Below are positions 1-56,090 of a stretch of DNA of 56,090 bases, one piece after another; positions within the stretch are counted from its first letter, which is position 1, and every line of letters begins with the position of its first letter. Position numbers and translations under genes: made by a program. A model generated the notes under the pieces. The model did no database searches. It saw only the letters and a list, made by a program, of their open reading frames with translations, and was not told the DNA's origin. Source of the stretch: a virus; the IMG/VR virus record IMGVR_UViG_3300037191_001062, positions 1 to 56,090 of that record; one strand, written 5' to 3'.

Positions 1-45
1 ATAAATTGATAAACCTTTAAAAAAACTTGAATTAGGAAATAAATT
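1..45 (+). promoter_or_regulatory. 3' part of an early promoter leader
   Basis: This stretch closely matches the leader that follows the promoter at 3122-3150 (ATAAATTGATAAACC, then an AGGAA ribosome site just before ATG). The -35 and -10 boxes would lie to the left of the window. Confidence 0.6.
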
Positions 46-363
46 ATGTATAATTTTGCAAATTGTCACGGTTACTCTGACGTAACTCCTTATGAAGTTG
101 TTCGTGCTGTTTCTGCTAAAACTATGGATATTCGTAGAATGAATTCTGTACGTGATGAAACGTTTAAATTGGAATTTCATGTTGGTGGGTTCTCTGCGAA
201 TTGTTCAAATCAAAACGATCAAAGATGGTTTATAACACCTGATACTGAATCTTCAGTTATCCGCATCAGATATAGCAAAGCAAATGATAGATGGCAAGAT
301 GCTGGCGGCTCTCGTTACTTGTTATCTGAAAAGCCTGTAAAATTTTATGATTATAATTATTAA
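46..363 (+). CDS. small early protein, unknown
   Basis: A 105-residue soluble protein that I do not recognise. The start follows the conserved early leader with an AGGAA ribosome site, which supports the ATG at 46. There is no membrane segment or obvious motif. A 12-bp hairpin closes the unit at 377-401, so it is probably a single-gene early transcript. Confidence 0.6.
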   Translation: MYNFANCHGYSDVTPYEVVRAVSAKTMDIRRMNSVRDETFKLEFHVGGFSANCSNQNDQRWFITPDTESSVIRIRYSKANDRWQDAGGSRYLLSEKPVKFYDYNY

Positions 364-376
364 ATTAATATAGACA

Positions 377-401
377 ATGAGGGTGGAAATTCCACCCTCA
401 T
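377..401 (+). terminator. hairpin after the first gene
   Basis: A perfect inverted repeat, ATGAGGGTGGAA and its complement, separated by one base. It sits just downstream of the stop codon. No T-run follows, so it may be a weak terminator or an RNA-stabilising end. Confidence 0.5.
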
Positions 402-535
402 CGATATACACGGATTCTAGAATAAAATTAGAGCCCGTTTAAATATGGAGATTTTAAAAACTCTTTCGAAAATGCAAAATATAACAAACTATTAACAAAC
501 TTAAATTTATAATAACAACCAAAGGAAAAAACTAA

Positions 536-1399
536 ATGCAAAAAACATTACCAATTAAAACTATCGTAGCATCTATCATTGGACTACTAATATTTCTTCT
601 ATTGTGGTCAAGCTGGTACACTGTATCTGAAGGACACGTGGGAATCGTTAAACGCTTCTCTGAAGCAAAAAGTCAACAAAACCCAGGTTTGCGATTTAAA
701 ATACCATTCGCAGATACTGTCGAAGAAATTGAAATCCGTACTCGTAAAAACGAAGAAGCAATGACTTCAAGCACTGCAGAACAAATGCCAGTCACAGTGA
801 AGGTGTCTGTTAACTGGACAGTCGACAAAACTGCTGCGCTTGAATTATTTAAACAATACGGCGGCCTTCAACAATTTGAAAATCGAATATTAGATCCACG
901 ATTCCGTTCTGCTACCAAGGATGTTATTCCTAAGTTTACTGCGGAAAAGTTAATACAAGATCGTAGTTCTGCTATTATGTTGATTGAATCATTATTAATT
1001 GAAGAAATGACTCCGTTCCCAGTCAAAGTTGATAACATTCAAATTGAGAATATTACGTTACCACCAAAGTACTTGCAATCAATTGAAACTAAACAGACTG
1101 CTAAAAACTTAGCTGATGCTGAACAATTCAATCTTGATAAGCAAGCACTAGTTGCTCAACAGGGTGTTAACATAGCAAAAGCAAAAGCTGACGGTATTAA
1201 CTTTGTTGCTGAAGCTGAAGCGAACTCAATTCGATTAAAAGGTGAAGCTGAAGCTTCCGCTATTAAAGCAAAAGCTGCTGCACTGAAAAGTAATCCACTT
1301 ATTGTCGACTTAACTGAAGCACAACAATGGAATGGTCAATTGCCATATACCATCCTTGGTGAAGGCGGAATGCCGATATTGGATATGCGCACAAATTAA
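536..1399 (+). CDS. Band-7/SPFH (prohibitin-like) membrane protein
   Basis: A 287-residue protein with an N-terminal membrane anchor (about residues 9-27), then an SPFH/Band-7 domain (TVSEGHVGIVKRF onwards) and an Ala/Glu/Lys-rich coiled coil (about 185-250, with KAKADGINFVAEAEANS and GEAEASAIKAKAAAL). Band-7 proteins form membrane-associated oligomeric scaffolds. They recur in large and marine phages, where their job is not established; protecting the cell envelope or inhibiting host proteases are guesses. An AAAGGAAAAA ribosome site precedes the ATG. A strong terminator follows at 1418. Confidence 0.88.
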   Translation: MQKTLPIKTIVASIIGLLIFLLLWSSWYTVSEGHVGIVKRFSEAKSQQNPGLRFKIPFADTVEEIEIRTRKNEEAMTSSTAEQMPVTVKVSVNWTVDKTAALELFKQYGGLQQFENRILDPRFRSATKDVIPKFTAEKLIQDRSSAIMLIESLLIEEMTPFPVKVDNIQIENITLPPKYLQSIETKQTAKNLADAEQFNLDKQALVAQQGVNIAKAKADGINFVAEAEANSIRLKGEAEASAIKAKAAALKSNPLIVDLTEAQQWNGQLPYTILGEGGMPILDMRTN

Positions 1400-1417
1400 A
1401 ATAAAATAAACTAATTA

Positions 1418-1449
1418 AAAGGTTCTCCTTAATTGCGAGAACCTTTTTT
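1418..1449 (+). terminator. rho-independent terminator
   Basis: Stem AAAGGTTCTC pairs with GAGAACCTTT across a 9-base loop and runs into a T-run. It lies directly after the Band-7 gene. Confidence 0.85.
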
Positions 1450-1470
1450 GTTTGTAATCTAAAATAAGCT

Positions 1471-1499
1471 TTGACATTTATTTTAATTTGTATTATTAT
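1471..1499 (+). promoter_or_regulatory. early sigma70-type promoter
   Basis: TTGACA (1471-1476), 17-base spacer, TATTAT (1494-1499), followed by the CATAAATTAATAAAGG leader of the gene at 1531. Confidence 0.85.
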
Positions 1500-1530
1500 A
1501 ATTCCATAAATTAATAAAGGAAACTACACT

Positions 1531-2019
1531 ATGTATAATGAAATGCTACCATTAATCAAAGACTATTTGGACTCTTGTACTAACATAATGGGAGACGGAA
1601 GTAAAAAAGCAACTACTCACCAGTCACTTGTGAAAATACATGTTAAACATCACGGTGGTGATGAAGATGATATACACAGAAAAACAAGAGTTCTTACTGA
1701 TAACTTAGATAATACTGTAGGTCTTGATTTGAATGATATTCCTTCTTATGGCGTTCATTGTCCTGTATTTTATCATAAGTGGTGTTTGATAACCGGAGTT
1801 ATCAAAGAATTTGAAACTCATACTGAAAGGATGTTTAAGCAAGTTATGACAAAAAATATTAGATATGCGAACGGTATCTTAAATAGTTATGCTTATAAAA
1901 TTAAAGATCATAGTGTTATTAATGAAACCCCTCTCTGGGCTATCTACGAGAACAGATCGAATCACATAATTAAAGTTACACAAAACAAATACTTTGGTTG
2001 TACTGTTGAAGAAATTTAA
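1531..2019 (+). CDS. early protein, unknown
   Basis: A 162-residue protein with no family I recognise. It is Cys- and His-containing, without membrane segments. It has its own promoter (1471) and an AAAGGAAA ribosome site. The next early promoter begins right after its stop, so it is a monocistronic unit. Confidence 0.6.
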   Translation: MYNEMLPLIKDYLDSCTNIMGDGSKKATTHQSLVKIHVKHHGGDEDDIHRKTRVLTDNLDNTVGLDLNDIPSYGVHCPVFYHKWCLITGVIKEFETHTERMFKQVMTKNIRYANGILNSYAYKIKDHSVINETPLWAIYENRSNHIIKVTQNKYFGCTVEEI

Positions 2020-2026
2020 TTAAACG

Positions 2027-2055
2027 TTGACATTTTACTTTGATTTTAGTATAAT
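2027..2055 (+). promoter_or_regulatory. early sigma70-type promoter
   Basis: TTGACA (2027-2032), 17-base spacer, TATAAT (2050-2055), then AGTTACATAAATTGATAAAGG. Confidence 0.9.
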
Positions 2056-2085
2056 AGTTACATAAATTGATAAAGGTAATATATT

Positions 2086-2268
2086 ATGATGACATTCAAG
2101 GCTGTTTATAAATCTATCTCGACACATACTAGTAAAACCGCAGGGCGTCGCACTGATTTAGTAGTAGGCGGTAAATCCGAGGAGAGAGCTTTAGCAAAAT
2201 GTCCGGACACAATCGAGATATGTAGTACTACTTACAAATTTTATAAATTGATTCTGATCTATGGCTAA
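2086..2268 (+). CDS. small early protein, unknown
   Basis: A 60-residue ORF starting 10 bases behind the conserved AAAGG leader. Basic N-terminus, no recognised domain. The placement behind a perfect promoter is the main reason to call it. Confidence 0.5.
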   Translation: MMTFKAVYKSISTHTSKTAGRRTDLVVGGKSEERALAKCPDTIEICSTTYKFYKLILIYG

Positions 2269-2302
2269 CATCAAAAACAACACCAAACAGAGAACTATAA
2301 TT

Positions 2303-2554
2303 ATGACTCAAAATAAACATAAAAATTATCTAGAAGAAGCAAAAGTAGAAGTTGTTCAAATTTCAAACTCACAACGAAAAAAACAAGCTGCTGCATTATA
2401 TAATATGAGTAGAGCTGAATCTTTAGCTTATATTGAAGATAGAAAATTATTCCCACCGAAACGAAAAGTATTAACAGCCGCTGAAAAAATAAAAAGAAAG
2501 AAAGCTCAACATATTTTAATACTCGGCGGTGCAATTGGTGTGATTTGTTCTTGA
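2303..2554 (+). CDS. small Lys-rich protein with hydrophobic C-terminus
   Basis: An 83-residue basic protein (MTQNKHKNYLEEAK start) ending in a hydrophobic run (HILILGGAIGVIC). I chose the ATG at 2303; an in-frame ATG at 2261 is also open, but neither has a strong ribosome site. Function unknown. Confidence 0.45.
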   Translation: MTQNKHKNYLEEAKVEVVQISNSQRKKQAAALYNMSRAESLAYIEDRKLFPPKRKVLTAAEKIKRKKAQHILILGGAIGVICS

Positions 2555-2593
2555 GTCATTTGTTTAATATATTAACAGCGTGGATTACTAAAA

Positions 2594-2933
2594 ATGGATA
2601 ATTTAAAACTTTGGTCAGACGAACATGATTTCGAATTGCGAGACATCGCCCGAGATGTCTCGCAATTCTATATATAACTTGTATGAAGATATAAGAGTAT
2701 TGAAAAAGTATATAGCATCACTAACAAAGACACAATGGCTGAGTGTTAAAGATAATACACCACCGTTTCACACTCCAATACTCTTTTATGCCGGTAAACA
2801 TATTGGTACATTAAGAGGAGAGTTTTGCCGCAACTCTCACACATTTCGAGACACAAATGGAAACAAATTTTATAAGTCTGATATTTCATATTGGACGAAT
2901 TTACCAGCAGATCCAACACAGGAAAAACAATAA
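2594..2933 (+). pseudogene. DUF551-like protein, apparently frameshifted near its 5' end
   Basis: The 3' part (about 2679-2933) encodes a DUF551-like sequence: WLSVKDNTPPFHTPILFYAG then SYWTNLPADP. Two 5' ends are possible. An ATG at 2594 opens 27 codons (MDNLKLWSDEHDFELRDIAR...) that stop at TAA 2675-2677; a +1 shift there would join it smoothly to NLYEDIRVLKKYIASL. Otherwise translation starts at ATG 2625 in the downstream frame, where no ribosome site is visible and the first residues read as an out-of-frame copy of the other ORF. A 15-bp perfect hairpin (2633-2668) ends just before the shift point. It may be a sequence error, a decayed gene or recoding. Confidence 0.5.
2633..2668 (+). repeat. 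15-bp perfect inverted repeat (hairpin)
   Basis: GAATTGCGAGACATC and its exact complement flank a 6-base loop (GCCCGA). The hairpin lies within coding sequence, directly upstream of an apparent frameshift. It has no T-run and so is not a terminator. Confidence 0.9.
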
Positions 2934-2935
2934 TA

Positions 2936-3118
2936 ATGAGAACAAAGAGAACAAACAAAATCGTTTTTGTAAAAATAATTTTCTTCATCATATGGATTTG
3001 GGGTATTGTGTTGGCTAAGGGCTTTTGGTCAACCCTCATTGCTTTTTCCATACCGTTTTGGGCTTTCTACTTAGTTGTAGAGTCACTTCTTATTAGATAC
3101 GAATTTGTATCAATATAA
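2936..3118 (+). CDS. small membrane protein
   Basis: A 60-residue protein with a basic start (MRTKRTNK) and two predicted membrane helices (about residues 9-27 and 30-50). I chose the ATG at 2936, two bases after the upstream stop with AGGAAAAA before it, over a longer ORF start at 2891 inside the previous gene. Function unknown. Confidence 0.55.
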   Translation: MRTKRTNKIVFVKIIFFIIWIWGIVLAKGFWSTLIAFSIPFWAFYLVVESLLIRYEFVSI

Positions 3119-3121
3119 CTG

Positions 3122-3150
3122 TTGACATTTCGCTTTGATTATAGTATAAT
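3122..3150 (+). promoter_or_regulatory. early sigma70-type promoter
   Basis: TTGACA (3122-3127), spacer with the shared TTTCGCTTTGATT, TATAAT (3145-3150), then the ATAAATTGATAAACC leader. Confidence 0.9.
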
Positions 3151-3200
3151 AGTTACATAAATTGATAAACCTTTAAAAAACTTAAATTAGGAATTAAATT

Positions 3201-3542
3201 ATGAACAACAATACTTATTGGGCCAATAACGGAAAATATGACAAAGCTCAAAAAGAGCTTTGCGAATTGATACCAATTACTGGTTGTGTTGATAACCCAC
3301 GTAGTAAAAACAAAAAGCTTGAGAAATTTCGCAAAGCATCAAATTGTTACTATGACCTGTATAACAATGGTCTTTGTAATAGAGCAGCACAATTTGCCAA
3401 AATATTCGGAATTCCTTCTCGCAATTATGGCAACTACAGTAGCGGTTATATATCATGTTTATATGATGAAGTTGAATTAGAAATGAACTCTATTATCGAA
3501 GCTGCTGCTTTAGAACAAGGTTTTGAATCTTTGTTAAAATAA
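3201..3542 (+). CDS. early protein, unknown
   Basis: A 113-residue soluble protein behind its own promoter, with an AGGAATTAAATT leader directly before the ATG. It begins MNNNTYWANNGKYDKAQKEL. No recognised motif. The next promoter follows immediately, so it is monocistronic. Confidence 0.6.
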   Translation: MNNNTYWANNGKYDKAQKELCELIPITGCVDNPRSKNKKLEKFRKASNCYYDLYNNGLCNRAAQFAKIFGIPSRNYGNYSSGYISCLYDEVELEMNSIIEAAALEQGFESLLK

Positions 3543-3545
3543 TAG

Positions 3546-3574
3546 TTGACATTTTCTTTTAGTGGTGTTATAAT
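3546..3574 (+). promoter_or_regulatory. early sigma70-type promoter
   Basis: TTGACA (3546-3551), 17-base spacer, TATAAT (3569-3574). It precedes the small membrane-protein gene at 3609 and the ClpP-like/GroES-like unit. Confidence 0.88.
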
Positions 3575-3608
3575 AGTCTCATAAGTTAAATCAAGGAGTA
3601 ATAGTTAG

Positions 3609-3773
3609 ATGGAAGTTCTTGTATTATTTTTTATAATTATAGTAATAATGGTCTTATTGGTTAAATTATTTTTAAACATTATCTTATTTATATTTAAATT
3701 TGCTTGGTACTTTTTAGTTGGTTTTATACTGTTATTGATATTTGCTTCAGTAGCAGCACATAGTGTCATTTAA
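3609..3773 (+). CDS. 54-residue hydrophobic membrane peptide
   Basis: The ORF begins MEVLVLFFIIIVIMVLL and is almost wholly hydrophobic: two closely spaced membrane helices and a short AAHSVI end. AAGGAG lies upstream at about 3594-3599. It is the first gene after the promoter at 3546. Function unknown; size and composition resemble phage membrane-active early peptides. Confidence 0.6.
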   Translation: MEVLVLFFIIIVIMVLLVKLFLNIILFIFKFAWYFLVGFILLLIFASVAAHSVI

Positions 3774-3798
3774 ATTGCATAAATAAACGGAATATATC

Positions 3799-4077
3799 AT
3801 GTATAAAGTATGGGTAATAAAAAACAACGGTAACAATAACGAAGAACATTTTAATAGCGCACAAGAATCAATTAATTACGCAAAAGAATGCTCTCTTAGA
3901 GCTCTATGTGCTTTTAGGACTCAAGGAAATGGCATCGTTACATATCAATATGGTGAGCAAGTAACTGACCAGCAAATAATAAAAGATTTATACGAAACAA
4001 CCGAAGCAATTGAAAATTCTAAAAACGAATTTTACGCTAAAGATGGCCGCGGTAAAGCTTGTCGTCGTAAAGTTTAA
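3799..4077 (+). CDS. small protein, unknown
   Basis: A 92-residue protein with a basic tail (GRGKACRRKV). It lies between the membrane peptide and the ClpP-like gene, 17 bases before the latter. No recognised family. Confidence 0.55.
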   Translation: MYKVWVIKNNGNNNEEHFNSAQESINYAKECSLRALCAFRTQGNGIVTYQYGEQVTDQQIIKDLYETTEAIENSKNEFYAKDGRGKACRRKV

Positions 4078-4094
4078 TTGATACAAGGAACTAC

Positions 4095-4706
4095 ATGAAA
4101 AAAAATAAATTTGATAATAACTTCTTAGATTTACTGCAGCCAAGCAAATCTAAGGATTTCTTTACTTCCAGATCAACTGATGTTGTTCATGATTTTTACT
4201 TATCAGGACCAGTAGAAACTCCAGAATATTACGTCGAATGGTTTAATATAATTAGAAACTGCAGTGAAGCTGATACAGTACATATACATATTAACTCGTG
4301 TGGTGGTGATCTACTTGCTGCTATACAGATGATGCGAGTTTTGCGCGAGTGTCGGGCTACTGTAATTGCTTCAGTTGAAGGCGCTTGTATGTCAGCGGCA
4401 ACAATGATATTCTTGAGTGCTGATGTATTCGAATTATCTAGTCATACAATGTTTATGTTCCACAACTATGCTGGAAAAACCTCTGGTAAAGGTGGAGAAA
4501 TGTATAGTCAAATAATTCATGAACGCTGTTGGTCAGCTAAATTATTAAGAGATGTTTACTGCGGTTTTTTAACAAAAAGAGAAATCAAAGATATGCTTAA
4601 TAATAAAGATTTGTGGATGGATGGTAAAGAAGTTTTACTGCGCCTAGAGAAACGTTCGTGCAAATTAGAAAAACGCGAAGCTAAGAAAAAAGCCAAAGTT
4701 GATTAA
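4095..4706 (+). CDS. ClpP-like serine protease
   Basis: A 203-residue ClpP/crotonase-fold protease. The triad is visible: Ser100 in EGACMSAAT, His123 in MFHNYAG and Asp172 in NNKDLWMD, with the substrate-binding HINSCGGDLLAA loop at 65-76. A Lys/Glu-rich tail (residues 183-203) extends beyond the usual fold. ClpP forms peptidase rings that work with AAA+ unfoldases; in some phages ClpP-like proteins act as head-maturation proteases. It sits just upstream of a GroES-like gene among early genes, which favours a protein-quality or host-takeover role, but this is inference. Confidence 0.85.
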   Translation: MKKNKFDNNFLDLLQPSKSKDFFTSRSTDVVHDFYLSGPVETPEYYVEWFNIIRNCSEADTVHIHINSCGGDLLAAIQMMRVLRECRATVIASVEGACMSAATMIFLSADVFELSSHTMFMFHNYAGKTSGKGGEMYSQIIHERCWSAKLLRDVYCGFLTKREIKDMLNNKDLWMDGKEVLLRLEKRSCKLEKREAKKKAKVD

Positions 4707-4731
4707 ACAACAACAATAAAGAGAAATTATA

Positions 4732-4986
4732 ATGAAACCATTAAAGAATTTTGTACTAGTAACCGAAATAAAAACAAACGATAAGTTGACAGAAAGTGGC
4801 ATAATCTTAACACAGCGAGTTACAACAGGTGCATTACCAGGGTTAGTCTTGGAAGTTGGCTCATTGGTTGAGGATATTGAACAGGGTAATAAAGTTGCTC
4901 TTGATTGGGCTAAGGGATTACCTGTTACAGTAGAGGGTGTTAAGTGCATCTTAGTTAGCGATGAATTTATCCGAGCAATCTACTAA
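4732..4986 (+). CDS. GroES-like co-chaperonin (gp31-like role)
   Basis: An 84-residue protein with the GroES/Cpn10 pattern: MKPLKNFVLVTEI strand, a short mobile-loop-like segment (ESGIILTQRVTTGALP), then GLVLEVG, the GNKVALDWAKG strand and a VSDEFIRAIY end. In T4-type phages gp31 replaces GroES so that host GroEL can fold the large capsid protein. It is shorter than E. coli GroES (97 residues). It lies 25 bases after the ClpP-like gene. The identity rests on pattern, not on an alignment. Confidence 0.75.
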   Translation: MKPLKNFVLVTEIKTNDKLTESGIILTQRVTTGALPGLVLEVGSLVEDIEQGNKVALDWAKGLPVTVEGVKCILVSDEFIRAIY

Positions 4987-4998
4987 GGAGGATGACAT

Positions 4999-5178
4999 TT
5001 GCCTACATATACATATGAATGTATTAAATGTAAAAAAGTTATTGACACAGTTCAGCGTATGTCAGATGACGCATTGACTAACTGTGAAGAATGCGCTGGA
5101 GATTTGAAAAAGATTATCACCTCTACTGGCGGATTTCAATTGAAAGGTAAGGGTTGGTTTAAGAGTGGCGGTTACTAA
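4999..5178 (+). CDS. FmdB-like zinc ribbon protein
   Basis: A 59-residue protein starting at TTG with an AAGGAGG ribosome site 8 bases upstream. The sequence PTYTYECIKC...NCEEC holds two CxxC pairs, followed by GDLKKIITSTGGFQLKGKGW, which is typical of FmdB-family regulatory zinc ribbons. It is translated right after the GroES-like gene. Confidence 0.8.
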   Translation: MPTYTYECIKCKKVIDTVQRMSDDALTNCEECAGDLKKIITSTGGFQLKGKGWFKSGGY

Positions 5179-5187
5179 AAATAAATG

Positions 5188-5216
5188 TTGACATTTTCTT
5201 TTTGTTGTGTTATAAT
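5188..5216 (+). promoter_or_regulatory. early sigma70-type promoter
   Basis: TTGACA (5188-5193), 17-base spacer, TATAAT (5211-5216). It drives the 5248-6847 cluster including heme oxygenase. Confidence 0.88.
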
Positions 5217-5247
5217 AACATATTAATAATAAAAGTGAAAAGTTTAG

Positions 5248-5499
5248 ATGATTGCAGAAAGAAAAACAAAATTCATTAACGTTACTAGATTTTCAATTTT
5301 TATTGTTGCAATTGTAATAATATCAGTAGCGTCTTATGTTCGAACTACTGATACTGCAGCTGGATTATTACAAGTTATCTTATCAATTCCATCGTGTTTT
5401 TACGTTATATTTTTTATATTAGGTGTTAAAGATGAATACAACAAAACAAAAGAAACCAAACTCAAGAAACTTAGTCGCAAAGCATGCGAGGACGTTTAA
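5248..5499 (+). CDS. two-helix membrane protein
   Basis: An 83-residue protein with two predicted membrane helices (about residues 14-30 and 40-59) and a basic cytoplasmic tail. Its 3' end overlaps the gene at 5432 in another frame. Function unknown. Confidence 0.6.
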   Translation: MIAERKTKFINVTRFSIFIVAIVIISVASYVRTTDTAAGLLQVILSIPSCFYVIFFILGVKDEYNKTKETKLKKLSRKACEDV

Positions 5500-5563
5500 C
5501 AAATCTATAGTTATGATTGATCGGAAACGTGAAGCAAAGAAAAATGGCGATTATTATCAATGA
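5432..5563 (+). CDS. small basic phage protein (VAKHARTFNK type)
   Basis: A 43-residue basic protein, MNTTKQKKPNSRNLVAKHA... with RTFNKSIV and DRKREAK. This NxVAKHARxFNKxxVxxDRK pattern recurs as a tiny conserved protein in many tailed phages. It overlaps the last 68 bases of the membrane-protein gene in a different frame, so it is easily missed. Function unknown. Confidence 0.7.
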   Translation: MNTTKQKKPNSRNLVAKHARTFNKSIVMIDRKREAKKNGDYYQ

Positions 5564-5594
5564 AATACAACTGTAAATAGGAATAGAAATAACA

Positions 5595-6170
5595 ATGACA
5601 CTAAACTTAAGAGAACTGACCAAAGAGAATCATAATAATATAGAAGGCTCAGATTTTGCTGAAATATTATTAGGCGGAAGAATAAATCCACTACTATATT
5701 ACCAGTATCTCTCGGCCCAGTATGAGATTTATGAAGCACTTGAGTCGTTAGTGACAATTCCGTCAAAACTTAAAACTGTTTTTCGAGCTTCTCATATAAT
5801 GCAAGATATGCATGGACTTGAAGATGAGTATGGACTTGAAGAAATAACCGAAAACCTCGAATCAGTTAGTTCATATATTAGTCATATAACCGAGCTTAGC
5901 GCAAAAGGAGAACATGATAAGCTATTAGCTCATCTGTACGTTCGGCATTTTGGTGATTTACATGGTGGTCAAATAATCAAAAAGAGAGTCCCTGGTTCTG
6001 GTACAATGTATGAGTTTACTGGTCGCAAACAGTTGATCACAGATCTTCGTAGTATGTTAAATAATGATATGGCCCCAGAAGCTATTGTCTGTTTTAAGTT
6101 TGCAGAGCTATTATTTTTAGAATTAGTTGATAATTTTGAAGGTGAAGATTTTGAAGTTGATGATCTATAA
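5595..6170 (+). CDS. heme oxygenase
   Basis: A 191-residue all-helical protein matching the HO1 family: LRELTKENHNNIE with likely proximal heme ligand His13, then LYYQYLSAQYEIYEALE, and the distal-helix signature YVRHFGDLHGGQI (about residues 116-127). Heme oxygenase opens heme to biliverdin, releasing CO and iron. Phage versions are known from cyanophages (bilin synthesis) and other marine T4-like phages. There are no bilin reductase genes in this window, so iron release or redox roles are possible. Its stop overlaps the next ATG (TAATG). Confidence 0.85.
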   Translation: MTLNLRELTKENHNNIEGSDFAEILLGGRINPLLYYQYLSAQYEIYEALESLVTIPSKLKTVFRASHIMQDMHGLEDEYGLEEITENLESVSSYISHITELSAKGEHDKLLAHLYVRHFGDLHGGQIIKKRVPGSGTMYEFTGRKQLITDLRSMLNNDMAPEAIVCFKFAELLFLELVDNFEGEDFEVDDL

Positions 6171-6847
6171 TGGATATCAATCCACTCTGGGATAAACTTG
6201 ATACATTTGCATCAAGTCTTAGCGAAACGTTTAATAATCATTTAAAACCGTTTATAAACGAAAAACATGATCAGCAATTCGATGGGTGGACTGATTCTTT
6301 CTGGTGTAGTGATAACATTAGAAAGTGTCATTTGAAAACGATTAACGATGGTAGAATGTGGTTGCTACATATCAATATATTTCCAAGAGAAAATGTTAAC
6401 TTACCTATTCTTGGTTTTGATATAGTTGCATCTAAAACTAAAATAAGTGGTTCGTTTTTTGACTTTTCTCCTGTTATAAAAGATCAAGTTCATCCATTAT
6501 GCGAACTGTTTAAAGCGTCTGTTAAGGATATTAAATGGAATAAACCAAGAGATTTACCTGAATGGGCTACTGAAATATTCTCAGACAACATGGTTGCTGC
6601 TGGTTCTATCACTTATGGTGATGAGTTAGAACAGTTGATTTGTTTATCTACTAACCTTATTAAGGCTTATTTGGCTTCTTGCAATGATATTAAAATGATT
6701 ACTACCTTACCAACTAAAACTCAACTTAACAAATATTGTGAAAATCAGAAGATGAATAAGCACCTGCATAGATCTATACTTGCTATGGGCATATCAGAAC
6801 AAGCTAAAGATAGATATATTAATAACGTTTTATTTGAAGAAATTTAA
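6170..6847 (+). CDS. unknown protein coupled to heme oxygenase
   Basis: A 225-residue soluble protein translationally coupled to heme oxygenase through a TAATG overlap. I see no known motif. The coupling suggests a functional link, but nothing in the sequence shows what it is. Confidence 0.65.
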   Translation: MDINPLWDKLDTFASSLSETFNNHLKPFINEKHDQQFDGWTDSFWCSDNIRKCHLKTINDGRMWLLHINIFPRENVNLPILGFDIVASKTKISGSFFDFSPVIKDQVHPLCELFKASVKDIKWNKPRDLPEWATEIFSDNMVAAGSITYGDELEQLICLSTNLIKAYLASCNDIKMITTLPTKTQLNKYCENQKMNKHLHRSILAMGISEQAKDRYINNVLFEEI

Positions 6848-6855
6848 ATAAAACG

Positions 6856-6884
6856 TTGACATTTATTTATAACTGTGTTATAAT
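6856..6884 (+). promoter_or_regulatory. early sigma70-type promoter
   Basis: TTGACA (6856-6861), 17-base spacer, TATAAT (6879-6884). It precedes the 6932 gene and the replication block. Confidence 0.9.
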
Positions 6885-6931
6885 AGCACATCAAATAGGA
6901 AAAAGCTTATTTGAACAACTAAGGAGATATT

Positions 6932-7168
6932 ATGACTGTAATCGCATTAACACCAGAAAAAATACATCATGAAATATCCCATATGATAGCAAGTGGAATT
7001 CCTTACATCGAAGCTCTTGTTGAATATTCGGAAAAGAACAACATCGAAATTGAAGTTGTTGCTAGTGTAGTTAAAAAATCTGCTGTGTTGCGCGAAAAAG
7101 TTAAAAGTGAAGCTATAAATCTTAGGATGGTATATGACGATGATATCGACATCACAGAATTTAATTAA
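6932..7168 (+). CDS. small protein before gp59
   Basis: A 78-residue, mostly helical protein with a good AAGGAG ribosome site. It begins MTVIALTPEKIHHEISHMI and reads like the late-transcription co-activator or small helical proteins that sit beside T4 gene 59, but I cannot assign it. It overlaps the gp59-like gene by about 30 bases. Confidence 0.65.
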   Translation: MTVIALTPEKIHHEISHMIASGIPYIEALVEYSEKNNIEIEVVASVVKKSAVLREKVKSEAINLRMVYDDDIDITEFN

Positions 7169-7742
7169 CCAAACTGCTTTCAATAGTTATGTGAAATATC
7201 TTGCGTATAAAAGACATTTCACTACAAAAAGCTACGACTTTCACAAATATAATGGCAAAGTCAAAGCAAACTTTGAAACTTTTAGAACTCGCAATGACGC
7301 ATACTTTTTTGCAAAACTTGCAAATAAACCTGATTATGAGAATATGATACTAGCTAACATGGTTGTTAATCCAGACGCTTGGATAAGAGATCTTATGGAT
7401 GATTCTGGTTATAATATATATGTTGAATGGAAAAAGAAGATAGATTCGTTAGGTCATGTTTTCAAATCAGATTTGAGTAATTTGAAAGATGACTATCAAT
7501 CTAACTTTATATCACACAATGGTCAACATCCACATATTGGTAAATTATTGCTTCAAAAGAAGATAACACTTGAAACATTTACGATGTTAGCTCATATGTC
7601 TAATATATATTCATATTGGAGTGAAAAAGTAGTTGACAAAATTATATTTTATGATATAATAATAAAATCCAAGAAGTATAAACCCTTCTTGCGATACGAT
7701 GAACAACGATTCAAACAAATCGTCAAAGATAAATTTTTTTAA
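7134..7742 (+). CDS. 59: gp59-like DNA helicase loader
   Basis: A 202-residue protein matching the T4 gp59 pattern: YLAYKRHFTTKSYDFHKYNG, then TRNDAYFFAKLANK, ENMILANMVVNPDAWIRDLM, and a C-terminal KITLETFTMLAHM. gp59 loads the gp41 helicase onto gp32-coated DNA. The neighbours (gp32 next, gp41 3 kb on) fit. The start could also be ATG 7140, which lies better from the AGGATGG site at 7124. A sigma70-type promoter for gene 32 is embedded near its 3' end. Confidence 0.82.
   Translation: MTMISTSQNLINQTAFNSYVKYLAYKRHFTTKSYDFHKYNGKVKANFETFRTRNDAYFFAKLANKPDYENMILANMVVNPDAWIRDLMDDSGYNIYVEWKKKIDSLGHVFKSDLSNLKDDYQSNFISHNGQHPHIGKLLLQKKITLETFTMLAHMSNIYSYWSEKVVDKIIFYDIIIKSKKYKPFLRYDEQRFKQIVKDKFF
7633..7660 (+). 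promoter_or_regulatory. early promoter inside the gp59 gene, reading into gene 32
   Basis: TTGACA (7633-7638), 16-base spacer, TATAAT (7655-7660). The boxes are consensus although they lie in coding sequence, about 200 bases upstream of gene 32. Confidence 0.7.
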
Positions 7743-7770
7743 AAAAATTTGTAATTTACAACTAGCTTGT

Positions 7771-7778
7771 TATAAATA
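7771..7778 (+). promoter_or_regulatory. T4-type late promoter before gene 32
   Basis: TATAAATA, the T4 late -10 element, 87 bases upstream of the gp32 start. It would let gene 32 be made late as well. Confidence 0.5.
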
Positions 7779-7864
7779 TATCGTTGGTAACAACGCATAC
7801 TAAGCTATATTAAAAATTGCTATACTAAACTATAAAACGCCATATATTCAGGAGAATATTAAAT

Positions 7865-8785
7865 ATGTCATTTGCATCACTAAAAAAGAACCGTACAAAA
7901 TCCCTCGACAAGCTTAACTCTCAGCTTGAAAAAATCACTAAAAAGTCATATGCTGATCCAGATGCTGATAAGTATTGGAAACCAACTCGCGATAAAGTTG
8001 GTAACGGTTTTTCAATTATCCGTTTCTTACCTGCTGTTGAAGGTGAAGAACTACCATTTGTTCGCACGTTTGACCATGGATTCCAAGGACCAACTGGTTT
8101 ATGGTACATCGAAAGTTCTCTTACAACTTTAAACGTCGACGACCCAGTATCAGAATATAACTCTAAGCTGTGGAATTCTGGTATTGATTCTGACAAAGAA
8201 CTTGCTCGTAAACAGAAACGACGTCTTAAGTATATTTCAAACGTATTAGTTGTTAAAGATCCAGCTAACCCAGAAAATGAGGGCAAAGTATTTCTTTATC
8301 AGTATGGTAAAAAAATCTTTGATAAACTGAATGATTTGATGAACCCATCTTTTGAAGATGAATCACCAGTAAATCCTTTTGATTTTTGGGAAGGTGCTAA
8401 CTTCCGACTAAAAATTCGTTTAGTTGAAGGTTACCCTAATTATGATAAGTCTGAGTTTGACGATCCTACTTCTGTTTTCGACGATGATGATGAAATGGAA
8501 AAATTGTGGAAAACTCAACATTCACTTCAGTCATTGTTAGACCCTAATAAGTTTAAATCTTATGCTGAGTTAAAGACTAAATTGTTCCGTGTACTTGCAC
8601 TTGACGAAGCCGATAATAAAGACTTCGGTAAAACTGCAGAACAAGAACCTGTTGGCGGAAGCGATGAATTAGATTTAAGCGGTATTGCCGATTCAGCTCC
8701 AATTGAAGAATCTAAATCAGCTGGTGAAATGAACTCTGACGACGACGACGACTTGGCAATCTTCAAGGATCTAGCTCGCGGTTAA
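7865..8785 (+). CDS. 32: single-stranded DNA-binding protein (gp32)
   Basis: A 306-residue gp32-type protein. The basic N-terminus has KKNRTKSLDKL, like the LAST motif used for cooperative binding. The core has DKYWKPTRDKVGNG, FVRTFDHGF, DPVSEYNSKLWNSG, RKQKRRLKYISNVLV and VFLYQYGKKIFDK. The C-terminal tail is acidic (SDDDDDLAIFKDLARG) and would contact gp59, UvsX and polymerase. There is no cysteine at all, so the zinc-binding His-Cys3 subdomain of T4 gp32 is missing. AGGAGAA precedes the ATG. Confidence 0.93.
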   Translation: MSFASLKKNRTKSLDKLNSQLEKITKKSYADPDADKYWKPTRDKVGNGFSIIRFLPAVEGEELPFVRTFDHGFQGPTGLWYIESSLTTLNVDDPVSEYNSKLWNSGIDSDKELARKQKRRLKYISNVLVVKDPANPENEGKVFLYQYGKKIFDKLNDLMNPSFEDESPVNPFDFWEGANFRLKIRLVEGYPNYDKSEFDDPTSVFDDDDEMEKLWKTQHSLQSLLDPNKFKSYAELKTKLFRVLALDEADNKDFGKTAEQEPVGGSDELDLSGIADSAPIEESKSAGEMNSDDDDDLAIFKDLARG

Positions 8786-8800
8786 TAATAGGAAACAGTA

Positions 8801-9079
8801 ATGAAAAACGTTGAAGAAATATTAGATTTTGGTTTTTATGCTGTTTCCGAAGATGAATTGGAAGTTGTTCAGATTGCAAATAAGCAATCTGAACAACTCA
8901 CTGCTCAACTAGAAACTGTCGACAATAAAGCAGAATTGCTCTATGCAGCAATAATGCCACTAATCAAAAATCTCAAAGCGAATCCAGAAAAAGATTATAT
9001 ATTCTGGCCTAATCGCACTGAAAAACTTGATGCCTTTGTAGAAAGGTTACAAAAAATACACAATGGAGATAATTTGTAA
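8801..9079 (+). CDS. small conserved protein before uvsX
   Basis: A 92-residue helical protein. Its C-terminal half (AIMPLIKNLKANPEKDYIFW then PNRTEKLDAF) resembles a small conserved protein of marine T4-like phages, as I recall it. The stop is directly followed by the uvsX ATG, suggesting coupled translation. Function unknown. Confidence 0.7.
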   Translation: MKNVEEILDFGFYAVSEDELEVVQIANKQSEQLTAQLETVDNKAELLYAAIMPLIKNLKANPEKDYIFWPNRTEKLDAFVERLQKIHNGDNL

Positions 9080-9985
9080 ATGAGTCTTTTAGATAAAATG
9101 TTAAAATCCGGTTCAATCAAACAAGCTGGTGTTGTAAATAAATCTGCTTTCTTTGACGAAAAAGAACCAATTCAGACTGAATTACCAATTGTGAATATCG
9201 CTTTTAGTGGTTCACTTAAAGGTGGTTTAATCCCAGGTCTAACTGTTGTCGCTGGTGCATCAAAAAGTTTCAAAACTCTACTATCACTGTATTGTATGAA
9301 AGCATATCTTGAAAAATATAAAGATGGTGTTGCTTTGTTGTATGATTCAGAATTTGGTATTACACCAGATTATTTAGAAAGTTTTGATATTGATACGTCA
9401 CGTGTACTACATATTCCAATCGAAGATGTTGAACAGCTTAAATTTGATATCGTTAAGCGATTAGACCAGATTGATAAGAAAGATCGTGTATTCATCATGA
9501 TCGATTCTATCGGTAACTTAGCTTCTAAGAAAGAAGTTGACGATGCTATGAAAGATAACTCAGCTGCTGATATGACTCGTGCTAAGCAACTTAAATCTTT
9601 ATTTCGCATCATAACTCCAAAGCTAACTACAAGAAACATTCCTTGTTTAGCTGTTAATCATATCTATCAAGAAATTGGTATGTTTCCTAAGAATATTGTA
9701 TCTGGTGGTTGCGTAGTTGAAGGCACAGAAATTCAAACACCAGATGGTCTTAAGAATGTTGAAGACTTCAATGTTGGCGAAAAAGTTATTACTCTAAACG
9801 GTGATAAAGTTGTAAGTCATGTTTGGAACCCTGATACACTTGAAGATGGCAATCCAGAATGTTATGAAGTTGAATTTGAAGATGGATTTAAAGCAACTGT
9901 TTCAGATAAACATAAATTCTTGGTTAACGAAGAATGGGTTGAAGCTAAAGATTTAGTTGTTGGAATGGATTGTACTGTTATTTAG
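9080..9985 (+). CDS. uvsX: UvsX recombinase N-terminal part fused to an N-intein (split intein)
   Basis: Residues 1-210 are the N-extein: UvsX with Walker A GASKSFKT (59-66), the Walker B region VFIMIDSIGN and AVNHIYQ, ending ...IVSGG. Residues 211-301 are an intein N-fragment: it starts with catalytic Cys211 (CVVEGTEIQTPDG, block A), contains a block-B-like TVSDKHKFLV, and ends at a stop codon without any endonuclease domain. The missing half of UvsX follows as a separate ORF at 10039 behind a C-intein, so full-length recombinase needs protein trans-splicing. UvsX coats gp32-bound DNA and drives strand exchange and recombination-dependent replication. Confidence 0.92.
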   Translation: MSLLDKMLKSGSIKQAGVVNKSAFFDEKEPIQTELPIVNIAFSGSLKGGLIPGLTVVAGASKSFKTLLSLYCMKAYLEKYKDGVALLYDSEFGITPDYLESFDIDTSRVLHIPIEDVEQLKFDIVKRLDQIDKKDRVFIMIDSIGNLASKKEVDDAMKDNSAADMTRAKQLKSLFRIITPKLTTRNIPCLAVNHIYQEIGMFPKNIVSGGCVVEGTEIQTPDGLKNVEDFNVGEKVITLNGDKVVSHVWNPDTLEDGNPECYEVEFEDGFKATVSDKHKFLVNEEWVEAKDLVVGMDCTVI

Positions 9986-10038
9986 TGATACAATTGCTCT
10001 AGCTAGAAAGCTATATCTTAATGAAATAAGGAAACAAA
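9986..10038 (+). other. gap between the two split-intein genes
   Basis: These 53 bases separate the N-intein stop from the C-intein start and supply a ribosome site (AAGGAAAC). No endonuclease ORF or promoter is visible. The gap lies where a homing endonuclease domain would sit in a contiguous intein. Confidence 0.8.
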
Positions 10039-10581
10039 ATGAAAATAGTTAACGTTAAACAGGTTGGTAGAAAACCGGTTTATGATTTATCAATAGCAAC
10101 TGAAAATTATGATGAGCAACATTATGTACTCAAAAATGGTATAGTAACACACAATACTGGTATCTATTATTCAGCAAATCAAATCTTTATTATTAGTAAG
10201 TCTCAAGAAAAAGATGGTACTGATTTAGCAGGATTTAAATTTACAATCAATATCGAAAAATCTCGTTTTGTTCGTGAAAAAGCAAAACTACCATTCACTG
10301 TATTGTATGATTCTGGTATTCAAAAGTGGTCAGCATTGTTTGACTTAGCTATTGAATCTGGACATATAGCAAAAGGCGCCACTCAAGGCTGGTATAATGT
10401 TGTTGACCAAGAAACTGGTGAGCTTGTTGAACCTAAGCGTAGACAGAAAGACTTAGGTTCTGATGATAAATTCTTCGAAGCTCTTGTTAAAAACGAAACA
10501 TTTAACAACTTTATCGAACGTAAATATAAATTGACTATACCAGGAAAAATGAAAGATGATGGAAACAACGATACTATCTAA
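10039..10581 (+). CDS. uvsX: C-intein fused to the UvsX C-terminal part (split intein)
   Basis: Residues 1-39 are the intein C-fragment: block F-like PVYDLSIATENYDEQHYVL and block G GIVTHN, ending in Asn39. Residue 40 is the +1 nucleophile, Thr, beginning the C-extein TGIYYSANQIFIISKSQEKD. Joining 210 N-extein and 141 C-extein residues gives a 351-residue UvsX with the GGTG segment restored. Its own start codon and ribosome site show separate translation. Its 3' end overlaps the gp41 start. Confidence 0.92.
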   Translation: MKIVNVKQVGRKPVYDLSIATENYDEQHYVLKNGIVTHNTGIYYSANQIFIISKSQEKDGTDLAGFKFTINIEKSRFVREKAKLPFTVLYDSGIQKWSALFDLAIESGHIAKGATQGWYNVVDQETGELVEPKRRQKDLGSDDKFFEALVKNETFNNFIERKYKLTIPGKMKDDGNNDTI

Positions 10582-11986
10582 TTTAGTCTATAATAACGAA
10601 TACTACGCAAAAGTATATCCTTTTATTAAAGACGAATATTTTGATGATAACACACACCGTAAAATCTTTGATTCTTATCGCGATTATGTTGAACAATATA
10701 AGGCGCCTCCTTCATTGGAGGCTCTGCGAATCTCGATTGATAATCGTAAAGACTTAAACGAAACATCTTATTCTGAAATAATGAGTTCTATCAGTGAATT
10801 GAAAGTTGATAAAGATACAAATACTCAATTTCTATTCGATGAAACTGAAAAGTTTTGCCAGAATAAAGATCTTTATAACTCTATTCGTAAAGCAATTAAT
10901 ATCCTAGATGCTGATGATGAAGGCTCTAAAGATGGTACTGAAGAAGGTAAGGGTTCAATACCAAAACTTTTACAAGACTCACTAGGTATCAGTTTTGACT
11001 CGAGCGTTGGTCATGATTATCTAGAAGAATACGAAGGTCGATACGATTTCTATCATAAGAAAGAAGAACGAGTTCCCTTTGATATTGACTTGCTTAATAC
11101 AATTACCAAAGGTGGTCTACCTCGCAAGTCAATGACAGTATTACTAGCAACTACTGGTGGCGGTAAGTCGTTAATTAAATGTCATATGGCTGCAAACCAT
11201 CTGATGTACGGAAAGGACGTACTGTATATTACAATGGAAATGGCTGAAGAACGTATTGCTGAACGTATTGATGCAAACATGATGGATATCACAATTGACC
11301 AAGTTAAAGAAATTCCACGCGATGTCTATGAAAAACGCTTAAACAGATATAAAAGTAAGACTACTGGTAAATTAATTATCAAAGAATATCCTACTGGTTC
11401 TGCTCACGCCGGTCACTTCAGACATTTACTGAATGAATTGAAAATGAAAAAGAATTTTGCCCCAGATATTATCTTTGTTGATTACTTGAACATATGCTCA
11501 TCATCTCGTGTTCGTGGAGCAGCAGCAGCAAATTCATACACATTAGTCAAGTCAATCGCTGAAGAAATTCGCGGTCTTGCTATGGAATTTAATTGTGCCG
11601 TCGTTACATCTTCTCAGTTTAACAGAGATGGGTATGGAAATTCAGATGTCGATTTAACGAACACTTCTGAGTCTATGGGTATCACTCATACTGCAGATTG
11701 CATACTAGGTCTAATTACATCTGAAGCACTTGATGATTTAGGTCAACTTATGATCAAGCAACTAAAAAATCGTTGGGGCGACTTATCACATTATCGTAAA
11801 TTCTTGGTTGGAATAGACAAATCAAAAATGAAGATTTATAATCTTGAAGAAAGTGCACAACAGAATATCTCTACTGGCGATGCTAACCAACAGAAAGATA
11901 CTGGTCCTGCATTTGATAAAGGTGACTTTGGTTCTAGAATGGGTGGTAATAAACCGGGTCGTTTTAACTCGGGTGGTCTTGTATAA
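10556..11986 (+). CDS. 41: replicative DNA helicase (gp41, DnaB-like)
   Basis: A 476-residue hexameric 5'-3' helicase. The N-terminal domain (about 1-150) is followed by a RecA-like core with Walker A ATTGGGKS (198-205, Lys204), YITMEMAEERIAERI, the Walker B DIIFVDYLNICSS, and SSQFNRDGYGNSD (motif H4). It works with the gp61-type primase at 23527 and is loaded by gp59. A disordered Gly/Asn/Gln-rich tail ends the protein. The start overlaps uvsX by 26 bases. No intein is present here, although gp41 is a known split-intein host elsewhere. Confidence 0.93.
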   Translation: MMETTILSNLVYNNEYYAKVYPFIKDEYFDDNTHRKIFDSYRDYVEQYKAPPSLEALRISIDNRKDLNETSYSEIMSSISELKVDKDTNTQFLFDETEKFCQNKDLYNSIRKAINILDADDEGSKDGTEEGKGSIPKLLQDSLGISFDSSVGHDYLEEYEGRYDFYHKKEERVPFDIDLLNTITKGGLPRKSMTVLLATTGGGKSLIKCHMAANHLMYGKDVLYITMEMAEERIAERIDANMMDITIDQVKEIPRDVYEKRLNRYKSKTTGKLIIKEYPTGSAHAGHFRHLLNELKMKKNFAPDIIFVDYLNICSSSRVRGAAAANSYTLVKSIAEEIRGLAMEFNCAVVTSSQFNRDGYGNSDVDLTNTSESMGITHTADCILGLITSEALDDLGQLMIKQLKNRWGDLSHYRKFLVGIDKSKMKIYNLEESAQQNISTGDANQQKDTGPAFDKGDFGSRMGGNKPGRFNSGGLV

Positions 11987-12025
11987 CTACAGTCGTAAAT
12001 TATTAAAATAAGCATAGGTGGATTG

Positions 12026-12088
12026 ATGATAAATTTTAAAAGTTTAGTGAATTATATTTGTCATATGATTCACTCAAGATATGTCTGA
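12026..12088 (+). CDS. possible 20-residue leader ORF
   Basis: The ORF MINFKSLVNYICHMIHSRYV has a TAGGTGG ribosome site and ends by overlapping the ATG at 12081 (ATGTCTGA). The larger gene has no good ribosome site of its own, so the leader may couple its translation. Confidence 0.35.
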   Translation: MINFKSLVNYICHMIHSRYV

Positions 12089-13373
12089 ATCATATTTTGT
12101 TGAAGCTAGTCTGAGAAAACAAAAACTAGAACTAAAATCGTACATTAAAAAATCGTTGAAAGATGTTAAGTTTACTGAATCTAGCCGCGGAGCGTATCAC
12201 ATACGTTTTCCGATGGCTGGGACTGATTTGGAAATATCAAACATACTTAAGAAACACAATTTAGAAATTATACATTATGATAAAGCTCCAATATCATCTA
12301 AGTTTCCAACTATGATTTTAAAACTCACAAAAGATATTTCAACTAAACTAGTTGTTGGTACTGAGATACCGTGGGTAAATAATTCGTCGAGCGCTGCTAA
12401 AACTGGTGCTCAACTATTCGGAACTAAAGATTTAACACCAGATAGTTTAGGCTTAGCAGGCAAGACTTTGACACGTTCTGAAATCATAAATACAATTAAG
12501 CCACACTTAGAAAAAAAGTATGAGGCGAGTGTTGTAAGCGAACTTATCAATATGGCAAAAGCAGTTAATACAACAAGTTCAAAAATTAAACACGTTAATT
12601 CGTTTTCAACTAAAGATCTTGCAAAGATATCAGCAGACTTTGGTGAAATACTTTCTGCGATTTGGGCTCAGACTAATCTTTATTTTAGATCTAGCTATTT
12701 CCCTAAAGCAAGCAACGAAGCATTAATAGATTTTTACGGAATGCGATTAGGTATTCCATATCCAATATCTGTAAAGTCTGGTGGTGGCGGTAAAGTTACT
12801 GTTCAAAATATCATCGATTCTATTAATAACAGAATAAAGACTGCCATAGTATCAGATTTAACTAACGAGCATTCGCTAGCAATTTTTAAAATTGTTAATA
12901 ATATGTCTATGAAAGAACAGATGTTCGAACTTCATAAATACATGAATACTATAGCTATTAGAACACTTGCTGAGATTATGGATGTTGACGTGTCTATTAT
13001 CAATTTAAACACTGTTCTTGATTTTGTTAATAATTTCGAATTTCAGCATGATTTAGTGAGAAATTTAGAACCATTCTGGTTAGTTCAAAATACAGTTCTT
13101 ACTGACCGAATAAAAGAAGCTGATGATAGATTAAGGCTTGTTTTATCACCTTTAGGCGAATCTATTTGGAAAATTCTTAATAATGATGAAAAAATTAGAG
13201 AATCTCTTACTCGTGTAGCTAGACAAGTTGCGTTGATTCAAATTAACGTTGATGTAACAAAAACACAAATAAGCTTTAATACTAATAAATTCAAAGATTC
13301 AACCTTTCAATTTGGCTGGGCGGGATATGCAGCCAAAAACAAATTAGGGTTTAAGATGAAGGTTAAAAGGTAA
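12081..13373 (+). CDS. large late-region protein, unknown
   Basis: A 430-residue soluble protein with no motif I can name. It starts MSESYFVEASLRKQ, where FVE-A resembles a prohead-protease cleavage context. It ends 4 bases before a ligase-like gene and probably forms a unit with it. The position between helicase and structural genes is shared with other marine T4-like phages, but I cannot assign a role. Confidence 0.65.
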   Translation: MSESYFVEASLRKQKLELKSYIKKSLKDVKFTESSRGAYHIRFPMAGTDLEISNILKKHNLEIIHYDKAPISSKFPTMILKLTKDISTKLVVGTEIPWVNNSSSAAKTGAQLFGTKDLTPDSLGLAGKTLTRSEIINTIKPHLEKKYEASVVSELINMAKAVNTTSSKIKHVNSFSTKDLAKISADFGEILSAIWAQTNLYFRSSYFPKASNEALIDFYGMRLGIPYPISVKSGGGGKVTVQNIIDSINNRIKTAIVSDLTNEHSLAIFKIVNNMSMKEQMFELHKYMNTIAIRTLAEIMDVDVSIINLNTVLDFVNNFEFQHDLVRNLEPFWLVQNTVLTDRIKEADDRLRLVLSPLGESIWKILNNDEKIRESLTRVARQVALIQINVDVTKTQISFNTNKFKDSTFQFGWAGYAAKNKLGFKMKVKR

Positions 13374-13377
13374 TTAA

Positions 13378-14607
13378 GTGCATAGTTTTAAAAATTTTAT
13401 AATAGAATCTAAGAACATTCATATGAAACACGTAGAAGATTCAGTAATTGATGGTAGTGTTACTGGTGTAAGAACTGTAATTGATTATTTCAAAAGTCTT
13501 CGTAATATGCTTGCTGGTAGTACAAGTGATACTGTTAACTTAAGTGTTAAATGGGATGGATCGCCTGCTATTTTTGCTGGAATCGATCCTTCTGATGGAA
13601 AGTTCTTCGTTGCAAAGAAAGGCTTATTTAATAAAAACCCAAAAGTTTATAAAACACAACAAGATATTAATGATGATTTGAGCGGTGCACTTCGTGATAA
13701 ATTTACGATAGCGCTCAAAGAGCTTAGTAAACTTGGAATTAAAGGAGTTGTACAAGGTGATTTCCTCTATTCGAGCGATGATATTGAAGAAGATAATATT
13801 GATGGAGAACCGCATATTACTTTTCATCCTAATACCATTGTTTATGCGGTACCAAAGAAAAGCGATCTTGCTAAAAGAATCCTTAAATCAAAAATCGGTG
13901 TGGTCTGGCATACAATCTACAGAGGAGAATCTTTTGAGACACTGTCAGCAACTTTTGGAAAAGAGATTGCAATCGATCTTAAAGAAGTAGGTTCTGTTTG
14001 GTCAGTTGATGCTGTATTTAAAGATTCTTCGGGTTTAGTTACATTTACTAAACAGGAAACTGATGAAGTTACTATGATGTTATCAAATGCTGATAGAGTA
14101 TTTACGCGCGTTAAAAAAGCAGTCTTGGACGAACTTTCAAATAATACAGAACTCAATCTTCGAGTTAATACTTATATAAATAGTAAAATAAGAGCTGGTG
14201 AACGCATTATTGATCTTGCGGCTTTTATGATTGGACTTACTCAATTTATCGAAGAGTATTATCAGAAACTAGCAGACAAGCGTAAAACTCTAAAAGGAAA
14301 AACTGCTCAAATGGATAAAAAAAATTCTGTATTATCGTTCTTTAATAAATTTAAACAAAAAGATATTGAGAACGTATTCATCTTATATAATATACTAGTT
14401 GATATTAAATTAGTTATCATTGATAAGCTGAATAAAGTAGATGGCCTTAAAACTCTACTTAAAACAAACAAAGGTTACGAAGTTACTGGTCAAGAAGGTT
14501 TTGTTGCTATAGATCGTTACGGCAAGAATTCATTGAAACTAGTAGATAGATTACAATTTAGTAAAGCAAACTTTTCAAGTGATTATATTAAAGGGTGGCA
14601 AAAATGA
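13378..14607 (+). CDS. DUF6267-type protein with ligase-like motif I
   Basis: A 409-residue protein starting at GTG. Residues 1-10 (MHSFKNFIIE) resemble the capsid-targeting sequence of T4 internal proteins (MKTYQEFIAE). The body contains LSVKWDGSPAIFAG (about residues 55-68), matching the KxDG motif I of covalent nucleotidyltransferases (DNA/RNA ligases), then FVAKKGLFNK and GVVQGDFLYS, which could be ligase motifs Ia and III. Related proteins are annotated DUF6267 in marine phages. Either a diverged ligase or a catalytically dead relative is possible. The stop overlaps the next start (ATGA). Confidence 0.65.
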   Translation: MHSFKNFIIESKNIHMKHVEDSVIDGSVTGVRTVIDYFKSLRNMLAGSTSDTVNLSVKWDGSPAIFAGIDPSDGKFFVAKKGLFNKNPKVYKTQQDINDDLSGALRDKFTIALKELSKLGIKGVVQGDFLYSSDDIEEDNIDGEPHITFHPNTIVYAVPKKSDLAKRILKSKIGVVWHTIYRGESFETLSATFGKEIAIDLKEVGSVWSVDAVFKDSSGLVTFTKQETDEVTMMLSNADRVFTRVKKAVLDELSNNTELNLRVNTYINSKIRAGERIIDLAAFMIGLTQFIEEYYQKLADKRKTLKGKTAQMDKKNSVLSFFNKFKQKDIENVFILYNILVDIKLVIIDKLNKVDGLKTLLKTNKGYEVTGQEGFVAIDRYGKNSLKLVDRLQFSKANFSSDYIKGWQK

Positions 14608-15299
14608 GTGCATTAGACGACTTAAAATCTCTTCTTCAGGAGGCTAACATATCTAAACATATTTTGGAATCAAACCCCTTTGATGAAGTTGCTAAGAAAA
14701 AAGAGCAACATATAGAAGAAAATGTTGCTCAACAATATGCTGGTCGAATTGGCGGACAAAGGCCAATAACGGTATTGGAAGATATTGAAGCTCAACGATG
14801 GAATGATCCGTTAAGATATACAAATTTTGTAACTCAAGAACAGATGAATGATCATTATAGGCTGTTGCTGCAACGAGTACAGACACAACTATCCACTATT
14901 AGTGGCGGTGGTGAAGTCAATCTTCGCATGCTAGACGATGTAGATAGATCATCTATTTCTGATGGTCGGTTCCTTAAATATAATGGTGCAATTGGAAAGT
15001 TTTCGTTTGAAAGCGTAACAGAATCAATTCATGAAACTATATTAGTCACCGACTCATCATATCAAATATCTAGTTCGGATTACTACGTCGGTGTCAATCG
15101 TGCTAGTATAGTGACTCTAACTTTACCAGTATCTCCTATTACAGGTAAAGTATTGGTTATCAAAGACGAAAGCGGCGATTGTGAAACAAATCAAATAACA
15201 GTATCAGGTACTGTAGATAACGATTCTGGCGGCTTTGTTTTACAAATTAACAACGGTTCAATTTCATTAATTTATAGAGACGGATGGAGAATAATATGA
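14604..15299 (+). CDS. virion structural protein (fibre/appendage-like)
   Basis: A 231-residue protein. I chose ATG 14604, which overlaps the previous stop and follows AAAGGG, over an in-frame GTG at 14595. The N-terminus (ALDDLKSLLQEANISK) is helical and has an LQE-A site. The C-terminal half (about 130-231) is beta-rich with DSSYQISSSDYYVGVNRAS, typical of phage fibre-type tail or neck appendages. It overlaps the next structural gene by 4 bases. Confidence 0.65.
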   Translation: MSALDDLKSLLQEANISKHILESNPFDEVAKKKEQHIEENVAQQYAGRIGGQRPITVLEDIEAQRWNDPLRYTNFVTQEQMNDHYRLLLQRVQTQLSTISGGGEVNLRMLDDVDRSSISDGRFLKYNGAIGKFSFESVTESIHETILVTDSSYQISSSDYYVGVNRASIVTLTLPVSPITGKVLVIKDESGDCETNQITVSGTVDNDSGGFVLQINNGSISLIYRDGWRII

Positions 15300-16555
15300 G
15301 TTATGCATTCAATAATAAAATTCAAGGTAGTACAACAACTAGTTTTGGTAAAACGGTTTTATCAGTTGATGATGATACAGTTCAACACACATCAAAGAAT
15401 CGCAGAAAAGTTTCTACTTATGAAGTTATCGACTTTTCCACATTCCCTTTTAGTAAAAACGACAAAGATTTCGACGAAATAGCCACTAGTGGCGGGTCAA
15501 GTACTCACGACGAATATCTTGGTATGGTAGAGATGTCGGTTGGAAACACAGCTGGAAGTTCAATTATCCGCCAAACTAAAAGAGTGCAGCGTTATCTACC
15601 TGGTCGTGCAAACGAAGCAACTCTATGTACCATTTTAGGCGATGTTGTAGGTACTACGCGCAGGGTTGGTGTGTTTGATGATTTAAATGGTGCGTACTTT
15701 GAAACTAACGGTACTGACTTGTATTGCGTTATTCGTAGAAATACATCCGGTGGACCTGTAGAAGAACGAGTTTCCCGTGATAATTGGAATGGCGATAAAT
15801 TAGATGGTACTGGACTAAGCGGAATTACTCTTGATCTTAATAAGATTCAGTTAATTGTTATTGAGTATGAATGGTATGGAGCTGGACAAGTTGAATTCAA
15901 ATTTGTTATTGATAACAATGCGCATTCTGTACATCAACAAAACACCTCAAACAACAGCGATTACACTTGGTCGCAAAGCGGAACACTCCCTACTAGATAC
16001 GAATTTACTAATGTTGATGGCACAACTAATCCCGTATCCATGTACCAAGGTTCGCACTCTTTCTTAACTGAAGGTACGGCTAAGCTTTTTGGCAAACACC
16101 AAAGCGTTTCGTTGCCGACTACGGGAAACGCTATCGCTTTGGCAAACACATTTTACCCGTTAGTTGCAGTACGTTTGAAAACAACAGCATTAAGCTCAGT
16201 TGTTATTCCTGATGAATATGCAGCGGCTTCGTTTGATAAGACTGATTTGTTTGTTCGTACCATCACTGATGCTACTGTAACTGGTGGTACGTGGGTAAGT
16301 ATCGGTGCTGAGTCGCCGCTAGAATATAACATCACAGCATCTGGGTTCTCGGGTGGAGTTGTTGAAAGCACTAAATTGATAACAGAAAAAACAATGGGTG
16401 AAACTCTAACATTTCCTTCAAAGGCTATATCTCAGATTGGCAGGAAAACAACAACAATATTGGGAGACACTTCACAAACGTTTTTAATTGCCGGTGCAAC
16501 TACTGATGTCGATAAAGACGTGTGGGCATCTTTGGGTTGGATTGAAGTATGGTAA
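15296..16555 (+). CDS. virion structural protein (tail-fibre-like)
   Basis: A 419-residue beta-rich protein. ATG 15296 overlaps the previous stop and has GGAGAATA upstream; a longer in-frame start at 15284 is less likely. The segment RYLPGRANEATLCTILGDVV ... RVGVFDDLNGAYFETNG ... WNGDKLDGTGLSGITLDL is a pattern I associate with virion proteins of marine and cyano-phages. It ends ...DVWASLGWIEVW. Role likely in a fibre or capsid surface structure. Confidence 0.7.
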   Translation: MSYAFNNKIQGSTTTSFGKTVLSVDDDTVQHTSKNRRKVSTYEVIDFSTFPFSKNDKDFDEIATSGGSSTHDEYLGMVEMSVGNTAGSSIIRQTKRVQRYLPGRANEATLCTILGDVVGTTRRVGVFDDLNGAYFETNGTDLYCVIRRNTSGGPVEERVSRDNWNGDKLDGTGLSGITLDLNKIQLIVIEYEWYGAGQVEFKFVIDNNAHSVHQQNTSNNSDYTWSQSGTLPTRYEFTNVDGTTNPVSMYQGSHSFLTEGTAKLFGKHQSVSLPTTGNAIALANTFYPLVAVRLKTTALSSVVIPDEYAAASFDKTDLFVRTITDATVTGGTWVSIGAESPLEYNITASGFSGGVVESTKLITEKTMGETLTFPSKAISQIGRKTTTILGDTSQTFLIAGATTDVDKDVWASLGWIEVW

Positions 16556-16585
16556 ATATAATCGTAGTTTAAACATATAATCGCG

Positions 16586-16614
16586 TGTCGAGGAGATGAA
16601 GAATCTCCTCGACA
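16586..16614 (+). terminator. hairpin after the structural gene pair
   Basis: TGTCGAGGAGAT and its perfect complement flank a 5-base loop (GAAGA), 30 bases after the stop. No T-run follows; likely a transcription end or RNA-stabilising hairpin. Confidence 0.6.
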
Positions 16615-16648
16615 GAACTATCAATTCATTCAGTCCTTTCTATAAAAT

Positions 16649-16656
16649 TATAAATA
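16649..16656 (+). promoter_or_regulatory. T4-type late promoter
   Basis: TATAAATA, 42 bases upstream of the 16698 start, after the hairpin at 16586. Confidence 0.7.
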
Positions 16657-16697
16657 GTTTAAAATACGATTAAATTATTTAAAGGGGCGACTGTCCA

Positions 16698-18650
16698 ATG
16701 GACAAAACTAAAAAATCAAAAGGGTATACTAAATCTCGAAAAGAGTTTAACCCAAAAAAATTCATTAATACAAAACCAAGTTTAAACGAAGCAGAGAAGA
16801 AAGATACTGTTGTAATTAGTTTTGGAAGAATGAATCCAATCACAGTTGGTCACGAAAAGCTCGTTAATAAAGTATTAGAAGTCGCTGCTAAATCTAAAGG
16901 TACACCACTAGTATTCCTATCTCAATCCAATGACAAGAATAAAAATCCACTAACGTATGACCAAAAAATAAAATTCGGCCAAAAAGCATTCGGTAGAGTA
17001 GTTACTAAAACTAATTCTAAAACAATTATACAAGTTGCAGTAGAATTACAAGATAAATTTAAAAATCTTGTAATGGTTGTTGGTTCTGACCGAGTTAAAG
17101 ATTTCGAAGCACTTTTAAACAAATATAACGGAAAGGATTATACTTTTGATTCTATTAGAATTGAATCTGCAGGTGAACGAGATCCTGATGGCGAAGGCGT
17201 TGAGGGTATGTCAGCATCTAAGATGAGAACTTCAGCTGTAGAAAATGACTTTGATTCATTTAAAAGTGGTCTTCCAAACAAACTCAAATCAGACGCTAAA
17301 GAAGTATTTGATGCTGTTCGTTCTGGTATGAATATATCAGAAGAAACTATTTATGAAGCGCTTAATAACCAACAACGCAGAAAACGTGCTATATTAATGA
17401 AGAAACTTGCACCTAAAATTAAACGTGGGCGCGAAAGAGCAGCAAAGAAAAAAGCACCATTATCTAAATTAAAAGATCGAGCTCGCAAAAAAGCAATCGG
17501 TGTAATGAAAGACAAGTTAGCTAAAGGTAAAGGCTACGGTGAATTAGGATTTGCACAAAGACAAGCTATCGATGACAAATTAAAGAAAATGGGTCCAGCA
17601 AAAATTAGTGTTCTATCTAGAAAATTATTACCTAGCGTAAAACAGAATGAAAAAGATAGATTTTCAAACAAAAATAAAAAAGAAAGTGTTAACGAAACGT
17701 TTGAATTGTTTTTACAAGATAGAATACTCGATGAAGCATGTAGAATAGATAAAGTTATGAAAAGACCACACATGATGATGGCAAGTAATAACACAATGAA
17801 ATTCGACAAACGCTTTAAAATGTATAAGACAAAAAACAAGACTGTTGACGAAGTAATAGAAAAACATAATACTCATTTTGAAAGTAACGGAGACGAAGCG
17901 ATGAATTTAAAAGACATATTTAACTTGCAAGAAGCAGTAGAAGAATTTATTGATGAATCATTGGAAGAAGCAAAAAAGATTGGATCTAAAGTTGAAGTTA
18001 TTCGTGGATTCGGTAAAGGTAAAGTCGGATATGTAAGAAGAATCCTTAAAGGTGAATATGGTAATCTTTCTGCTCGCAAACTTGATTTAGATTTAGAAGA
18101 TGACGGCGGTCAACTAGTCGTATACACTAAAGACGCTAAAGAAATAAAAAAAATAAAAGAATCTCTTGATGAAGCAATCAATAAAGAATCTCCATTGTAC
18201 AAGCAATACATTGAACTTAAAGGTAAATCAGTTAAAGATTTGAAAAGAATCTATCAAGCTAATAACAGTCTCGATACTAGTGGTTACGACCTTGGCAGTA
18301 AAGCAGATATTATTGCAGCTATATTGTATGATAACCACGGAAGCAGGCGTGTTAAAGTTTTATATAACGAATCTCTTGATGAAGCAAAGAAGCCAGGACT
18401 CTGGGCTAACATTCGAGCAAAACGCAAACGTGGAGAAAAACCAGCAAAACCAGGCGAAAAGGGTTATCCTAAAACTTTAGACATTGAAGAAGCTAAAACT
18501 AGTTATAAAGGTCCTTTTAACGTTGTTAAAGACGGTAAGGTTGTTAACAAAGAGCCAATGACAACTAGTCGTGCACTAGATTATTACGACTCTTTAGGCG
18601 GCGCATCTAAAGGATACGCCGTTAAACCCGCTATGGCGAGTAAGGTTTAA
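16698..18650 (+). CDS. modular protein: cytidylyltransferase-like domain plus repeats with prohead-protease-like sites
   Basis: A 650-residue protein. Residues 1-31 form a basic leader ending LNE, then A32. Residues about 36-205 are a nucleotidyltransferase fold: GRMNPITVGH (43-52, the (H/T)xGH motif), VVGSDRVKDFE (127-137) and MSASKMR (171-177, the SxxxxR-type motif). Then come a basic segment (221-346), a KOW/SH3-like segment (about 425-480) and short modules, each ending in [LI]xE-A: after residues 31, 220, 346, 412, 424, 492, 562 and 598. T4 prohead protease gp21 cuts after the E in such contexts. I infer a head-packaged or core polyprotein. Late promoter at 16649. Confidence 0.75.
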   Translation: MDKTKKSKGYTKSRKEFNPKKFINTKPSLNEAEKKDTVVISFGRMNPITVGHEKLVNKVLEVAAKSKGTPLVFLSQSNDKNKNPLTYDQKIKFGQKAFGRVVTKTNSKTIIQVAVELQDKFKNLVMVVGSDRVKDFEALLNKYNGKDYTFDSIRIESAGERDPDGEGVEGMSASKMRTSAVENDFDSFKSGLPNKLKSDAKEVFDAVRSGMNISEETIYEALNNQQRRKRAILMKKLAPKIKRGRERAAKKKAPLSKLKDRARKKAIGVMKDKLAKGKGYGELGFAQRQAIDDKLKKMGPAKISVLSRKLLPSVKQNEKDRFSNKNKKESVNETFELFLQDRILDEACRIDKVMKRPHMMMASNNTMKFDKRFKMYKTKNKTVDEVIEKHNTHFESNGDEAMNLKDIFNLQEAVEEFIDESLEEAKKIGSKVEVIRGFGKGKVGYVRRILKGEYGNLSARKLDLDLEDDGGQLVVYTKDAKEIKKIKESLDEAINKESPLYKQYIELKGKSVKDLKRIYQANNSLDTSGYDLGSKADIIAAILYDNHGSRRVKVLYNESLDEAKKPGLWANIRAKRKRGEKPAKPGEKGYPKTLDIEEAKTSYKGPFNVVKDGKVVNKEPMTTSRALDYYDSLGGASKGYAVKPAMASKV

Positions 18651-18730
18651 ACATATTAGTTAGAAAAGTGATAAATATACCCAAATGAAAGTTTAGATTT
18701 ACAGAAATAATACAGATAATATTATATAGA

Positions 18731-18738
18731 TATAAATA
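18731..18738 (+). promoter_or_regulatory. T4-type late promoter
   Basis: TATAAATA, 34 bases upstream of the 18772 start. A second, weaker match (GATAAATA) lies near 18670. Confidence 0.7.
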
Positions 18739-18771
18739 AGAGTATAAATTAAACAATATAAAGGAAAAAGA

Positions 18772-19923
18772 ATGTCATTTGAATACAAAACGGAATCATT
18801 GATAGCAAATTTTGTTAATAATACGCTTGGCGAAGCTAAAACAGCAAAAGTTACTGATAAACTCGACGATGGCGATGGAATGGATCCTGTCGGTAAAGGC
18901 GACGCCGATATTGATAACGATGGCGATGTAGATAAGTCAGACAAATATTTAAAAAATCGTCGTAGAGTAATTGGTAAAGAAATTAAGAAAGAATCCGTTG
19001 AACTACAAGAAGCTCAATATAAAGATTTGCAGTCATGGTTGATCGCTGCTCTTGATCCAGCTGGCTCTAATGTATCATACTTTAACGGTAAATTTAAAGT
19101 ACTAGTAGGCCGTAATAAATCACATACGTGGGATACTAATAAAGGCAAAGGTTCTGTAATGGAGTCTGTTGAAATTGAAGAAGGTTTTACTGTTAGTATG
19201 AAAGGCGGTTCAATTGGCGGCGGTAAATCGAAAGGTAGAGAATTTGATACCAAAGAAGAAGCTGCTGCGTATGCCAAAAGAATGAATAAAGTTTTATCTC
19301 CAGGTGAGAAGAAACATTATGGTATGAAGTATGTTGTAGTCAAAGAATCCATTGAAATTGAAGAAGGTTTTAAGAAAGGCGACAAAGTTACTGTTAAGAA
19401 TGCAAAATCATACGATGCACTAGCAAAACCTGAAGTTAGTGGTGTTGTTGGTGGAATGAATGGCGACAAAGTTATGGTTAAAGTTGGAACTGGTTCAATG
19501 AACGTTGATGCTAAAGACTTAATCAAAAAAACAATGGAAGAGTCGCAAGGTAACACTAAAAGTATGCGAGGCTCGTCACGCGTCGGTGGTAAAGAATTTG
19601 CTATAGTCAACAATTATGGTGAAGTTCATAGTAAAGATTATGGCTCTGCTAGCGAAGCTCGCAAAGAAATTAGATCGTATGGTCTTAAAAGTCATAAAGT
19701 AGTAGATGTTGTCGATCTTGAAGAAGGTTCTGTTGTATTAGAAGCTGCTATTGGTGATTATAAAGAACTAATCAAGTTTGCAAGTTCTGAAGGTGGTGCT
19801 GATAAAAGTGACATGCTTAAAGCAGCAGCACTCATTGCTAAAGGCGAAAAAGAATTACTTAAGAAACATTTAGATAACATGGATAGTTATCCTGTAGATA
19901 TCATTAATAGCTATATAGATTAA
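18772..19923 (+). CDS. modular late protein with EF-hand-like loop and repeated prohead-protease-like linkers
   Basis: A 383-residue protein built of modules of about 60 residues joined by ES(V/I)EIEEGF-type linkers. Residues 1-21 are a leader ending LGE, then A22. Residues 46-57 (DIDNDGDVDKSD) form a perfect EF-hand/dockerin-type calcium loop. Predicted cuts ([LI]xE before A or G) fall after residues 21, 80, 137, 198, 318 and 324. One module (199-258) is KOW-like (FKKGDKVTVKN). Like the preceding gene it has a late promoter. A processed scaffold or packaged protein is the best guess. Confidence 0.7.
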   Translation: MSFEYKTESLIANFVNNTLGEAKTAKVTDKLDDGDGMDPVGKGDADIDNDGDVDKSDKYLKNRRRVIGKEIKKESVELQEAQYKDLQSWLIAALDPAGSNVSYFNGKFKVLVGRNKSHTWDTNKGKGSVMESVEIEEGFTVSMKGGSIGGGKSKGREFDTKEEAAAYAKRMNKVLSPGEKKHYGMKYVVVKESIEIEEGFKKGDKVTVKNAKSYDALAKPEVSGVVGGMNGDKVMVKVGTGSMNVDAKDLIKKTMEESQGNTKSMRGSSRVGGKEFAIVNNYGEVHSKDYGSASEARKEIRSYGLKSHKVVDVVDLEEGSVVLEAAIGDYKELIKFASSEGGADKSDMLKAAALIAKGEKELLKKHLDNMDSYPVDIINSYID

Positions 19924-19952
19924 TAATTAACAATAATAAAGAGGAAACACAA

Positions 19953-20252
19953 ATGGCTTCATGGGGAAAAACTGATACTTTAGCAGATGCTCCAAAGTAC
20001 TTAACAGACACAGAAGTAGCTACAACAGTATTCATTGATACTAACGAAGCAGTAGTTTCAGCTAACAGATCAAAAGGTCTTAAAACTCCGGGTTGGAATA
20101 CGTATTCAGAATATGTAGACCAAAATGGTAACACTCGTAAAAAAGTTGAACCGTTAGTTGTAATGAAAGTTACTGCTGCTGAAGACACTGGTCTAGATGT
20201 TGGTGTAACTGGTGATACTGCAGTTGAAGATGCTATAGTTGCAGATAGTTAA
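19953..20252 (+). CDS. small virion protein, conserved in marine T4-like phages
   Basis: A 99-residue protein, MASWGKTDTLADAPKYLTDT..., with AAGAGGAAA upstream. The MAxWGKxDxxxxAPKY start is familiar from marine T4-like phages, where such proteins lie in structural clusters. It is acidic at the C-terminus. Possibly a decoration or minor capsid protein; the role is inferred from position only. Confidence 0.6.
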   Translation: MASWGKTDTLADAPKYLTDTEVATTVFIDTNEAVVSANRSKGLKTPGWNTYSEYVDQNGNTRKKVEPLVVMKVTAAEDTGLDVGVTGDTAVEDAIVADS

Positions 20253-20290
20253 TAAATAACTATATAATAAAAACTATATAGATAATAACT

Positions 20291-20665
20291 ATGAAATTGA
20301 CAGAACAAACCTTTCTTTTATATGCAATGAAGCATTACGATAATCCTCATTGCACTGACGTTGCTGAATTTGAAGAAGACTTAAAAAGATTTCAATATCT
20401 TAGAAAACTTTTCGGAAGATATAGACAAGAAAAAGATTTAAAAGAAAGGTTAATTCTTAATCATCTTATAGTTATTTACAATGTGTTTGGAATTGAAGCT
20501 ACTCAAATGTTATTTTTTAAGCTGCATCAATATCACGAGTATTTATTACCGTTTGTTGAATATTTAAATTATATGCCAAACGTTGTTGAATATGAGAATT
20601 TAAGTATAGCAAAAGTTTCTATTGATTCAGACAAGCATATCGTAAATACACTAAAGGGAATATAA
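20291..20665 (+). CDS. DUF7207-type phage protein
   Basis: A 124-residue helical protein with the pattern HYDNPHCTDVAEFEEDLKRF, then RFQYLRKLFGRY and LILNHLIVIYNVFG. Proteins like this are conserved in T4-like marine phages and annotated only as a DUF. It is 3 bases before the next gene; the two probably work in head or tail assembly or packaging. Confidence 0.7.
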   Translation: MKLTEQTFLLYAMKHYDNPHCTDVAEFEEDLKRFQYLRKLFGRYRQEKDLKERLILNHLIVIYNVFGIEATQMLFFKLHQYHEYLLPFVEYLNYMPNVVEYENLSIAKVSIDSDKHIVNTLKGI

Positions 20666-20668
20666 CAA

Positions 20669-21199
20669 ATGGTAGATTTATTTTTAGTCTATAAGTTTAT
20701 ACGACAACTTACAAAATCGTTCGTTAACTGGGATGCCTATAAAGAAGGCATAATAGATAAAGATGGAAAAATTCTTATCAAAAGAAAGGATTTAAAGACA
20801 CAAAAAGAAAAAAGCGCATTTGGCGTTTTAGAATTAATGATCTTAAATATTAAAAATTTATTAGCTAAACTCCCAGGGAATGGCAAACTTGGTTCGTACT
20901 CAGCGGCATTATGGTTAATAAGAGAATGGAATCATTTTAGTGACGATACTTTATTGACCGAAGATATAACTGATGATCAAATACATAGATCAGTAGCTAA
21001 ATTTAATAGATGTTATACTCATTATATCATAGAAGCGGAAAATGTCAACGATTATTTTAAGCTAAATGAAAAAAAGATTAATGAAGAACCTACAGTATCA
21101 GCTGGTTCTGGTAATATTGCTGGTATTGGTGTTGGACCAGACGGTGAACCGCCCAAGCCAAAAAAGAAATTAAAGGATGTGATGCGGAGAAATAAATGA
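20669..21199 (+). CDS. conserved late-cluster protein, unknown
   Basis: A 176-residue protein. Helical N-terminal part (MVDLFLVYKFIRQLTKSF) and a Gly/Pro-rich tail (SAGSGNIAGIGVGPDGEPP) that ends basic. Glycine-rich tails of this type recur on small structural proteins of marine T4-like phages. It overlaps the lysozyme start by 4 bases. Confidence 0.6.
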   Translation: MVDLFLVYKFIRQLTKSFVNWDAYKEGIIDKDGKILIKRKDLKTQKEKSAFGVLELMILNIKNLLAKLPGNGKLGSYSAALWLIREWNHFSDDTLLTEDITDDQIHRSVAKFNRCYTHYIIEAENVNDYFKLNEKKINEEPTVSAGSGNIAGIGVGPDGEPPKPKKKLKDVMRRNK

Positions 21200-21651
21200 A
21201 ACCTAAAAATAAAGAAAATCTATTTGAACAATTAAAAATAGACGAAGGCGTAAAGTATCACACGTATTTAGATCACTTAGGTTATCACACATTCGGTGTT
21301 GGTCATTTAGTCGTGTCGACAGACGAAGAATTTGGCGAGTTTGTTGGAACTCTAGTTAGTGAAGTTCGTGTGTGGGAAGTATTCCACTCAGATTTGGATA
21401 AGATGATTGGCGAATGTGAGATATTATTCGATGGTTATTGGCATTGTTTTCCTGGTGAAGTACAAGAAATTCTAGTGAATATGATGTTCAATATGGGTAG
21501 AACCCGCCTATCAAAATTCAAAAACATGATAATCCAATTAAAACTTCACGATTGGGCTCAAAGTGCAATCGAAGGCCGAGATAGTCGTTGGCATAAACAA
21601 GTACCAAACAGAGCAGAACGTCTAATGGTGCGCCTTGAAAATTATAAATAA
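21196..21651 (+). CDS. e: T4-type lysozyme (glycoside hydrolase 24)
   Basis: A 151-residue lysozyme that cuts peptidoglycan between MurNAc and GlcNAc. The catalytic triad has T4 spacing: Glu17 (DEGVKYHTY), Asp26 (LDHLGY) and Thr32 (HTFGVGHL), matching T4 Glu11/Asp20/Thr26. A VNMMFNMG helix and the RAERL end also fit. There is no signal peptide, so it needs the holin at 22891 to reach the wall. Its size suits a free endolysin rather than a gp5 tail lysozyme. Confidence 0.92.
   Translation: MKPKNKENLFEQLKIDEGVKYHTYLDHLGYHTFGVGHLVVSTDEEFGEFVGTLVSEVRVWEVFHSDLDKMIGECEILFDGYWHCFPGEVQEILVNMMFNMGRTRLSKFKNMIIQLKLHDWAQSAIEGRDSRWHKQVPNRAERLMVRLENYK
21643..21650 (+). promoter_or_regulatory. T4-type late promoter
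   Basis: TATAAATA at the very end of the lysozyme gene, 33 bases upstream of the gp67-like ATG. Confidence 0.7.
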
Positions 21652-21682
21652 CTAGTAATATTAATCCTTAGGAGAACATTAA

Positions 21683-21883
21683 ATGTCAATCGAAAAAATA
21701 ATTGCACACGCAATTCAAGGTAACGTGCTTGAAATGGAAGAATCGTTTAAAGAAGAAATGCGTGATCGCATATCTATTGAACTTGAAGAAAAAAGAAAGA
21801 AAATAGCTAAAGAGTCTGAAGAAGATGAACTCGAAGATGATGATGATGAAGATGAACTCGAAGAATATTCTAACAAAAAATGA
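21683..21883 (+). CDS. 67: gp67-like prohead core protein
   Basis: A 66-residue, highly charged helical protein: MSIEKIIAHAIQGNVLEMEE..., then an acidic run (about residues 46-61). Size, helical N-terminus and acidic tail fit the T4 gp67 prohead core family. The late promoter and AGGAGAA site support a late, abundant product. The assignment is by pattern. Confidence 0.65.
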   Translation: MSIEKIIAHAIQGNVLEMEESFKEEMRDRISIELEEKRKKIAKESEEDELEDDDDEDELEEYSNKK

Positions 21884-21994
21884 ATTGTTAAGCGAAACAA
21901 TTACAACATCTACTGATAATAACTCAACATTGCGTTGCTAAGAAAATAATTACTCTATTAAAAAGAGCAATAAATTGATAAGAACTACAACGTA

Positions 21995-22143
21995 ATGTTC
22001 AGTGAATTTGATAGTGTTGAATTAAATAGTACATCAAAAAAGTGCACTTAGCACTATCAAATTCTGTTAAAACAGCTAAAAATAAGATTTCGTTTAGTGA
22101 CGCACTAGAATATAACTTCATCATTGATATTACGAATATGTAA
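21995..22143 (+). pseudogene. short ORF readable only through a -1 frameshift
   Basis: ATG 21995 opens 18 codons (MFSEFDSVELNSTSKK...) to a TAG at 22049. At 22036-22042 lies A AAA AAG in frame, the classic -1 slippery heptamer. A -1 shift there continues for 33 more codons (VHLALSNSVKTAKNK, then FSDALEYNFIIDITNM) to TAA 22141, giving 49 residues. A 13-bp perfect inverted repeat (22004-22016 with 22052-22064) brackets the site. In T4, gene 68 follows 67; this could be a decayed or recoded counterpart. No strong ribosome site is visible. Confidence 0.35.
22004..22064 (+). repeat. 13-bp perfect inverted repeat enclosing a slippery site
   Basis: GAATTTGATAGTG (22004-22016) and its exact complement (22052-22064) enclose 35 bases containing A AAA AAG. 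A competing small hairpin AGTGC/GCACT lies at 22041-22055. Confidence 0.85.
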
Positions 22144-22230
22144 ATTAAGTACTAACTAATTTTAATAATGTATATAAGTTACTTGTTAGGTTCTATAAGA
22201 TATAGAGTTGAAAAAACTCAGGAGAGCAAC

Positions 22231-22872
22231 TTGTCAGAAGAACATGATATTAAACCAAGACGTAGATTAGATATATCTTCTTTAATTATTGTCATTATTA
22301 CAAATTTTGTTACGTTATCAGGTTCATTATTTGCGTTCAAGACTAGTCAGGATACTACTCAGAGCGCATTAATGAAAACTGCTTTACATCAAGTGCAATT
22401 GCAGAGTAAAGAAATAGTAGAACTTAGAGGTTTACTATTAGATGCTCAAATAAAGATAATAAATTTAGAAACTAGAGTTAGATCAAATGTTGATGAAACT
22501 GTGTTGATGTCTGAATTTTTAGACTCTCTACCATTTCCAGCTTGGATTAAAAGATTCCGCAAAGAAGACGGATTATTTGAAATGACTCTCATAAACCAAC
22601 ACTACACTGCTGACTTTGGTTATACGGAAAATGAATACATTGGCAAGACTGATTTTGATATACATAGTGATGAACTTGCTAGTTTATATTTATCAGATGA
22701 TCTTATGGTTTTAAGCACTGAGAAAATGCGGGTTATAGAACAAATTATGGTAACCAAGAACGGTGTTCCTAAAAAGATATTTGTTTATAAGTTTATAATC
22801 AGGCTACCAGACGGTGAATTAGCAGTAGGCGGTGTAGCAATAGATAAGAAAGATATTGGTGTAATACATTAA
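22231..22872 (+). CDS. membrane-anchored coiled-coil PAS-domain protein
   Basis: A 213-residue protein. I chose TTG 22231 because CAGGAGAGC lies directly upstream; an ATG at 22168 is in frame but has no ribosome site. Order: short basic cytoplasmic start, one membrane helix (SLIIVIITNFVTLSGSLFAF), a coiled coil (QLQSKEIVELRGLLLDAQIK), then a PAS-like fold (LPFPAWIKRF ... NQHYTADFGYTENEYIGKTD). PAS domains sense small ligands or redox state. It lies between lysozyme and holin, so it may time or tune lysis, taking the place of a spanin or anti-holin; this is inference. Confidence 0.7.
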   Translation: MSEEHDIKPRRRLDISSLIIVIITNFVTLSGSLFAFKTSQDTTQSALMKTALHQVQLQSKEIVELRGLLLDAQIKIINLETRVRSNVDETVLMSEFLDSLPFPAWIKRFRKEDGLFEMTLINQHYTADFGYTENEYIGKTDFDIHSDELASLYLSDDLMVLSTEKMRVIEQIMVTKNGVPKKIFVYKFIIRLPDGELAVGGVAIDKKDIGVIH

Positions 22873-22890
22873 ATAACGCGGGGTTCAATT

Positions 22891-23382
22891 ATGAATTGGT
22901 CAGATATAAAAGGTGTCATTGGTAATATTGCCCCATTAGTTGGTACTGCTATTGGTGGTCCAGCTGGTACAGTCATAGGTTCAATGGTGTCAAATGCATT
23001 AGGTGTAGATAATACCCCCGACGCTATCGCATTAGCGCTAAAAACTGACCCGGAAGCTGCAATAAAACTACGAAAATTTCAAATTGATAATGAAAAAGAT
23101 ATTCGAAAGCATGCTTTCGAAGTTCTTGATGTCGAACTTCAAGACAAACAAAGTGCCCGTAATTCGCACAAACATAATCCGATGCCAATGATAATATGTA
23201 TAGCACTAACAGGAATGGTTGCCGGTGGCGCTTATATGTTATTTACAATGGATATTCCTGTTGATAACAAAAACATAGCAAACTTACTATTCGGTACGTT
23301 GTTAGCAAAATGGGGTGACTCAATAGCATACTGGGTTGGTACAACGCGTTCAAGCAGTGAAAAAACAAAATTGATGAAATAA
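22891..23382 (+). CDS. holin (3TM gene-transfer-agent holin type)
   Basis: A 163-residue protein. The N-terminus IGNIAPLVGTAIGGPAGTVI... is a glycine-rich hydrophobic segment, followed by ALGVDNTPDAIALAL, EAAIKLRKFQ, a charged helix and two C-terminal membrane segments (about 104-121 and 131-148). This layout matches the GTA_holin_3TM family. It would permeabilise the inner membrane to release the lysozyme at 21196. A terminator-free gap and two early promoters follow. Confidence 0.8.
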   Translation: MNWSDIKGVIGNIAPLVGTAIGGPAGTVIGSMVSNALGVDNTPDAIALALKTDPEAAIKLRKFQIDNEKDIRKHAFEVLDVELQDKQSARNSHKHNPMPMIICIALTGMVAGGAYMLFTMDIPVDNKNIANLLFGTLLAKWGDSIAYWVGTTRSSSEKTKLMK

Positions 23383-23384
23383 AG

Positions 23385-23413
23385 TTGACATTTTAGTTAT
23401 ACTATGTTATAAT
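23385..23413 (+). promoter_or_regulatory. early sigma70-type promoter (first of two)
   Basis: TTGACA (23385-23390), 17-base spacer, TATAAT (23408-23413). Confidence 0.88.
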
Positions 23414-23459
23414 GTATCTACGATAAAAACGAATAAGACTGTATAATTTAACATAGTCG

Positions 23460-23488
23460 TTGACATATATAGTTGACTGTGATACAAT
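23460..23488 (+). promoter_or_regulatory. early sigma70-type promoter (second of two)
   Basis: TTGACA (23460-23465), 17-base spacer, TACAAT (23483-23488). Tandem with the promoter 75 bases upstream, both reading into primase and dihydrofolate reductase. Confidence 0.85.
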
Positions 23489-23526
23489 ACAACAATCATA
23501 GAAACAACTAAAGAAGTGTATAATGA

Positions 23527-24558
23527 ATGATTGATTTTGTAGAAATAAAATATGCTCAATTGCTTGCTGGTAGACTTGACAATTATAGAGTAAAATCCCA
23601 CGCACCATATAAGATTAATTTTAGATGTCCTATATGTGGCGACTCTGAAAAAAGCAAGTCTAAGACTCGTGGATGGCTCATAGAAAAGAATAATGGCTTT
23701 TACTTCTATTGTCACAATGGTTGTGGTAGTAGGTCCTTTAATCAATTTCTTAAAAGTCAAGACAATATGTTATTCAACGACTATATTGCCGAAAAGTTCA
23801 TGAGCAAGAATACTTCTAATTCTAAAAAAGAAAAAGAACGCACAATCACTGGCGATATGTTCACTGCACCAAAATTCAATAAAGAAAAACCTGTTGATCC
23901 CTTAAAGAAAATCAAAAAGATAAGCCAATTAGAGTGGAACCATCCTATAAAACGATATATCAATCGTAGAGAGATTCCAACTAACCAGCATTATCGCATG
24001 TATTTTGCTAAGAAATTTCAAGCCTGGATTAACACGATCATACCAGACAAGTTTCCTAATATTAAAAAAGACGAACCTCGTTTAGTCATACCATTTCTTG
24101 ACGAAGATGGTAAAATGTTTGGTTGTTCAGCTCGTGGTTTTGATCCTAACGGAATAAGATATATATCTATAATGTTCGATGAAAGACCTAAAGTATTTGG
24201 ATTAGACACTGTTGATTTTAATCGTGAATACTTCATACTTGAAGGAGCTTTAGATAGTATGTTTATAGAAAACTCCGTTGCCATGGCAGGCGCAGATGGT
24301 AATATTGGGGGTTTTGAAAATATAGAAAATGCAGTATTTGTGTTTGATTCTGAACCGCGCAATAATCAAATACATAAGCTTATGACAAAGATTATAAAAT
24401 CTGGTTATAAGATATGTATATGGCCAGATAATGTTCCTGGTAAAGATATTAACGAAATGTTTTTGAATGGTGTCAAAAGCCCAAGAAAACTGATAAAAGA
24501 AAACACATATTTTGGTTTAACAGCAGAAGCTAAATTTTCGGCGTGGAGAAAGACGTAG
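23527..24558 (+). CDS. 61: DNA primase (gp61-like)
   Basis: A 343-residue primase. The N-terminal zinc-binding site is FRCPICGDSEKSKSK with YCHNGCG (CxxC and CxxxC-type ligands, about residues 36-67). The catalytic part has the TOPRIM elements LEGALDSMFI (acidic Glu), VFVFDSEPRN and PDNVPGKDINEMF. It makes RNA primers for lagging-strand synthesis and joins the gp41 helicase. The end overlaps the GGAG site of the dihydrofolate reductase gene. Confidence 0.9.
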   Translation: MIDFVEIKYAQLLAGRLDNYRVKSHAPYKINFRCPICGDSEKSKSKTRGWLIEKNNGFYFYCHNGCGSRSFNQFLKSQDNMLFNDYIAEKFMSKNTSNSKKEKERTITGDMFTAPKFNKEKPVDPLKKIKKISQLEWNHPIKRYINRREIPTNQHYRMYFAKKFQAWINTIIPDKFPNIKKDEPRLVIPFLDEDGKMFGCSARGFDPNGIRYISIMFDERPKVFGLDTVDFNREYFILEGALDSMFIENSVAMAGADGNIGGFENIENAVFVFDSEPRNNQIHKLMTKIIKSGYKICIWPDNVPGKDINEMFLNGVKSPRKLIKENTYFGLTAEAKFSAWRKT

Positions 24559-24560
24559 TT

Positions 24561-25139
24561 ATGATTAATATGATATTAGCAATTGATCTTGAAGGTGGTA
24601 TTGGTAAAGATGGAACACTACCTTGGTATTATCCTGAAGATTTAAAAAGATTCAAGATGTTAACTAAAGACGATATTGTTGTAATGGGTAGAAATACTTG
24701 GAACGATCCTAAGTTTCCTAAACCTTTAAAGAGTAGAAAAACTGTTGTGTGTTCTAGGAATAGTGATTTACTAATAGAACCATATCATATTGACGTAATT
24801 CTTGATGGCAAATATAGCGATATACCCAACGAAATTAATTGGATTTATAATACTGATGTAATTCTTGATGCTTCTGAAGGTGATACACCTAAGAAAGTTA
24901 ATTGGCCGGATTACCTTGAAATAATAAACCATAGTAATAAAAACGTATGGATTATTGGTGGCGCTAAGTTATATCATCAAATGTTGTTGCACGTTGATAA
25001 TGTATTCCTGACGATGATATTTGATACTCATGACTGTGACACGTTTTTTGATACCTCGATACTATACGATAAATTTGAAATTATTGGGAAAGAACACTTC
25101 GATGATTATTCTTTCTTAACATATAGGAGAAATAAATAA
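24561..25139 (+). CDS. frd: dihydrofolate reductase
   Basis: A 192-residue enzyme that reduces dihydrofolate to tetrahydrofolate with NADPH. ATG 24561 follows GGAGAAAG; a GTG at 24543 is in frame but inside primase. Seen: MILAIDLEGGIGKDGTLPWY (substrate loop), DLKRFKMLTKDDIVVMGRNTW (GRxTW), VWIIGGAKLYHQML (IGG cofactor motif). Residues about 75-115 hold an insertion relative to bacterial enzymes. The stop overlaps the thymidylate synthase ATG. Confidence 0.93.
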   Translation: MINMILAIDLEGGIGKDGTLPWYYPEDLKRFKMLTKDDIVVMGRNTWNDPKFPKPLKSRKTVVCSRNSDLLIEPYHIDVILDGKYSDIPNEINWIYNTDVILDASEGDTPKKVNWPDYLEIINHSNKNVWIIGGAKLYHQMLLHVDNVFLTMIFDTHDCDTFFDTSILYDKFEIIGKEHFDDYSFLTYRRNK

Positions 25140-26029
25140 TGGATAAACAGTATAAAGAAATGTTGCAATACGTACTAGATAATGGTACATATAAGAAAGA
25201 TAGAACTGGTACAGGCACATTGAGTGTATTTGGTTATGATATGCGATTCGATTTAAGTGAAGGTTTTCCAGCAATTACAACTAAGAAACTTGCTTGGAAA
25301 TCAGTCGTAAGCGAATTACTTTGGATGCTTGAAGGTTCTGAAGATGAACGTAGACTTGCTGAAATACTGTATGATAAACCAAGAGAAGAGTTAATAAATA
25401 AAAAAACTATATGGACAGATAACGCAGATAAACAAGGTAAAGAATTGGGATACACAAACACAGATCTTATAAAAAGTTTAGGTCCTGTTTATGGTTCACA
25501 ATGGCGCAGTTGGTATAATGGACAGACTAGTGAAGAATATGATCAAATTGCTCAACTGATTAACAGTCTTAAAAATAATCCCAGTTCAAGACGACATATA
25601 TTATCTGCGTTCAATGTCGGTGAGATTGGCATGATGGCATTACCACCATGTCATTATGCAGCTGAGTTCAATGTAACTTCTGATAGACTCAGCTGCAAAT
25701 TTAACATGAGATCTAACGATCTATTCTTAGGCAATCCTTTTAATGTTGCTGGTTATGCTTTGTTGACTCATATACTTGCAAAGGAATGTGGTTATGAAGT
25801 TGGTGACCTTATATGTTCAATTGGCGATGCTCACATTTACGTGAATCACGTCGAGCAAGTAAAAGAATTATTACTGCGTGAACCATATGATATGCCAACT
25901 CTAGAAATAGATGAAAACTTTAGTCTAAAGTCAAGATTATATAGTGGATTTCAGCAAAAAGACGTTGACATGTTCAAGCTTTTGTGTTATAATAGCCACG
26001 AAGCAATAAAAGCACCAATGGCTGTATGA
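25139..26029 (+). CDS. thyA: thymidylate synthase
   Basis: A 296-residue ThyA that methylates dUMP to dTMP using methylene-tetrahydrofolate. Seen: RTGTGTLSVFG, the RR pair at 151-152, catalytic Cys171 in ALPPCHYAAEF, and Asn202 in GNPFNVAGYALL. The Asn is the residue that selects uracil; in dCMP hydroxymethylases it is Asp, so this is not a gp42-type enzyme. It is slightly longer than E. coli ThyA (264). A perfect promoter for nrdA lies within its last 65 bases. Confidence 0.93.
   Translation: MDKQYKEMLQYVLDNGTYKKDRTGTGTLSVFGYDMRFDLSEGFPAITTKKLAWKSVVSELLWMLEGSEDERRLAEILYDKPREELINKKTIWTDNADKQGKELGYTNTDLIKSLGPVYGSQWRSWYNGQTSEEYDQIAQLINSLKNNPSSRRHILSAFNVGEIGMMALPPCHYAAEFNVTSDRLSCKFNMRSNDLFLGNPFNVAGYALLTHILAKECGYEVGDLICSIGDAHIYVNHVEQVKELLLREPYDMPTLEIDENFSLKSRLYSGFQQKDVDMFKLLCYNSHEAIKAPMAV
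25965..25993 (+). promoter_or_regulatory. sigma70-type promoter inside thyA, reading into nrdA
   Basis: TTGACA (25965-25970), 17-base spacer, TATAAT (25988-25993), full consensus although within codons for DVDMFKLLCYNS. It starts transcription about 65 bases before nrdA. Confidence 0.8.
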
Positions 26030-26056
26030 ATCAAATAATAATAAATTGGAGAAAAA

Positions 26057-28318
26057 ATGAGTGTAATTAACGTTACAAAAAGAGCTGGTCAATTAGAACC
26101 ACTTGACTTTGAGAAGATACACAGAGTATTAGAGTGGGCGAGTAACAGTTTAACTGGTATATCAATATCCGAGGTTGAACTACGAGCTAATTTGCAATTA
26201 TACGATGGAATTCCATCAGACGATATTCACGAACTATTAATAAAAAGTTCATCTGAATTAATATCAGAAAGTACTCCAAATTATCAATTCCTAGCTGCAA
26301 GATTAGTTAATTATAAATTGCGCAAAGAAGTATACGGTCAATACGAACCTTGGGCTTTATCGCGAGTAATTGACATTAACGTTGGTCTAGGTGTGTATGA
26401 TGATCAGATATTGGTTAAATACACAAGTGAAGAAATCAATAAATTAGATTCATTTATTCGACATGCGAGAGATGACGAATTTACATATGTTGCAATGGAA
26501 CAAATGCGCGGAAAATATCTTGTCCAGAATCGTAATACTGAAACAATATATGAGACTCCACAAATTTTATATATGATGGTTGCAGCTACATTATTTTCTA
26601 ATTATCCAGAAGATACAAGGATGCGCTATGTTAAAGATTTTTATGACGCAACATCACAATTCTTTTTATCATTACCAACTCCAATTATGGGTGGTGTGCG
26701 CACATCAATTCGTCAGTTTAGTTCTTGTGTATTGATTGAATCTGGTGATAGTCTTGATTCTATTAGTGCAACATCAAGTGCTGTTGTTAAATATATCTCT
26801 AAGAAAGCGGGGATAGGCATTGGAGCTGGTCGTATTAGAGCTTTAGGTTCAAGTATTGGAGATGGTTCAACTGTGCATACAGGGCAAATTCCATTCCTTA
26901 AACTCTTCCAAGCATCAGTTAAAAGTTGCAGTCAAGGAGGTATTCGCGGAGGTGCAGCTACTACTTATCTGCCAATTTGGCATAGAGAATTTGAAGAATT
27001 AGTTGTACTTAAAAACAATAAAGGTACTGATGAAAATCGTGTTCGTAACATGGATTATGCATTCCAGTTTAATAAATTAATGTATGAACGTCTACTTACT
27101 GGTGGCAATATCACTATGTTCTGTCCTAATGATGTTCCTGATTTATATGATGCGTTCTATTCAGACCAAGATTTGTTTGCTGAACTTTATGTTAAGTATG
27201 AAAATGATAAAACTTTAAAAACCAAGACAATGAAAGCAATGGATGTTTTTGTCCAATTCTTATCAGAACGTAAAGATACTGGTCGAATTTATCTGATGAA
27301 CGTAGATCACGCAAATACTCATGGCTCATTTTTACCAGAAGCTGCGCCTATTCGAATGAGTAATTTATGTGCTGAGGTGACATTGCCAACAAAGCCTTTG
27401 GATAACATCAACGATCCAGACGGAGAGATCTCTCTGTGCACATTGGCTGCAATAAATTGGGGTTTGATCAATCACCCCTCAGAGTTTGCAAAGTATAGTG
27501 ATTTGATTGTAAGGGCTCTTGACGAACTATTAGATTATCAAGATTATCCAGTAATAGCTGCTGAAAATTCAACAATGAACAGACGTCCACTTGGCAACGG
27601 CATTATAAATCTTGCTTACTTCCTTGCAAAACGCGGCTTAAAATATAATGCAGAAGCATTACCGGTTATTGATGAATACGCTGAAGCATGGTCTTATTCT
27701 CTCATTAAAGCAAGCGCTGATCTTGCTATTGAAAAGGGTAAGATTCCACTTAACAACGAAACCAAATACGGCCTAGGTATTTTGCCAATTGATACTTATA
27801 AGAAAGATGTTGATGAATTAGTACCGCATATTGAAAGAATGGATTGGTCTAGTTTACGTGAACAACTTAAAGAACATGGTATTCGTAATAGTACTTTAAT
27901 GGCCCTTATGCCAGCTGAAACTTCTGCCCAGATCTCAAATAGTACAAACGGTATTGAACCACCAAGAGCACTCGTAAGTCATAAACAAAGTAAAGACGGT
28001 ATAATGGCTCAAGTAGTTCCAGGATATCATAAGTTAAAGAATAAATATGACTTACTATGGGATCAAGAAAATCCTGAAGGTTATCTTCAAATATGTGCTG
28101 TATTACAAAAGTATATTGACCAAGGTATCTCTGTTAATACTAGTTATAACCCAGAGAAATTTCCAGATGGCAAAGTACCAATGTCTCGCATTATTAAAGA
28201 TGTTATTTCGTTCTACAAATACGGCGGAAAACAATTATATTATAACAACACATTTGATTCGGCTGGTGAAATCGAATCTGAAGACGAAGATTGCGCAGAC
28301 GGCGCTTGTAAAATTTAA
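26057..28318 (+). CDS. nrdA: class Ia ribonucleotide reductase, large subunit
   Basis: A 753-residue NrdA. The N-terminal ATP-cone (VINVTKRAGQLEPLDFEKIH, residues 3-22) suggests activity control by ATP/dATP. The catalytic barrel has FSSCVLIESGDS and NLCAEVTLPT (active-site cysteines) and the TSAQISNST loop. The tail has Cys746 and Cys751 in DCADGACKI, which shuttle electrons from glutaredoxin. It reduces NDPs to dNDPs with NrdB. AAATTGGAGAAAA precedes the start. nrdB follows 9 bases on. Confidence 0.95.
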   Translation: MSVINVTKRAGQLEPLDFEKIHRVLEWASNSLTGISISEVELRANLQLYDGIPSDDIHELLIKSSSELISESTPNYQFLAARLVNYKLRKEVYGQYEPWALSRVIDINVGLGVYDDQILVKYTSEEINKLDSFIRHARDDEFTYVAMEQMRGKYLVQNRNTETIYETPQILYMMVAATLFSNYPEDTRMRYVKDFYDATSQFFLSLPTPIMGGVRTSIRQFSSCVLIESGDSLDSISATSSAVVKYISKKAGIGIGAGRIRALGSSIGDGSTVHTGQIPFLKLFQASVKSCSQGGIRGGAATTYLPIWHREFEELVVLKNNKGTDENRVRNMDYAFQFNKLMYERLLTGGNITMFCPNDVPDLYDAFYSDQDLFAELYVKYENDKTLKTKTMKAMDVFVQFLSERKDTGRIYLMNVDHANTHGSFLPEAAPIRMSNLCAEVTLPTKPLDNINDPDGEISLCTLAAINWGLINHPSEFAKYSDLIVRALDELLDYQDYPVIAAENSTMNRRPLGNGIINLAYFLAKRGLKYNAEALPVIDEYAEAWSYSLIKASADLAIEKGKIPLNNETKYGLGILPIDTYKKDVDELVPHIERMDWSSLREQLKEHGIRNSTLMALMPAETSAQISNSTNGIEPPRALVSHKQSKDGIMAQVVPGYHKLKNKYDLLWDQENPEGYLQICAVLQKYIDQGISVNTSYNPEKFPDGKVPMSRIIKDVISFYKYGGKQLYYNNTFDSAGEIESEDEDCADGACKI

Positions 28319-28327
28319 GGAATAAAA

Positions 28328-29449
28328 ATGTCTGTATTTAAGAAAAGGGCAGGATCGCACCTCTCATCGAATATTTTTTTCGGTGAGAGGGTAGACATCG
28401 CAAGGTATGACGAAGTAAAATATCCAGCGCTAGAAAAATTAACTAATACAATGCTTGGATTTTTTTGGAGACCTGAAGAAGTTAATATCACAAAAGACAA
28501 GTCTGATTTTGTTAATCTTTCTGATAAAGAAAAACATATATTTACTGCAAATTTAAAAAGACAAATATTATTAGATAGTGTACAAGGTAGAGGTCCAACA
28601 GAAACTTTTATACCTATTGCGTCGTTGCCCGAAATAGAACCACTAGTTCAGACTTGGGCATTTATGGAAACTATTCACTCAAGATCTTATACTCATATTA
28701 TAAGAAACATTTATCCTAATCCAAGTGAAGTGTTCGACACGATGTTGGATATTAGCGAGATATTAGATTGTGGCGATAGTATATCAAAATATTACGATGA
28801 TTTTATTGAAGCAAGTAAATGGTGGCAGTTACTAGGTGAAGGTACTCATATCATTAATGGTAAAGAATTTGTAATTGATTTATACGAATTAAAAAAGAAA
28901 TTGTGGTATGCAATCAATTCAATCAACATATTAGAAGGCGTTCGTTTCTATGTTTCGTTTGCTTGTTCTTGGGCATTTGCTGAAAATAAATTAATGGAAG
29001 GCAACGCAAAGATTATTAAACTAATTGCCAGAGATGAGAATACACATTTAGCAGCATCACAGATGATTATAAAAAATCTTGTAAAAGAAGATCCAGATTT
29101 TGCTAAAATATCTGTAGAATGTCACGACTATATTCAATCAATGTTTATACGAGCTGCTGATCAAGAACGAAATTGGGCTTCATACTTATTCAAAGATGGT
29201 TCGATGTTGGGTTTGAGTGAAAACATTTTGGTGCAATATATTGAATGGATTGTAACGAGACGTATGAGATCTTTAGGTTACACGTCTCCTTATCATGTTC
29301 AACAAACAAATCCGTTACCATGGACTGAAAAATATATTGGTGGTGGTAATGTACAAGTAGCACCACAACAGACACAAATATCTAGTTATGTTATCGGTGG
29401 CGTTAATCAAGATATGACAGCAGAAAAGTTACAGGGATTATCTTTATAA
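28328..29449 (+). CDS. nrdB: class Ia ribonucleotide reductase, small subunit
   Basis: A 373-residue NrdB carrying the diiron-tyrosyl radical. Visible: FFWRPEEVN, the iron-ligand helices with ETIHSRSYTHIIRNIYP and LIARDENTHLAASQ, and a C-terminal tail that binds NrdA. A G-U-containing hairpin (about 28360-28392) lies near the 5' end. The stop overlaps the ATG of the GIY-YIG gene (TAATG), and its GLSL ending is imitated 740 bases downstream. Confidence 0.94.
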   Translation: MSVFKKRAGSHLSSNIFFGERVDIARYDEVKYPALEKLTNTMLGFFWRPEEVNITKDKSDFVNLSDKEKHIFTANLKRQILLDSVQGRGPTETFIPIASLPEIEPLVQTWAFMETIHSRSYTHIIRNIYPNPSEVFDTMLDISEILDCGDSISKYYDDFIEASKWWQLLGEGTHIINGKEFVIDLYELKKKLWYAINSINILEGVRFYVSFACSWAFAENKLMEGNAKIIKLIARDENTHLAASQMIIKNLVKEDPDFAKISVECHDYIQSMFIRAADQERNWASYLFKDGSMLGLSENILVQYIEWIVTRRMRSLGYTSPYHVQQTNPLPWTEKYIGGGNVQVAPQQTQISSYVIGGVNQDMTAEKLQGLSL

Positions 29450-30081
29450 TGTACCGAGTTGGTGACTTTAATGATTACATCGATTTTGCAAAAGCAATTG
29501 GATGCAAAAGAATTGAAGAAATATTAATACAACCAGAAGATGGCGCTGAAGTTTTTCAGTGCCATCACAACGCAAGTTCTAATCCAGTACTGGGTTACTA
29601 TTTTGCTACTGATTCTCACGGTATTAAACATGCGTTTAAACATAGTGTATTGGGGCAAGGTGATATATTAGTTGATGTTACTCCAACTCTAGACAATAGA
29701 AAATATAATATATTTGCTTATGGCTGTATTGACATTGGCGAACACATTACATATTTAAATAACGAAGTCTTTATAAATAAAAATAAACAAGAGACTGAAA
29801 TTATTTACTATGTATATGCATTAATTGATCCAATAACTAAAGAACCTTTCTATATTGGAAAGGGTGAAGATGACAGGGCTCTTTCTCATTTTAAAGAAAC
29901 AGCTTTAGAAAAAGAAGGCAATAATAGAAAGACAGCTAAAATTAAAAAACTAAAATCGTTAGGATATGAACCAATGATTGAATTTTACGCACAAAACATT
30001 ATTGATGAAGATCTTGCATATTATATACAAGAAAAAATTGTAGAAAAACACAAATTGCAATTAGAATCCGGTGTGTATTGA
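29449..30081 (+). CDS. papain-like domain fused to GIY-YIG endonuclease
   Basis: A 210-residue two-domain protein inserted between nrdB and the glutaredoxin gene. Residues 1-105: FQCHHNASSNPVLGYYF, KHSVLGQG and LVDVTPT suggest a papain/transglutaminase-like fold with Cys38, His65 and Asp76. Residues 116-210: IIYYVYALIDPITKEPFYIG is the GIY-YIG core, followed by KGEDDRALSH and a Glu-containing QEKIVEKH helix. GIY-YIG enzymes of this kind are often homing endonucleases. The fusion is unusual; the N-terminal assignment is my inference from motif spacing. Confidence 0.78.
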   Translation: MYRVGDFNDYIDFAKAIGCKRIEEILIQPEDGAEVFQCHHNASSNPVLGYYFATDSHGIKHAFKHSVLGQGDILVDVTPTLDNRKYNIFAYGCIDIGEHITYLNNEVFINKNKQETEIIYYVYALIDPITKEPFYIGKGEDDRALSHFKETALEKEGNNRKTAKIKKLKSLGYEPMIEFYAQNIIDEDLAYYIQEKIVEKHKLQLESGVY

Positions 30082-30141
30082 CCAAAAATTACACTAAAGA
30101 AAAATACTTGAAAAGTCACCATATAAAAATAAAGGATTGAA

Positions 30142-30189
30142 ATGAGATTAACAACTAAAAACGAAATTAACAAAGGATTATCACTTTAA
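30142..30189 (+). pseudogene. decoy copy of the nrdB 3' end
   Basis: A 15-codon ORF, MRLTTKNEINKGLSL, with AAAGGATTG upstream. Its last codons and TAATG overlap imitate the true nrdB end (EKLQGLSL then TAATG). It probably keeps translational coupling to the glutaredoxin gene after the GIY-YIG insertion separated them. Confidence 0.6.
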
Positions 30190-30455
30190 TGTATACAGTA
30201 TATAGTAAAGATTACTGCTCACAATGCGTATCAACTAAAGCATACTTAAAGCAAAAAGATATAGCATTCACTGTTGTGAATGTTCCTGGTGATATGGATT
30301 TGGAATTTTTTAAGAGTATGTTTCCAACTGCAAGATCATTCCCTGTTATCGTAGGACAAGATAATAAAGCATATTATGATCACAACACTATTAAGATTGA
30401 AATTGAATCTGATTTTTTTAGCAAGTTTCCAATAAGTGATATTATGGGATTATGA
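30189..30455 (+). CDS. nrdC: glutaredoxin (NrdC-like)
   Basis: An 88-residue thioredoxin-fold protein: MYTVYSKDYCSQCVSTKAYL with the CxxC redox pair (Cys10, Cys13), then RSFPVIVGQ with the cis-proline. It would reduce the NrdA C-terminal disulfide. The start overlaps the upstream mini-ORF stop (TAATG) and its stop overlaps the next start. Confidence 0.9.
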   Translation: MYTVYSKDYCSQCVSTKAYLKQKDIAFTVVNVPGDMDLEFFKSMFPTARSFPVIVGQDNKAYYDHNTIKIEIESDFFSKFPISDIMGL

Positions 30456-30655
30456 CTGTGAACGATGTTGAAAATCAAATTGAACGTGATAAACGCGACT
30501 TAAAGTTTAAGTGTGACTATGAGATAGATTCATGCTGTCAAACTCTATGTGTATCTTCTGTAGTAAAGGATTACATAACATCGCTTGAAGATGAAATAGT
30601 ATTATTAAAAAATAAATTATTGGAGATAGAAAGTGAAAACATTGTATGTGAGTAG
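30452..30655 (+). CDS. small coiled-coil protein, unknown
   Basis: A 67-residue protein with four cysteines in its first half and a helical coiled-coil end (ITSLEDEIVLLKNKLLEIES). Overlaps its neighbours on both sides, so it is translationally coupled. Function unknown. Confidence 0.6.
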   Translation: MTVNDVENQIERDKRDLKFKCDYEIDSCCQTLCVSSVVKDYITSLEDEIVLLKNKLLEIESENIVCE

Positions 30656-31076
30656 ACAATTGATTAACTCTGTAGAGTTTATAGGATGGGCAAGGTCTCA
30701 AGGATTTGATGAAATGTTAGATGAAAGTGAGTTCCATGTAACAATCGCATTCTCTCGTGAAAAAGTTGATTGGGATGAGATTGAACTTAAAACAGACACA
30801 ATGACAATAAGCGGCGGTAAAAGATTAGTTGAACCATTAGGTGATGATGGCGCAGTTGTATTAAAATTTAATTCCGATTTTTTACCAAAAAGATGGCAAG
30901 AAATACGAGATGTTGGCGCTTCATGGGACTTTGAAGGCTATACTCCGCACGTAACTATAAAATACAACGATATTGATATTGACCTTTCACAAGTTGAACC
31001 GTTTACCGGTAAACTTATATTCGGTCCTGAAACAATGACTGAACTCAACCTGAATTGGTCTAAGGATAAAAAATGA
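30633..31076 (+). CDS. 2H phosphoesterase, Acb1-like (possible anti-CBASS)
   Basis: A 147-residue protein starting at GTG with TGGAGATA upstream. Two HxT motifs mark the 2H fold: FHVTIAFSR (His35, Thr37) and PHVTIKYND (His106, Thr108). Further matches are ISGGKRLVEPLGDDGAVVL, GASWDFEGYTP and LIFGPETMTEL, the pattern of the T4 57B/Acb1 family as I know it. Acb1 cleaves cyclic oligonucleotide messengers and so blocks CBASS defence. The family match is good; the activity is inferred. Confidence 0.8.
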   Translation: MKTLYVSRQLINSVEFIGWARSQGFDEMLDESEFHVTIAFSREKVDWDEIELKTDTMTISGGKRLVEPLGDDGAVVLKFNSDFLPKRWQEIRDVGASWDFEGYTPHVTIKYNDIDIDLSQVEPFTGKLIFGPETMTELNLNWSKDKK

Positions 31077-31486
31077 ATATACGCAAAAAGTTGTGGTTTA
31101 TATCAGGGATAATGTTGTTGTGTTTAGCGTATATTGGTGTTGTTATGCCTGGCATTCCCTTTAGTATTCCGCTTGTTGGTGCTGCGTACTGTTTTGCAAA
31201 TAGTAGCAAGAAGATGCACAATTGGTTATACAATCATAAACAATTTGGACCTTTCCTTGTTAACTTTAAAGACAAGAAAATATTTCCAACAAAGGCAAAA
31301 TATGGCATGGTTGCTATGATGTCTAGTAGTTTAGCAATTATGTGGTTCACAACATATAACTTGAAAGCATGCATCTACGCTGCAATATTCATGTCTGCAG
31401 GTGCAATATGGTCCTGGCGCATGCCAGGGTCTGAAGAAGAATGGCAGATTAAAAATAAATTAAAAATGGAGAAAGGTGATGAGTAA
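31073..31486 (+). CDS. DUF454 (YbaN-like) inner-membrane protein
   Basis: A 137-residue membrane protein with about three helices (residues 6-24, 84-98 and 101-118) and the DUF454 signature: GVVMPGIPFSIPLVGAAYCF, ANSSKKMHNWL and KQFGPF. Bacterial YbaN is of unknown function. Presence in a phage suggests a membrane-modifying role, but nothing proves it. Confidence 0.78.
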   Translation: MNIRKKLWFISGIMLLCLAYIGVVMPGIPFSIPLVGAAYCFANSSKKMHNWLYNHKQFGPFLVNFKDKKIFPTKAKYGMVAMMSSSLAIMWFTTYNLKACIYAAIFMSAGAIWSWRMPGSEEEWQIKNKLKMEKGDE

Positions 31487-31778
31487 AAAATACGTATTGG
31501 TTGAAGCAACAGCAACATTCAAAATGAAATACTCAGTACCAGTTGACGACATTAATCTAGGTGGTTCTAATTACGACATAAGAAGATATGCCGAAGATTT
31601 AGTATCAAAAGAAAGGGTCACAGATATTTGCCAAGAGTATATGGGAGATACTATTACTAATTCTGCAATAATTGCTGAAGATGATCTTATTGAAATATAC
31701 AAAGAGCAGTTCAAAATTAATACACTAAGAACAAAAGAAGATATCTTAAAAATAATTAACAGCTGGGAAATTAATTAA
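31479..31778 (+). CDS. unknown acidic protein
   Basis: A 99-residue protein. ATG 31479 overlaps the previous stop and has GAGAAAGG upstream. No recognised family; an LVEATATFKMKYSVPVDD beta-rich start is followed by helices. Confidence 0.6.
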   Translation: MSKKYVLVEATATFKMKYSVPVDDINLGGSNYDIRRYAEDLVSKERVTDICQEYMGDTITNSAIIAEDDLIEIYKEQFKINTLRTKEDILKIINSWEIN

Positions 31779-31784
31779 TAAACG

Positions 31785-31813
31785 TTGACATTTCGCTTTC
31801 ATTGTAGTATAAT
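31785..31813 (+). promoter_or_regulatory. early sigma70-type promoter
   Basis: TTGACA (31785-31790), spacer with TTTCGCTTTCATT, TATAAT (31808-31813), then the ATAAATTGATAAAGGAAT leader. Confidence 0.9.
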
Positions 31814-31845
31814 AGTTACATAAATTGATAAAGGAATTAAATTAT

Positions 31846-31893
31846 ATGTTCAAGTTTTATAAAAACTTAATGGACGCATGTTATGGAATTTAA
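31846..31893 (+). CDS. possible 15-residue leader peptide
   Basis: MFKFYKNLMDACYGI sits exactly behind the conserved leader and overlaps the start of the next gene by 11 bases. Likely a translational lead-in for the 31883 gene. Confidence 0.4.
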   Translation: MFKFYKNLMDACYGI

Positions 31894-32341
31894 ACCACTA
31901 CTCACACCACTTCAAATGCTTGAACTTGGAGTTTTTGACGGCACATATTTCAAAAACGATTACAGCGACTTTAAAGAAGAAGTTAATGTTTCATCAAAAA
32001 ACCTATTCTTAGAGAAAGCCTCACAACCAATGTCTGTATGGATAGAAAATGGTTGGATAACTCCAGAAGATCAATTGGGTTGGTTTCAATGGTACACTCG
32101 CTACTACTACGGCCGCAGAATACAAAAATTAGATGAACACCAGATTAAACGTTGGAGATCATTCACTGCTCGACACGGAGCACAAGTGAAGAAAAATGGC
32201 GATTGTGATCTTACACAGCGAACAAAACAAAGACAAGCTTTACTTCATTGGGGGTGTGATCCAATTCCGGACGTTATTGACATCGAAGACAAGTATGAAT
32301 TTTTAAAAGAATATAAAGAACAATTAGCGTTTTGTTCTTGA
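31883..32341 (+). CDS. conserved viral protein, function unknown
   Basis: A 152-residue protein: KPLLTPLQMLELGVFDGTYF, WIENGWITPEDQLGWFQWYT, YYYGRRIQKLDEHQIKRW, and a C-terminal QRTKQRQALLHWGCDP. I recall this pattern as a widely shared hypothetical protein of large DNA viruses and phages. No function is known to me. It lacks its own ribosome site and may depend on the leader ORF. Confidence 0.7.
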   Translation: MEFKPLLTPLQMLELGVFDGTYFKNDYSDFKEEVNVSSKNLFLEKASQPMSVWIENGWITPEDQLGWFQWYTRYYYGRRIQKLDEHQIKRWRSFTARHGAQVKKNGDCDLTQRTKQRQALLHWGCDPIPDVIDIEDKYEFLKEYKEQLAFCS

Positions 32342-32369
32342 CATGTTATAATTTAAACTGGAGATAATT

Positions 32370-32672
32370 ATGAGTGAAGATGAGCAAATAAAACCAATTA
32401 GTATTAATCTAGATAGAGACGATTTTGTCGAAACTATAATTGCTGACTTGGTCGCATGTGGTTTATCAACAGAAGATCAAGATGTTAGGAAATCATGCGA
32501 AGTTATGATTGATTATTACACAAAAGGTAATGCAAATTTCGATGATAAGACCGAAACTGTAATTTGTAATTTAGATAATTATGGTGTTAACGACGATTTT
32601 GATAATTATGACGACGATTTTGATGCTACAAAATACGCTATTGATAATAATCGTTTTGGTTACTTCAACTAA
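32370..32672 (+). CDS. acidic protein, unknown
   Basis: A 100-residue very acidic protein with a C-terminal Asp/Asn/Tyr-rich stretch (DDFDNYDDDFDATKYAIDNN). ACTGGAGATAA precedes the ATG. DNA-mimic behaviour is conceivable from the charge, but there is no other evidence. Its stop overlaps the next ATG (TAATG). Confidence 0.55.
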   Translation: MSEDEQIKPISINLDRDDFVETIIADLVACGLSTEDQDVRKSCEVMIDYYTKGNANFDDKTETVICNLDNYGVNDDFDNYDDDFDATKYAIDNNRFGYFN

Positions 32673-32947
32673 TGGATTTGAAAATGACAAATGCGGCAGA
32701 TTATATGAAAGAATATAATTATGTTATACTATCAAGTCTTCAAAGAGGTTCATCACATTTCTCATATAATATAGAATCTTATCGTGTTGATTGTACTCAT
32801 GGTGGTTGGGGTGGAACGTTAGTCATAAACGAAGATGGAACATGTTTAGTTGATCTTGGTTTTGACGGTGTCATCGTCAATTATACCAGTTTTAAGTTTA
32901 CAGACCTAGTTTCATATTGCGATTGTGTATCGGCTAAACTAATCTAA
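32672..32947 (+). CDS. unknown small protein
   Basis: A 91-residue protein coupled to the acidic gene by TAATG. Beta-rich, with CTHGGWGGTLVINEDGTCLV. An in-frame ATG at 32684 is an alternative start. Not recognised. Confidence 0.55.
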   Translation: MDLKMTNAADYMKEYNYVILSSLQRGSSHFSYNIESYRVDCTHGGWGGTLVINEDGTCLVDLGFDGVIVNYTSFKFTDLVSYCDCVSAKLI

Positions 32948-32955
32948 CATAAATG

Positions 32956-32984
32956 TTGACATTTCACTTTGAGTTTATTATAAT
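32956..32984 (+). promoter_or_regulatory. early sigma70-type promoter
   Basis: TTGACA (32956-32961), 17-base spacer with TTTCACTTTGAG, TATAAT (32979-32984), then the ATAAATTGATAAAGG leader. Confidence 0.9.
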
Positions 32985-33014
32985 AGTTACATAAATTGAT
33001 AAAGGAAATATATT

Positions 33015-33428
33015 ATGACGATGCACATGATACGAGGTGCAAACTCTCTAAATAAGAAAAATCCTAAAGCTCCAAAGCGCACAAAATCCAATATGAATAA
33101 ATGGTCAGAAGGCCACTTAGAGTACAACAGAAGTAAATCTAAAGACAATCGAGTGACACTAGAAGACTATATTGGTATTATGCATGGTAAAATTCCGCAA
33201 TCACAAAAGTCTTCTGGTGAATCATTTGGCGAATATAAAATGTCTGAGCCACCTCGGCGTGGACCACAAATCCCGTCTTTGTCTGGTACTGGACATTCAT
33301 GTTCAAAAATCGAACCACAAAAATACACAGGAACCTTAATAAAAGGAATCAGCACAATGCACAAAAGTAATGCAATTCCGGTTATTAATAAACAAGAAAT
33401 GATAGACCACGCCAAAATGAGACGTTAA
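33015..33428 (+). CDS. conserved phage protein with YTGTLIKGISTMHKSN motif
   Basis: A 137-residue basic, largely disordered protein whose end (KYTGTLIKGISTMHKSNAIP) is a pattern found in small proteins of marine T4-like phages as I recall them. No function is known. It is directly behind a strong early promoter. Confidence 0.65.
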   Translation: MTMHMIRGANSLNKKNPKAPKRTKSNMNKWSEGHLEYNRSKSKDNRVTLEDYIGIMHGKIPQSQKSSGESFGEYKMSEPPRRGPQIPSLSGTGHSCSKIEPQKYTGTLIKGISTMHKSNAIPVINKQEMIDHAKMRR

Positions 33429-33443
33429 CAGGGAAAATGAATT

Positions 33444-33728
33444 ATGCGCAGATTTGATAAATTATGGATAGCATTTGTATTATGCTTGCTATTGAGTATT
33501 GTTTGTTATACTATTATTCACATTAGTACAACAAAGACTTTTTTAAAATTTGATGGAGATTATCAGACTTGCACTGAAACTCAAATAAAAGGTCCGGGCA
33601 TTGAAGATGCAATAGTAGAACAAGAATTCAAATTAAGGGAAACGTGCTACACTATTGCAAGTAATAGCAATAGAATACTCAACAAACGTGCTGATGAAAG
33701 ACTAAACAACATCAAAATTAGAGAGTAA
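33444..33728 (+). CDS. single-pass membrane protein
   Basis: A 94-residue protein with one N-terminal membrane helix (about residues 8-27) and a soluble outer part with two cysteines. Could be an anchored or secreted small protein. Unknown function. Confidence 0.55.
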   Translation: MRRFDKLWIAFVLCLLLSIVCYTIIHISTTKTFLKFDGDYQTCTETQIKGPGIEDAIVEQEFKLRETCYTIASNSNRILNKRADERLNNIKIRE

Positions 33729-33731
33729 TAT

Positions 33732-33849
33732 ATGATTAAGTTTTTTGTTGAAATTTAGAAAACAAAGTAAACCAATTAAACGACGAGATTACGGTAGGCA
33801 TTACTGCGTAGACGAAGATTTTTATAACAACCCAACAGGAAAGAAATAA
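33732..33849 (+). pseudogene. small basic protein gene, apparently shifted by one T
   Basis: ATG 33732 reads only 8 codons (MIKFFVEI) to a stop. With five instead of six T in the run at 33741-33746 it would read on as MIKFLLKFRKQSKPIKRRDY then GRHYCVDEDFYNNPTGKK, 38 residues, to TAA 33847. The codons downstream look like real coding sequence. Either a homopolymer error or a real slip. Confidence 0.45.
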
Positions 33850-33876
33850 CGTTGGAATAATTCATCACAGATAACA

Positions 33877-33884
33877 TATAAATA
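33877..33884 (+). promoter_or_regulatory. T4-type late promoter before the resolvase gene
   Basis: TATAAATA, 30 bases upstream of the RuvC-like resolvase ATG, in a region otherwise using early promoters. Confidence 0.65.
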
Positions 33885-33913
33885 CCTTTATATAAAAAAG
33901 TGAGGTATTTAAT

Positions 33914-34462
33914 ATGGTTGTCTGTGGAATAGATTATAGTATGACAAGTCCAGCTATTTGTGTGCATAGTGGTGATGAGTGGAGTTACGATAATTGTATT
34001 TTTTATTATATCGTTAGTAAAGAAAAGAATTTAGTAAGCAAAGATCAATATAAAAGTGTGATATACCCAGAGTGGGAACATAACATACAGAGATTCGATA
34101 ATCTTGGTAGTTGGTCTATTGATATATTAACAAAACATGATGTTAAAGTTGCTTATATCGAAGGATATGCTTTTGGTGCTAAAGGTTTAGTGTTTAATAT
34201 GGCTGAAAATGGAGGCATACTTAAACACAAAATTTGGATGGCTGGAATATTTCAAGAAGTTGTACCTCCATCAGTTATTAAGAAATTTGCAACTGGAAAG
34301 GGTAACTCAAATAAAGAAAAGATGTACGAAGCATTTATTGAAGAAACCGGTATTGATGTAAGAAAGGAAATTGATATTATAAGCAATAGTTGGAATCCAG
34401 TATCTGATATTGTAGATGCTTATTATATCGCAAAATACGCATATGAAAATAAGGTGAAATAA
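33914..34462 (+). CDS. RuvC-like Holliday junction resolvase
   Basis: A 182-residue RNase-H-fold nuclease. Acidic active-site positions fit RuvC: GIDYSMTSPAIC (Asp7), VAYIEGYAFGAKG (Glu) and PVSDIVDAYYIAKYA (two Asp). FATGKGNSNKEKM resembles the basic pre-catalytic helix. It would resolve branched replication intermediates before packaging, the job of endonuclease VII in T4. The late promoter at 33877 fits that timing. Confidence 0.85.
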   Translation: MVVCGIDYSMTSPAICVHSGDEWSYDNCIFYYIVSKEKNLVSKDQYKSVIYPEWEHNIQRFDNLGSWSIDILTKHDVKVAYIEGYAFGAKGLVFNMAENGGILKHKIWMAGIFQEVVPPSVIKKFATGKGNSNKEKMYEAFIEETGIDVRKEIDIISNSWNPVSDIVDAYYIAKYAYENKVK

Positions 34463-34465
34463 ATT

Positions 34466-35098
34466 ATGATAGTTATTTATAACGGCCCGCCAGGGTCTGG
34501 TAAAGATGATGCTTGTTTAAAAATGATGGAACATGGATATATTCATTTATCATTTAAAGGCGAATTATATAAAGAAGTAGCTGATTTTTATAATGTAGAC
34601 TATAACTGGTTTATGGAAGGATACGCTGTTAGAGAAGTAAAAGAAAACGTTAGGGAACAGTCACTTGGCTGGAAAACTAGACGTGAAGCTATGATCTATG
34701 TTGCAGAATCTGTAATTAAACCATTCCACGGTAAAGACTATTTTGGTAAAAAAGTATTAGACCAAATAGATCCAACAAAAAACTACTGTATATCTGACGC
34801 TGGTTACGCTGAAGAAGTTCAGCCACTTGTAGATGCATTCGGTGAAGAACTTATAAACATAGTTCAAATTGAACGAAAAGGTTGCGACTTTTCGAATGAC
34901 AAGCGAAGATATATTGGCGAGCCAAAAAGCGGTACGTTAGCGTTCTTTAATCAAGAAAAAATACAAATAGAAGAACCGAGAGAGTTTATTAAAACTAGCT
35001 TTAGTGTTGACACATATCTGATACGTAATAACACAACTCTAGAAAACTTTTATATTCATGTTAATCACATAGTGTTTTTACTCTCAGAAAAAGGCTAA
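34466..35098 (+). CDS. P-loop kinase, dNMP-kinase-like
   Basis: A 210-residue protein with Walker A GPPGSGKDDA (residues 7-16), then SFKGELYKEVADFY, SLGWKTRREAMIYVAE and YCISDAGYAEEVQPL. This resembles T4-type deoxynucleoside monophosphate kinases (gp1 role), which phosphorylate dTMP, dGMP and modified dCMP. Immediately followed by two glycosyltransferase genes. Substrate unknown. Confidence 0.72.
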   Translation: MIVIYNGPPGSGKDDACLKMMEHGYIHLSFKGELYKEVADFYNVDYNWFMEGYAVREVKENVREQSLGWKTRREAMIYVAESVIKPFHGKDYFGKKVLDQIDPTKNYCISDAGYAEEVQPLVDAFGEELINIVQIERKGCDFSNDKRRYIGEPKSGTLAFFNQEKIQIEEPREFIKTSFSVDTYLIRNNTTLENFYIHVNHIVFLLSEKG

Positions 35099-35101
35099 TG
35101 T

Positions 35102-35869
35102 ATGTTAAAGTTATCTAATATATCAGTTCCCAATATAATTAATTTGAAAGAATGTCGCGACCGCATGAAATATATGAGAGACGAATTTCTAAAACTTGGT
35201 ATCGAAGATATACAATTCCACCAGTTTGATAGATATAACAACAATACATCTATACAGTTTACTGGCGACCAAGAATTAATTAACTCAACATCTAAAGGCG
35301 TTGCATCTTCTCATTTATTAACTATTAAATGGTGGTTAGACAATACAGATGAATCAATTGGTTTATTTTTTGAAGATGACGTTGATTTCGAGCATGTTCA
35401 TAAATGGAATTTTACGTTTAACGAATTTATAGAGCGATGTGGTGATTCGTGGGATGCATTACAATTGTGCATCGTGTGTGAATATCCATATGATGTTTAT
35501 AATAAGTATCCAGTTATGACTCCTCGCCCTCGAAATTTATGGGATCATGGTTTGCAATGCTATGTTCTGAAAAGAGAATATGCTCAAAAATTAGTTAACT
35601 TTTATTTTAACGAAAATAATAGTATTAATTTGCGAATGCCTGATGGAGTTCCAATTTCAGTTGAAAATAACGTATTATGTGGATTTGGAAATGTAGTAAC
35701 GTTCCCATTATTTAATCACAACATAACTAATTTTTATTCAAAAAACATATATACTCCAGATGGACAATCAACTTCATCAATACATTCGTATGAATACATA
35801 AAAAATTGGTGGGAAAGAGTAGGTTACAAAATGAATTTAGAGCAAATATTTAACAACACGGAGAATTAA
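35102..35869 (+). CDS. glycosyltransferase, family 25-like
   Basis: A 255-residue protein with an opening NIINLKECRDRMKYMRDEF, KGVASSHLLTIKWW, and the GLFFEDDVDFEHV metal-binding EDD motif (about residues 97-105), followed by WDALQLC and HGLQCYVLKREYAQKL. This is the layout of family 25 glycosyltransferases. Either a host surface glycan or phage DNA/protein could be the acceptor; the sequence does not say. Confidence 0.75.
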   Translation: MLKLSNISVPNIINLKECRDRMKYMRDEFLKLGIEDIQFHQFDRYNNNTSIQFTGDQELINSTSKGVASSHLLTIKWWLDNTDESIGLFFEDDVDFEHVHKWNFTFNEFIERCGDSWDALQLCIVCEYPYDVYNKYPVMTPRPRNLWDHGLQCYVLKREYAQKLVNFYFNENNSINLRMPDGVPISVENNVLCGFGNVVTFPLFNHNITNFYSKNIYTPDGQSTSSIHSYEYIKNWWERVGYKMNLEQIFNNTEN

Positions 35870-35872
35870 ATT

Positions 35873-36832
35873 ATGAGCTGCATATACAAGGGTTCTGTTA
35901 TAGAAACAGAACTTTCAAAGAGTTCAAAAGGTGGTACTGAAATGATGCGAGATCGTCTTATCAAACATCTTGATCCAAAATTACTAGAACAGGTTGCAAT
36001 ACATTTTTCAAGACCAAAGGTTTTGTATGAAGATGTTCCAAATATTCTATATTGCCACGACTTGGCAAATGATCCAGCTACAGATACATTAAAAGATCAA
36101 GGACATTTAAAGTTCGATCACATCGTTTTTGTAAGTGCTTGGCAGAGAGATCAATTTATATATAACTACAAAATACCTTATGACAAGTGTTCGGTGATTC
36201 ATAATGCAATTGAAAAGAAATACTCACCACGTGATAAGTATTCTGTAGGTGATAAAATAAAATTCATTTATCACACAACTCCGCATCGGGGTTTAGAGTT
36301 GCTTGTTCCAGTATTCGAATGGCTTTGTGAAAAGTTTGATAATATTGAGTTGGAAGTATATTCTTCATTTGAAATTTACGGATGGGGTCATCTGGATGAG
36401 CAATACAAAGAACTATTCAGTAAAATTGAAAATCATCCAAAAATGAACTATCATGGATCAGTTAGTAATGAAAAAGTGCTTGAAGCTCTTGACGAGTCTC
36501 ACATTTTCTTGTATCCCAATGTGAGGTTAGAAACATCATGCATCTCAATGATTGAAGCAATTAAGAGTCAAGTAATTTGTATTCATCCTAATTTTGGTGC
36601 ATTAGTAGAAACTGCGTCTAACGCAACGATAATGTACGACTACGCTCAAGACGCTAACATCCACGCAAACAGAGCTTACCATATAACAAATTTAGTAATA
36701 GAAAGAATAATGCAAGATAGAGATTATTTTAATAAAATTACTACGTCAGATCGATACAATCTATCACGGAATGATGTTGGCACATACAGAGCGCTCTGGG
36801 GCGGTTTATTGAAAAATATTGTTAATAAATAA
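35873..36832 (+). CDS. glycosyltransferase, group 1 (GT4-like)
   Basis: A 319-residue GT-B enzyme: SKGGTEMMRDRLIKHL at the start, FDHIVFVSAWQRDQF, VIHNAIEKKY, then YHTTPHRGLELLVPVF and LYPNVRLETSCISMIEAIKS, the donor-binding Glu region typical of GT4. It lies 3 bases after the family-25-like gene, so the two probably act on one acceptor. Confidence 0.82.
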   Translation: MSCIYKGSVIETELSKSSKGGTEMMRDRLIKHLDPKLLEQVAIHFSRPKVLYEDVPNILYCHDLANDPATDTLKDQGHLKFDHIVFVSAWQRDQFIYNYKIPYDKCSVIHNAIEKKYSPRDKYSVGDKIKFIYHTTPHRGLELLVPVFEWLCEKFDNIELEVYSSFEIYGWGHLDEQYKELFSKIENHPKMNYHGSVSNEKVLEALDESHIFLYPNVRLETSCISMIEAIKSQVICIHPNFGALVETASNATIMYDYAQDANIHANRAYHITNLVIERIMQDRDYFNKITTSDRYNLSRNDVGTYRALWGGLLKNIVNK

Positions 36833-36841
36833 AAATAAGCG

Positions 36842-36870
36842 TTGACATTAGAACAAAAGTTTGTTATAAT
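36842..36870 (+). promoter_or_regulatory. early sigma70-type promoter
   Basis: TTGACA (36842-36847), 17-base spacer, TATAAT (36865-36870). It precedes the RNase H gene by about 140 bases. Confidence 0.88.
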
Positions 36871-36953
36871 AGATACTCAAAAATAAACAAGTTCCACTAT
36901 ATTAACAGACGTTAAATAATGTGGTTATAGACAAAAACCAGGAATCGTTAATT

Positions 36954-37016
36954 ATGAGAAAAAATACAATTGTATTGATTTTAACTAAAGTGTCTACTGA
37001 CGCGGGAGGTGTGTGA
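36954..37016 (+). CDS. possible 20-residue leader ORF
   Basis: MRKNTIVLILTKVSTDAGGV ends by overlapping the GTG start of the RNase H gene (GTGTGA). It includes the GGGAGGT ribosome site of that gene, so its translation could affect RNase H initiation. Confidence 0.35.
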   Translation: MRKNTIVLILTKVSTDAGGV

Positions 37017-37876
37017 TTGCTATATTTGTAGATTATAATCAAGTAGTAATAGCTTCACTATTCGCTAGTATTGGAAATCACCATAATGTTGATTTAGATG
37101 AAAATCTAATTCGACATATGTTCCTGAATTCGATCAGAGCTAATAAAAAGAAATTTTGTAAAGATTACGGCGATATAGTCATCTGTGCAGACAGCCAGGA
37201 TGTTTGGCGCAGAGATTTTTATCCTTACTACAAGGCTAACCGTCGCAAAGCAAAAGGCGATTCAGATTTAGATTGGAAAGCACTCTTCGAAATTATGGAC
37301 AAAATTCGTAATGAGTTAATAGATTACTTTCCTTATAAAGTTCTAAAAGTAGATCGTACCGAAGCTGATGATATTATTGGAGTTCTTGGTCATCACTTAG
37401 GTACTGAATTAAACACGGGATCTGAAAAACACTTAGTTTTATCAGCTGACGGAGATTATGTACAATTACAGAAATTTGCAAACTTTGATCAGTATGATCC
37501 TATTCGTAAGCGTTGGTTGAAGCATGCTAATCCAGAATTATATTTAGCTGACCACATAATTCGAGGCGATACTGGTGACGGTGTTCCTAATATACTATCT
37601 CAAGATAATTGTCTTGCGGTCGGTATAAGACAAAAAGCAATGACGCAAAAACGTGTTGCTCTTCTCATGAAAGGCGAAGAGCATATGGACGAAGAAACAA
37701 AACTTCGATATTATCGCAACAAAAAAATGATCGACTTATCTCAAGTTCCTCAAGAATATGTAGATGCTATATTAATACAATGGGAAAAACCGTCCAAAGT
37801 TGGTCGCGAAAAGCTCTTTAACTTTTTTATTCAGAAAAAACTAAAAAACTTAATCACAGATATACAGGACTTTTAA
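37013..37876 (+). CDS. rnh: RNase H / 5'-3' exonuclease (T4 Rnh type)
   Basis: A 287-residue FEN-1-type 5'-nuclease starting at GTG behind GGGAGGT. Acidic clusters: AIFVDYNQV (Asp7), IVICADSQDVWRRDFYPYYK, DRTEADDIIGVLGHHLG, LSADGDYVQLQ and IRGDTGDGVPNI. It removes RNA primers and short flaps from lagging-strand fragments. The next gene starts right after the stop. Confidence 0.9.
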   Translation: MIAIFVDYNQVVIASLFASIGNHHNVDLDENLIRHMFLNSIRANKKKFCKDYGDIVICADSQDVWRRDFYPYYKANRRKAKGDSDLDWKALFEIMDKIRNELIDYFPYKVLKVDRTEADDIIGVLGHHLGTELNTGSEKHLVLSADGDYVQLQKFANFDQYDPIRKRWLKHANPELYLADHIIRGDTGDGVPNILSQDNCLAVGIRQKAMTQKRVALLMKGEEHMDEETKLRYYRNKKMIDLSQVPQEYVDAILIQWEKPSKVGREKLFNFFIQKKLKNLITDIQDF

Positions 37877-38302
37877 ATGCAAATTTCTATTTCAGAAATC
37901 ATCAACAAATTGGCATCGCTGAAAACTAATAAAAAAAAGATTGAATGGATTCACGAGAATGATTCAACTCCATTGAGAATAGTTCTTCGACTCACTTATG
38001 ATTCTAGCGTTGAATTTTTAATACCGAATACTGCACCTCCTTGGAAAAAGAACGCATATGTTGGTGTAGAAGGTATGCTGTATAAAGAAGCTCGTAGGTT
38101 GCGAATCTTCGTTAAAGGTTGTGGTTATGATCAACTCAAACAAGTTAAGCGTGAAACTCTGTTCATAACTCTGCTTGAAGATGTTAATAATGACGATGCT
38201 ATATTGCTCACAAAAATGATTACTCAAAAGCCGTTTAAAGGACTTACTGTAAAAGTTCTTCTAGAAGCACTCCCAGATTTATTTCAAATGAAATTAGCTT
38301 AA
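37877..38302 (+). CDS. DUF6433-type protein
   Basis: A 141-residue protein with the pattern ASLKTNKKKIEWIHENDSTP, LRLTYDSSVEFLIP, LYKEARRLRIFVKG and LLEDVNNDDAILLTKMI. It is conserved beside rnh-type genes in marine T4-like phages and annotated as a DUF. Probably linked to replication, from position only. Confidence 0.78.
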   Translation: MQISISEIINKLASLKTNKKKIEWIHENDSTPLRIVLRLTYDSSVEFLIPNTAPPWKKNAYVGVEGMLYKEARRLRIFVKGCGYDQLKQVKRETLFITLLEDVNNDDAILLTKMITQKPFKGLTVKVLLEALPDLFQMKLA

Positions 38303-38311
38303 TAAGGAAGT

Positions 38312-38470
38312 ATGATGAAGCGTTTTAAAAACTTTAAAGAAGACTTAAATTCATATGAAAATGAGTGGGGCAATATAAACGAAGATAACAAAGCGAAGAA
38401 AAATAAAGTTCAAAAGATAAGATGTGATCGTAAGAAAAAAGAAGATGAGAAGTTTTCAGCTTTTGATTAA
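38312..38470 (+). CDS. small basic protein, unknown
   Basis: A 52-residue, Lys/Glu/Asp-rich protein (MMKRFKNFKEDLNSYENEWG...). AAGGAAG lies upstream; a second ATG three bases on could be the start. No recognised family. Confidence 0.6.
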   Translation: MMKRFKNFKEDLNSYENEWGNINEDNKAKKNKVQKIRCDRKKKEDEKFSAFD

Positions 38471-38477
38471 ATAATGG

Positions 38478-38506
38478 TTAACGTTAACACAAGGATGTGT
38501 TATAAT
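38478..38506 (+). promoter_or_regulatory. early promoter with weak -35
   Basis: TTAACG (38478-38483), 17-base spacer, TATAAT (38501-38506), then ATAAATTAATAAAGG. Confidence 0.7.
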
Positions 38507-38534
38507 AATTATATAAATTAATAAAGGATTAATT

Positions 38535-38762
38535 ATGAATAAGATTACTAAAGTGAGGTGGGGTGGCGGTGCTGGTGAATTAGTTGGTATAGTAGAAGTT
38601 GTAAATTGCAACGAAACTGCGCATTATATAAGATTAGTAGAGTATGGTGGATTTGACCCCGAGGCTGACGCTATTCACGTAGCGCAGTATGGCGGCAAAA
38701 TTAACTTAGACATTAACACATTGGTTAGTTTAGAAGTACTACCTAACCCAATAATTTTTTAA
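38535..38762 (+). CDS. small protein, unknown
   Basis: A 75-residue, beta-rich, SH3-sized protein (MNKITKVRWGGGAGELVGIV...) behind its own promoter and AAAGGATT. Not recognised. The HAD gene follows 10 bases later. Confidence 0.55.
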   Translation: MNKITKVRWGGGAGELVGIVEVVNCNETAHYIRLVEYGGFDPEADAIHVAQYGGKINLDINTLVSLEVLPNPIIF

Positions 38763-38772
38763 AGAGAACATT

Positions 38773-39360
38773 ATGAAAGATAAATTAATATTAGTAGATT
38801 GTGACGGCGTATTGCTAGACTGGTTTTATGCGTTTAAACAGTGGATGAAGCGACACGGTTATGGTGAACCTCAGATGTTCGATGGCAAGTCTTATTACGA
38901 TGTTTCAAAATCATTTGGAATAAGTAAGAAAGAAGGTAAAAAGTTAGTTCGTATGTTTAACGAATCCGCTACAATACGTAAACTTCCACCTCTACGTGAC
39001 GCCATTAAATACGTTAAAAAATTACATCAAGATCACGGCTATATCTTCCACGCAATAACATCATTAAGTGATGATTGTTATTCTCAACACCTTCGCACTA
39101 AAAATCTAATTGAATTATTCGGTCCAACTGTATTCGAAAAATACGTATATCTTGATACTGGCGCTGATAAAGATGAAGCACTACTACCATACAAAGATAG
39201 TGAATGCTATTGGGTTGAAGATAAAGAAAGCAACGCTCAGTTGGGATATGAACTTGGTTTAGACCCATTATTAATGGCACACCCATTTAATACGTTTCAT
39301 AAAACTGATGCTCGCAGAGTTCAAAATTGGAAAGAAATTTATGAGATTGTCACCGGATAA
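38773..39360 (+). CDS. HAD-superfamily phosphatase
   Basis: A 195-residue HAD-fold hydrolase. Motif I LVDCDGVLLDWF (Asp8, Asp10), motif II AITSLSDD and motif IV-like YWVEDKESNAQLGYELG are visible. It may be a 5'-nucleotidase or nucleotide-linked phosphatase, as is common in T4-like phages. Substrate unknown. Confidence 0.8.
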   Translation: MKDKLILVDCDGVLLDWFYAFKQWMKRHGYGEPQMFDGKSYYDVSKSFGISKKEGKKLVRMFNESATIRKLPPLRDAIKYVKKLHQDHGYIFHAITSLSDDCYSQHLRTKNLIELFGPTVFEKYVYLDTGADKDEALLPYKDSECYWVEDKESNAQLGYELGLDPLLMAHPFNTFHKTDARRVQNWKEIYEIVTG

Positions 39361-39372
39361 TCTCTTTATTTG

Positions 39373-39380
39373 TATAAATA
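39373..39380 (+). promoter_or_regulatory. T4-type late promoter
   Basis: TATAAATA, 35 bases before the 39415 start. Confidence 0.65.
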
Positions 39381-39414
39381 AAATTATATGTTCTATATAA
39401 TTGTTAGGAATAAG

Positions 39415-39657
39415 ATGCCAACGTACGATTTCAGAAATAATAAAACTAACGAAGAATTCGAAAAAAGACTATCTATGTCTGACCGCGAAACATATCTAAA
39501 AGAAAATCCTCATATTCAACAAATTCATAGACAGTCAGCTCAGTTGATTGATTCTAGGAATACCACCGCGGTAAATAATAAACCCGACTCTGGTTTTCGT
39601 GATGTACTAAAAAACATAAAATCTCACCACAAGGTTAACAACATTAACGACTTCTAA
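39415..39657 (+). CDS. FmdB-derived small phage protein without zinc ligands
   Basis: An 80-residue protein: MPTYDFRNNKTNEEFEKRLS..., YLKENPHIQQIH, SGFRDVLKNIKSHHKVNNI. The pattern is that of T4-like phage proteins derived from FmdB ribbons, but no CxxC pair is left. ATG 39415 has TTAGGAAT upstream; an ATG at 39388 is in frame but overlaps the promoter region. Expressed late by its promoter. Confidence 0.7.
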   Translation: MPTYDFRNNKTNEEFEKRLSMSDRETYLKENPHIQQIHRQSAQLIDSRNTTAVNNKPDSGFRDVLKNIKSHHKVNNINDF

Positions 39658-39671
39658 TAAGGGGTACTTTT

Positions 39672-40424
39672 ATGGGTAAGCAGAGCAACACAAGACACGC
39701 AAACTCTCGTGACAAACGCAAAACACAAAGGGAAGAAAGGCAACATCTAAATACTAGATTTGCAATGTCAGAAATCCAACCTTTAACTGACCGCCAAGAA
39801 GACATGTTTAATGCATACGAAGATGATCACAATATTATAGCGGTAGGTACAGCTGGAACAGGTAAAACAATGTGCGCACTATATTTAGCTTTAACTGACA
39901 TATTAGCTTTGACGGATTATAAGCGCGTAGTAATAATAAGATCAGCAGTACAGACTAGAGAGCAAGGGCATATGCCCGGGACTAAGGAACAGAAAGAAGC
40001 TCATTTCAGTGCGCCATATTCATCAATAGTTAACGAACTTTTCGAAAGAGGTGATGCATGGGAAATACTAACTAAGAAACAACAAATCGTATTCACAACA
40101 ACTTCATTTATTCGTGGCACAACATTAGATAACGCAGTAGTTATAGTTGATGAATGTCAGTCAATGACATTCCATGAATTAGATACTGTTATAACACGAG
40201 TCGGTAAAAATACAAAAATCATCTTTTGTGGTGATACTAGGCAAGACGATCTCAAATCATCACGCAACCGTGCAGATGTTACAGGATTACCGGACTTTTT
40301 AAACATTATAGATAAGATGGATTCATTTGAGTTTGTTGAATTTAATCGAGACGACATCGTTAGATCTGGACTTGTTAAAGAATACATAGTCGAAAAAGAA
40401 AAATATGAATCGTTAGCAGCGTAG
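39672..40424 (+). CDS. phoH: PhoH-like P-loop protein
   Basis: A 250-residue PhoH-family ATPase. Walker A GTAGTGKTMCAL (about residues 59-70), IIRSAVQTREQGHMPG, SFIRGTTLDNAVVIVDECQS (Walker B) and IIFCGDTRQDDL. Phage PhoH proteins are very common in marine phages; a helicase/RNA-related role is likely, the exact function is unsettled. The N-terminus is basic and His-rich. Confidence 0.92.
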   Translation: MGKQSNTRHANSRDKRKTQREERQHLNTRFAMSEIQPLTDRQEDMFNAYEDDHNIIAVGTAGTGKTMCALYLALTDILALTDYKRVVIIRSAVQTREQGHMPGTKEQKEAHFSAPYSSIVNELFERGDAWEILTKKQQIVFTTTSFIRGTTLDNAVVIVDECQSMTFHELDTVITRVGKNTKIIFCGDTRQDDLKSSRNRADVTGLPDFLNIIDKMDSFEFVEFNRDDIVRSGLVKEYIVEKEKYESLAA

Positions 40425-40437
40425 CCAGTATACATAA

Positions 40438-40445
40438 TACAAATA
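40438..40445 (+). promoter_or_regulatory. possible late promoter variant
   Basis: TACAAATA, one mismatch from TATAAATA, 21 bases before the PAAR gene. Confidence 0.35.
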
Positions 40446-40465
40446 AAAAAAATAGGAGAGTTTTA

Positions 40466-40768
40466 ATGCCAGCTGCAGCAAGAATTGGTGACATTGTTAA
40501 CACTGGACACGCATGTACGACAGTAGTTGATATTGCTTTAACTCTACAATCTAATGTTAAAATTGATGGAAAACTTGCTGCAGTTGTTGGTTCTCAACTT
40601 GCCGATCACACGTTTCTGTCAGGTAGTTCTTGTATTCCACATTCAGCAACTGTCACTGCCGGATCTAGCAAAGTTTTTATTGGTGGAATTGCAGTATCAA
40701 GAATTGGAGATACTGCCGATATGGGAGCTATTATAACAGGATCTTCAAGTGTGTTTATCGGTGGATAA
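40466..40768 (+). CDS. PAAR-domain tail spike tip (gp5.4-like)
   Basis: A 100-residue PAAR protein: MPAAARIGDIVNTGHACTTV, repeated beta turns, CIPHSATVTAGSSKVFIGG and RIGDTADMGAIITGSSSVF. Such proteins form a sharp, metal-stabilised cone at the end of the central tail spike that pierces the outer membrane. AGGAGAG lies upstream. Confidence 0.9.
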   Translation: MPAAARIGDIVNTGHACTTVVDIALTLQSNVKIDGKLAAVVGSQLADHTFLSGSSCIPHSATVTAGSSKVFIGGIAVSRIGDTADMGAIITGSSSVFIGG

Positions 40769-40782
40769 TTTACAGGAAATTT

Positions 40783-41499
40783 ATGATGTTTAATCGCGAA
40801 TCAATGGTGCCAGATCTAAAACCAACTTTCAATCACATGGACCACGGAATAGTCTTACCAAAATTAACTAGAGTTACAACTGACAAGGGCCGATTGTACA
40901 CAACACCAACGGGTGAGCGTTATCCGTCCATTACAACAGTGCTCGGTGTAATGGACGATAAGAAATGGCTATTCGAATGGATATCGAGAGTCGGTAAAGA
41001 AGAAGCAAATCGAGTAACTGGAAGAGCGTCTAGACGTGGTACTGCAGTACACAAACTCGCAGAAGATTATTTAGATAACGTAACTGACTGGAAAAAGAAA
41101 GCTCAACCAGCAAACATACACATGTTTAGAGCAATGCGCAAATCATTAGACAAAAAAGTAAACAACATATGGTTTCAAGAAGTGTACTTATACAGTCACA
41201 TATTAAAGACAGCAGGTCAAGTCGATTGCATTGGTGAGTTTGAAAACGAACTTGCCATAATTGATTTTAAGACAGCTAGCAGACCAAAAGAAGAAGATGA
41301 CATACTATCTTATTTTATTCAAGTCTGTTTTTACGCTGCAGCTTTTTATGAAATGACTGGTGTCACGATAAAAAAGGGTGTAATATTAATAGCAGTTGAC
41401 AACGAAGACGAGCCACAAGAATTTGTATTTGACATATACGACTACTTGCCACATTTCATGTCTGTTAGAAAAAAATACAAACAGATTAAAGGAGTTTAA
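40783..41499 (+). CDS. PD-(D/E)XK exonuclease (RecB-like)
   Basis: A 238-residue nuclease: RYPSITTVLGVM, RGTAVHKLAEDYL, then the catalytic core AGQVDCIGEFENELAIIDFK (Asp, then Asp-x-Lys) and YFIQVCFYAAAF. This is the layout of RecB-like phage exonucleases, which recombine or degrade DNA. Follows the PAAR gene by 14 bases. Confidence 0.83.
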   Translation: MMFNRESMVPDLKPTFNHMDHGIVLPKLTRVTTDKGRLYTTPTGERYPSITTVLGVMDDKKWLFEWISRVGKEEANRVTGRASRRGTAVHKLAEDYLDNVTDWKKKAQPANIHMFRAMRKSLDKKVNNIWFQEVYLYSHILKTAGQVDCIGEFENELAIIDFKTASRPKEEDDILSYFIQVCFYAAAFYEMTGVTIKKGVILIAVDNEDEPQEFVFDIYDYLPHFMSVRKKYKQIKGV

Positions 41500-41501
41500 T
41501 C

Positions 41502-41885
41502 ATGATAAAAAGATACATTATTATAGACGAAAGTCGTGGAATATTCTTAGGTAGTTATTCAACACCAATTTCTGCAAATGAACCAGAACTTAGTGATGAT
41601 GAGTATGACGTAGTTGATGAGTATAAATTGTACGCACTGTTTGCAAGTAATAATCCATTTAGTGTTAGTTGTGCGCCAACGTTTGATTCGCTAAAAGATG
41701 CAAATAAATACGTGACAAGTTATCTATCAAAACCAGACCTTTTCGATATTAAAATAGTTGATGTACTTACATCGAATTCAAATGAAAATTACGCATCGAT
41801 TGCTGAAATAATTAAAGCCGGATATTCAGATTACACATTTGATATGATGGACTCACTCCTACCAGAATCGTCACTAGTTCACTAG
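41502..41885 (+). CDS. unknown protein
   Basis: A 127-residue acidic protein coupled to the exonuclease gene (2-base gap). Not recognised. Confidence 0.55.
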   Translation: MIKRYIIIDESRGIFLGSYSTPISANEPELSDDEYDVVDEYKLYALFASNNPFSVSCAPTFDSLKDANKYVTSYLSKPDLFDIKIVDVLTSNSNENYASIAEIIKAGYSDYTFDMMDSLLPESSLVH

Positions 41886-41943
41886 ACAAAAATCTCTTAT
41901 TCTTTCTAGTTATATCATATAACTTGTTGTTATAATAATGTTG

Positions 41944-41972
41944 TATACATTTCAATTTGATTATGATATTAT
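41944..41972 (+). promoter_or_regulatory. early promoter with weak -35
   Basis: TATACA (41944-41949), 17-base spacer, TATTAT (41967-41972). Drives the first of two paralogous genes. Confidence 0.65.
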
Positions 41973-42003
41973 AGTCTTATCAAATAAAGGAAGGAATTAA
42001 ATT

Positions 42004-42363
42004 ATGAACAAATTCAAAGTATATCAGCTAGACATCTCCCGTGAAGTTTATAACACAGTTAATCGAGTTGGTCACTCCAAAGCATTTGAATTATTCCCAG
42101 AATGGAAACTTCGAATGGATCTTCAAATAGGTAATAGAAACAAACTTACTGATGATGAGATATCATACTTTAAACCAGTCTGTATTATTCATTGTAAAAA
42201 TGTGAATAACGTATTCCACATTGGTAACGTAGGGCCAGAAAATCAAATTGATCGTTTGGCTCAAATGCACAGTGTAAGTGTTGGAGATGTTATTGTTGAT
42301 AATCAAAATAACCAAGCCTATATTGTTCAGCCATGGCATTTAGCTAAAATTAATTTCAAATAA
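42004..42363 (+). CDS. paralogous early protein A
   Basis: A 119-residue protein with the C-terminal pattern FHIGNVGPENQIDR and MHSVSVGDVIVD. A relative lies at 42694 (42-45% by eye at the best stretches, not computed). MHSxSxGDxIV recurs in small plasmid and phage proteins of unknown function. It has its own promoter and AAAGGAAGG site. Confidence 0.65.
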   Translation: MNKFKVYQLDISREVYNTVNRVGHSKAFELFPEWKLRMDLQIGNRNKLTDDEISYFKPVCIIHCKNVNNVFHIGNVGPENQIDRLAQMHSVSVGDVIVDNQNNQAYIVQPWHLAKINFK

Positions 42364-42404
42364 AGTTTCACTTAAATTATATCAACAACAATAGGAAATA
42401 TATT

Positions 42405-42638
42405 ATGACGGGATTAATATTACAATTTACAGCCGGTTTATTATTTGGTGCGTCTAGCGCCTTCTTGGTATCAATAAATTCAAACTATTCTTTTGGTAAT
42501 TCAGCTGCTCTTCATCAAAATCTAATCGAAATATGCTTATCTGTAAATTCAGTTCCAAAAGAAAACGACCTTAGTAGCGAGCTCGTTTGTGAAAATGGCG
42601 CAACATTTGATTATAGAGAATATTTAAATAATCGTTGA
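42405..42638 (+). CDS. small membrane/exported protein
   Basis: A 77-residue protein with an N-terminal hydrophobic helix (LILQFTAGLLFGASSAFLVS) and a soluble tail with two cysteines. It sits between the paralogous pair. Unknown function. Confidence 0.5.
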   Translation: MTGLILQFTAGLLFGASSAFLVSINSNYSFGNSAALHQNLIEICLSVNSVPKENDLSSELVCENGATFDYREYLNNR

Positions 42639-42663
42639 CATTTCGCTTTGATTGTAATACAAT
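42635..42663 (+). promoter_or_regulatory. early sigma70-type promoter
   Basis: TTGACA (42635-42640), spacer TTTCGCTTTGATTGTAA, TACAAT (42658-42663). Confidence 0.87.
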
Positions 42664-42693
42664 AATCATATCAATAAAGGAAGGAATTAAAAT

Positions 42694-43062
42694 ATGACAG
42701 TATATACAGTTCACCAGTTAAAATTAAATGACGAAGTCTACAAAGCAGTTAACGAACTAGGCCATCAAGGAGCTTCTGATAAATTCCCAATCTGGGCGTT
42801 CAAAATGGATATGTTTATAGTTGATGAAAACTTCTCTCCACTTACTGACGAACAGATTGGTTTCTACCACCCTGTTTGTACTATCATTGCTAAAGATCTT
42901 GAAGATGTATTTCGCATTGGAAATATAGGTCCTGAAGAAAATATTACTTATTTAACTAACAGAATGCACTCAATGAGTGGTGGAGATATAATTGTGAATA
43001 ACAAGACTGGAGAAGCTAACATGGTAGCTTCTATTGGATTTAACAAAGTTAATTTTAAATAA
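42694..43062 (+). CDS. paralogous early protein B
   Basis: A 122-residue protein related to the one at 42004: shared E-V-Y-A/T-V-N-x-x-GH, PVC-I, FRIGNIGPEENI, MHSMSGGDIIV and a -KVNFK ending. Likely a tandem duplication that carried its promoter along. Function unknown. Confidence 0.65.
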   Translation: MTVYTVHQLKLNDEVYKAVNELGHQGASDKFPIWAFKMDMFIVDENFSPLTDEQIGFYHPVCTIIAKDLEDVFRIGNIGPEENITYLTNRMHSMSGGDIIVNNKTGEANMVASIGFNKVNFK

Positions 43063-43065
43063 ACA

Positions 43066-43094
43066 TCAACATTTCGCTTTGATCGCGTTATAAT
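43066..43094 (+). promoter_or_regulatory. early promoter
   Basis: TCAACA (43066-43071), shared TTTCGCTTTGAT spacer, TATAAT (43089-43094). Confidence 0.8.
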
Positions 43095-43124
43095 GGTTAC
43101 ATAAATTGAATTAGGAAATACATT

Positions 43125-43472
43125 ATGAATGAACTAAAAGAACTACCTCAAGCTCGATACTACTATGCTGGAGACGTGATTGAGTTTACGTCTGGTGACG
43201 GGAGGACTGGTGATGTTGTAAACACTAAAGCATACACGGTTTTAACTTCATTCGATCTCAAATTAGAATTGGAAAAATACAAAAAATTTCGTGGCGAGAT
43301 GTATCAATCATGCCAAGGCGCCGGATATTGGCTTGTTGATAATCTAGATTTAGAAGAACATGGCGTCCAAATTATCAAATTGGGTTCGTATGAACTAAAA
43401 GATTTAGACTATACGGATGAAACCTACGATCCCAAAAAATGCTTAGTTAAACTAAATGAAAATAAAAGTTGA
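43125..43472 (+). CDS. unknown early protein
   Basis: A 115-residue protein, MNELKELPQARYYYAGDVIE..., with beta-rich, Tyr-rich content. Own promoter. Not recognised. Confidence 0.6.
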   Translation: MNELKELPQARYYYAGDVIEFTSGDGRTGDVVNTKAYTVLTSFDLKLELEKYKKFRGEMYQSCQGAGYWLVDNLDLEEHGVQIIKLGSYELKDLDYTDETYDPKKCLVKLNENKS

Positions 43473-43497
43473 CATTTAGTTTTGAACATAATACAAT
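43469..43497 (+). promoter_or_regulatory. early sigma70-type promoter
   Basis: TTGACA (43469-43474), 17-base spacer, TACAAT (43492-43497). The -35 overlaps the stop of the previous gene. Confidence 0.83.
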
Positions 43498-43545
43498 ATA
43501 TTTAACCAATCGGGTTACAATTTTTATTATTGAAGGAAGTATATT

Positions 43546-44499
43546 ATGCATGAATTAGAAATGGTTAATGATAAAGCTCAAATGGCTTTCCGCGAATCAA
43601 AAGGTTTACCGTGGCATGGTCTTGGTACTCCAGTCTCAGATGATATGACTCCACACGAAATGATGGTTGCAGCTGGTCTAGATTGGACTGTTGCAAAACA
43701 CGATAACTTTATTGATCTTAACGGTGAAGTTATCAAAACTGGTCAACAGTCACTAGTTCGCGAAACTGATGGTGCAATCTTAGCTAATGTTGGTAAAGAT
43801 TGGAATCCTGTTCAAAATGAAGAAGCCTTCGAATTCTTCACTGAATTTGTTTCTAATGGCGACATGGTAATGGATACAGCTGGTTCACTGAAAGGTGGCA
43901 AGATGATATGGGCTGCAGCTGACGTTAAAGATGGCTTTTCGCTATTTGGTGGAGATGAAGTAAAAGGTTACTTGTTATTCTCAAATCCTCACATGTATGG
44001 TCGGTCAATCGACGTTAAATTCATTATGACTCGCGTAGTTTGCAACAACACTCTTTCAGTTGCTCTCACTGAAAAGAATCAACCAGCTGTTAAAATGTCT
44101 CATCGTACTCAGTTTGACCCAAGTAAAGTAAAAGAATTGCTTGGTCTTTCTCAGCAAAAAATTCAAACGTTTAAAGAAACTGCTGAATTCTTAGGTAGTA
44201 AGCGATATAATGATGAATCATTCCAGAAATTCCTCGGTAAAATATTTGGAAATTCTACCAAGGATAAGAACTCATTATCACGAACAGCCCAACGAGCGAT
44301 GGATATTGTTGAAACACAGCCAGGTGCTGAGTTCCAGAAAGGTTCATGGTGGCAGGCTTATAACGCTGTAACATACATGACTGATCACGAACTTGGTCGT
44401 AGCGATAATGCTCGAGCTGAATCAGCTTGGTTTGGTGGTAATGCTAAACGCAAACTTACTGCTCTTACAGATGCTATTAAATTTGCTGAAGTTGCTTAA
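43546..44499 (+). CDS. DUF932 protein
   Basis: A 317-residue protein of the DUF932 family: KGLPWHGLGTPVSDDMTPHE, VGKDWNPVQNEEAFEFF, MDTAGSLKGGKMIWAAADV, KFIMTRVVCNNTL. DUF932 proteins occur on plasmids and phages, function unknown. AAGGAAG precedes the ATG. A hairpin terminator follows. Confidence 0.85.
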   Translation: MHELEMVNDKAQMAFRESKGLPWHGLGTPVSDDMTPHEMMVAAGLDWTVAKHDNFIDLNGEVIKTGQQSLVRETDGAILANVGKDWNPVQNEEAFEFFTEFVSNGDMVMDTAGSLKGGKMIWAAADVKDGFSLFGGDEVKGYLLFSNPHMYGRSIDVKFIMTRVVCNNTLSVALTEKNQPAVKMSHRTQFDPSKVKELLGLSQQKIQTFKETAEFLGSKRYNDESFQKFLGKIFGNSTKDKNSLSRTAQRAMDIVETQPGAEFQKGSWWQAYNAVTYMTDHELGRSDNARAESAWFGGNAKRKLTALTDAIKFAEVA

Positions 44500-44509
44500 T
44501 ATAACTGAA

Positions 44510-44529
44510 AGGGGAGAAATCCCCTCTTT
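44510..44529 (+). terminator. hairpin with GAAA tetraloop
   Basis: AGGGGA pairs with TCCCCT around a GAAA loop, followed by a short T stretch. Ends the DUF932 unit. Confidence 0.7.
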
Positions 44530-44556
44530 ATATAATTAATTGATATAATAAAGTTG

Positions 44557-44585
44557 TTTACGTTTTAATATGACTGTGATATAAT
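44557..44585 (+). promoter_or_regulatory. early promoter
   Basis: TTTACG (44557-44562), 17-base spacer, TATAAT (44580-44585), then ATAAATTAATAAAGG. Confidence 0.75.
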
Positions 44586-44614
44586 AGATACATAAATTAA
44601 TAAAGGCGTTAAAA

Positions 44615-44965
44615 ATGAAAACAGTTATAAAATTGGCATTAAGCAACGATGGTATCGCAAAACGACTAGAACGCAATTCTAAATCTTACATGCTTACTGT
44701 ATCTACATCGTCTGATTCTGATATTCTACTATTAGATAGAATCAGAGCTCGAGTAAAGCAAATAAATAAAAATCTTAGAGAGGCAGATGTCAAGACGGGT
44801 AGTGGTGAATCTTTACAATATTACATAAATTGCCGGGGCCGAGTTCCTCTTTCTAAAAAAATTAATCAACAAACAGGAGCTGAATATTCATACAATTATA
44901 GTGGTAGTATTGTAGGTGGACTTAAAAACGCATCCCGCATGGATGTTTATTTGTACGAACGATAA
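44615..44965 (+). CDS. unknown early protein
   Basis: A 116-residue basic protein behind its own promoter. Reads like a small nucleic-acid-associated protein (many Arg/Lys, short beta strands), but no family is evident. Confidence 0.58.
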   Translation: MKTVIKLALSNDGIAKRLERNSKSYMLTVSTSSDSDILLLDRIRARVKQINKNLREADVKTGSGESLQYYINCRGRVPLSKKINQQTGAEYSYNYSGSIVGGLKNASRMDVYLYER

Positions 44966-44984
44966 CTAAAACAGGAATAAATAG

Positions 44985-45224
44985 ATGCAGAATTTTAATG
45001 AGTGCGAAATCGTTGACGATTTGATAGATCAATATGGTTTATCTTGTAGTGATAATAAGCGCACTGTTTTTGCGAAAGCATATGAGTACTTTTATAACTA
45101 TTTTAGATCAATTCAAGAAGAATGTGTGTCGCTCGCTATGGAATCTGCTAACATAACAGCTAGCGATTCAGAACAATTTAATAAAATTTATAATGAAATA
45201 CAGGAGAGAAACTATGGATCGTAA
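44985..45224 (+). CDS. unknown helical protein
   Basis: A 79-residue acidic helical protein. Its 3' end overlaps the next ribosome site and start. Not recognised. Confidence 0.55.
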   Translation: MQNFNECEIVDDLIDQYGLSCSDNKRTVFAKAYEYFYNYFRSIQEECVSLAMESANITASDSEQFNKIYNEIQERNYGS

Positions 45225-45510
45225 TACAATTCTTAATATGCTACGCAGCAACGCGGTTAACTTGGAATTCACTAAAGTTGATGGCTCAGTTCGTAAGATG
45301 GTTGCAACACTAAATGAATATCTTATTCCGCTCGAACAATTACCAAAAGTTGTAGTTGCTGATAAATCTGAGCATGTTAAGCCGGTAAAAGCAAAAAATC
45401 TCGAAGTTGTTCGTTGCTTCGATTTACAAGCACAAGCTTGGCGCTCGTTTAAAATCTCGTCTCTAATAAAGGAGTTGAGCATAAACGAAGATGCTTGTGC
45501 TGTAGATTGA
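45214..45510 (+). CDS. SH3-fold DUF2693-like protein
   Basis: A 98-residue protein: LEFTKVDGSVRKMVATLNE, then VRCFDLQAQAWRSFKISSL. This matches the DUF2693-type SH3 beta-barrel small proteins common in phages. I chose ATG 45214, which has CAGGAGAG upstream, over ATG 45193. Confidence 0.75.
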   Translation: MDRNTILNMLRSNAVNLEFTKVDGSVRKMVATLNEYLIPLEQLPKVVVADKSEHVKPVKAKNLEVVRCFDLQAQAWRSFKISSLIKELSINEDACAVD

Positions 45511-45525
45511 TTCTGGAAATATTGA

Positions 45526-45744
45526 ATGACTATTGAAGTACTACAGGAAATTACTGATTGGGGTTTCGCTGGCGCCCCATCATTAAATCAACACAATGGT
45601 GTATATTGGGTTGATAAAAAACATGGATTGGTTGCTTATCAACCGCCAGGTGGCAAAAAAGTTACGTACGAAAAACCAATGCGAAACTTTTCAAAAACTA
45701 GACGAAAATTCAAAAAAATAGGAGAAGAAGATTGTTTAAAGTAA
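45526..45744 (+). CDS. unknown small protein
   Basis: A 72-residue basic protein (GFAGAPSLNQHNGVYWVDKK...). Overlaps the TTG start of the next gene. Not recognised. Confidence 0.5.
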   Translation: MTIEVLQEITDWGFAGAPSLNQHNGVYWVDKKHGLVAYQPPGGKKVTYEKPMRNFSKTRRKFKKIGEEDCLK

Positions 45745-46028
45745 ACGAAATATTAACAATAATGACGACAAATGGTGAATTCGTTGGAAAATTACTCAGA
45801 GAAGGCTCGGGTTCTGTAACTTTATCAGACCCACGTATGGTAGTTGCGTCTGATAAAGGCATGGGCTTTGCGAATGGTATTGCTATGACTAGCGACCAAG
45901 ATCCAAAAGATGCGACTTTCTATAACATAATTTTTATCACGAGAACTAATAGTGAAGTTGTATCTGCTTGGATTGAATGCACCTCGTTGATTGCCATGCC
46001 AAATAAAGGCGTATTCACAGGAGTTTAA
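45732..46028 (+). CDS. Lsm/SH3-like small protein
   Basis: A 98-residue protein starting at TTG behind AGGAGAAGA. VNEILTIMTTNGEFVGKLLR then SVTLSDPRMVVASDKGMGF resembles Sm-like small barrels of marine phages. RNA binding is possible, not shown. Confidence 0.6.
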   Translation: MFKVNEILTIMTTNGEFVGKLLREGSGSVTLSDPRMVVASDKGMGFANGIAMTSDQDPKDATFYNIIFITRTNSEVVSAWIECTSLIAMPNKGVFTGV

Positions 46029-46029
46029 T

Positions 46030-46263
46030 ATGAGTATGAAAAAAGCGCTTAAAGAATCGTTCGTTGATACTGGCGTAGGCATAGTAATTAACACACCTTT
46101 AAACTTTGCGCTTATTTCTATAGCTTTTTCTCTTGAGCTTTCTGCATTTGAGACAAGTATGTTATTAACTGCATTCTTTACATTTTTTGCTATAATTCGA
46201 AAGACTGGTACAAGAATGTATTTTAGCAAAAAAGATGAACAGGAAAAAAATAATGAAAATTGA
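46030..46263 (+). CDS. DUF7220-like two-helix membrane protein
   Basis: A 77-residue protein: MSMKKALKESFVDTGVGIVI..., with two membrane helices (about 14-33 and 37-54) and a charged tail. The ESxxDTGxGxxIN start is the pattern of DUF7220. ATG 46030 has CAGGAG upstream. Confidence 0.72.
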   Translation: MSMKKALKESFVDTGVGIVINTPLNFALISIAFSLELSAFETSMLLTAFFTFFAIIRKTGTRMYFSKKDEQEKNNEN

Positions 46264-46504
46264 AATAAATGACGAAATTGTAGATCAGATTATTGTTGAA
46301 GGGTTAGTTAACGCAATGGATAATTTAAAACAAGCTATTGATGATCTCTCATGTGCTAAAAGCGGGGATGACAAACGAGTAATACCATATTACGATAACG
46401 ATCCAGTAATAGATGCTCGATATATTCAAGAAGATATTGAATCAATTCGTAAAGTGCTCGATTTTTATGGTGCTTTGCCACCATCTCGTAATGCCAAAGC
46501 GTAA
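46253..46504 (+). CDS. unknown acidic protein
   Basis: An 83-residue acidic helical protein, ATG 46253 with CAGGAAA upstream, overlapping the previous gene by 11 bases. Not recognised. Confidence 0.55.
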   Translation: MKIEINDEIVDQIIVEGLVNAMDNLKQAIDDLSCAKSGDDKRVIPYYDNDPVIDARYIQEDIESIRKVLDFYGALPPSRNAKA

Positions 46505-46715
46505 AGCCAACGAACAATCTATCGAATTTCTGCAGTATGAAATAGAGAGATTAAAAAAAGAGAATTCTAAAACTTGGCACGAGAATCAATCACTTACAGA
46601 AAAGATAAACACTTATCATGAAATAATATCTTCTCTCATAAATGATCAGTCGTTCTGGTCAGAAAAAAGTTTAAAAACTGGTCTTATTGACCGGTTAAAA
46701 ACTTTAATTAAATAA
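46491..46715 (+). CDS. small coiled-coil protein
   Basis: A 74-residue protein, MPKRKANEQSIEFLQYEIER..., with a coiled coil over most of its length. ATG 46491 lies inside the previous gene's end. The SHMT gene follows 9 bases later. Confidence 0.55.
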   Translation: MPKRKANEQSIEFLQYEIERLKKENSKTWHENQSLTEKINTYHEIISSLINDQSFWSEKSLKTGLIDRLKTLIK

Positions 46716-46724
46716 GGAAACAAA

Positions 46725-47864
46725 ATGGATTTAAGAATAGCTGAAATCTTAATAAAAGAGTGTAATCGACAAGACAAAACTCTTGAATTAATCGCCAGTG
46801 AAAATTTTGCAAGTGAATCTGTAATGACGCTGTGCGGCAGCGAGTTTACAAATAAGTATGCCGAAGGTTACCCAGGAAAACGCTATTACAACGGCTGTGA
46901 TTATGCTGATTCTATTGAGCAATTAGCAATTGATACTGTTACTAAATTGTTTAAATGTAATTATGCAAACGTCCAACCGCATAGTGGTGCAAATGCAAAC
47001 CTTGCAGTATTTAAAGCCTTTCTAAAACCAGGAGATAGAATCTTGGGTATGGACTTAGCCAGCGGTGGACATTTGAGTCATGGTGCTGGGGTTAACATAT
47101 CTGGTGCTTGGTTTAATGCCGAGTCTTACGGTGTCGATAAAAATGGTCTATTAGATTATGGAGAAGTATTAGAGAAAGCTGAATTATATAGACCTAAAAT
47201 AATTATTGCAGGTGGCTCTGCGTATCCAAGACAAATTGATTGGAAAAAGTTTAGAGAAATCGCAGATTCAGTTGGTGCAATCTTATTAGTCGATATGGCA
47301 CATTATGCAGGTTTGATTGCAGGTGGAGCATATGATAGCCCATTACGGTATGCCGACGTAGTAACGAGCACAACACACAAAACACTTCGAGGTCCAAGAG
47401 GTGGTATTATACTATGGAATAATAAAGATTATTCGCGCAAGATTAACAGTGCGATATTCCCTGGTACCCAAGGTGGACCATTGATGCACATCATAGCTGC
47501 GAAGGCTCAATGTTTTGTTGAAGCAAGTGAAGATTCGTTCGGAGAGTATACAAAGTCTGTAGTTGAAAACGCAAAAACAATGTGTCAAGTATTTAACGAA
47601 CACGGATATAATGTTCAGACAAACGGCACCGACAGTCATATAATTTTACTTAATCTTTCCGGTCACAAACACAGTGGTCGCGAAGCAGCAGATTTATTAG
47701 AAAAAAATGGAATTACAGTGAATAAAAATGGTGTACCAAACGACGATAGATCCTTTGCTGAGACAAGTGGAATAAGAATTGGAACTGCTGCAGAAACAAC
47801 ACGTGGCCACAACACAGAATCGTTCAAAAAAATTGCGAAACAAATCGTAAAGATTCTAAGCTAA
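46725..47864 (+). CDS. glyA: serine hydroxymethyltransferase
   Basis: A 379-residue SHMT, PLP-dependent, converting serine and tetrahydrofolate to glycine and 5,10-methylene-tetrahydrofolate. Visible: LIASENFASESVM, YAEGYPGKRYYNG, ANVQPHSGANANLAVF, VDMAHYAGLIAGG, and TSTTHKTLRGPRGG with PLP Lys219. The C-terminus is shorter than E. coli GlyA (417 residues). Its product is the cofactor of the thymidylate synthase at 25139. It has AAGGAAAC before the ATG. Confidence 0.94.
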   Translation: MDLRIAEILIKECNRQDKTLELIASENFASESVMTLCGSEFTNKYAEGYPGKRYYNGCDYADSIEQLAIDTVTKLFKCNYANVQPHSGANANLAVFKAFLKPGDRILGMDLASGGHLSHGAGVNISGAWFNAESYGVDKNGLLDYGEVLEKAELYRPKIIIAGGSAYPRQIDWKKFREIADSVGAILLVDMAHYAGLIAGGAYDSPLRYADVVTSTTHKTLRGPRGGIILWNNKDYSRKINSAIFPGTQGGPLMHIIAAKAQCFVEASEDSFGEYTKSVVENAKTMCQVFNEHGYNVQTNGTDSHIILLNLSGHKHSGREAADLLEKNGITVNKNGVPNDDRSFAETSGIRIGTAAETTRGHNTESFKKIAKQIVKILS

Positions 47865-48016
47865 ATAAACTTATGTAAATCGACAGACAAACAAATAAAA
47901 GTAAATCAATATTGTATCATATAAACGGCTGCTATTCGGTAGCCGTTCTCACCCCCTTATTATAAAAACCCAATTTCCTATTCTTTTTTGATCTAATCAA
48001 CACTGTTCAAAATCTG
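47865..48016 (+). other. gene-free gap after glyA
   Basis: It holds a hairpin (47924-47947: AACGGCT with AGCCGTT plus wobble pairs) that may end the glyA transcript, and otherwise nothing recognisable before the next promoter. Confidence 0.6.
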
Positions 48017-48044
48017 TTGACATTTGCAGTGAGTGTGATACAAT
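48017..48044 (+). promoter_or_regulatory. early sigma70-type promoter
   Basis: TTGACA (48017-48022), 16-base spacer, TACAAT (48039-48044). Confidence 0.82.
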
Positions 48045-48075
48045 AATCATATAAAATAAAGGAAGGAATTAAGTT

Positions 48076-48399
48076 ATGGGTATTATAGTTCAAGTATTAA
48101 GAAACAGTCTCGGTGATAGCACAGCAGATGGCGTATCAAAATTTCAAGACCAGTTTGTTGTAGGAAACACTGAAGGGCCCTTCAGTGCTACTGGTTCTGA
48201 AGAAACACTCTATTTAAAAGTTTCTTATAGAAACACAATCAAATTAGTTACTCAACGAGAAATTGACACTGGTGAAACAGCGATGGCTGGCGGTAATTTT
48301 GCTTCATCTTCTGATTCAAGATTCAAAAGAGCAATTGAAGAATTAACTGGGCAACGTTTTTATGGTGCAGTTGCTATTCACGATAGATATGAAAACTAA
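48076..48399 (+). CDS. unknown early protein
   Basis: A 107-residue protein with own promoter and AAAGGAAGG leader. It contains a perfect 20-bp palindrome at 48168-48187 (CACTGAAGGGCCCTTCAGTG). Not recognised. Confidence 0.6.
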   Translation: MGIIVQVLRNSLGDSTADGVSKFQDQFVVGNTEGPFSATGSEETLYLKVSYRNTIKLVTQREIDTGETAMAGGNFASSSDSRFKRAIEELTGQRFYGAVAIHDRYEN

Positions 48400-48411
48400 T
48401 AAAATTAATCA

Positions 48412-48440
48412 TTGACATTGATATTTAACTGTGGTATAAT
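48412..48440 (+). promoter_or_regulatory. early sigma70-type promoter
   Basis: TTGACA (48412-48417), 17-base spacer, TATAAT (48435-48440). Confidence 0.9.
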
Positions 48441-48476
48441 AGATGTATCATCGTTAATATCAATAGGAATTAAATT

Positions 48477-48737
48477 ATGCTTAAAGTAATGAAGACACCA
48501 TGTAATCAATGCTTATTCACTAACAATAAGATTGTTAGTGATGAAAGAAGAATGAAAATTTTACAAGAAATAACAAGTAATCAACAGTTCTTTAATTGTC
48601 ATAATGCAACCATGGCTGGTACAGACCATTGCTGTAAAAATTTCTACGATAAATTAGGTTATACGTCGCAAACAATACGCACTGCTCAACGTTTGGATTT
48701 AGTTGAGTTTTCGTTACCTAAACAAATTTCAGAGTGA
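48477..48737 (+). CDS. Cys-rich DUF6283-like protein
   Basis: An 86-residue protein: TPCNQCLFTNNKIV, FFNCHNATMAG, DHCCKNFYDKLG. The CxxC...CH...CC layout resembles DUF6283-type small zinc-binding phage proteins. Confidence 0.65.
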   Translation: MLKVMKTPCNQCLFTNNKIVSDERRMKILQEITSNQQFFNCHNATMAGTDHCCKNFYDKLGYTSQTIRTAQRLDLVEFSLPKQISE

Positions 48738-48742
48738 ACATA

Positions 48743-48916
48743 ATGCAAGTAACTGAGATTAAAGTATTAAAGTCTAACGCAGGGTTTTACATAGGTAGAG
48801 AGTGTTTAGATGATGATATGTGTGTTTACATACCGTATGAGAGATTAAGTGGTTACTATCCCACTAAAGACTCTGCGAATATTGCATTAAACAAAGACAA
48901 TTACTTCCGACCTTAA
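48743..48916 (+). CDS. small conserved phage protein
   Basis: A 57-residue protein: VLKSNAGFYIGRECLDDD, YIPYERLSGYYPTKDSANIA. The AGxYIGR...PY-R-SGYY pattern recurs in many phages; function unknown. GTG 48734 is an alternative start. Confidence 0.65.
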   Translation: MQVTEIKVLKSNAGFYIGRECLDDDMCVYIPYERLSGYYPTKDSANIALNKDNYFRP

Positions 48917-48938
48917 ACCAACAATACAGGATTAAATA

Positions 48939-49145
48939 ATGTTTAATAATAAGTTTAATATTAAATCGTTTATCATGTGTGCTTCAGACACTGATATCTC
49001 CAACACGATATGTAGGATAATAATAAATTACTATGTTGGCGAAACTAGTCAAACAGAATTAAAATTAGCAATTGCTGAATTTTATTGTTCAGGTATTAAT
49101 AAAGAATATCTTAGTAAATCAGTAGAAATCTTAGAAGGATTATAA
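48939..49145 (+). CDS. unknown small protein
   Basis: A 68-residue protein, not recognised. Its stop overlaps the next ATG (TAATG). Confidence 0.5.
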   Translation: MFNNKFNIKSFIMCASDTDISNTICRIIINYYVGETSQTELKLAIAEFYCSGINKEYLSKSVEILEGL

Positions 49146-49366
49146 TGTCACATCCAAAAATAGCTTATCAATTACACCCAGATCATAATTACATTCATGT
49201 TGTAGAAACTAGTCAAACAACACACAAATCTAATGACAAAATGCGTGTAGTAACTGAAGACTATGAAGCACCATACACTTGGAACTTTGTTCATGAAAGT
49301 ACTCCAATTGGAGTGCACTCTATAGACAATCTTGACGTCGAATTATTCTCAAACTCAACATGGTAA
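49145..49366 (+). CDS. unknown small protein
   Basis: A 73-residue protein coupled to the previous one by TAATG. Not recognised. Confidence 0.5.
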   Translation: MSHPKIAYQLHPDHNYIHVVETSQTTHKSNDKMRVVTEDYEAPYTWNFVHESTPIGVHSIDNLDVELFSNSTW

Positions 49367-49373
49367 ATTTTTG

Positions 49374-49402
49374 TTGACATTTTGCTCTAATAATATTATA
49401 AT
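49374..49402 (+). promoter_or_regulatory. early sigma70-type promoter
   Basis: TTGACA (49374-49379), 17-base spacer, TATAAT (49397-49402), then the ATAAATTGATAAAGGAAT leader. Confidence 0.9.
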
Positions 49403-49432
49403 AGTTACATAAATTGATAAAGGAATTAAATT

Positions 49433-49666
49433 ATGTATATTTTTCTTAAAAAAGACATTAACGATATAGCAGCAGTTGTTGAAGATAACGTAGAATTCTT
49501 CTTTGGTAATTCAAATGAGATTGGATCTTCCGATGTAAGTAGTTGCGTAAGAGCTATATGTAGCGAATTAACTAGTGTATCATTTGACGTTTTGTCTGAC
49601 ATTGAAGTTTCGATGATACGTTGTTCAGTAAATAACAAAATAAGCGAGCTGTACGACAATGGATAA
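49433..49666 (+). CDS. unknown small acidic protein
   Basis: A 77-residue acidic protein directly behind the promoter, overlapping the metalloprotein gene by 8 bases. Not recognised. Confidence 0.55.
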   Translation: MYIFLKKDINDIAAVVEDNVEFFFGNSNEIGSSDVSSCVRAICSELTSVSFDVLSDIEVSMIRCSVNNKISELYDNG

Positions 49667-50099
49667 TGTTACTATCAGCGATGTACCGAGTGACGATATA
49701 AAAGCATACATATATCGAGTATGTAAAAATCTAGGTATAGAAACATACGCTGGTTTTGTTGACATAGAATTTTTAAAGGATGCCGGCTTTGGTGGAACTG
49801 CATATTGTGATGGCGATGAAGATCTTACTAATATCACAATAGGTCAATACTTTGAAGGCTTACCACTAGAAACCAATCAGATAATGATTAATGTTGCGCA
49901 TGAACTAGTTCATGCGCAACAAATGCTATCTGGTCGTTTACTTAATAGTGGATTTCAAATTGACAAAGAATCACCATCCGGTTTAAAAAATGTTTATAAA
50001 TTTGAAAACAGAGATTATGTTAACATACCCTATATGGAGCAACCGTGGGAAATAGAAGCATATGGTTTAGAAAAAATAATATTCGAGGAGTGCAAATGA
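49659..50099 (+). CDS. zincin-like metalloprotein (HELVH)
   Basis: A 146-residue protein with the zinc-protease motif HELVH (His81, Glu82, His85) and a downstream QPWEIEAYGLE helix whose Glu131 or Glu133 could be the third ligand. Such small zincins with a W-E-x-E-A helix appear in phages and next to antirestriction-type proteins. The codons for VAHELVHAQ form a 28-bp perfect palindrome. Substrate unknown. Confidence 0.72.
   Translation: MDNVTISDVPSDDIKAYIYRVCKNLGIETYAGFVDIEFLKDAGFGGTAYCDGDEDLTNITIGQYFEGLPLETNQIMINVAHELVHAQQMLSGRLLNSGFQIDKESPSGLKNVYKFENRDYVNIPYMEQPWEIEAYGLEKIIFEECK
49893..49920 (+). repeat. 28-bp perfect palindrome on the HELVH codons
   Basis: GTTGCGCATGAACT followed by its exact complement, no loop. 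It covers the metal-binding motif of the zincin-like gene. Confidence 0.95.
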
Positions 50100-50329
50100 A
50101 AGCGCGCGACAAATCATACTATGACGAAATGATAGCAGAATATAACATAGAATATAAAATATACACTCGAAAAGGAAATGACTTCTTCGAAGCATATACG
50201 GCATATTTACCAGACATTATTGAATTCGGAAATAGTAAACAAGAATCACTAGAACTTATTTGTGATAGTATAGAAACTACTAAAAGTTTCTGGTACGATA
50301 AATTTATACACAGGAGTGAAAAAAAATGA
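50096..50329 (+). CDS. HicB-like small protein
   Basis: A 77-residue protein with GAGGAG upstream of ATG 50096. DFFEAYTAYLPDIIEFGNSK, QESLELICDSIETT matches the HicB antitoxin-like fold. No HicA toxin is beside it. Overlaps the zincin stop by 4 bases. Confidence 0.55.
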   Translation: MKARDKSYYDEMIAEYNIEYKIYTRKGNDFFEAYTAYLPDIIEFGNSKQESLELICDSIETTKSFWYDKFIHRSEKK

Positions 50330-50580
50330 AGTTAGAAGATTTATTTTTATTTTTTATATTGCCATATTTAATAATAATATTGCCATTTACTGTAGGTTCT
50401 TTGTTTTCAAAACGAATTGCAGACATTGCTTTTATTAAAAACATAGTTGAATTAATTGTTGTAACAATTGTTGCTTTCATACCATTCCTTAATACAGTAA
50501 TCGTTATTATGGTGATATGCATGCATATCAATATTAAAGAATTTATTAATCGTTTTTTGCCAGAACATCTTAAAATATAG
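50326..50580 (+). CDS. membrane protein
   Basis: An 84-residue protein with two or three hydrophobic helices. It carries an 18-bp palindrome at 50513-50530. Overlaps the previous stop. Function unknown. Confidence 0.55.
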   Translation: MKLEDLFLFFILPYLIIILPFTVGSLFSKRIADIAFIKNIVELIVVTIVAFIPFLNTVIVIMVICMHINIKEFINRFLPEHLKI

Positions 50581-50587
50581 GATTAAA

Positions 50588-50890
50588 ATGAAAATTAAAA
50601 TAGAAGAATCGTTTGAAGTTGAAAAAAATACTAGACTATACGAAGTTCTTATTAGACTCTACATGTCTTCTGCAAAAGATCAAGGTAAAATATTTAAGTC
50701 AAAAAGATACTATCGAAGAGAAGAACACAGAAATAGAATCGTTAATAGAGCTCATTCAATAATCAGAAAAATTAATAAAGAACAAGATCTTGGTTGGCTT
50801 CAGTGGGAAATCTCCAAATCTGGTTCTAATAACCTTTTTGATGTTATGGGTGGCAAAAGACAAGAATTCATCGTGAAGAAGAAATTATGA
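50588..50890 (+). CDS. unknown basic protein
   Basis: A 100-residue basic helical protein with TAGGATTAAA upstream. Not recognised. Its stop overlaps the next ATG (ATGA). Confidence 0.55.
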   Translation: MKIKIEESFEVEKNTRLYEVLIRLYMSSAKDQGKIFKSKRYYRREEHRNRIVNRAHSIIRKINKEQDLGWLQWEISKSGSNNLFDVMGGKRQEFIVKKKL

Positions 50891-51093
50891 AAAAACAATT
50901 AATACCATTTTTAATGCTCACTTATGTATTTTCATTATGTTTATTATCTGTGTTAGCGTTTATTGGAACTAAAGCGGCTTACGATCCTCAATCAACTGCT
51001 AAATGGTTGATTGCAATAATCGTATTTAATATTATCAGCTATGTCTATACAATGATTTGGTCGATTGATATTGCCGAAGAAGATAAAAGTTGA
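50887..51093 (+). CDS. two-helix membrane protein
   Basis: A 68-residue protein with two membrane helices (about 7-27 and 40-58). The next promoter overlaps its stop. Confidence 0.58.
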   Translation: MKKQLIPFLMLTYVFSLCLLSVLAFIGTKAAYDPQSTAKWLIAIIVFNIISYVYTMIWSIDIAEEDKS

Positions 51094-51118
51094 CATTTTT
51101 CTTTTATCATAATATAAT
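51090..51118 (+). promoter_or_regulatory. early sigma70-type promoter
   Basis: TTGACA (51090-51095), 17-base spacer, TATAAT (51113-51118). Confidence 0.88.
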
Positions 51119-51154
51119 GTTTACATAAACTTTATAACAAGTAGGAGTACACGA

Positions 51155-51637
51155 ATGATTTTATATATTCATGGTTATGGTTCTAGCGCTGAAACTGCAA
51201 AGGCTGGATTAGTCAAAGGAATGCAAAGCTATACTATTGACTATGACACAAATACTTTCGAAGACACTTTTAAGTTCTTCGAAAGTATAATCACCAATAA
51301 CGATGTTACTTTAATTGTTGGTCATTCTCTAGGTGGGTACTGGGCACTTAAAATTGGAAACAAATATGAAATCCCAGTGGTTTTAGTTAATCCTTCTCTG
51401 TTCCCTACAGTGATTTCTGGATATCCTCCTTGTACTAATGATGATACAATAAATAAATCTCACAGATTTGCTTATTTAGAAATGGGTGATGAAGTGATAG
51501 ATATGGCAGAAGTTTCAAATTTTTTAGAAGGCACTACTAGCATCTATAAGGTTTGCGGCGGTCATCATAGAATTCAATTTCAAAATAAGTTAAAGGATTT
51601 TATAAATACATGTTTAAACTATACCATAGTTGGATAG
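51155..51637 (+). CDS. YqiA-like alpha/beta-hydrolase
   Basis: A 160-residue esterase-like protein: MILYIHGYGSSAETAKAG, VGHSLGGYWALKI with nucleophile Ser in GHSLGG, and GGHHRIQF with the catalytic His. Matches the small YqiA/UPF0227 esterase group. Substrate unknown; rare in phages as far as I know. Own promoter. Confidence 0.75.
   Translation: MILYIHGYGSSAETAKAGLVKGMQSYTIDYDTNTFEDTFKFFESIITNNDVTLIVGHSLGGYWALKIGNKYEIPVVLVNPSLFPTVISGYPPCTNDDTINKSHRFAYLEMGDEVIDMAEVSNFLEGTTSIYKVCGGHHRIQFQNKLKDFINTCLNYTIVG
51601..51608 (+). promoter_or_regulatory. T4-type late promoter inside the hydrolase gene end
   Basis: TATAAATA, 65 bases upstream of ATG 51673, pointing to the two genes with capsid-targeting-like starts. 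Confidence 0.55.
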
Positions 51638-51672
51638 ACAATTGATTTAAACTTAAAATGGAAACAATACAA

Positions 51673-52039
51673 ATGAGAACTTTCTTGAAATTATATCACA
51701 CAATTTCAAGAAAGTATTTTAGATATATTTAAAAAGAAAGATCAAAAAGTTAAATCAATCGAAGAAGTAGATGCGAAAGATCGCGAATTAATAGCAAAAT
51801 ACTTTAATTCAAATACTACGGAATTCAATGTAGGTGGTTTAAAATATAGAGTTACAGCAAACTACAAACGCAACATGCTTCGTTTTACTAAATCCAATAA
51901 TCAATTAAAAGTTGAAATAATAGTACATCATTCTATCTTAGACAGGGTAAACCCAAAAGGTGTTCCTATTTTTTCGTACGATGTCGTTATTGGTGACGAT
52001 TCAGATTTGTACAATCTCAAAATTAAACTGGATAAATAA
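51673..52039 (+). pseudogene. late gene with CTS-like start, broken by an apparent +1 frameshift
   Basis: ATG 51673 reads MRTFLKLYHTISRKYFRYI and stops at 51730. The frame one base on is open from 51689 to TAA 52039 (about 115 codons: ...FQESILDIFKKKDQ, NVGGLKYRVTANYKR, KLDK) but has no start codon. Fused, it would begin MRTFLKLYTQFQES..., like a T4 capsid-targeting sequence. A 14-bp hairpin (51679-51715) covers the shift point. The next gene starts one base after this stop. Confidence 0.55.
51679..51715 (+). repeat. 14-bp perfect hairpin at the shift point
   Basis: ACTTTCTTGAAATT and its exact complement around a 9-base loop, followed by ATTTT. It could also act as a terminator for the hydrolase unit. 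Confidence 0.9.
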
Positions 52040-52603
52040 ATGAAAACTTTTAGTAATTACATCTCAGAACGTTTCGTTAACGTTTTTAAACCTAACGAAA
52101 AACAACCACATGCACAAGAAGTATTCGACATGATACAAACATCATATGCATCTATTGGCGGCATGAAAGGAAGTGGGTTTAATTCTCCAGAAGACATGAT
52201 TGCAAAAATACCATTCTGGAAACTAGTACGTAAAGATAATAAGATTGTTGCTGGTTCTATGTACAAAGATAAATCAGGTAGAAAGCGTGTTGCAGTATTC
52301 ACAAATGGTGAAACTAACGGTAAAGCTGGTCTTGCAATGATCATGAAAGAAGATTTTGCTCGAGCATATTTCGAAGTATCAAAAGCATCTTTAGGATTCA
52401 TGGTTAAAACTCTTGGTGTTTCGTTTGTTAAGAAGTATGCAAAAACTCTTGATCAAGTTGCTGATCGATTAGACGACGATGTTGAATTATTACCAGTTCC
52501 CAAGGACGATCTTCATCTATCTAAGTTTCCAGAATTGAAAGACTTTTTCTACCAAAGAGAACTTGGTGGCACAAACCACACTAAAATCATGTTAGGAAAA
52601 TAG
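52040..52603 (+). CDS. late protein with CTS-like N-terminus, possible internal head protein
   Basis: A 187-residue protein. MKTFSNYISE closely resembles the T4 capsid-targeting sequence MKTYQEFIAE. The rest has a mixed fold with VRKDNKIVAGSMYKDKSGRK, VAVFTNGETNGKAGLAMIMK and FARAYFEVSKASLGFMV, unknown to me. A packaged protein delivered with DNA would fit the N-terminus and the late promoter at 51601. Confidence 0.65.
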   Translation: MKTFSNYISERFVNVFKPNEKQPHAQEVFDMIQTSYASIGGMKGSGFNSPEDMIAKIPFWKLVRKDNKIVAGSMYKDKSGRKRVAVFTNGETNGKAGLAMIMKEDFARAYFEVSKASLGFMVKTLGVSFVKKYAKTLDQVADRLDDDVELLPVPKDDLHLSKFPELKDFFYQRELGGTNHTKIMLGK

Positions 52604-52674
52604 ATAGAAAATACGTTATGATACTGTGCGCACTACTCTTATGTTGACTCGTAATACTTATTATAAAATAATAG
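52604..52674 (+). other. gap without a gene
   Basis: Short AT-rich gap before the next promoter; nothing further visible. Confidence 0.5.
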
Positions 52675-52703
52675 TTGACATTTGGTAGCGACTGTTGTAT
52701 AAT
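52675..52703 (+). promoter_or_regulatory. early sigma70-type promoter
   Basis: TTGACA (52675-52680), 17-base spacer, TATAAT (52698-52703). Confidence 0.88.
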
Positions 52704-52734
52704 AATTATATAAACTGATAATGGAATTAAATTC

Positions 52735-53034
52735 GTGATCTCAATAGACAACAAAATCAAAAATATTAAAGAGTCAATTAAAAATCTTGAAGAATTTACA
52801 AAGAAGATAACAGCGTTCATAAATTGTTTATTTGTAGATGAATGGGAACAATCAGATCGCGACAAACTTATTGAAAATATAAAGCGAAAGCAAGAATCTC
52901 TTGAAAAATACGGTGGTAAAGTGTCTGGCTGGGGTACCACTAAAACAAAATTTAAAACAAAAACTGGTGACAGGGACTGCTATAAAAACGTAAGAAGTTC
53001 TTTCAATAGAGATATCAAAAATGACAAGTTCTGA
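52735..53034 (+). CDS. unknown early protein, GTG start
   Basis: A 99-residue basic, coiled-coil-rich protein. GTG 52735 stands exactly where ATG stands in the other leaders (GGAATTAAATT then start). Overlaps the next gene by 14 bases. Confidence 0.55.
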   Translation: MISIDNKIKNIKESIKNLEEFTKKITAFINCLFVDEWEQSDRDKLIENIKRKQESLEKYGGKVSGWGTTKTKFKTKTGDRDCYKNVRSSFNRDIKNDKF

Positions 53035-53293
53035 ATATCGTTCAAAATGTAATTGCGGCCGTGAAGGAAAGTTTTCAGTAAGCACTGAAGACCTCAGTCA
53101 AATGTCTTGTAACAAATATGCCCAGTGTCCAACATACGAAGAACTAGAGAAGAACTCTGGAGAATTGTTTAAAGATTTAATGAGATTACTAGATGCGTTT
53201 TGTGATCAGTCTAATTACAAAGAAGGATCTGAATATAGTAATCGTTCTCTTGTAATATTCGAAGATCTGAAAAAAAAATACTTACTTGATTAA
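53021..53293 (+). CDS. unknown Cys-containing protein
   Basis: A 90-residue protein with a CNCG and later Cys pair at the N-terminus (possible metal site), then helical. Not recognised. Confidence 0.55.
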   Translation: MTSSEYRSKCNCGREGKFSVSTEDLSQMSCNKYAQCPTYEELEKNSGELFKDLMRLLDAFCDQSNYKEGSEYSNRSLVIFEDLKKKYLLD

Positions 53294-53335
53294 AAGTATT
53301 TAAATTATGACTTATTATATAGTTACAAACAATCG

Positions 53336-53364
53336 TTGACATTTCGCTTTGATTTTATTATAAT
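53336..53364 (+). promoter_or_regulatory. early sigma70-type promoter
   Basis: TTGACA (53336-53341), TTTCGCTTTGATT spacer, TATAAT (53359-53364), then the ATAAATTGATAAAGGAAT leader. Confidence 0.9.
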
Positions 53365-53394
53365 AGTTACATAAATTGATAAAGGAATTAAATT

Positions 53395-53664
53395 ATGTAC
53401 TCAGCAAATGCTTCAAAAATCACATCTAATTCTAAGATGTTTAAAATTCTTCAGCTAATTATTCTTAACAATGGCGCAACAAAATACGAATGTATTACTA
53501 CAGCATTAGGCGTTGTAGGTTCGAATCAAAAACTTAGAGGTTATTACTCTTGTACTTTCCGTGGTTTAGTTAATGCTGGTGTTTTATGCCAATCAAAAAC
53601 AAGCTATAAATATTATATTACTGCTGACGGTATCAGCAAATATGTTGAGGCAGCAAATAGATGA
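53395..53664 (+). CDS. winged-helix-like small protein
   Basis: An 89-residue protein: KMFKILQLIILNNGATKYEC, FRGLVNAGVLCQSKTSYKYY, ITADGISKYV. The helix-turn-helix plus wing pattern suggests DNA binding. Overlaps the next start. Confidence 0.58.
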   Translation: MYSANASKITSNSKMFKILQLIILNNGATKYECITTALGVVGSNQKLRGYYSCTFRGLVNAGVLCQSKTSYKYYITADGISKYVEAANR

Positions 53665-53864
53665 AAACTGTTGAGAAAATTGAAGTAAGTTTATCTGGTC
53701 CTGAAGGAAATGCCTTTTCGTTATTAGCGCTAGCTAAAAAACTATCTAGTGACTCCTTTTACAATTATGAAGCTATAGTTGATCTCATGAAATCAGGCGA
53801 CTATGATAATCTAATCAAAGTGTTTAAGTTATACTTTGGTGATCGCGTAATTTGTATTGATTAA
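53661..53864 (+). CDS. unknown small protein
   Basis: A 67-residue protein coupled to the winged-helix gene (ATGA overlap). Not recognised. Confidence 0.5.
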   Translation: MKTVEKIEVSLSGPEGNAFSLLALAKKLSSDSFYNYEAIVDLMKSGDYDNLIKVFKLYFGDRVICID

Positions 53865-53876
53865 ATTCACAATATT

Positions 53877-54089
53877 TTGGAGAAAGGTATCAAAACTTTT
53901 TATATTATTGGATTGAGTGATAACGAAATTTTAACATCAAAATTACAATATACTAACGATGTTAACAAAGCAAAAATATTTAAAACGTTTAACGACGCTA
54001 TTGATTTTGAAGAAGTTCAAGGCGATAAAATCGAAGGTTTAACTGATATATATAAAGTTGTCGGTTTAAAATTCACAAAGCAAACCTAA
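53877..54089 (+). CDS. unknown small protein with unclear start
   Basis: Up to 70 residues. TTG 53877 opens it but lacks a ribosome site. GGAGAAAGGT is placed ideally for codon 53889, which is ATC, followed by KTFYIIGLSDNE. Either a mutated ATG or a non-standard start. Confidence 0.45.
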   Translation: MEKGIKTFYIIGLSDNEILTSKLQYTNDVNKAKIFKTFNDAIDFEEVQGDKIEGLTDIYKVVGLKFTKQT

Positions 54090-54109
54090 CTACATACAGG
54101 ATGTAAATT

Positions 54110-54313
54110 ATGAAATTAAGCTATGGTGATGTTGTTAAATGTATTAATGCGAAATCTGATGTTCATGAACATGGTGTAATTACTGATGTTGCTCGTGGTG
54201 TTGACGAAATAGAATTTCTGTTAATGACAATTGATAATAAGTGCAACTGGTACAAGAGTGGTGAAATTGAAATAACAGAATATTGTAAATTGAGAATTCC
54301 ACGCGGTTTTTAA
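54110..54313 (+). CDS. unknown small protein
   Basis: A 67-residue SH3-sized protein (MKLSYGDVVKCINAKSDVHE...), with CAGGATG upstream. Not recognised. Confidence 0.5.
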   Translation: MKLSYGDVVKCINAKSDVHEHGVITDVARGVDEIEFLLMTIDNKCNWYKSGEIEITEYCKLRIPRGF

Positions 54314-54389
54314 AAAAAAATAGTTGTTGACGTTAGATTAACAAAAAACTTAATAACTTTAGTTTACATAAAATAATAAAGGCTTTATA

Positions 54390-54575
54390 ATGAATTTTGA
54401 AATAAAAACTAGTTACACGCAGTATACAACATTAGTTCCGCATTCTTTTTTGGGTTCTAGTCTAATGCCAGACTACGAGTTTAAAACTGCTATATCTAAG
54501 TACTTGGCGAAAGATTCGTTTTGTGTTGATGTTGAATGGTTTGATGAATCTTTCTTAGTAACCTTTAGAGTTTAA
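54390..54575 (+). CDS. unknown small protein
   Basis: A 61-residue protein behind an AATAAAGG leader; the promoter upstream (TTGACG at 54327) has only a poor -10. Not recognised. Confidence 0.45.
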   Translation: MNFEIKTSYTQYTTLVPHSFLGSSLMPDYEFKTAISKYLAKDSFCVDVEWFDESFLVTFRV

Positions 54576-54587
54576 TTTAAATAAATG

Positions 54588-54615
54588 TTGACATTTATTT
54601 TGATTGTGTTATAAT
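54588..54615 (+). promoter_or_regulatory. early sigma70-type promoter
   Basis: TTGACA (54588-54593), 16-base spacer, TATAAT (54610-54615), then the ATAAATTGATAAAGGAAT leader. Confidence 0.88.
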
Positions 54616-54645
54616 AGTTACATAAATTGATAAAGGAATTAAATT

Positions 54646-55176
54646 ATGAAGACTTTACAAGATTTGCTTAATTTAGCAGTTGAGCAGAATGGTGGAATAG
54701 ATAGATCTATTGAACAATGCGATCGCATGTATTCGTGTGAGTTTAGAACCGAATCATTCACACTTGGTAGATACTTTGAACTTAATTACGACATGAATAG
54801 TGATGATCATCAAAATATAATTGATGAATTGTTTATTGATATTGCTATTACGTTATATCCAACCAGTAAACACACAGCTCAAAAACCTGTTTATCCTACA
54901 TTTGATTTTGAAGATGACGAAGAGCAATATGAACACATTGTAGACGCTGAACTAGGGCATTATTATGATTCACTTGAATATTATAATACAGTTGCGGTTA
55001 CTTGGTTTAAATCAATATTCCCAGATTTTATAATAGATTTAAATACTAAAGTAATTGAATCTTGCAACTACAAAGGTGAAGGCGAAGGTGAAGTAATGTT
55101 ATTTGACACTAACAAGCATAAACCCATTTTTGTGAGTAAGTCGCATTCTTTTTATCAAGCAAATCAAGGTATATAA
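54646..55176 (+). CDS. acidic early protein, unknown
   Basis: A 176-residue acidic protein with FDFEDDEEQYEHIVDAELGH in the middle. Not recognised. Confidence 0.58.
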   Translation: MKTLQDLLNLAVEQNGGIDRSIEQCDRMYSCEFRTESFTLGRYFELNYDMNSDDHQNIIDELFIDIAITLYPTSKHTAQKPVYPTFDFEDDEEQYEHIVDAELGHYYDSLEYYNTVAVTWFKSIFPDFIIDLNTKVIESCNYKGEGEGEVMLFDTNKHKPIFVSKSHSFYQANQGI

Positions 55177-55178
55177 TT

Positions 55179-55442
55179 ATGAATAACCAAAAGATTTTAG
55201 ATAATGTGCCAGAGGGTGCAACTCACTTTAGTTGGGATGGGTACTACTTAAAATATGACCTTAACAGAGTGCTGGAAATCTACCATGTTAATTACAAGCA
55301 TTGGCAGCAAGCTTCAACATGGATAGGGGTTGACCGCTCACTAGCTGATATTAAACGCATTGCAGGGTTAGAAACAGCAGAAAAACGCTTACAAGAACAG
55401 TTTGAAAACATTGCCAATAAAATATTTAAACGATCCATTTAA
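55179..55442 (+). CDS. unknown protein
   Basis: An 87-residue protein: VPEGATHFSWDGYYLKYD, VDRSLADIKRIAGLE. The PEGATH start occurs in many small phage proteins of unknown function. From here the sequence is less AT-rich by eye than its neighbours, and starts switch to GTG. Confidence 0.58.
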   Translation: MNNQKILDNVPEGATHFSWDGYYLKYDLNRVLEIYHVNYKHWQQASTWIGVDRSLADIKRIAGLETAEKRLQEQFENIANKIFKRSI

Positions 55443-55462
55443 AGTGCTAAAGGACTAGACAA

Positions 55463-55660
55463 GTGAGCAGACAGAAACGAACAACCATACAACACACAAA
55501 TGTCGATAACTTGCACAAGAAAATTGCAGAGCTTGAATATGTATTAAAATGTGTTAAAAAAGACCTTTTAATAAGAGCTGAAGAGGACAGTGATGGATTT
55601 AAAATTGTGAACTTGAGTTCATCACTCTGGATCACATTAAACGATGTAATAAAGGAGTAA
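55463..55660 (+). CDS. small coiled-coil protein, GTG start
   Basis: A 65-residue protein with a central coiled coil (DNLHKKIAELEYVLKCVKKD). Weak ribosome site. Shares the KIAEL segment with the next gene. Confidence 0.5.
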   Translation: MSRQKRTTIQHTNVDNLHKKIAELEYVLKCVKKDLLIRAEEDSDGFKIVNLSSSLWITLNDVIKE

Positions 55661-55665
55661 GTCAA

Positions 55666-55980
55666 GTGACTACTAGCCAGTATATAGCAGCAATACAACG
55701 TCAGTCAGATAAAATTGCAGAGCTTAAAGAGTTAATAGATTTAACCGGTTTGCAATATGATGCCTCTCGAACTGCCTTTATGAGTCAAGAGGCAATGCTT
55801 AGAAACCGTATTGCAGAGCTTAGGGAAAGGTTAATAGCTCCAACTGATAGTGGAGTTTTAGAATTAGATGATATTTGTAATAAATTTAACAGTAATAAAA
55901 AATCTAACTTGCATGATTTAACTTGTTCAATATGGAATAAGGCGCATTTTGAAGCACTAAAGGAGCAGGTCAAACTATGA
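55666..55980 (+). CDS. small coiled-coil protein, GTG start
   Basis: A 104-residue protein: QSDKIAELKELIDLTGLQYD, RNRIAELRERLIAP, ending KEQVKL. Overlaps the next start (ATGA). Not recognised. Confidence 0.52.
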   Translation: MTTSQYIAAIQRQSDKIAELKELIDLTGLQYDASRTAFMSQEAMLRNRIAELRERLIAPTDSGVLELDDICNKFNSNKKSNLHDLTCSIWNKAHFEALKEQVKL

Positions 55981-56090
55981 CTGTTCAGTCAAAACTATTA
56001 AAAATAGAACGCAGCATAAGACAATGTCAGGCAAACGGATTTTGCATTAAAAAATTAATTTTAGCTAAAAACTTTTATATTTCAAAACTA
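55977..56090 (+). CDS. partial gene running off the window
   Basis: MTVQSKLLKIERSIRQCQAN and onwards for 38 codons, still open at the end of the window. AAAGGAGCAGG lies upstream. Identity cannot be judged. Confidence 0.5.
   Translation, partial: MTVQSKLLKIERSIRQCQANGFCIKKLILAKNFYISKL

What the first reader, a model, noticed from the sequence alone, without database searches (positions are those of the whole stretch)
9080..10581. UvsX recombinase encoded in two pieces by a naturally split intein
The first ORF ends in UvsX residues ...SGG followed by a 91-residue N-intein starting at Cys; the second starts with a 39-residue C-intein ending VTHN and continues at Thr with TGIYYSAN of UvsX. The halves are separate genes with a 53-base gap and a ribosome site, so UvsX needs trans-splicing. 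The junction is the conserved GG-TG segment near the DNA-binding loop, a functional hot spot. Split inteins are known in other phage-like genes (gp41, NrdJ, IMPDH), but I cannot name one in UvsX; the +1 residue Thr is less common than Ser.
Basis: partly seen in the sequence, partly recalled or inferred. Interest (0 to 1): 0.92.

Follow-up and report, generated by a model that had tools for sequence, protein, structure and literature searches.

The report
Phage UvsX split by trans-splicing intein
A T4-like phage makes its recombination protein UvsX as two separate pieces that carry halves of a self-cutting protein linker (a split intein) to join them; many relatives have the same arrangement with a mobile DNA-cutting gene between the pieces, and this phage keeps only the scar of that gene.

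Summary
ORF 9080-9985 is UvsX residues 1-210 plus a 91-aa N-intein. ORF 10039-10581 is a 39-aa C-intein ending THN plus UvsX from Thr211. The 53-bp gap puts the two ORFs in different frames. Predicted spliced UvsX is 351 aa. Inteinless relatives join exactly at GG|TG, so the intein edges are exact.

The same split uvsX occurs in about 19 cultured T4-like phages (HY03, PM2, TG1, Thanatos-1 and others) and among 230 IMG/VR hits, mostly with a homing endonuclease (HNH, GIY-YIG, a few Vsr-like) between the halves. That is the 'fractured gene' arrangement named by Dassa et al. 2009. I found no paper that names UvsX.

New here is the stage of the cycle. The 53-bp gap is 85% identical to the last 53 bp of the endonuclease-bearing gap of the nearest relative (L008), so it is a deletion scar. 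One intein site shows empty, cis, split+endonuclease, decayed and bare-split states. Both halves are under purifying selection, and the fused homologue models as a gp41-1-like intein. Trans-splicing is very likely but was not shown here.

The parts
9080..9709 (+). UvsX N-extein, residues 1-210, ending SGG
   Evidence: up to 77-84% identical to contiguous inteinless UvsX
9710..9985 (+). N-intein, 91 aa, Cys1, block-B-like SDKH, with TAG stop at 9983-9985
9986..10038 (+). 53-bp gap: scar of a deleted homing endonuclease gene
   Evidence: 45/53 identical to the last 53 bp of the 895-bp endonuclease-bearing gap of L008; local score 37 versus a maximum of 18 in 1000 shuffles
9986..9994 (+). extended -10-like TGATACAAT; relic of the promoter that in L008 reads TTGACA-N17-TATAAT (the -35 is lost here)
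   Evidence: sequence; activity inferred only
10028..10032 (+). Shine-Dalgarno AAGGA of the C-half gene
   Evidence: sequence; identical stretch ATAAGGAAACAAAATG in L008
10039..10155 (+). C-intein, 39 aa, ends THN
   Evidence: TIGR01443, profile match to Mxe GyrA and DnaE C-inteins
10156..10581 (+). UvsX C-extein, 141 aa from Thr(+1), and stop; overlaps the start of the gp41-type helicase gene (10556)
   Evidence: T4_UVSX_C is below Pfam's cut-off but at the right place
10556..11986 (+). gp41-type DnaB helicase gene, intact; T4-like context (gp32 at 7865-8785 upstream)

Best explanation
The two ORFs make UvsX(1-210)-IntN and IntC-UvsX(211-351). The intein halves find each other, fold into one Hint domain and splice class-1 style: Cys1 attacks the Gly-Cys bond, the chain passes to Thr+1, Asn cyclises, and contiguous 351-aa UvsX is released. 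The locus descends from a fractured gene in which a free-standing homing endonuclease, with its own late promoter and with a start region for the C half, sat between the intein halves. In this phage the endonuclease was deleted, leaving 53 bp of its 3' edge with the C-half ribosome site, and the intein stayed split. Sequence, insertion point, conservation and scar are shown. Splicing itself is inferred.
For: Exact extein boundary at the site where many inteinless relatives are contiguous. Cys1 in 64 of 64 distinct loci, a His-Asn end in nearly all, Thr+1 in 62 of 63. AlphaFold model of the natural cis homologue L011 (mean pLDDT 80, pTM 0.69), with gp41-1 intein 6QAZ as best PDB match (TM 0.77, E=1e-9). 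pN/pS 0.08 for IntC against L008, and 0.13 for IntN against L045. Same split in about 19 cultured phages. The natural cis form L011/L012 joins the same halves in one ORF. Gap homology to the end of the L008 gap. Parallel HEG deletions in sister pairs L067/L068, L080/L083, L109/L095 and L097/L013.
Against: I know of no splicing experiment on this intein. The first AlphaFold run without an alignment was poor (pLDDT 35), and the last 10 residues of the good model are below 50. The window is a 56-kb fragment, so a second intact uvsX elsewhere cannot be excluded. In the window the -35 of the presumed C-half promoter is gone, so how the C half is transcribed is open.
Confidence: 0.93

Rival explanations
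1. The intein is dead or unused and the two pieces assemble without splicing into a two-subunit UvsX, as reported for split NrdA of phage Aeh1 and split gp43 of phage 25.
For: Split phage enzymes that work as two chains exist (PMC2988022).
Against: Those cases are described without intein halves; here every splicing residue and both halves are conserved and under purifying selection. The unspliced pieces would carry a Hint half beside a DNA-contact loop.
Confidence: 0.04
2. Assembly or sequencing error: a normal cis intein broken by a false stop and frameshift.
For: A cis form exists in L011/L012.
Against: The break is a stop, 53 bp of homologous intergenic sequence and a conserved ribosome site. 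L007, with another sample number, is identical. The nearest relative L008 and nearly all others are also split.
Confidence: 0.01
3. A decaying pseudogene of uvsX, with an intact copy elsewhere in the phage.
For: The window is only a fragment, smaller than T4-like genomes.
Against: Low pN/pS in all four segments, and intact helicase and gp32 neighbours in T4-like order.
Confidence: 0.02

Closest known systems
Split uvsX of cultured T4-like phages (HY03, ELT1, PM2, Pm5461, TG1, PspYZU05, Thanatos-1, VmeM-32, EniLVp02)
   Same: Same host gene, same insertion point, homologous IntN and IntC, same gene order before gp41 in most
   Different: Those examined have 501-1066 bp between the halves, with a GIY-YIG homing endonuclease or a truncated one (VmeM-32); the window has 53 bp and none. 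Records call the halves recombination protein, recombinase or DNA repair protein; one notes a HintC domain
Fractured genes with split inteins (Dassa et al. 2009; AceL NrdHF described in PMC7891396)
   Same: Conserved enzyme broken in two by a split intein at the usual breakpoint, with a free-standing homing endonuclease between in relatives
   Different: Window lacks the endonuclease. I could not read the 2009 paper (not held), so whether UvsX is among its enzyme types is unchecked
gp41-1 intein (PDB 6QAZ, 6RIZ)
   Same: Closest solved intein by sequence and fold
   Different: Sits in the gp41 helicase; 27% identity in the Foldseek alignment; its native junction is SSS (PMC7090010), Thr here
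Mycobacterial RecA inteins
   Same: Inteins in the same recombinase superfamily
   Different: Cis inteins; only weak similarity in the splicing domain (3IFJ, 23% identity)

Membership tests
Class 1 intein | Nucleophile at position 1, His-Asn at the end, Cys/Ser/Thr at +1 | tested here: met
   C1, H38-N39 of IntC, Thr+1 in the window; tally over 64 distinct loci
Class 1 intein | Hint fold | tested here: met
   Model of the fused homologue L011, not of the window halves themselves; best match 6QAZ, TM 0.77
Class 1 intein | Excises itself and ligates exteins | not testable with these tools
   Needs expression
[quoted passage not shown]
Fractured gene (Dassa arrangement) | Free-standing endonuclease gene between the halves | tested here: not met
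   Window gap is 53 bp without an ORF; met in L008 and most relatives. The window is derived from such a locus, by the scar
UvsX recombinase | Homology to T4 UvsX across both halves; place between gp32 and gp41 type genes | tested here: met
   3IO5 E=4e-61 and 1e-26; phrog_97 and phrog_8337

The most novel reading that the evidence does not exclude
The split is kept after endonuclease loss because it is useful: active UvsX then needs two separately made polypeptides, so the amount and timing of the recombinase is set by the scarcer half.
Probability: 0.08. Interest if true: 0.75.

Novelty: new member of a known kind. Interest (0 to 1): 0.5.

Why it matters
How split inteins arise and why they persist is an open question. 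Here one intein site in one gene shows empty, cis, split with three endonuclease classes, decayed and bare-split states, with near-identical sister pairs before and after endonuclease loss. Several carriers are cultured phages, at least one listed on E. coli K-12 MG1655 (ELT1), so splicing, homing and the cost of the split can be tested. The pieces may also add a Thr+1 split intein to protein-ligation tools.

Tried and rejected
AlphaFold of the cis homologue without an alignment gave a useless model. Aligning N and C halves together misplaced the C halves, so the final model used N-half rows plus the fused sequence. RNA folding of the gap is not special (z=0.99). The local sigma-70 scan finds no promoter in the gap and fewer hits than shuffles in the region. 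I tested whether endonuclease type travels with the N-intein: no effect (58.9 versus 59.5% identity). The genome scan found one related split locus, in an Anaerolineae MAG, and three weak hits. My regex typing of endonucleases misplaces at least one (L073 is HNH by sequence), so type counts are approximate.

Full report
WHAT IS THERE. ORF 9080-9985 encodes 210 residues of UvsX ending in SGG, then 91 residues starting CVVEGTEIQTPDG. ORF 10039-10581 encodes 39 residues ending VTHN, then 141 residues of UvsX starting TGIYYSAN. The gap is 53 bp, the ORFs are in different frames, and an AAGGA ribosome site precedes the second ATG. T4 UvsX (PDB 3IO5) matches the first ORF at E=4e-61 and the second at 1e-26. 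The N-intein part matches gp41-1 inteins (profile). The C-intein part is above the cut-off of TIGR01443 and matches GyrA and DnaE C-inteins by profile. The neighbours are gp32 and gp41-type helicase, as in T4-like phages.

EXACT BOUNDARY. In inteinless IMG/VR relatives, most of them 74-84% identical in the N-extein (L014, L016-L019, L131-L200), residues 210 and 211 abut with nothing between. The intein therefore sits precisely between GG and TG. The two glycines correspond to RecA G211 and G212, DNA-contact residues reported as the only ones of their set fully conserved out to distant homologues including UvsX (PMC2663765).

NOT ALONE. tblastn in phage records finds both halves, including the C-intein, in about 19 cultured T4-like phages infecting Escherichia, Salmonella, Shigella, Klebsiella, Enterobacter, Proteus, Yersinia, Pseudomonas, Shewanella and Vibrio. 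In the five I read, HY03, Thanatos-1, EniLVp02 and Pm5461 have a homing endonuclease gene between the halves, and VmeM-32 a short ORF annotated as similar to homing endonucleases. An IMG/VR scan with the N-intein alignment gave 230 confirmed hits, of which the best 80 were kept, and all of those are in uvsX. The genome scan added one split uvsX locus in an Anaerolineae MAG (L201) and three weak hits outside uvsX.

ONE SITE, EVERY STAGE. Across the loci I see an empty site. L011/L012 carry a cis mini-intein in one ORF (DVNQIENRI-MKIAKI). Split loci have about 0.65-1.4 kb and an endonuclease of HNH, GIY-YIG or, in three loci, weakly DUF559/MTES_1575-like (Vsr-like) type. Others have shortened or decayed endonuclease regions (L003, L022, L023, L064, L067, L080), and some are bare or nearly bare splits (window 53 bp; L059, L090, L097, L109, L114 at 107-142 bp). 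On a tree of the exteins (quick method), endonuclease state changes at least 14 times. HEG-free loci sit beside HEG-bearing sisters: L067/L068 differ by a clean 677-bp internal deletion, and L080/L083 by loss of the first part of the gap.

THE WINDOW IS AFTER ENDONUCLEASE LOSS. Its nearest relative, L008, has exteins 90% and 85% identical, a C-intein 90% identical, and an 895-bp gap with a 229-aa GIY-type (by motif) endonuclease-like ORF. The window's whole gap aligns without indels to the last 53 bp of that gap, 45 of 53 identical, score 37 against a maximum of 18 in 1000 shuffles. The N-inteins of the two are only 56-59% identical, while the window's is 81% identical to L045 and 77% to L011, whose N-exteins are 78% and 54% identical to it. 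Parts of the intein therefore have different histories from the gene around them, as expected of a homing element.

CONTROL ELEMENTS. The T4 late-promoter motif TATAAATA (identified as such from general knowledge of T4) lies in the first 80 bp of 36 of 56 long gaps, against 1.8 expected from shuffles (maximum 6), and nowhere else in them. Strong sigma-70 promoters lie in the last 120 bp of 12 of 56 against 1.5 expected. The rows are related, so these are not independent counts. In L008 the latter is a perfect TTGACA-N17-TATAAT. The window uses the same promoter style widely (12 forward matches to TTGACATTT-N14..16-TATAAT, none in the control). In its gap only an extended -10-like TGATACAAT is left, with no -35. 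Likely, but unproven: the endonuclease is made late, the C half early, and in the window the C half depends on read-through and its own ribosome site.

FUNCTION. All 64 distinct loci start with Cys, nearly all end His-Asn, and +1 is Thr in 62 of 63. pN/pS is 0.08 for IntC against L008 and 0.13 for IntN against L045, as low as the exteins. The natural cis homologue models well as a Hint fold (pLDDT 80, pTM 0.69), and its best PDB match is the gp41-1 intein (TM 0.77). Trans-splicing to a 351-aa UvsX is the simplest account. It remains inferred, since no tool here can show it.

NOVELTY. The kind of system is known: fractured genes with split inteins (Dassa et al. 2009, cited in PMC7090010 and PMC10448857; AceL NrdHF in PMC7891396). 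No open paper in the library holds both 'split intein' and 'UvsX', and the nine with 'uvsX' and 'intein' look unrelated by title; the three I opened (PMC2988022, PMC2663765, PMC2530865) do not describe it in the passages found. The 2009 paper itself is not held, and its abstract, which I recall as naming eight enzyme types, may include UvsX. I therefore call it a new member of a known kind; the useful part is the scar and the full series of states at one site.

Noticed in passing
window 2027, 3122, 3546, 5188, 6856, 23385, 31785, 32956, 49374, 51090, 52675, 53336 and variants: A repeated strong promoter TTGACATTT-N14..16-TATAAT, often followed by AGTTACATAAATTGATAAAGGA and a start codon: about 14-16 near-identical intergenic early promoter cassettes.
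   Followed up: partly
window 46725-47864: Phage-borne serine hydroxymethyltransferase (Pfam SHMT, E=2e-148); possible host-derived metabolic gene.
   Followed up: no
window 5595-6170: Heme oxygenase gene (Pfam E=1e-20).
   Followed up: no
window 536-1399: SPFH/Band 7 (stomatin-like) protein in a phage (Pfam E=3e-32).
   Followed up: no
window 29449-30081: Protein with a C-terminal LEM-3-like GIY-YIG domain directly after nrdB; a possible free-standing nuclease elsewhere in the same phage.
   Followed up: no
L052 gap, L100 gap, L201 gap: A third, weakly DUF559/MTES_1575-like (Vsr-like) nuclease class occupies the same gap in the split uvsX of these loci.
   Followed up: partly
window 9752-9982 versus L008 6670-6900: N-intein differs sharply (56-59% aa) between otherwise 85-90% identical uvsX genes, from about residue 15 of the intein on: a recombination patch inside the split intein.
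   Followed up: partly

What the first reader, a model, noticed from the sequence alone, without database searches (positions are those of the whole stretch)
16698..19923. Two adjacent late proteins look like prohead-protease polyproteins
The 650-residue protein has eight [LI]xE-A sites (after residues 31, 220, 346, 412, 424, 492, 562, 598) and the 383-residue neighbour has six [LI]xE-A/G sites (21, 80, 137, 198, 318, 324). They separate recognisable modules: a cytidylyltransferase-like domain, a basic block, KOW-like units and an EF-hand-like loop. T4 gp21 cuts head proteins after the E of just such motifs. Both genes have late promoters. I suggest capsid-packaged polyproteins that are cut into several small proteins in the prohead, including an enzyme that could be injected.
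Basis: partly seen in the sequence, partly recalled or inferred. Interest (0 to 1): 0.85.

Follow-up and report, generated by a model that had tools for sequence, protein, structure and literature searches.

The report
Phage head proteins built for cutting
Two neighbouring proteins of a marine T4-like phage look like strings of small modules joined by recognition sites for the phage's own head-assembly protease, so one gene probably yields several small proteins packed inside the virus head, one of them an enzyme; cutting itself has not been shown.

Summary
The 650-aa protein has exactly the eight [LI]xE|A sites listed (0.4 expected). The 383-aa protein has five [LI]xE|[AG] sites (0.6 expected), not six: 324 is VLE|A. 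In homologues the site before the nucleotidyltransferase domain is almost fixed (P3 L/I 45/46, P1 E 46/46, P1' A 41/46) while its neighbours vary; the site after it keeps its glutamate in 47/50. Some homologues replace the propeptide with MKTFKNLLE|A or MKKFSAFLTE|A, the layout of T4's capsid-targeting sequence. [quoted passage not shown] C-terminal modules move between genes, and their edges fall at [LI]xE sites 1.5-1.8 times more often than expected; most decoy motifs do not. A module that follows an internal site here follows the N-terminal targeting peptide of a separate gene in cyanophage P-SSM7. Published virion proteomics places homologues of the enzyme, and in S-SCSM1 a homologue of the second protein's calcium-loop module, in particles. 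I conclude these are gp21-type head-protease substrates (about 0.85) and probably cut into several modules (about 0.65). Cleavage and injection are inferred. The substrate class is known; the multi-cut modular version is a new variant.

The parts
16649..16656 (+). TATAAATA octamer, possible T4-type late promoter of the 650-aa gene
   Evidence: exact match; not enriched in the window overall
16698..18650 (+). 650-aa predicted head-protease substrate / polyprotein
   Evidence: ORF; eight [LI]xE|A sites, 0.4 expected; phrog_3041 cytidyltransferase E 4.5e-70
16698..16790 (+). predicted N-terminal propeptide, residues 1-31, ends ..KPSLNE|A
   Evidence: P3 L/I 45/46, P1 E 46/46, P1' A 41/46 in homologues; replaced by T4-like targeting peptides in some homologues
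16791..17357 (+). nucleotidyltransferase (cytidylyltransferase-like) module, residues 32-220, with TVGH and GMSASKMR motifs
   Evidence: PF01467 above cut-off; pLDDT about 90 over most of 35-212; Foldseek matches PPAT/NMNAT
17358..17735 (+). basic helical module, residues 221-346
   Evidence: pLDDT about 90 or more for roughly 230-320; homologous in 43 non-redundant ORFs; no [LI]xE[AGS] inside across homologues, 5.8 expected
17736..17933 (+). module 347-412; related segment found at other positions and in other ORFs in relatives
17934..17969 (+). short linker 413-424 with sites 412, 420 (IDE|S) and 424
17970..18173 (+). module 425-492, basic, KOW-like by eye only
   Evidence: no family match; disordered in the model
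18174..18383 (+). module 493-562, SAP-like by eye; relatives carry it in other ORFs behind a site
   Evidence: L076, L017, L077
18384..18491 (+). GLWANIRAKR module, residues 563-598, follows ESLDE|A
   Evidence: in P-SSM7_194 the same module follows N-terminal MKTYSQFIEE|G; 43 of 65 distinct contexts in viral contigs preceded by [LIV]xE within 12 aa, mostly at -3
18492..18647 (+). C-terminal module 599-650
   Evidence: follows DIEE|A site; no relatives found
18731..18738 (+). TATAAATA octamer upstream of the 383-aa gene
18772..19923 (+). 383-aa predicted head-protease substrate / polyprotein
   Evidence: five [LI]xE|[AG] sites, P 0.0003 against shuffles
18772..18834 (+). predicted propeptide 1-21 ending TLGE|A
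18835..19011 (+). EF-hand-like module 22-80, ends KESVELQE|A
   Evidence: 33 non-redundant ORFs with this module; 57% identical over 53 aa to S-SCSM1 gp280, annotated as a virion protein
19012..19182 (+). module 81-137, ends ESVEIEE|G
   Evidence: homologue in L002 also starts at LQE|A
19183..19365 (+). module 138-198, ends KESIEIEE|G
19366..19725 (+). module 199-318, starts GFKKGDKV (SH3/KOW-like barrel), ends VDLEE|G
   Evidence: L036 136-aa ORF carries it after EEVELGE|AFKKGD; small beta-barrel in the model
19726..19920 (+). helical C-terminal module 319-383
   Evidence: related stretches in L066, L051, L004
13378..14607 (+). DUF6267 protein beginning MHSFKNFIIE|SKN, a T4-type capsid-targeting peptide: same class of substrate, single cut
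   Evidence: PF19782 E 9.8e-100; homologues begin MKRFTQYIAE|A, MMKFTQFLAE|S and similar
19953..20252 (+). head protein (phrog_613)
21683..21883 (+). gp67-like prohead core protein
   Evidence: phrog_1064, E 0.0012

Best explanation
Both proteins are internal head (prohead core) proteins of a marine T4-like phage. They are carried into the prohead by N-terminal propeptides and cut after the glutamate of [LI]xE|[AGS] by the phage's gp21-type protease. Because the motif also sits in the linkers between modules, one precursor yields several small products: a nucleotidyltransferase, a basic helical protein, the GLWANIRAKR peptide, a SAP-like, a KOW/SH3-like and an EF-hand-like module. The linkers and modules are interchangeable and have been shuffled between genes. 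Shown by sequence: site enrichment, conservation of the two sites flanking the enzyme, modular shuffling with edges at sites, a T4-like targeting peptide on homologues, and a matching protease and capsid protein in relatives. Published: virion presence of homologues. Inferred: cutting at internal sites, retention of the products in the mature head, and injection of the enzyme.
For: Enrichment of sites. Site 31: P3 L 44, I 1, V 1; P1 E 46/46; P1' A 41/46, while flanking residues vary; site 220: P3 L/I 40/50, P1 E 47/50. Site 220 lies beside a low-confidence gap (216-219) between two confident folds. Motif under-represented inside the folded domains (4 vs 10.8 and 0 vs 5.8 expected) and enriched in the two linkers. 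N-termini MKTFKNLLE|A, MKTFKASLTE|A, MKKFSAFLTE|A (P-SSM7), MKKFSAFLNE|A (S-SM1), MKNFNSFLTE|A (S-B68), MKNIKDILE|A (DLP6), MKSFLQFLKE|A (S-SCSM1). 77 of 856 neighbourhood proteins have such an N-terminal site, 20.7 expected, with consensus MK.F..[FY][LI].E|[AGS]. PMC9026906: gp21 motif L/I-X-E; in the IPIII targeting sequence residues 4 and 7 serve targeting, 8 and 10 processing. Module edges near [LI]xE[AGS]: 229 vs 126 expected (starts), 189 vs 127 (ends); decoys with P1 D/K/N/Q or P3 K/R/D/E/N/Q mostly about 1. Internal linker E[ESD][VIL][ED][LI]xE[AGS]: 45 vs 0.25 expected; none with D, K, N or Q at P1. GLWANI module contexts. gp21 (PF03420) in 8 and gp23 (PF07068) in 9 of 26 related contigs, gp23 with LLSE|A or FLTE|A near residue 56. 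Virion proteomics of homologues: S-SM1 (PMC3037559), S-SCSM1 (PMC9602691), S-CREM2 (PMC10665884); the S-SCSM1 record marks gp089, gp282, gp281 (NMNAT), gp280 and gp279 as virion proteins.
Against: No proteolysis data for this phage or a close relative. The window (a 56-kb fragment) contains neither gp21 nor gp23. Sites 346-598 are not positionally conserved. [LI]xE[KRDE] is as enriched at module edges as [LI]xE[AGS], and [VFMY]xE[AGS] is mildly enriched, so the edge statistic is not specific for A/G/S at P1'; module edges in one family are not fully independent. Coincidence of sites with low-pLDDT stretches is not significant (5/8, P 0.14; 5/5, P 0.09). Some homologues lack a propeptide (L078, L079; S-CAM4) or [LI]xE[AGS] sites altogether (HTVC008M gp130).
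Confidence: 0.65

Rival explanations
1. Single-cut internal protein: only the N-terminal propeptide is removed (as in T4 IPI-III), and the rest stays one multidomain protein in the head; internal LxE|A linkers are mostly protected or used sporadically.
For: Site 31 is by far the best conserved. Isolate homologues such as Syn33_182 have one [LI]xE[AGS] site, the N-terminal one. Nucleotidyltransferase and basic domain stay in one ORF in nearly all relatives.
Against: Internal linkers carry the same P3/P1/P1' preferences as the N-terminal sites. Modules that follow internal sites here follow N-terminal targeting peptides in separate genes elsewhere. Site 220 is largely conserved.
Confidence: 0.2
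2. Sacrificial core filler: the C-terminal modules act as scaffold and are cut to small peptides that leave the head, like T4 gp22, gp67 and gp68; only the enzyme (if anything) is retained. This overlaps with the best explanation in that several cuts are made, but the products are waste, not cargo.
For: T4 core proteins are cut into multiple fragments that mostly exit (PMC9026906). Site density here (10 in 650 aa) recalls gp22 of S-B68 (8 in 352 aa). Modules are small and charged.
Against: Individual modules are strongly conserved in sequence (GLWANIRAKR, EF-hand-like loop), which sacrificial filler would not need; S-SCSM1 gp280 carrying the EF-hand-like module is annotated as a virion protein.
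Confidence: 0.3
3. Not head proteins: the 650-aa protein is a cytosolic NMNAT-like enzyme with acidic linkers, and the LxE|A sites are composition effects.
For: Authors of two proteome papers note possible carry-over in CsCl preparations. S-CAM4 has a bare 187-aa enzyme.
Against: Shuffle and Markov controls, decoy motifs, near-invariant L-x-E|A before the domain, T4-like targeting peptides on homologues, repeated virion detection.
Confidence: 0.08

Closest known systems
T4 internal proteins IPI-III and Alt with capsid-targeting sequence, cut by gp21
   Same: N-terminal targeting propeptide ending [LI]xE|A; homologues use the same 10-residue layout MK.F..FI.E|A; at least one enzyme carried (Alt in T4, nucleotidyltransferase here)
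   Different: T4 IPs are cut near the N terminus (Alt at both ends); here eight and five sites separate modules. The propeptide of this 650-aa protein is a longer basic one (31 aa), not the 10-residue form
T4 prohead core proteins gp22, gp67, gp68
   Same: several gp21 sites per protein, small fragments
   Different: core fragments mostly leave the head; they are not modular fusions with an enzyme domain
phiKZ / SPN3US inner-body and ejection proteins cut by gp175 / gp245
   Same: several head and ejection proteins cut after E, long propeptides cut several times
   Different: motif S/A-x-E or A-x-E rather than L/I-x-E; not described as module strings in the text read
Cyanophage virion-associated NMNAT/cytidylyltransferase (T4-GC190; S-SM1, S-SCSM1, S-CREM2)
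   Same: homologous nucleotidyltransferase domain, same gene neighbourhood (between gp41 and gp61/nrdA in several cyanophages), detected in virions
   Different: processing sites were not discussed in the passages of these papers I read; the tails differ and carry fewer sites
Polyvalent proteins (Iyer et al. 2017, PMC5512222)
   Same: multidomain phage proteins delivered with the genome, compared there to viral polyproteins
   Different: those rely mainly on embedded peptidase domains; no peptidase domain found here

Membership tests
gp21-type prohead protease substrates (T4 internal head proteins) | N-terminal propeptide ending in [LI]xE followed by A/G/S, conserved in the family | tested here: met
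   site 31: P3 L/I 45/46, P1 E 46/46, P1' A 41/46
gp21-type prohead protease substrates (T4 internal head proteins) | 10-residue capsid-targeting sequence as in IPIII | tested here: inconclusive
   absent from the two window proteins, present on several homologues and on the window's DUF6267 neighbour
gp21-type prohead protease substrates (T4 internal head proteins) | same phage encodes an S77 (gp21) protease and a capsid protein cut at the same motif | tested here: inconclusive
   not in this 56-kb fragment; present in relatives, gp21 in 8 and gp23 in 9 of 26, gp23 with LLSE|A
gp21-type prohead protease substrates (T4 internal head proteins) | protein present in heads | not testable with these tools
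   published only for homologues (PMC3037559, PMC9602691, PMC10665884)
gp21-type prohead protease substrates (T4 internal head proteins) | cleavage at the motif observed | not testable with these tools
   needs virion N-terminomics or an in vitro assay
Cytidylyltransferase-like superfamily (PF01467) | profile match above curated cut-off and T/HxGH motif | tested here: met
   24.3 bits vs 21; TVGH and GMSASKMR in sequence; fold match PPAT/NMNAT
NMN adenylyltransferase | specific family-level match or activity | tested here: inconclusive
   only the broad TIGR00125 domain, below cut-off; nearest folds are PPAT, NMNAT at rank 8
Polyvalent proteins | embedded zincin or other peptidase domain processing the polypeptide | tested here: not met
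   no peptidase family in either protein
phiKZ-type inner-body proteins | cleavage motif S/A-x-E | tested here: not met
   the conserved P3 is L/I

The most novel reading that the evidence does not exclude
Marine T4-like phages run a true capsid-delivered polyprotein system: interchangeable modules joined by mobile cleavage linkers (E[ES][VI]E[LI]xE|A, or VKNxIxINPxLEE|A) are packaged as one chain, separated by gp21 inside the prohead and injected as a set of small effectors, so that new cargo can be added by recombination at the linkers.
Probability: 0.35. Interest if true: 0.82.

Novelty: new variant of a known kind. Interest (0 to 1): 0.62.

Why it matters
It would explain a block of conserved 'hypothetical' genes between the helicase and primase/ribonucleotide-reductase genes of marine T4-like phages as internal head proteins, give a way to predict their mature products from sequence, and explain how a nucleotidyltransferase repeatedly found in cyanophage virions gets there. 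It can be tested at once by re-searching existing virion mass-spectrometry data for semi-specific peptides.

Tried and rejected
tblastn of the 383-aa protein against phages and a scan of viral contigs found no full relative; its relatives appear module by module. phmmer against PDB sequences: no match. Late promoters as evidence: rejected as statistically weak. Low-pLDDT coincidence as evidence: not significant. Total density of [LI]xE without regard to P1': not enriched (13.6 vs 13.1 per 1000 aa in replication proteins); only the share followed by A/G/S rises, 0.34 vs 0.15. The ORF break of the enzyme gene in L072 near site 220 looks like a frameshift or assembly error and is not used as evidence.
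Full report
OBSERVATION. The window is one virus record of 56,090 bases. Its gene set (split UvsX, helicase, DUF6267, cytidylyltransferase, DUF7207, primase, thymidylate synthase, nrdA, nrdB) and the synteny with P-SSM7, S-SM1, Syn33 and HTVC008M make it a marine T4-like phage fragment. The 650-aa protein has exactly the eight [LI]xE|A sites listed (plus IDE|S at 420 and IKE|S at 488), against 0.41 in residue shuffles and 1.3 in a Markov model (none of 20,000 and 5,000 runs reached eight). The 383-aa protein has five [LI]xE|[AG] sites, P 0.0003 against shuffles, 0.005 against the Markov model; the sixth listed (324) is VLE|A.

SITES FLANKING THE ENZYME ARE CONSERVED. Eighty IMG/VR loci encode relatives of the 650-aa protein. 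In 46 homologues with an N-terminal extension, the residue pattern at site 31 is L 44, I 1, V 1 at P3; E 46/46 at P1; A 41/46 at P1', while P2 and the surrounding positions vary. At site 220 the glutamate is kept in 47/50 and L/I at P3 in 40/50; a site in [LIV]xE[AGS] form lies within 12 residues in 31/50. AlphaFold2 with 34 sequences puts site 220 beside a low-confidence gap (216-219) between two confident folds, the nucleotidyltransferase (35-212) and a basic helical domain (224 to about 330). Across homologues the motif is under-represented inside these folds (4 vs 10.8 and 0 vs 5.8 expected) and over-represented in the two linkers. The general overlap of sites with low-pLDDT stretches is not significant.

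THE PROPEPTIDE IS EQUIVALENT TO A T4 CAPSID-TARGETING SEQUENCE. In L064, L071, L073 and L074 the long propeptide is replaced by MKTFKNLLE|A, MKNFKSLLE|A, MKSFKTSLTE|A or MKTFKASLTE|A, and in isolates by MKKFSAFLTE|A (P-SSM7), MKKFSAFLNE|A (S-SM1), MKNFNSFLTE|A (S-B68), MKNIKDILE|A (DLP6) and MKSFLQFLKE|A (S-SCSM1). Across 856 proteins of these gene neighbourhoods 77 carry an N-terminal site, 20.7 expected, with consensus MK.F..[FY][LI].E|[AGS]. The T4 review PMC9026906 gives the gp21 motif as L/I-X-E and, for IPIII, residues 4 and 7 for targeting and 8 and 10 for processing: the same positions that are conserved here. The window's DUF6267 protein also begins this way (MHSFKNFIIE|S). Relatives with longer contigs encode a gp21 (PF03420) in 8 of 26 and gp23 (PF07068) in 9 of 26 cases; their gp23 has LLSE|A, FLTE|A or similar near residue 56. 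The window itself lacks both genes, which is possible for a fragment.

THE C-TERMINAL MODULES ARE MOBILE AND THEIR EDGES FALL AT SITES. The C-terminal sites are not conserved position by position, because the modules are rearranged. Segment 347-385 reappears at 690-722 in L004 and in another ORF in L051; segment 493-562 reappears in other ORFs in L076, L017 and L077, usually right behind a site; the EF-hand-like module is near the N terminus here but C-terminal in L080; the GFKKGDKV barrel follows ELGE|A in a 136-aa ORF of L036. In an all-against-all comparison of 893 non-redundant proteins, module edges lie within 10 residues of [LI]xE[AGS] 1.82 times (starts) and 1.48 times (ends) as often as expected; decoys with D, K, N or Q at P1, or K/R or D/E/N/Q at P3, mostly give about 1 ([KR]xE at ends 1.33). 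[LI]xE[KRDE] gives 1.91 at starts, so the signal follows L/I-x-E with a relaxed P1'. Internal linkers of the form E[ESD][VIL][ED][LI]xE[AGS] number 45 against 0.25 expected; none has D, K, N or Q in place of the P1 glutamate. In the window the linkers are short direct repeats at DNA level (KESVELQE, MESVEIEE, KESIEIEE; KESLDEA, NESLDEA).

THE CLEAREST CASE. In the window ESLDE|AKKPGLWANIRAKRKRGEKPAKPGEKGYPKTL is internal. In P-SSM7 a separate 172-aa gene begins MKTYSQFIEE|GKKKGLWDNIHAKRKRGERPARKGEKDYPKTL. Among 65 distinct contexts of this module in viral contigs, 43 are preceded by [LIV]xE within 12 residues, mostly at offset -3, and 8 are at a protein's N terminus. The module also occurs in small podoviruses, so it is not tied to gp21 phages only. 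S-SCSM1 gp280 contains, internally, KNTIKINPKISE|E, the same kind of segment that serves as the N-terminal propeptide of many enzymes in this family.

VIRION EVIDENCE FROM LITERATURE. Citidylyltransferase T4-GC190 was found in S-SM1 virions (PMC3037559), NMNAT ORF91 in S-SCSM1 (PMC9602691), ORF154 in S-CREM2 (PMC10665884). In the S-SCSM1 record the neighbouring gp089, gp282, gp280 and gp279 are also marked virion proteins, and gp280 carries the EF-hand-like module of the window's 383-aa protein, 57% identical over 53 aa. The authors of two of these papers caution that co-purification is possible. In the passages I read, none discusses processing; I could not open supplements.

MECHANISM. Shown: architecture and conservation. 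Published: virion presence of homologues and gp21 specificity in T4. Inferred: the precursor enters the prohead core through its propeptide, gp21 removes the propeptide and separates modules, and some products stay with the DNA and may enter the cell. The main rivals are a single N-terminal cut (0.2) and sacrificial core filler (0.3); the filler reading overlaps with the best explanation, since it too involves multiple cuts.

NOVELTY. The protease, its motif and targeting peptides are known from T4; several cuts per protein are known for T4 core proteins and for SPN3US and phiKZ head proteins (PMC9026906, PMC10052503); virion cytidylyltransferase is known in cyanophages. Polyvalent proteins (PMC5512222) are the closest concept but use embedded peptidases. 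I found no description of gp21-site-delimited, shuffled modules in the literature held. Hence: new variant of a known kind.

Noticed in passing
window 52040-52603: 187-aa ORF beginning MKTFSNYISE|RFVNVF, a T4-type capsid-targeting start far from the block described; no Pfam match.
   Followed up: partly
window 13378-14607: DUF6267 protein begins MHSFKNFIIE|SKN; many homologues have the same targeting-type start, so DUF6267 is probably an internal head protein.
   Followed up: partly
window 9080-10581: UvsX gene appears interrupted by an intein-like insertion (CVVEGTEIQTPDG ... VTHN), split into ORFs 9080-9985 and 10039-10581.
   Followed up: no
L113-L192, window 18384-18491: The peptide GLWANIRAKR is strikingly conserved in many phages, including podoviruses and roseophages, often near an actual or predicted mature N terminus; function unknown.
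   Followed up: partly
window 536-1399 and 5595-6170: By eye, a prohibitin/SPFH-like protein and a heme-oxygenase-like protein; not checked against family libraries.
   Followed up: no
window 22168-22872: Protein with a C-terminal PAS domain (PF08448, E 1.8e-05) near the head-gene block.
   Followed up: no

Follow-up and report, generated by a model that had tools for sequence, protein, structure and literature searches.

Between the genes for the ribonucleotide reductase small subunit (nrdB) and glutaredoxin of a virus (IMG/VR record IMGVR_UViG_3300037191_001062, positions 1 to 56,090; the window, meaning the whole 56,090-nt stretch that was analyzed) there is very probably a decayed, free-standing GIY-YIG homing element, which inserts at one fixed site within nrdB (APQ^E) and brings with it 26 codons that replace the 3′ end of that gene. 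The genes run nrdA, nrdB, GIY-YIG open reading frame (ORF), mini-ORF, and glutaredoxin, all on the + strand. A preliminary description of this DNA had noted that nrdB ends in GLSL with TAATG leading into a GIY-YIG gene, and that a 15-codon ORF at 30142-30189 ends in KGLSL with TAATG leading into glutaredoxin. Both observations held up, given the ORF coordinates and the Pfam match of the last gene: nrdB ends in ...EKLQGLSL with a TAA that shares bases with the ATG opening the GIY-YIG ORF at 29449, and the mini-ORF stop joins the glutaredoxin start by TAATG in the same way. The parts of the locus are as follows.

26057..28318, + strand: nrdA, the large subunit, given for context (Pfam PF02867, E 5e-117).
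28328..29449, + strand: nrdB, the class I ribonucleotide reductase small subunit (Pfam PF00268, E 2.5e-49), a hybrid gene whose last 26 codons appear element-derived, on the basis of the 26 codons past the junction in 19/19 element representatives.
29366..29371, + strand: insertion junction CAA^CAG (APQ^Q), with Gln versus Glu (GAA/GAG) in insert-free relatives.
29369..29449, + strand: nrdB replacement tail, 26 codons QTQISSYVIGGVNQDMTAEKLQGLSL plus stop, imported by comparison of L296/L292 and L090/L071 and probably so in the window itself.
29449..30081, + strand: truncated GIY-YIG homing endonuclease ORF, 210 aa (Pfam PF22945, E 1.5e-7; alignment to full-length relatives).
30125..30168, + strand: frameshifted remnant of the endonuclease 3′ end (KNKGLK / RLTTKNEI; profile score 38.0).
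30142..30189, + strand: mini-ORF MRLTTKNEINKGLSL, 15 codons, composed of endonuclease remnant and the last five native nrdB codons.
30172..30189, + strand: displaced native nrdB end (KGLSL plus TAA), with an AAAGGA and a TAATG overlap able to start glutaredoxin (DNA pattern and relatives' junctions).
30189..30455, + strand: glutaredoxin, nrdC-like (Pfam PF00462, E 3.4e-9).

The arrangement without an insert is well represented among relatives. Of the first 80 (window-like) nrdB relatives, 72 have a CxxC (glutaredoxin-like) ORF whose start overlaps the nrdB stop; the remaining eight comprise one with a short gap, three with another ORF, three with none within 30 nt, and one without an nrdB end. 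It follows that nrdB normally abuts glutaredoxin through a ...KGLSL stop/start join, as the preliminary description had predicted for relatives lacking the insert. The nearest insert-free relative of the window, L008 (78% DNA identity), lacks both the nuclease and glutaredoxin behind nrdB, so the window is without an exact empty site. In L008 (5139-5300), nrdB runs directly into a gene similar to the window's next gene after glutaredoxin. Glutaredoxin C termini are themselves sometimes NrdB-tail-like (ISKFKL, RDMTL, and SDIMGL; L089 5137-5433, L090 1871-2152, and window 30189-30455), which makes shared docking on NrdA possible.

The preliminary description had proposed that an endonuclease gene was inserted between nrdB and nrdC with the old nrdB tail kept in front of glutaredoxin. 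The insertion and the retained tail are supported, but the site is not intergenic: it is within nrdB, 26 codons short of the stop, and a complete 26-codon tail follows APQ in all 19 non-redundant carriers (nrdB loci clustered at 95%). In relatives, the last 24 nrdB residues are encoded a second time at the far end of the element. In L091, L118, and L296, this displaced tail starts at the Glu of APQ-ETE, and the nrdB-borne tail starts at the same position with Gln.

This Gln proved to be a mark of the element. When we compared the junction codon across 268 nrdB 3′ ends, all 50 carrier loci had Gln (48 CAA, 2 CAG), whereas the 208 insert-free loci comprised 194 with Glu, one with a stop (L050), and 13 that fell outside the search pattern and were Glu by eye. 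Clustering gave the same division: 19/19 carriers had Gln and none of the 127 insert-free clusters did (124 Glu, 1 Glu-and-stop, and 2 unmatched but Glu by eye). Two further clusters at contig ends had Glu, and among four with other GIY-YIG genes, two had Glu and two were unmatched (Glu by eye). The window nrdB bears the Gln mark, as CAG. The L050 stop, a TAA at the exact junction codon of an insert-free gene, may be either an error or a resistant allele.

We also scanned IMG/VR blindly with the DNA of VAPQQTQI as the query, making no use of the nuclease. The scan returned 79 stretches, 76 of them in nrdB and 3 in unrelated genes. In 75 of the 76 marked nrdB genes, sequence similar to this nuclease family lies within 1.6 kb, and the other contig ends after 41 bases; 40 of these 75 loci are on contigs new to the analysis. 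A one-codon mark thus predicts the element in 75/76 marked nrdB genes. Three marked loci (L437, L466, and L469) match the nuclease only beyond its N-terminal domain, and five (L404, L426, L428, L458, and L459) have an N-terminal-like domain 665 to 695 bases behind nrdB, after another ORF. The N-terminal-like stretch of L404 and similar loci comes after an open GIY-YIG-like frame.

The 19 carrier clusters share an identical site, and empty sisters are available in L292, L071/L069, L254, and L172. The clearest comparison is between L296, which has the insert, and L292, which is empty. Their nrdB genes are mostly 98 to 100% identical up to ∼100 nt before the stop, apart from one diverged patch near the 5′ end, and the sequences downstream of the insert are 95 to 100% identical. 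Against the L292 tail, the nrdB-borne tail of L296 matches at 54/75 nt and the tail behind the insert at 72/75. Judged by these identities, the pair shows that nrdB of L296 carries a foreign tail and that the native tail sits behind the insert. The roles assigned in the preliminary description, which took the nrdB end as true and the downstream copy as a decoy, are therefore reversed: the working tail is imported and the decoy is the native remnant in L296, and probably in the window as well.

A second pair, L090 (insert) and L071 (empty), also has near flanks that are 98 to 100% identical, up to ∼120 bases before the stop. Here the nrdB-borne tail matches at 57/75, and the native tail behind the insert is down to its last 27 nt, all identical. 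In both pairs, a divergent tail thus lies within otherwise nearly identical near flanks, as co-conversion would leave it, and a replacement 3′ end has been brought in with the native 3′ end kept downstream. The other two comparisons, between less similar loci, do not settle the question. For L118 and L254 (the empty locus being 95.5% identical to the carrier in nrdB), the displaced tail matches at 65/75 and the one left in nrdB at 62/75; for L104 and L172 (86% identical in nrdB), the values are 63/75 and 71/75, opposite to expectation. The native tail is therefore closer than the imported one clearly in L296, in truncated form in L090, and slightly in L118, and the relation is reversed in L104. 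Although this displaced tail is not part of the nuclease ORF, 24/24 of its residues match the nrdB tail. Because the base differences are all silent even there, the two copies most likely acquired them as separate nrdB tails, before coming together.

The fixed site, the replacement tail, the mark, the displaced tail, and recent transfer between near-identical genomes can all be read from the sequences compared. We favor homing as their explanation because insertion is site specific, conversion extends over short flanks, one site is shared, and the mark changes that site. We infer that the endonuclease would cut insert-free nrdB alleles at a presumed position near CAA^GAA. Repair from an element-bearing genome would then copy in the replacement tail, the endonuclease gene, and a short flanking stretch. 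The nrdB gene would stay intact, now with an imported tail, and the native tail would end up behind the endonuclease, or fused to it, where the gene that follows would still draw on it for a ribosome-binding region and start overlap. Carrier alleles are marked, and probably protected from cleavage, by the G-to-C change (Glu to Gln) that the imported tail brings. GIY-YIG enzymes such as I-BmoI discriminate single bases near the insertion site.

The copy in the window has decayed. Its nuclease ends at codon 210 with the second half gone; what is left is the N-terminal domain (residues ∼1 to 115) and the GIY-YIG core (∼117 to 205), and the NUMOD3 and C-terminal DNA-binding part are lost, so the protein is presumably inactive. 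Read with one frameshift, the DNA between this nuclease and KGLSL encodes KNKGLK/RLTTKNEI, which resembles the nuclease C terminus GKNKGLKIRYATxxEI. Against a profile of the last 23 conserved nuclease residues, the remnant scored 38.0, and 1 of 1,188 other window tiles scored as high; this best control tile, at 23622, lies within a 343-codon ORF (23527-24558) other than the nuclease ORF. A cruder, frameshift-aware profile of 90 C-terminal columns gave no significant match over 30079-30186, with 14/150 shuffles and 15/147 other segments as good. A second decayed example, L103, has a 205-codon nuclease and an orphan tail, KYAKQTENTFVNFTL, that matches the 23-residue profile weakly (score 19). 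By these alignments, most of the mini-ORF is not nrdB but a remnant of the nuclease gene, and native nrdB contributes its final five codons alone.

The codons that were kept hold the normal nrdB-glutaredoxin start region, and so their loss would probably cost glutaredoxin expression. In short-tailed carriers (the window, L107, L272, L089, L119, and L090), AAAGGA stands 8 to 14 bases before the next start, with the stop overlapping that start, an arrangement that fits coupled downstream translation. L101 and L117, in which the tail has been lost, have their own purine-rich stretches before the next gene.

We considered how specific the doubled nrdB end is, since two gene ends might resemble each other by chance. 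Short GLSL-like ends are indeed common near nrdB: by a loose tail-suffix test, a look-alike occurs somewhere downstream in 25/152 insert-free loci, and is thus not rare alone. We therefore dropped this test as a criterion and used a position-specific one. Counting only look-alikes joined by a stop/start overlap to an ORF of at least 60 aa behind them, we found them in 0/152 insert-free loci versus 19/58 loci with a GIY-YIG gene behind nrdB, a count that includes the window twice (as the window and as L170) and several contigs more than once. The 19-base junction pattern GGATTATCNNTNTAATGTA has exactly two occurrences in the window, one at each junction (29435 and 30175), where shuffles expect 0.12, although it was derived from the very two places that it finds. 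Relatives with full tail copies at the same place exist, and none of the 152 insert-free loci, each with at least 2 kb downstream, has a full nrdB tail copy. Coincidence has next to no probability on this evidence. The preliminary description had held that insert-free relatives should not carry the mini-ORF apart from nrdB, and a tail copy abutting a gene was seen in 0/152 insert-free loci. The same absence weighs against the mini-ORF being a functional small gene, such as a glutaredoxin leader peptide or a free NrdB-tail peptide docking on NrdA. The C terminus of the class I small subunit is a docking peptide for the large subunit, and the mini-ORF has its own start with AAAGGA upstream, but its upstream codons align to the nuclease C terminus and the decayed L103 has a different orphan tail; we regard this role as very unlikely.

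Two further explanations concern how the element came to lie where it does. The nuclease gene might have landed between nrdB and glutaredoxin, with the nrdB end then duplicated locally to keep translation coupled. The window taken alone is compatible with this history, as the kept codons hold AAAGGA and the stop/start overlap, and the nrdB tail of L104 is nearer to its (distant) empty sister than the rear copy is. Against this history, the working tail is foreign in L296 and L090 (54/75 and 57/75 to the empty sisters), with the rear tail native in L296 (72/75). The element is moreover perfectly linked to a Gln mark 26 codons inside nrdB, and the displaced tail retains nrdB's Glu start (ETE) in L118, L296, and L091, making this account quite improbable. 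Alternatively, the insert could be a self-splicing intron (or intein) whose removal joins APQ to the rear tail, the front tail being read-through. Insertion is precise and within a conserved gene, exact removal would restore the native frame in L296-type loci, and nrdB of phage T4 has a group I intron, according to the available text of PMC2988022. No catalytic RNA core was detected, however: 10 sources, the window among them, gave no match to any Rfam RNA family. All 19/19 representatives have A or G immediately before the insertion, and group I introns need a U at that position. The imported tail also completes nrdB in 19/19, the insert consists almost entirely of coding sequence, and the rear tail forms a fusion with the nuclease ORF in six lineages and is reduced to five codons in the window. 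We rejected splicing, which is extremely unlikely, on the lack of Rfam matches and the A or G preceding the insertion.

As a probable homing element, the insert belongs to a family whose GIY-YIG nucleases, with a characteristic N-terminal domain, adjoin nrdB directly in IMG/VR phages. Intact members mostly have 370 to 391 codons (L104 has 459 and L102 has 406, both with different C-terminal parts) and consist of the N-terminal domain, GIY-YIG core, NUMOD3, and a C-terminal part. PF22945, a LEM-3-like GIY-YIG core, was above the cutoff in the window protein and four full-length relatives; NUMOD3 was above it in 4/4 full-length relatives and absent from the window's truncated protein. The core fold matched the restriction nuclease PD-T4-3 (E 6.4e-4) and, weakly, the I-TevI catalytic domain (TM 0.67 by target, E 0.33). 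The N-terminal domain of ∼113 to 115 residues had no convincing Pfam, PHROG, or NCBIfam match, and a confident predicted model (pLDDT 94) found no solved structure at E 0.001 in a fold search. Across 18 sequences, this domain (L089 4001-4339; window 29449-29793) has invariant C38, H39, Y51, A62, H65, D76, P79, and D82. None of the 80 relatives kept of 126 from cellular genomes has it (query match starting at residue 97 or later), and in named phages (32 and 25 records) similarity begins only from residue 89 on among the matches listed.

A recognizable second nrdB tail occurs in 21 of the 268 nrdB loci, in each of which a GIY-YIG gene follows nrdB. The displaced copy is full for 11 of 41 distinct marked tails, and for 21/41 a simple test found none; the latter include the contigs of L101, L117, and L115, which nevertheless have near full-length nucleases. 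The displaced tail lies just past the nuclease stop or otherwise out of frame in L104, L118, L124, L296, L402, and L405, and it is fused in frame to the nuclease in six lineages (L091, L095, L100, L395, L427, and partly L412). The L091 endonuclease, for instance, ends in EISSYVIGGVKNDISDDTFKGFNL, compared to QISSYVIGGVKNDISDDTFKGFNL at the end of L091 nrdB. Intact nucleases ending in frame with a displaced 24-residue NrdB tail could in principle bind NrdA and sit on, or be tuned by, the reductase, which we consider improbable. If so, the end of an essential protein would become part of a selfish gene, and each homing event would rewrite the NrdB docking tail.

Two observations stand beside this family. 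GIY-YIG genes without the N-terminal domain lie behind nrdB in L122 (from 3940), L466, and L469, and farther downstream the nrdB end recurs in shorter form (e.g., VKKDTFSGFKL); perhaps these genes represent a second family using the same trick. In L405, a KGMSL-like remnant stands ahead of the next gene and another full copy of the tail lies farther downstream, and the 90%-identical L454 is without the full copy. This looks like repeated insertion rounds or rearrangement, and a reading of the two loci as stepwise tail loss was dropped when they proved rearranged.

Replacement of a tail by homing offers an explanation for decoy-like duplicates of gene ends. A further consequence is that a selfish gene exchanges the NrdB tail among phages, a point of importance where ribonucleotide reductase genes serve as phage markers, and near-identical insert/empty pairs are now at hand for direct homing tests. 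Among known nucleases, the element is like those with a LEM-3-like core and NUMOD3 (PF22945, PF07460; phrog_5356, phrog_314) in its core and NUMOD3 matches, and its N-terminal domain sets it apart from them. As the available portions of PMC2988022 describe them, the seg and mob genes of T4-like phages share with it a GIY-YIG nuclease (seg) or a position beside a ribonucleotide reductase gene (mobE), a stop/start overlap with the upstream gene, and spread by cutting alleles that lack them (intronless homing). Those genes are, however, intergenic, with a cut site hundreds to thousands of bases off, whereas the present element inserts within its target gene and replaces the tail; the same portions mention no duplicate of the target's end. 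MobE in nrdA of Aeromonas phage Aeh1 is likewise a homing endonuclease within a phage reductase gene that stays functional (PMC2988022 and PMC3653736, in the portions available), but Aeh1 nrdA is split into two working pieces, whereas the present element repairs the gene with its own 3′ end.

We found no phage homing gene that replaces the 3′ end of its target in the literature searched, a body of partial texts that included PMC10448857 besides the papers cited here, with most subscription journals outside it. The closest counterparts are the mobile endonuclease ORFs (mORFs) of fungal mitochondria, described in the accessible part of PMC3630166 for atp6 in Allomyces and for atp6, atp9, cox2, and nad3 in Glomus. 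In these, too, a free-standing endonuclease lies near the 3′ end of an essential gene, supplies a replacement C terminus, and leaves the native C terminus downstream as a divergent duplicate; the ORF is sometimes in phase, and the Glomus atp9 case is GIY-YIG. Unlike the fungal mORFs as that part presents them, the phage element has a phage host and an nrdB target, one endonuclease family with its own N-terminal domain, one fixed site, and a Glu-to-Gln mark in every carrier examined, and its displaced tail apparently provides the start region for the gene that follows. As far as these accounts extend, the element thus brings to phages an invasion route that we found described only for fungal mitochondria: insertion inside an essential gene, repaired with the invader's own 3′ end.
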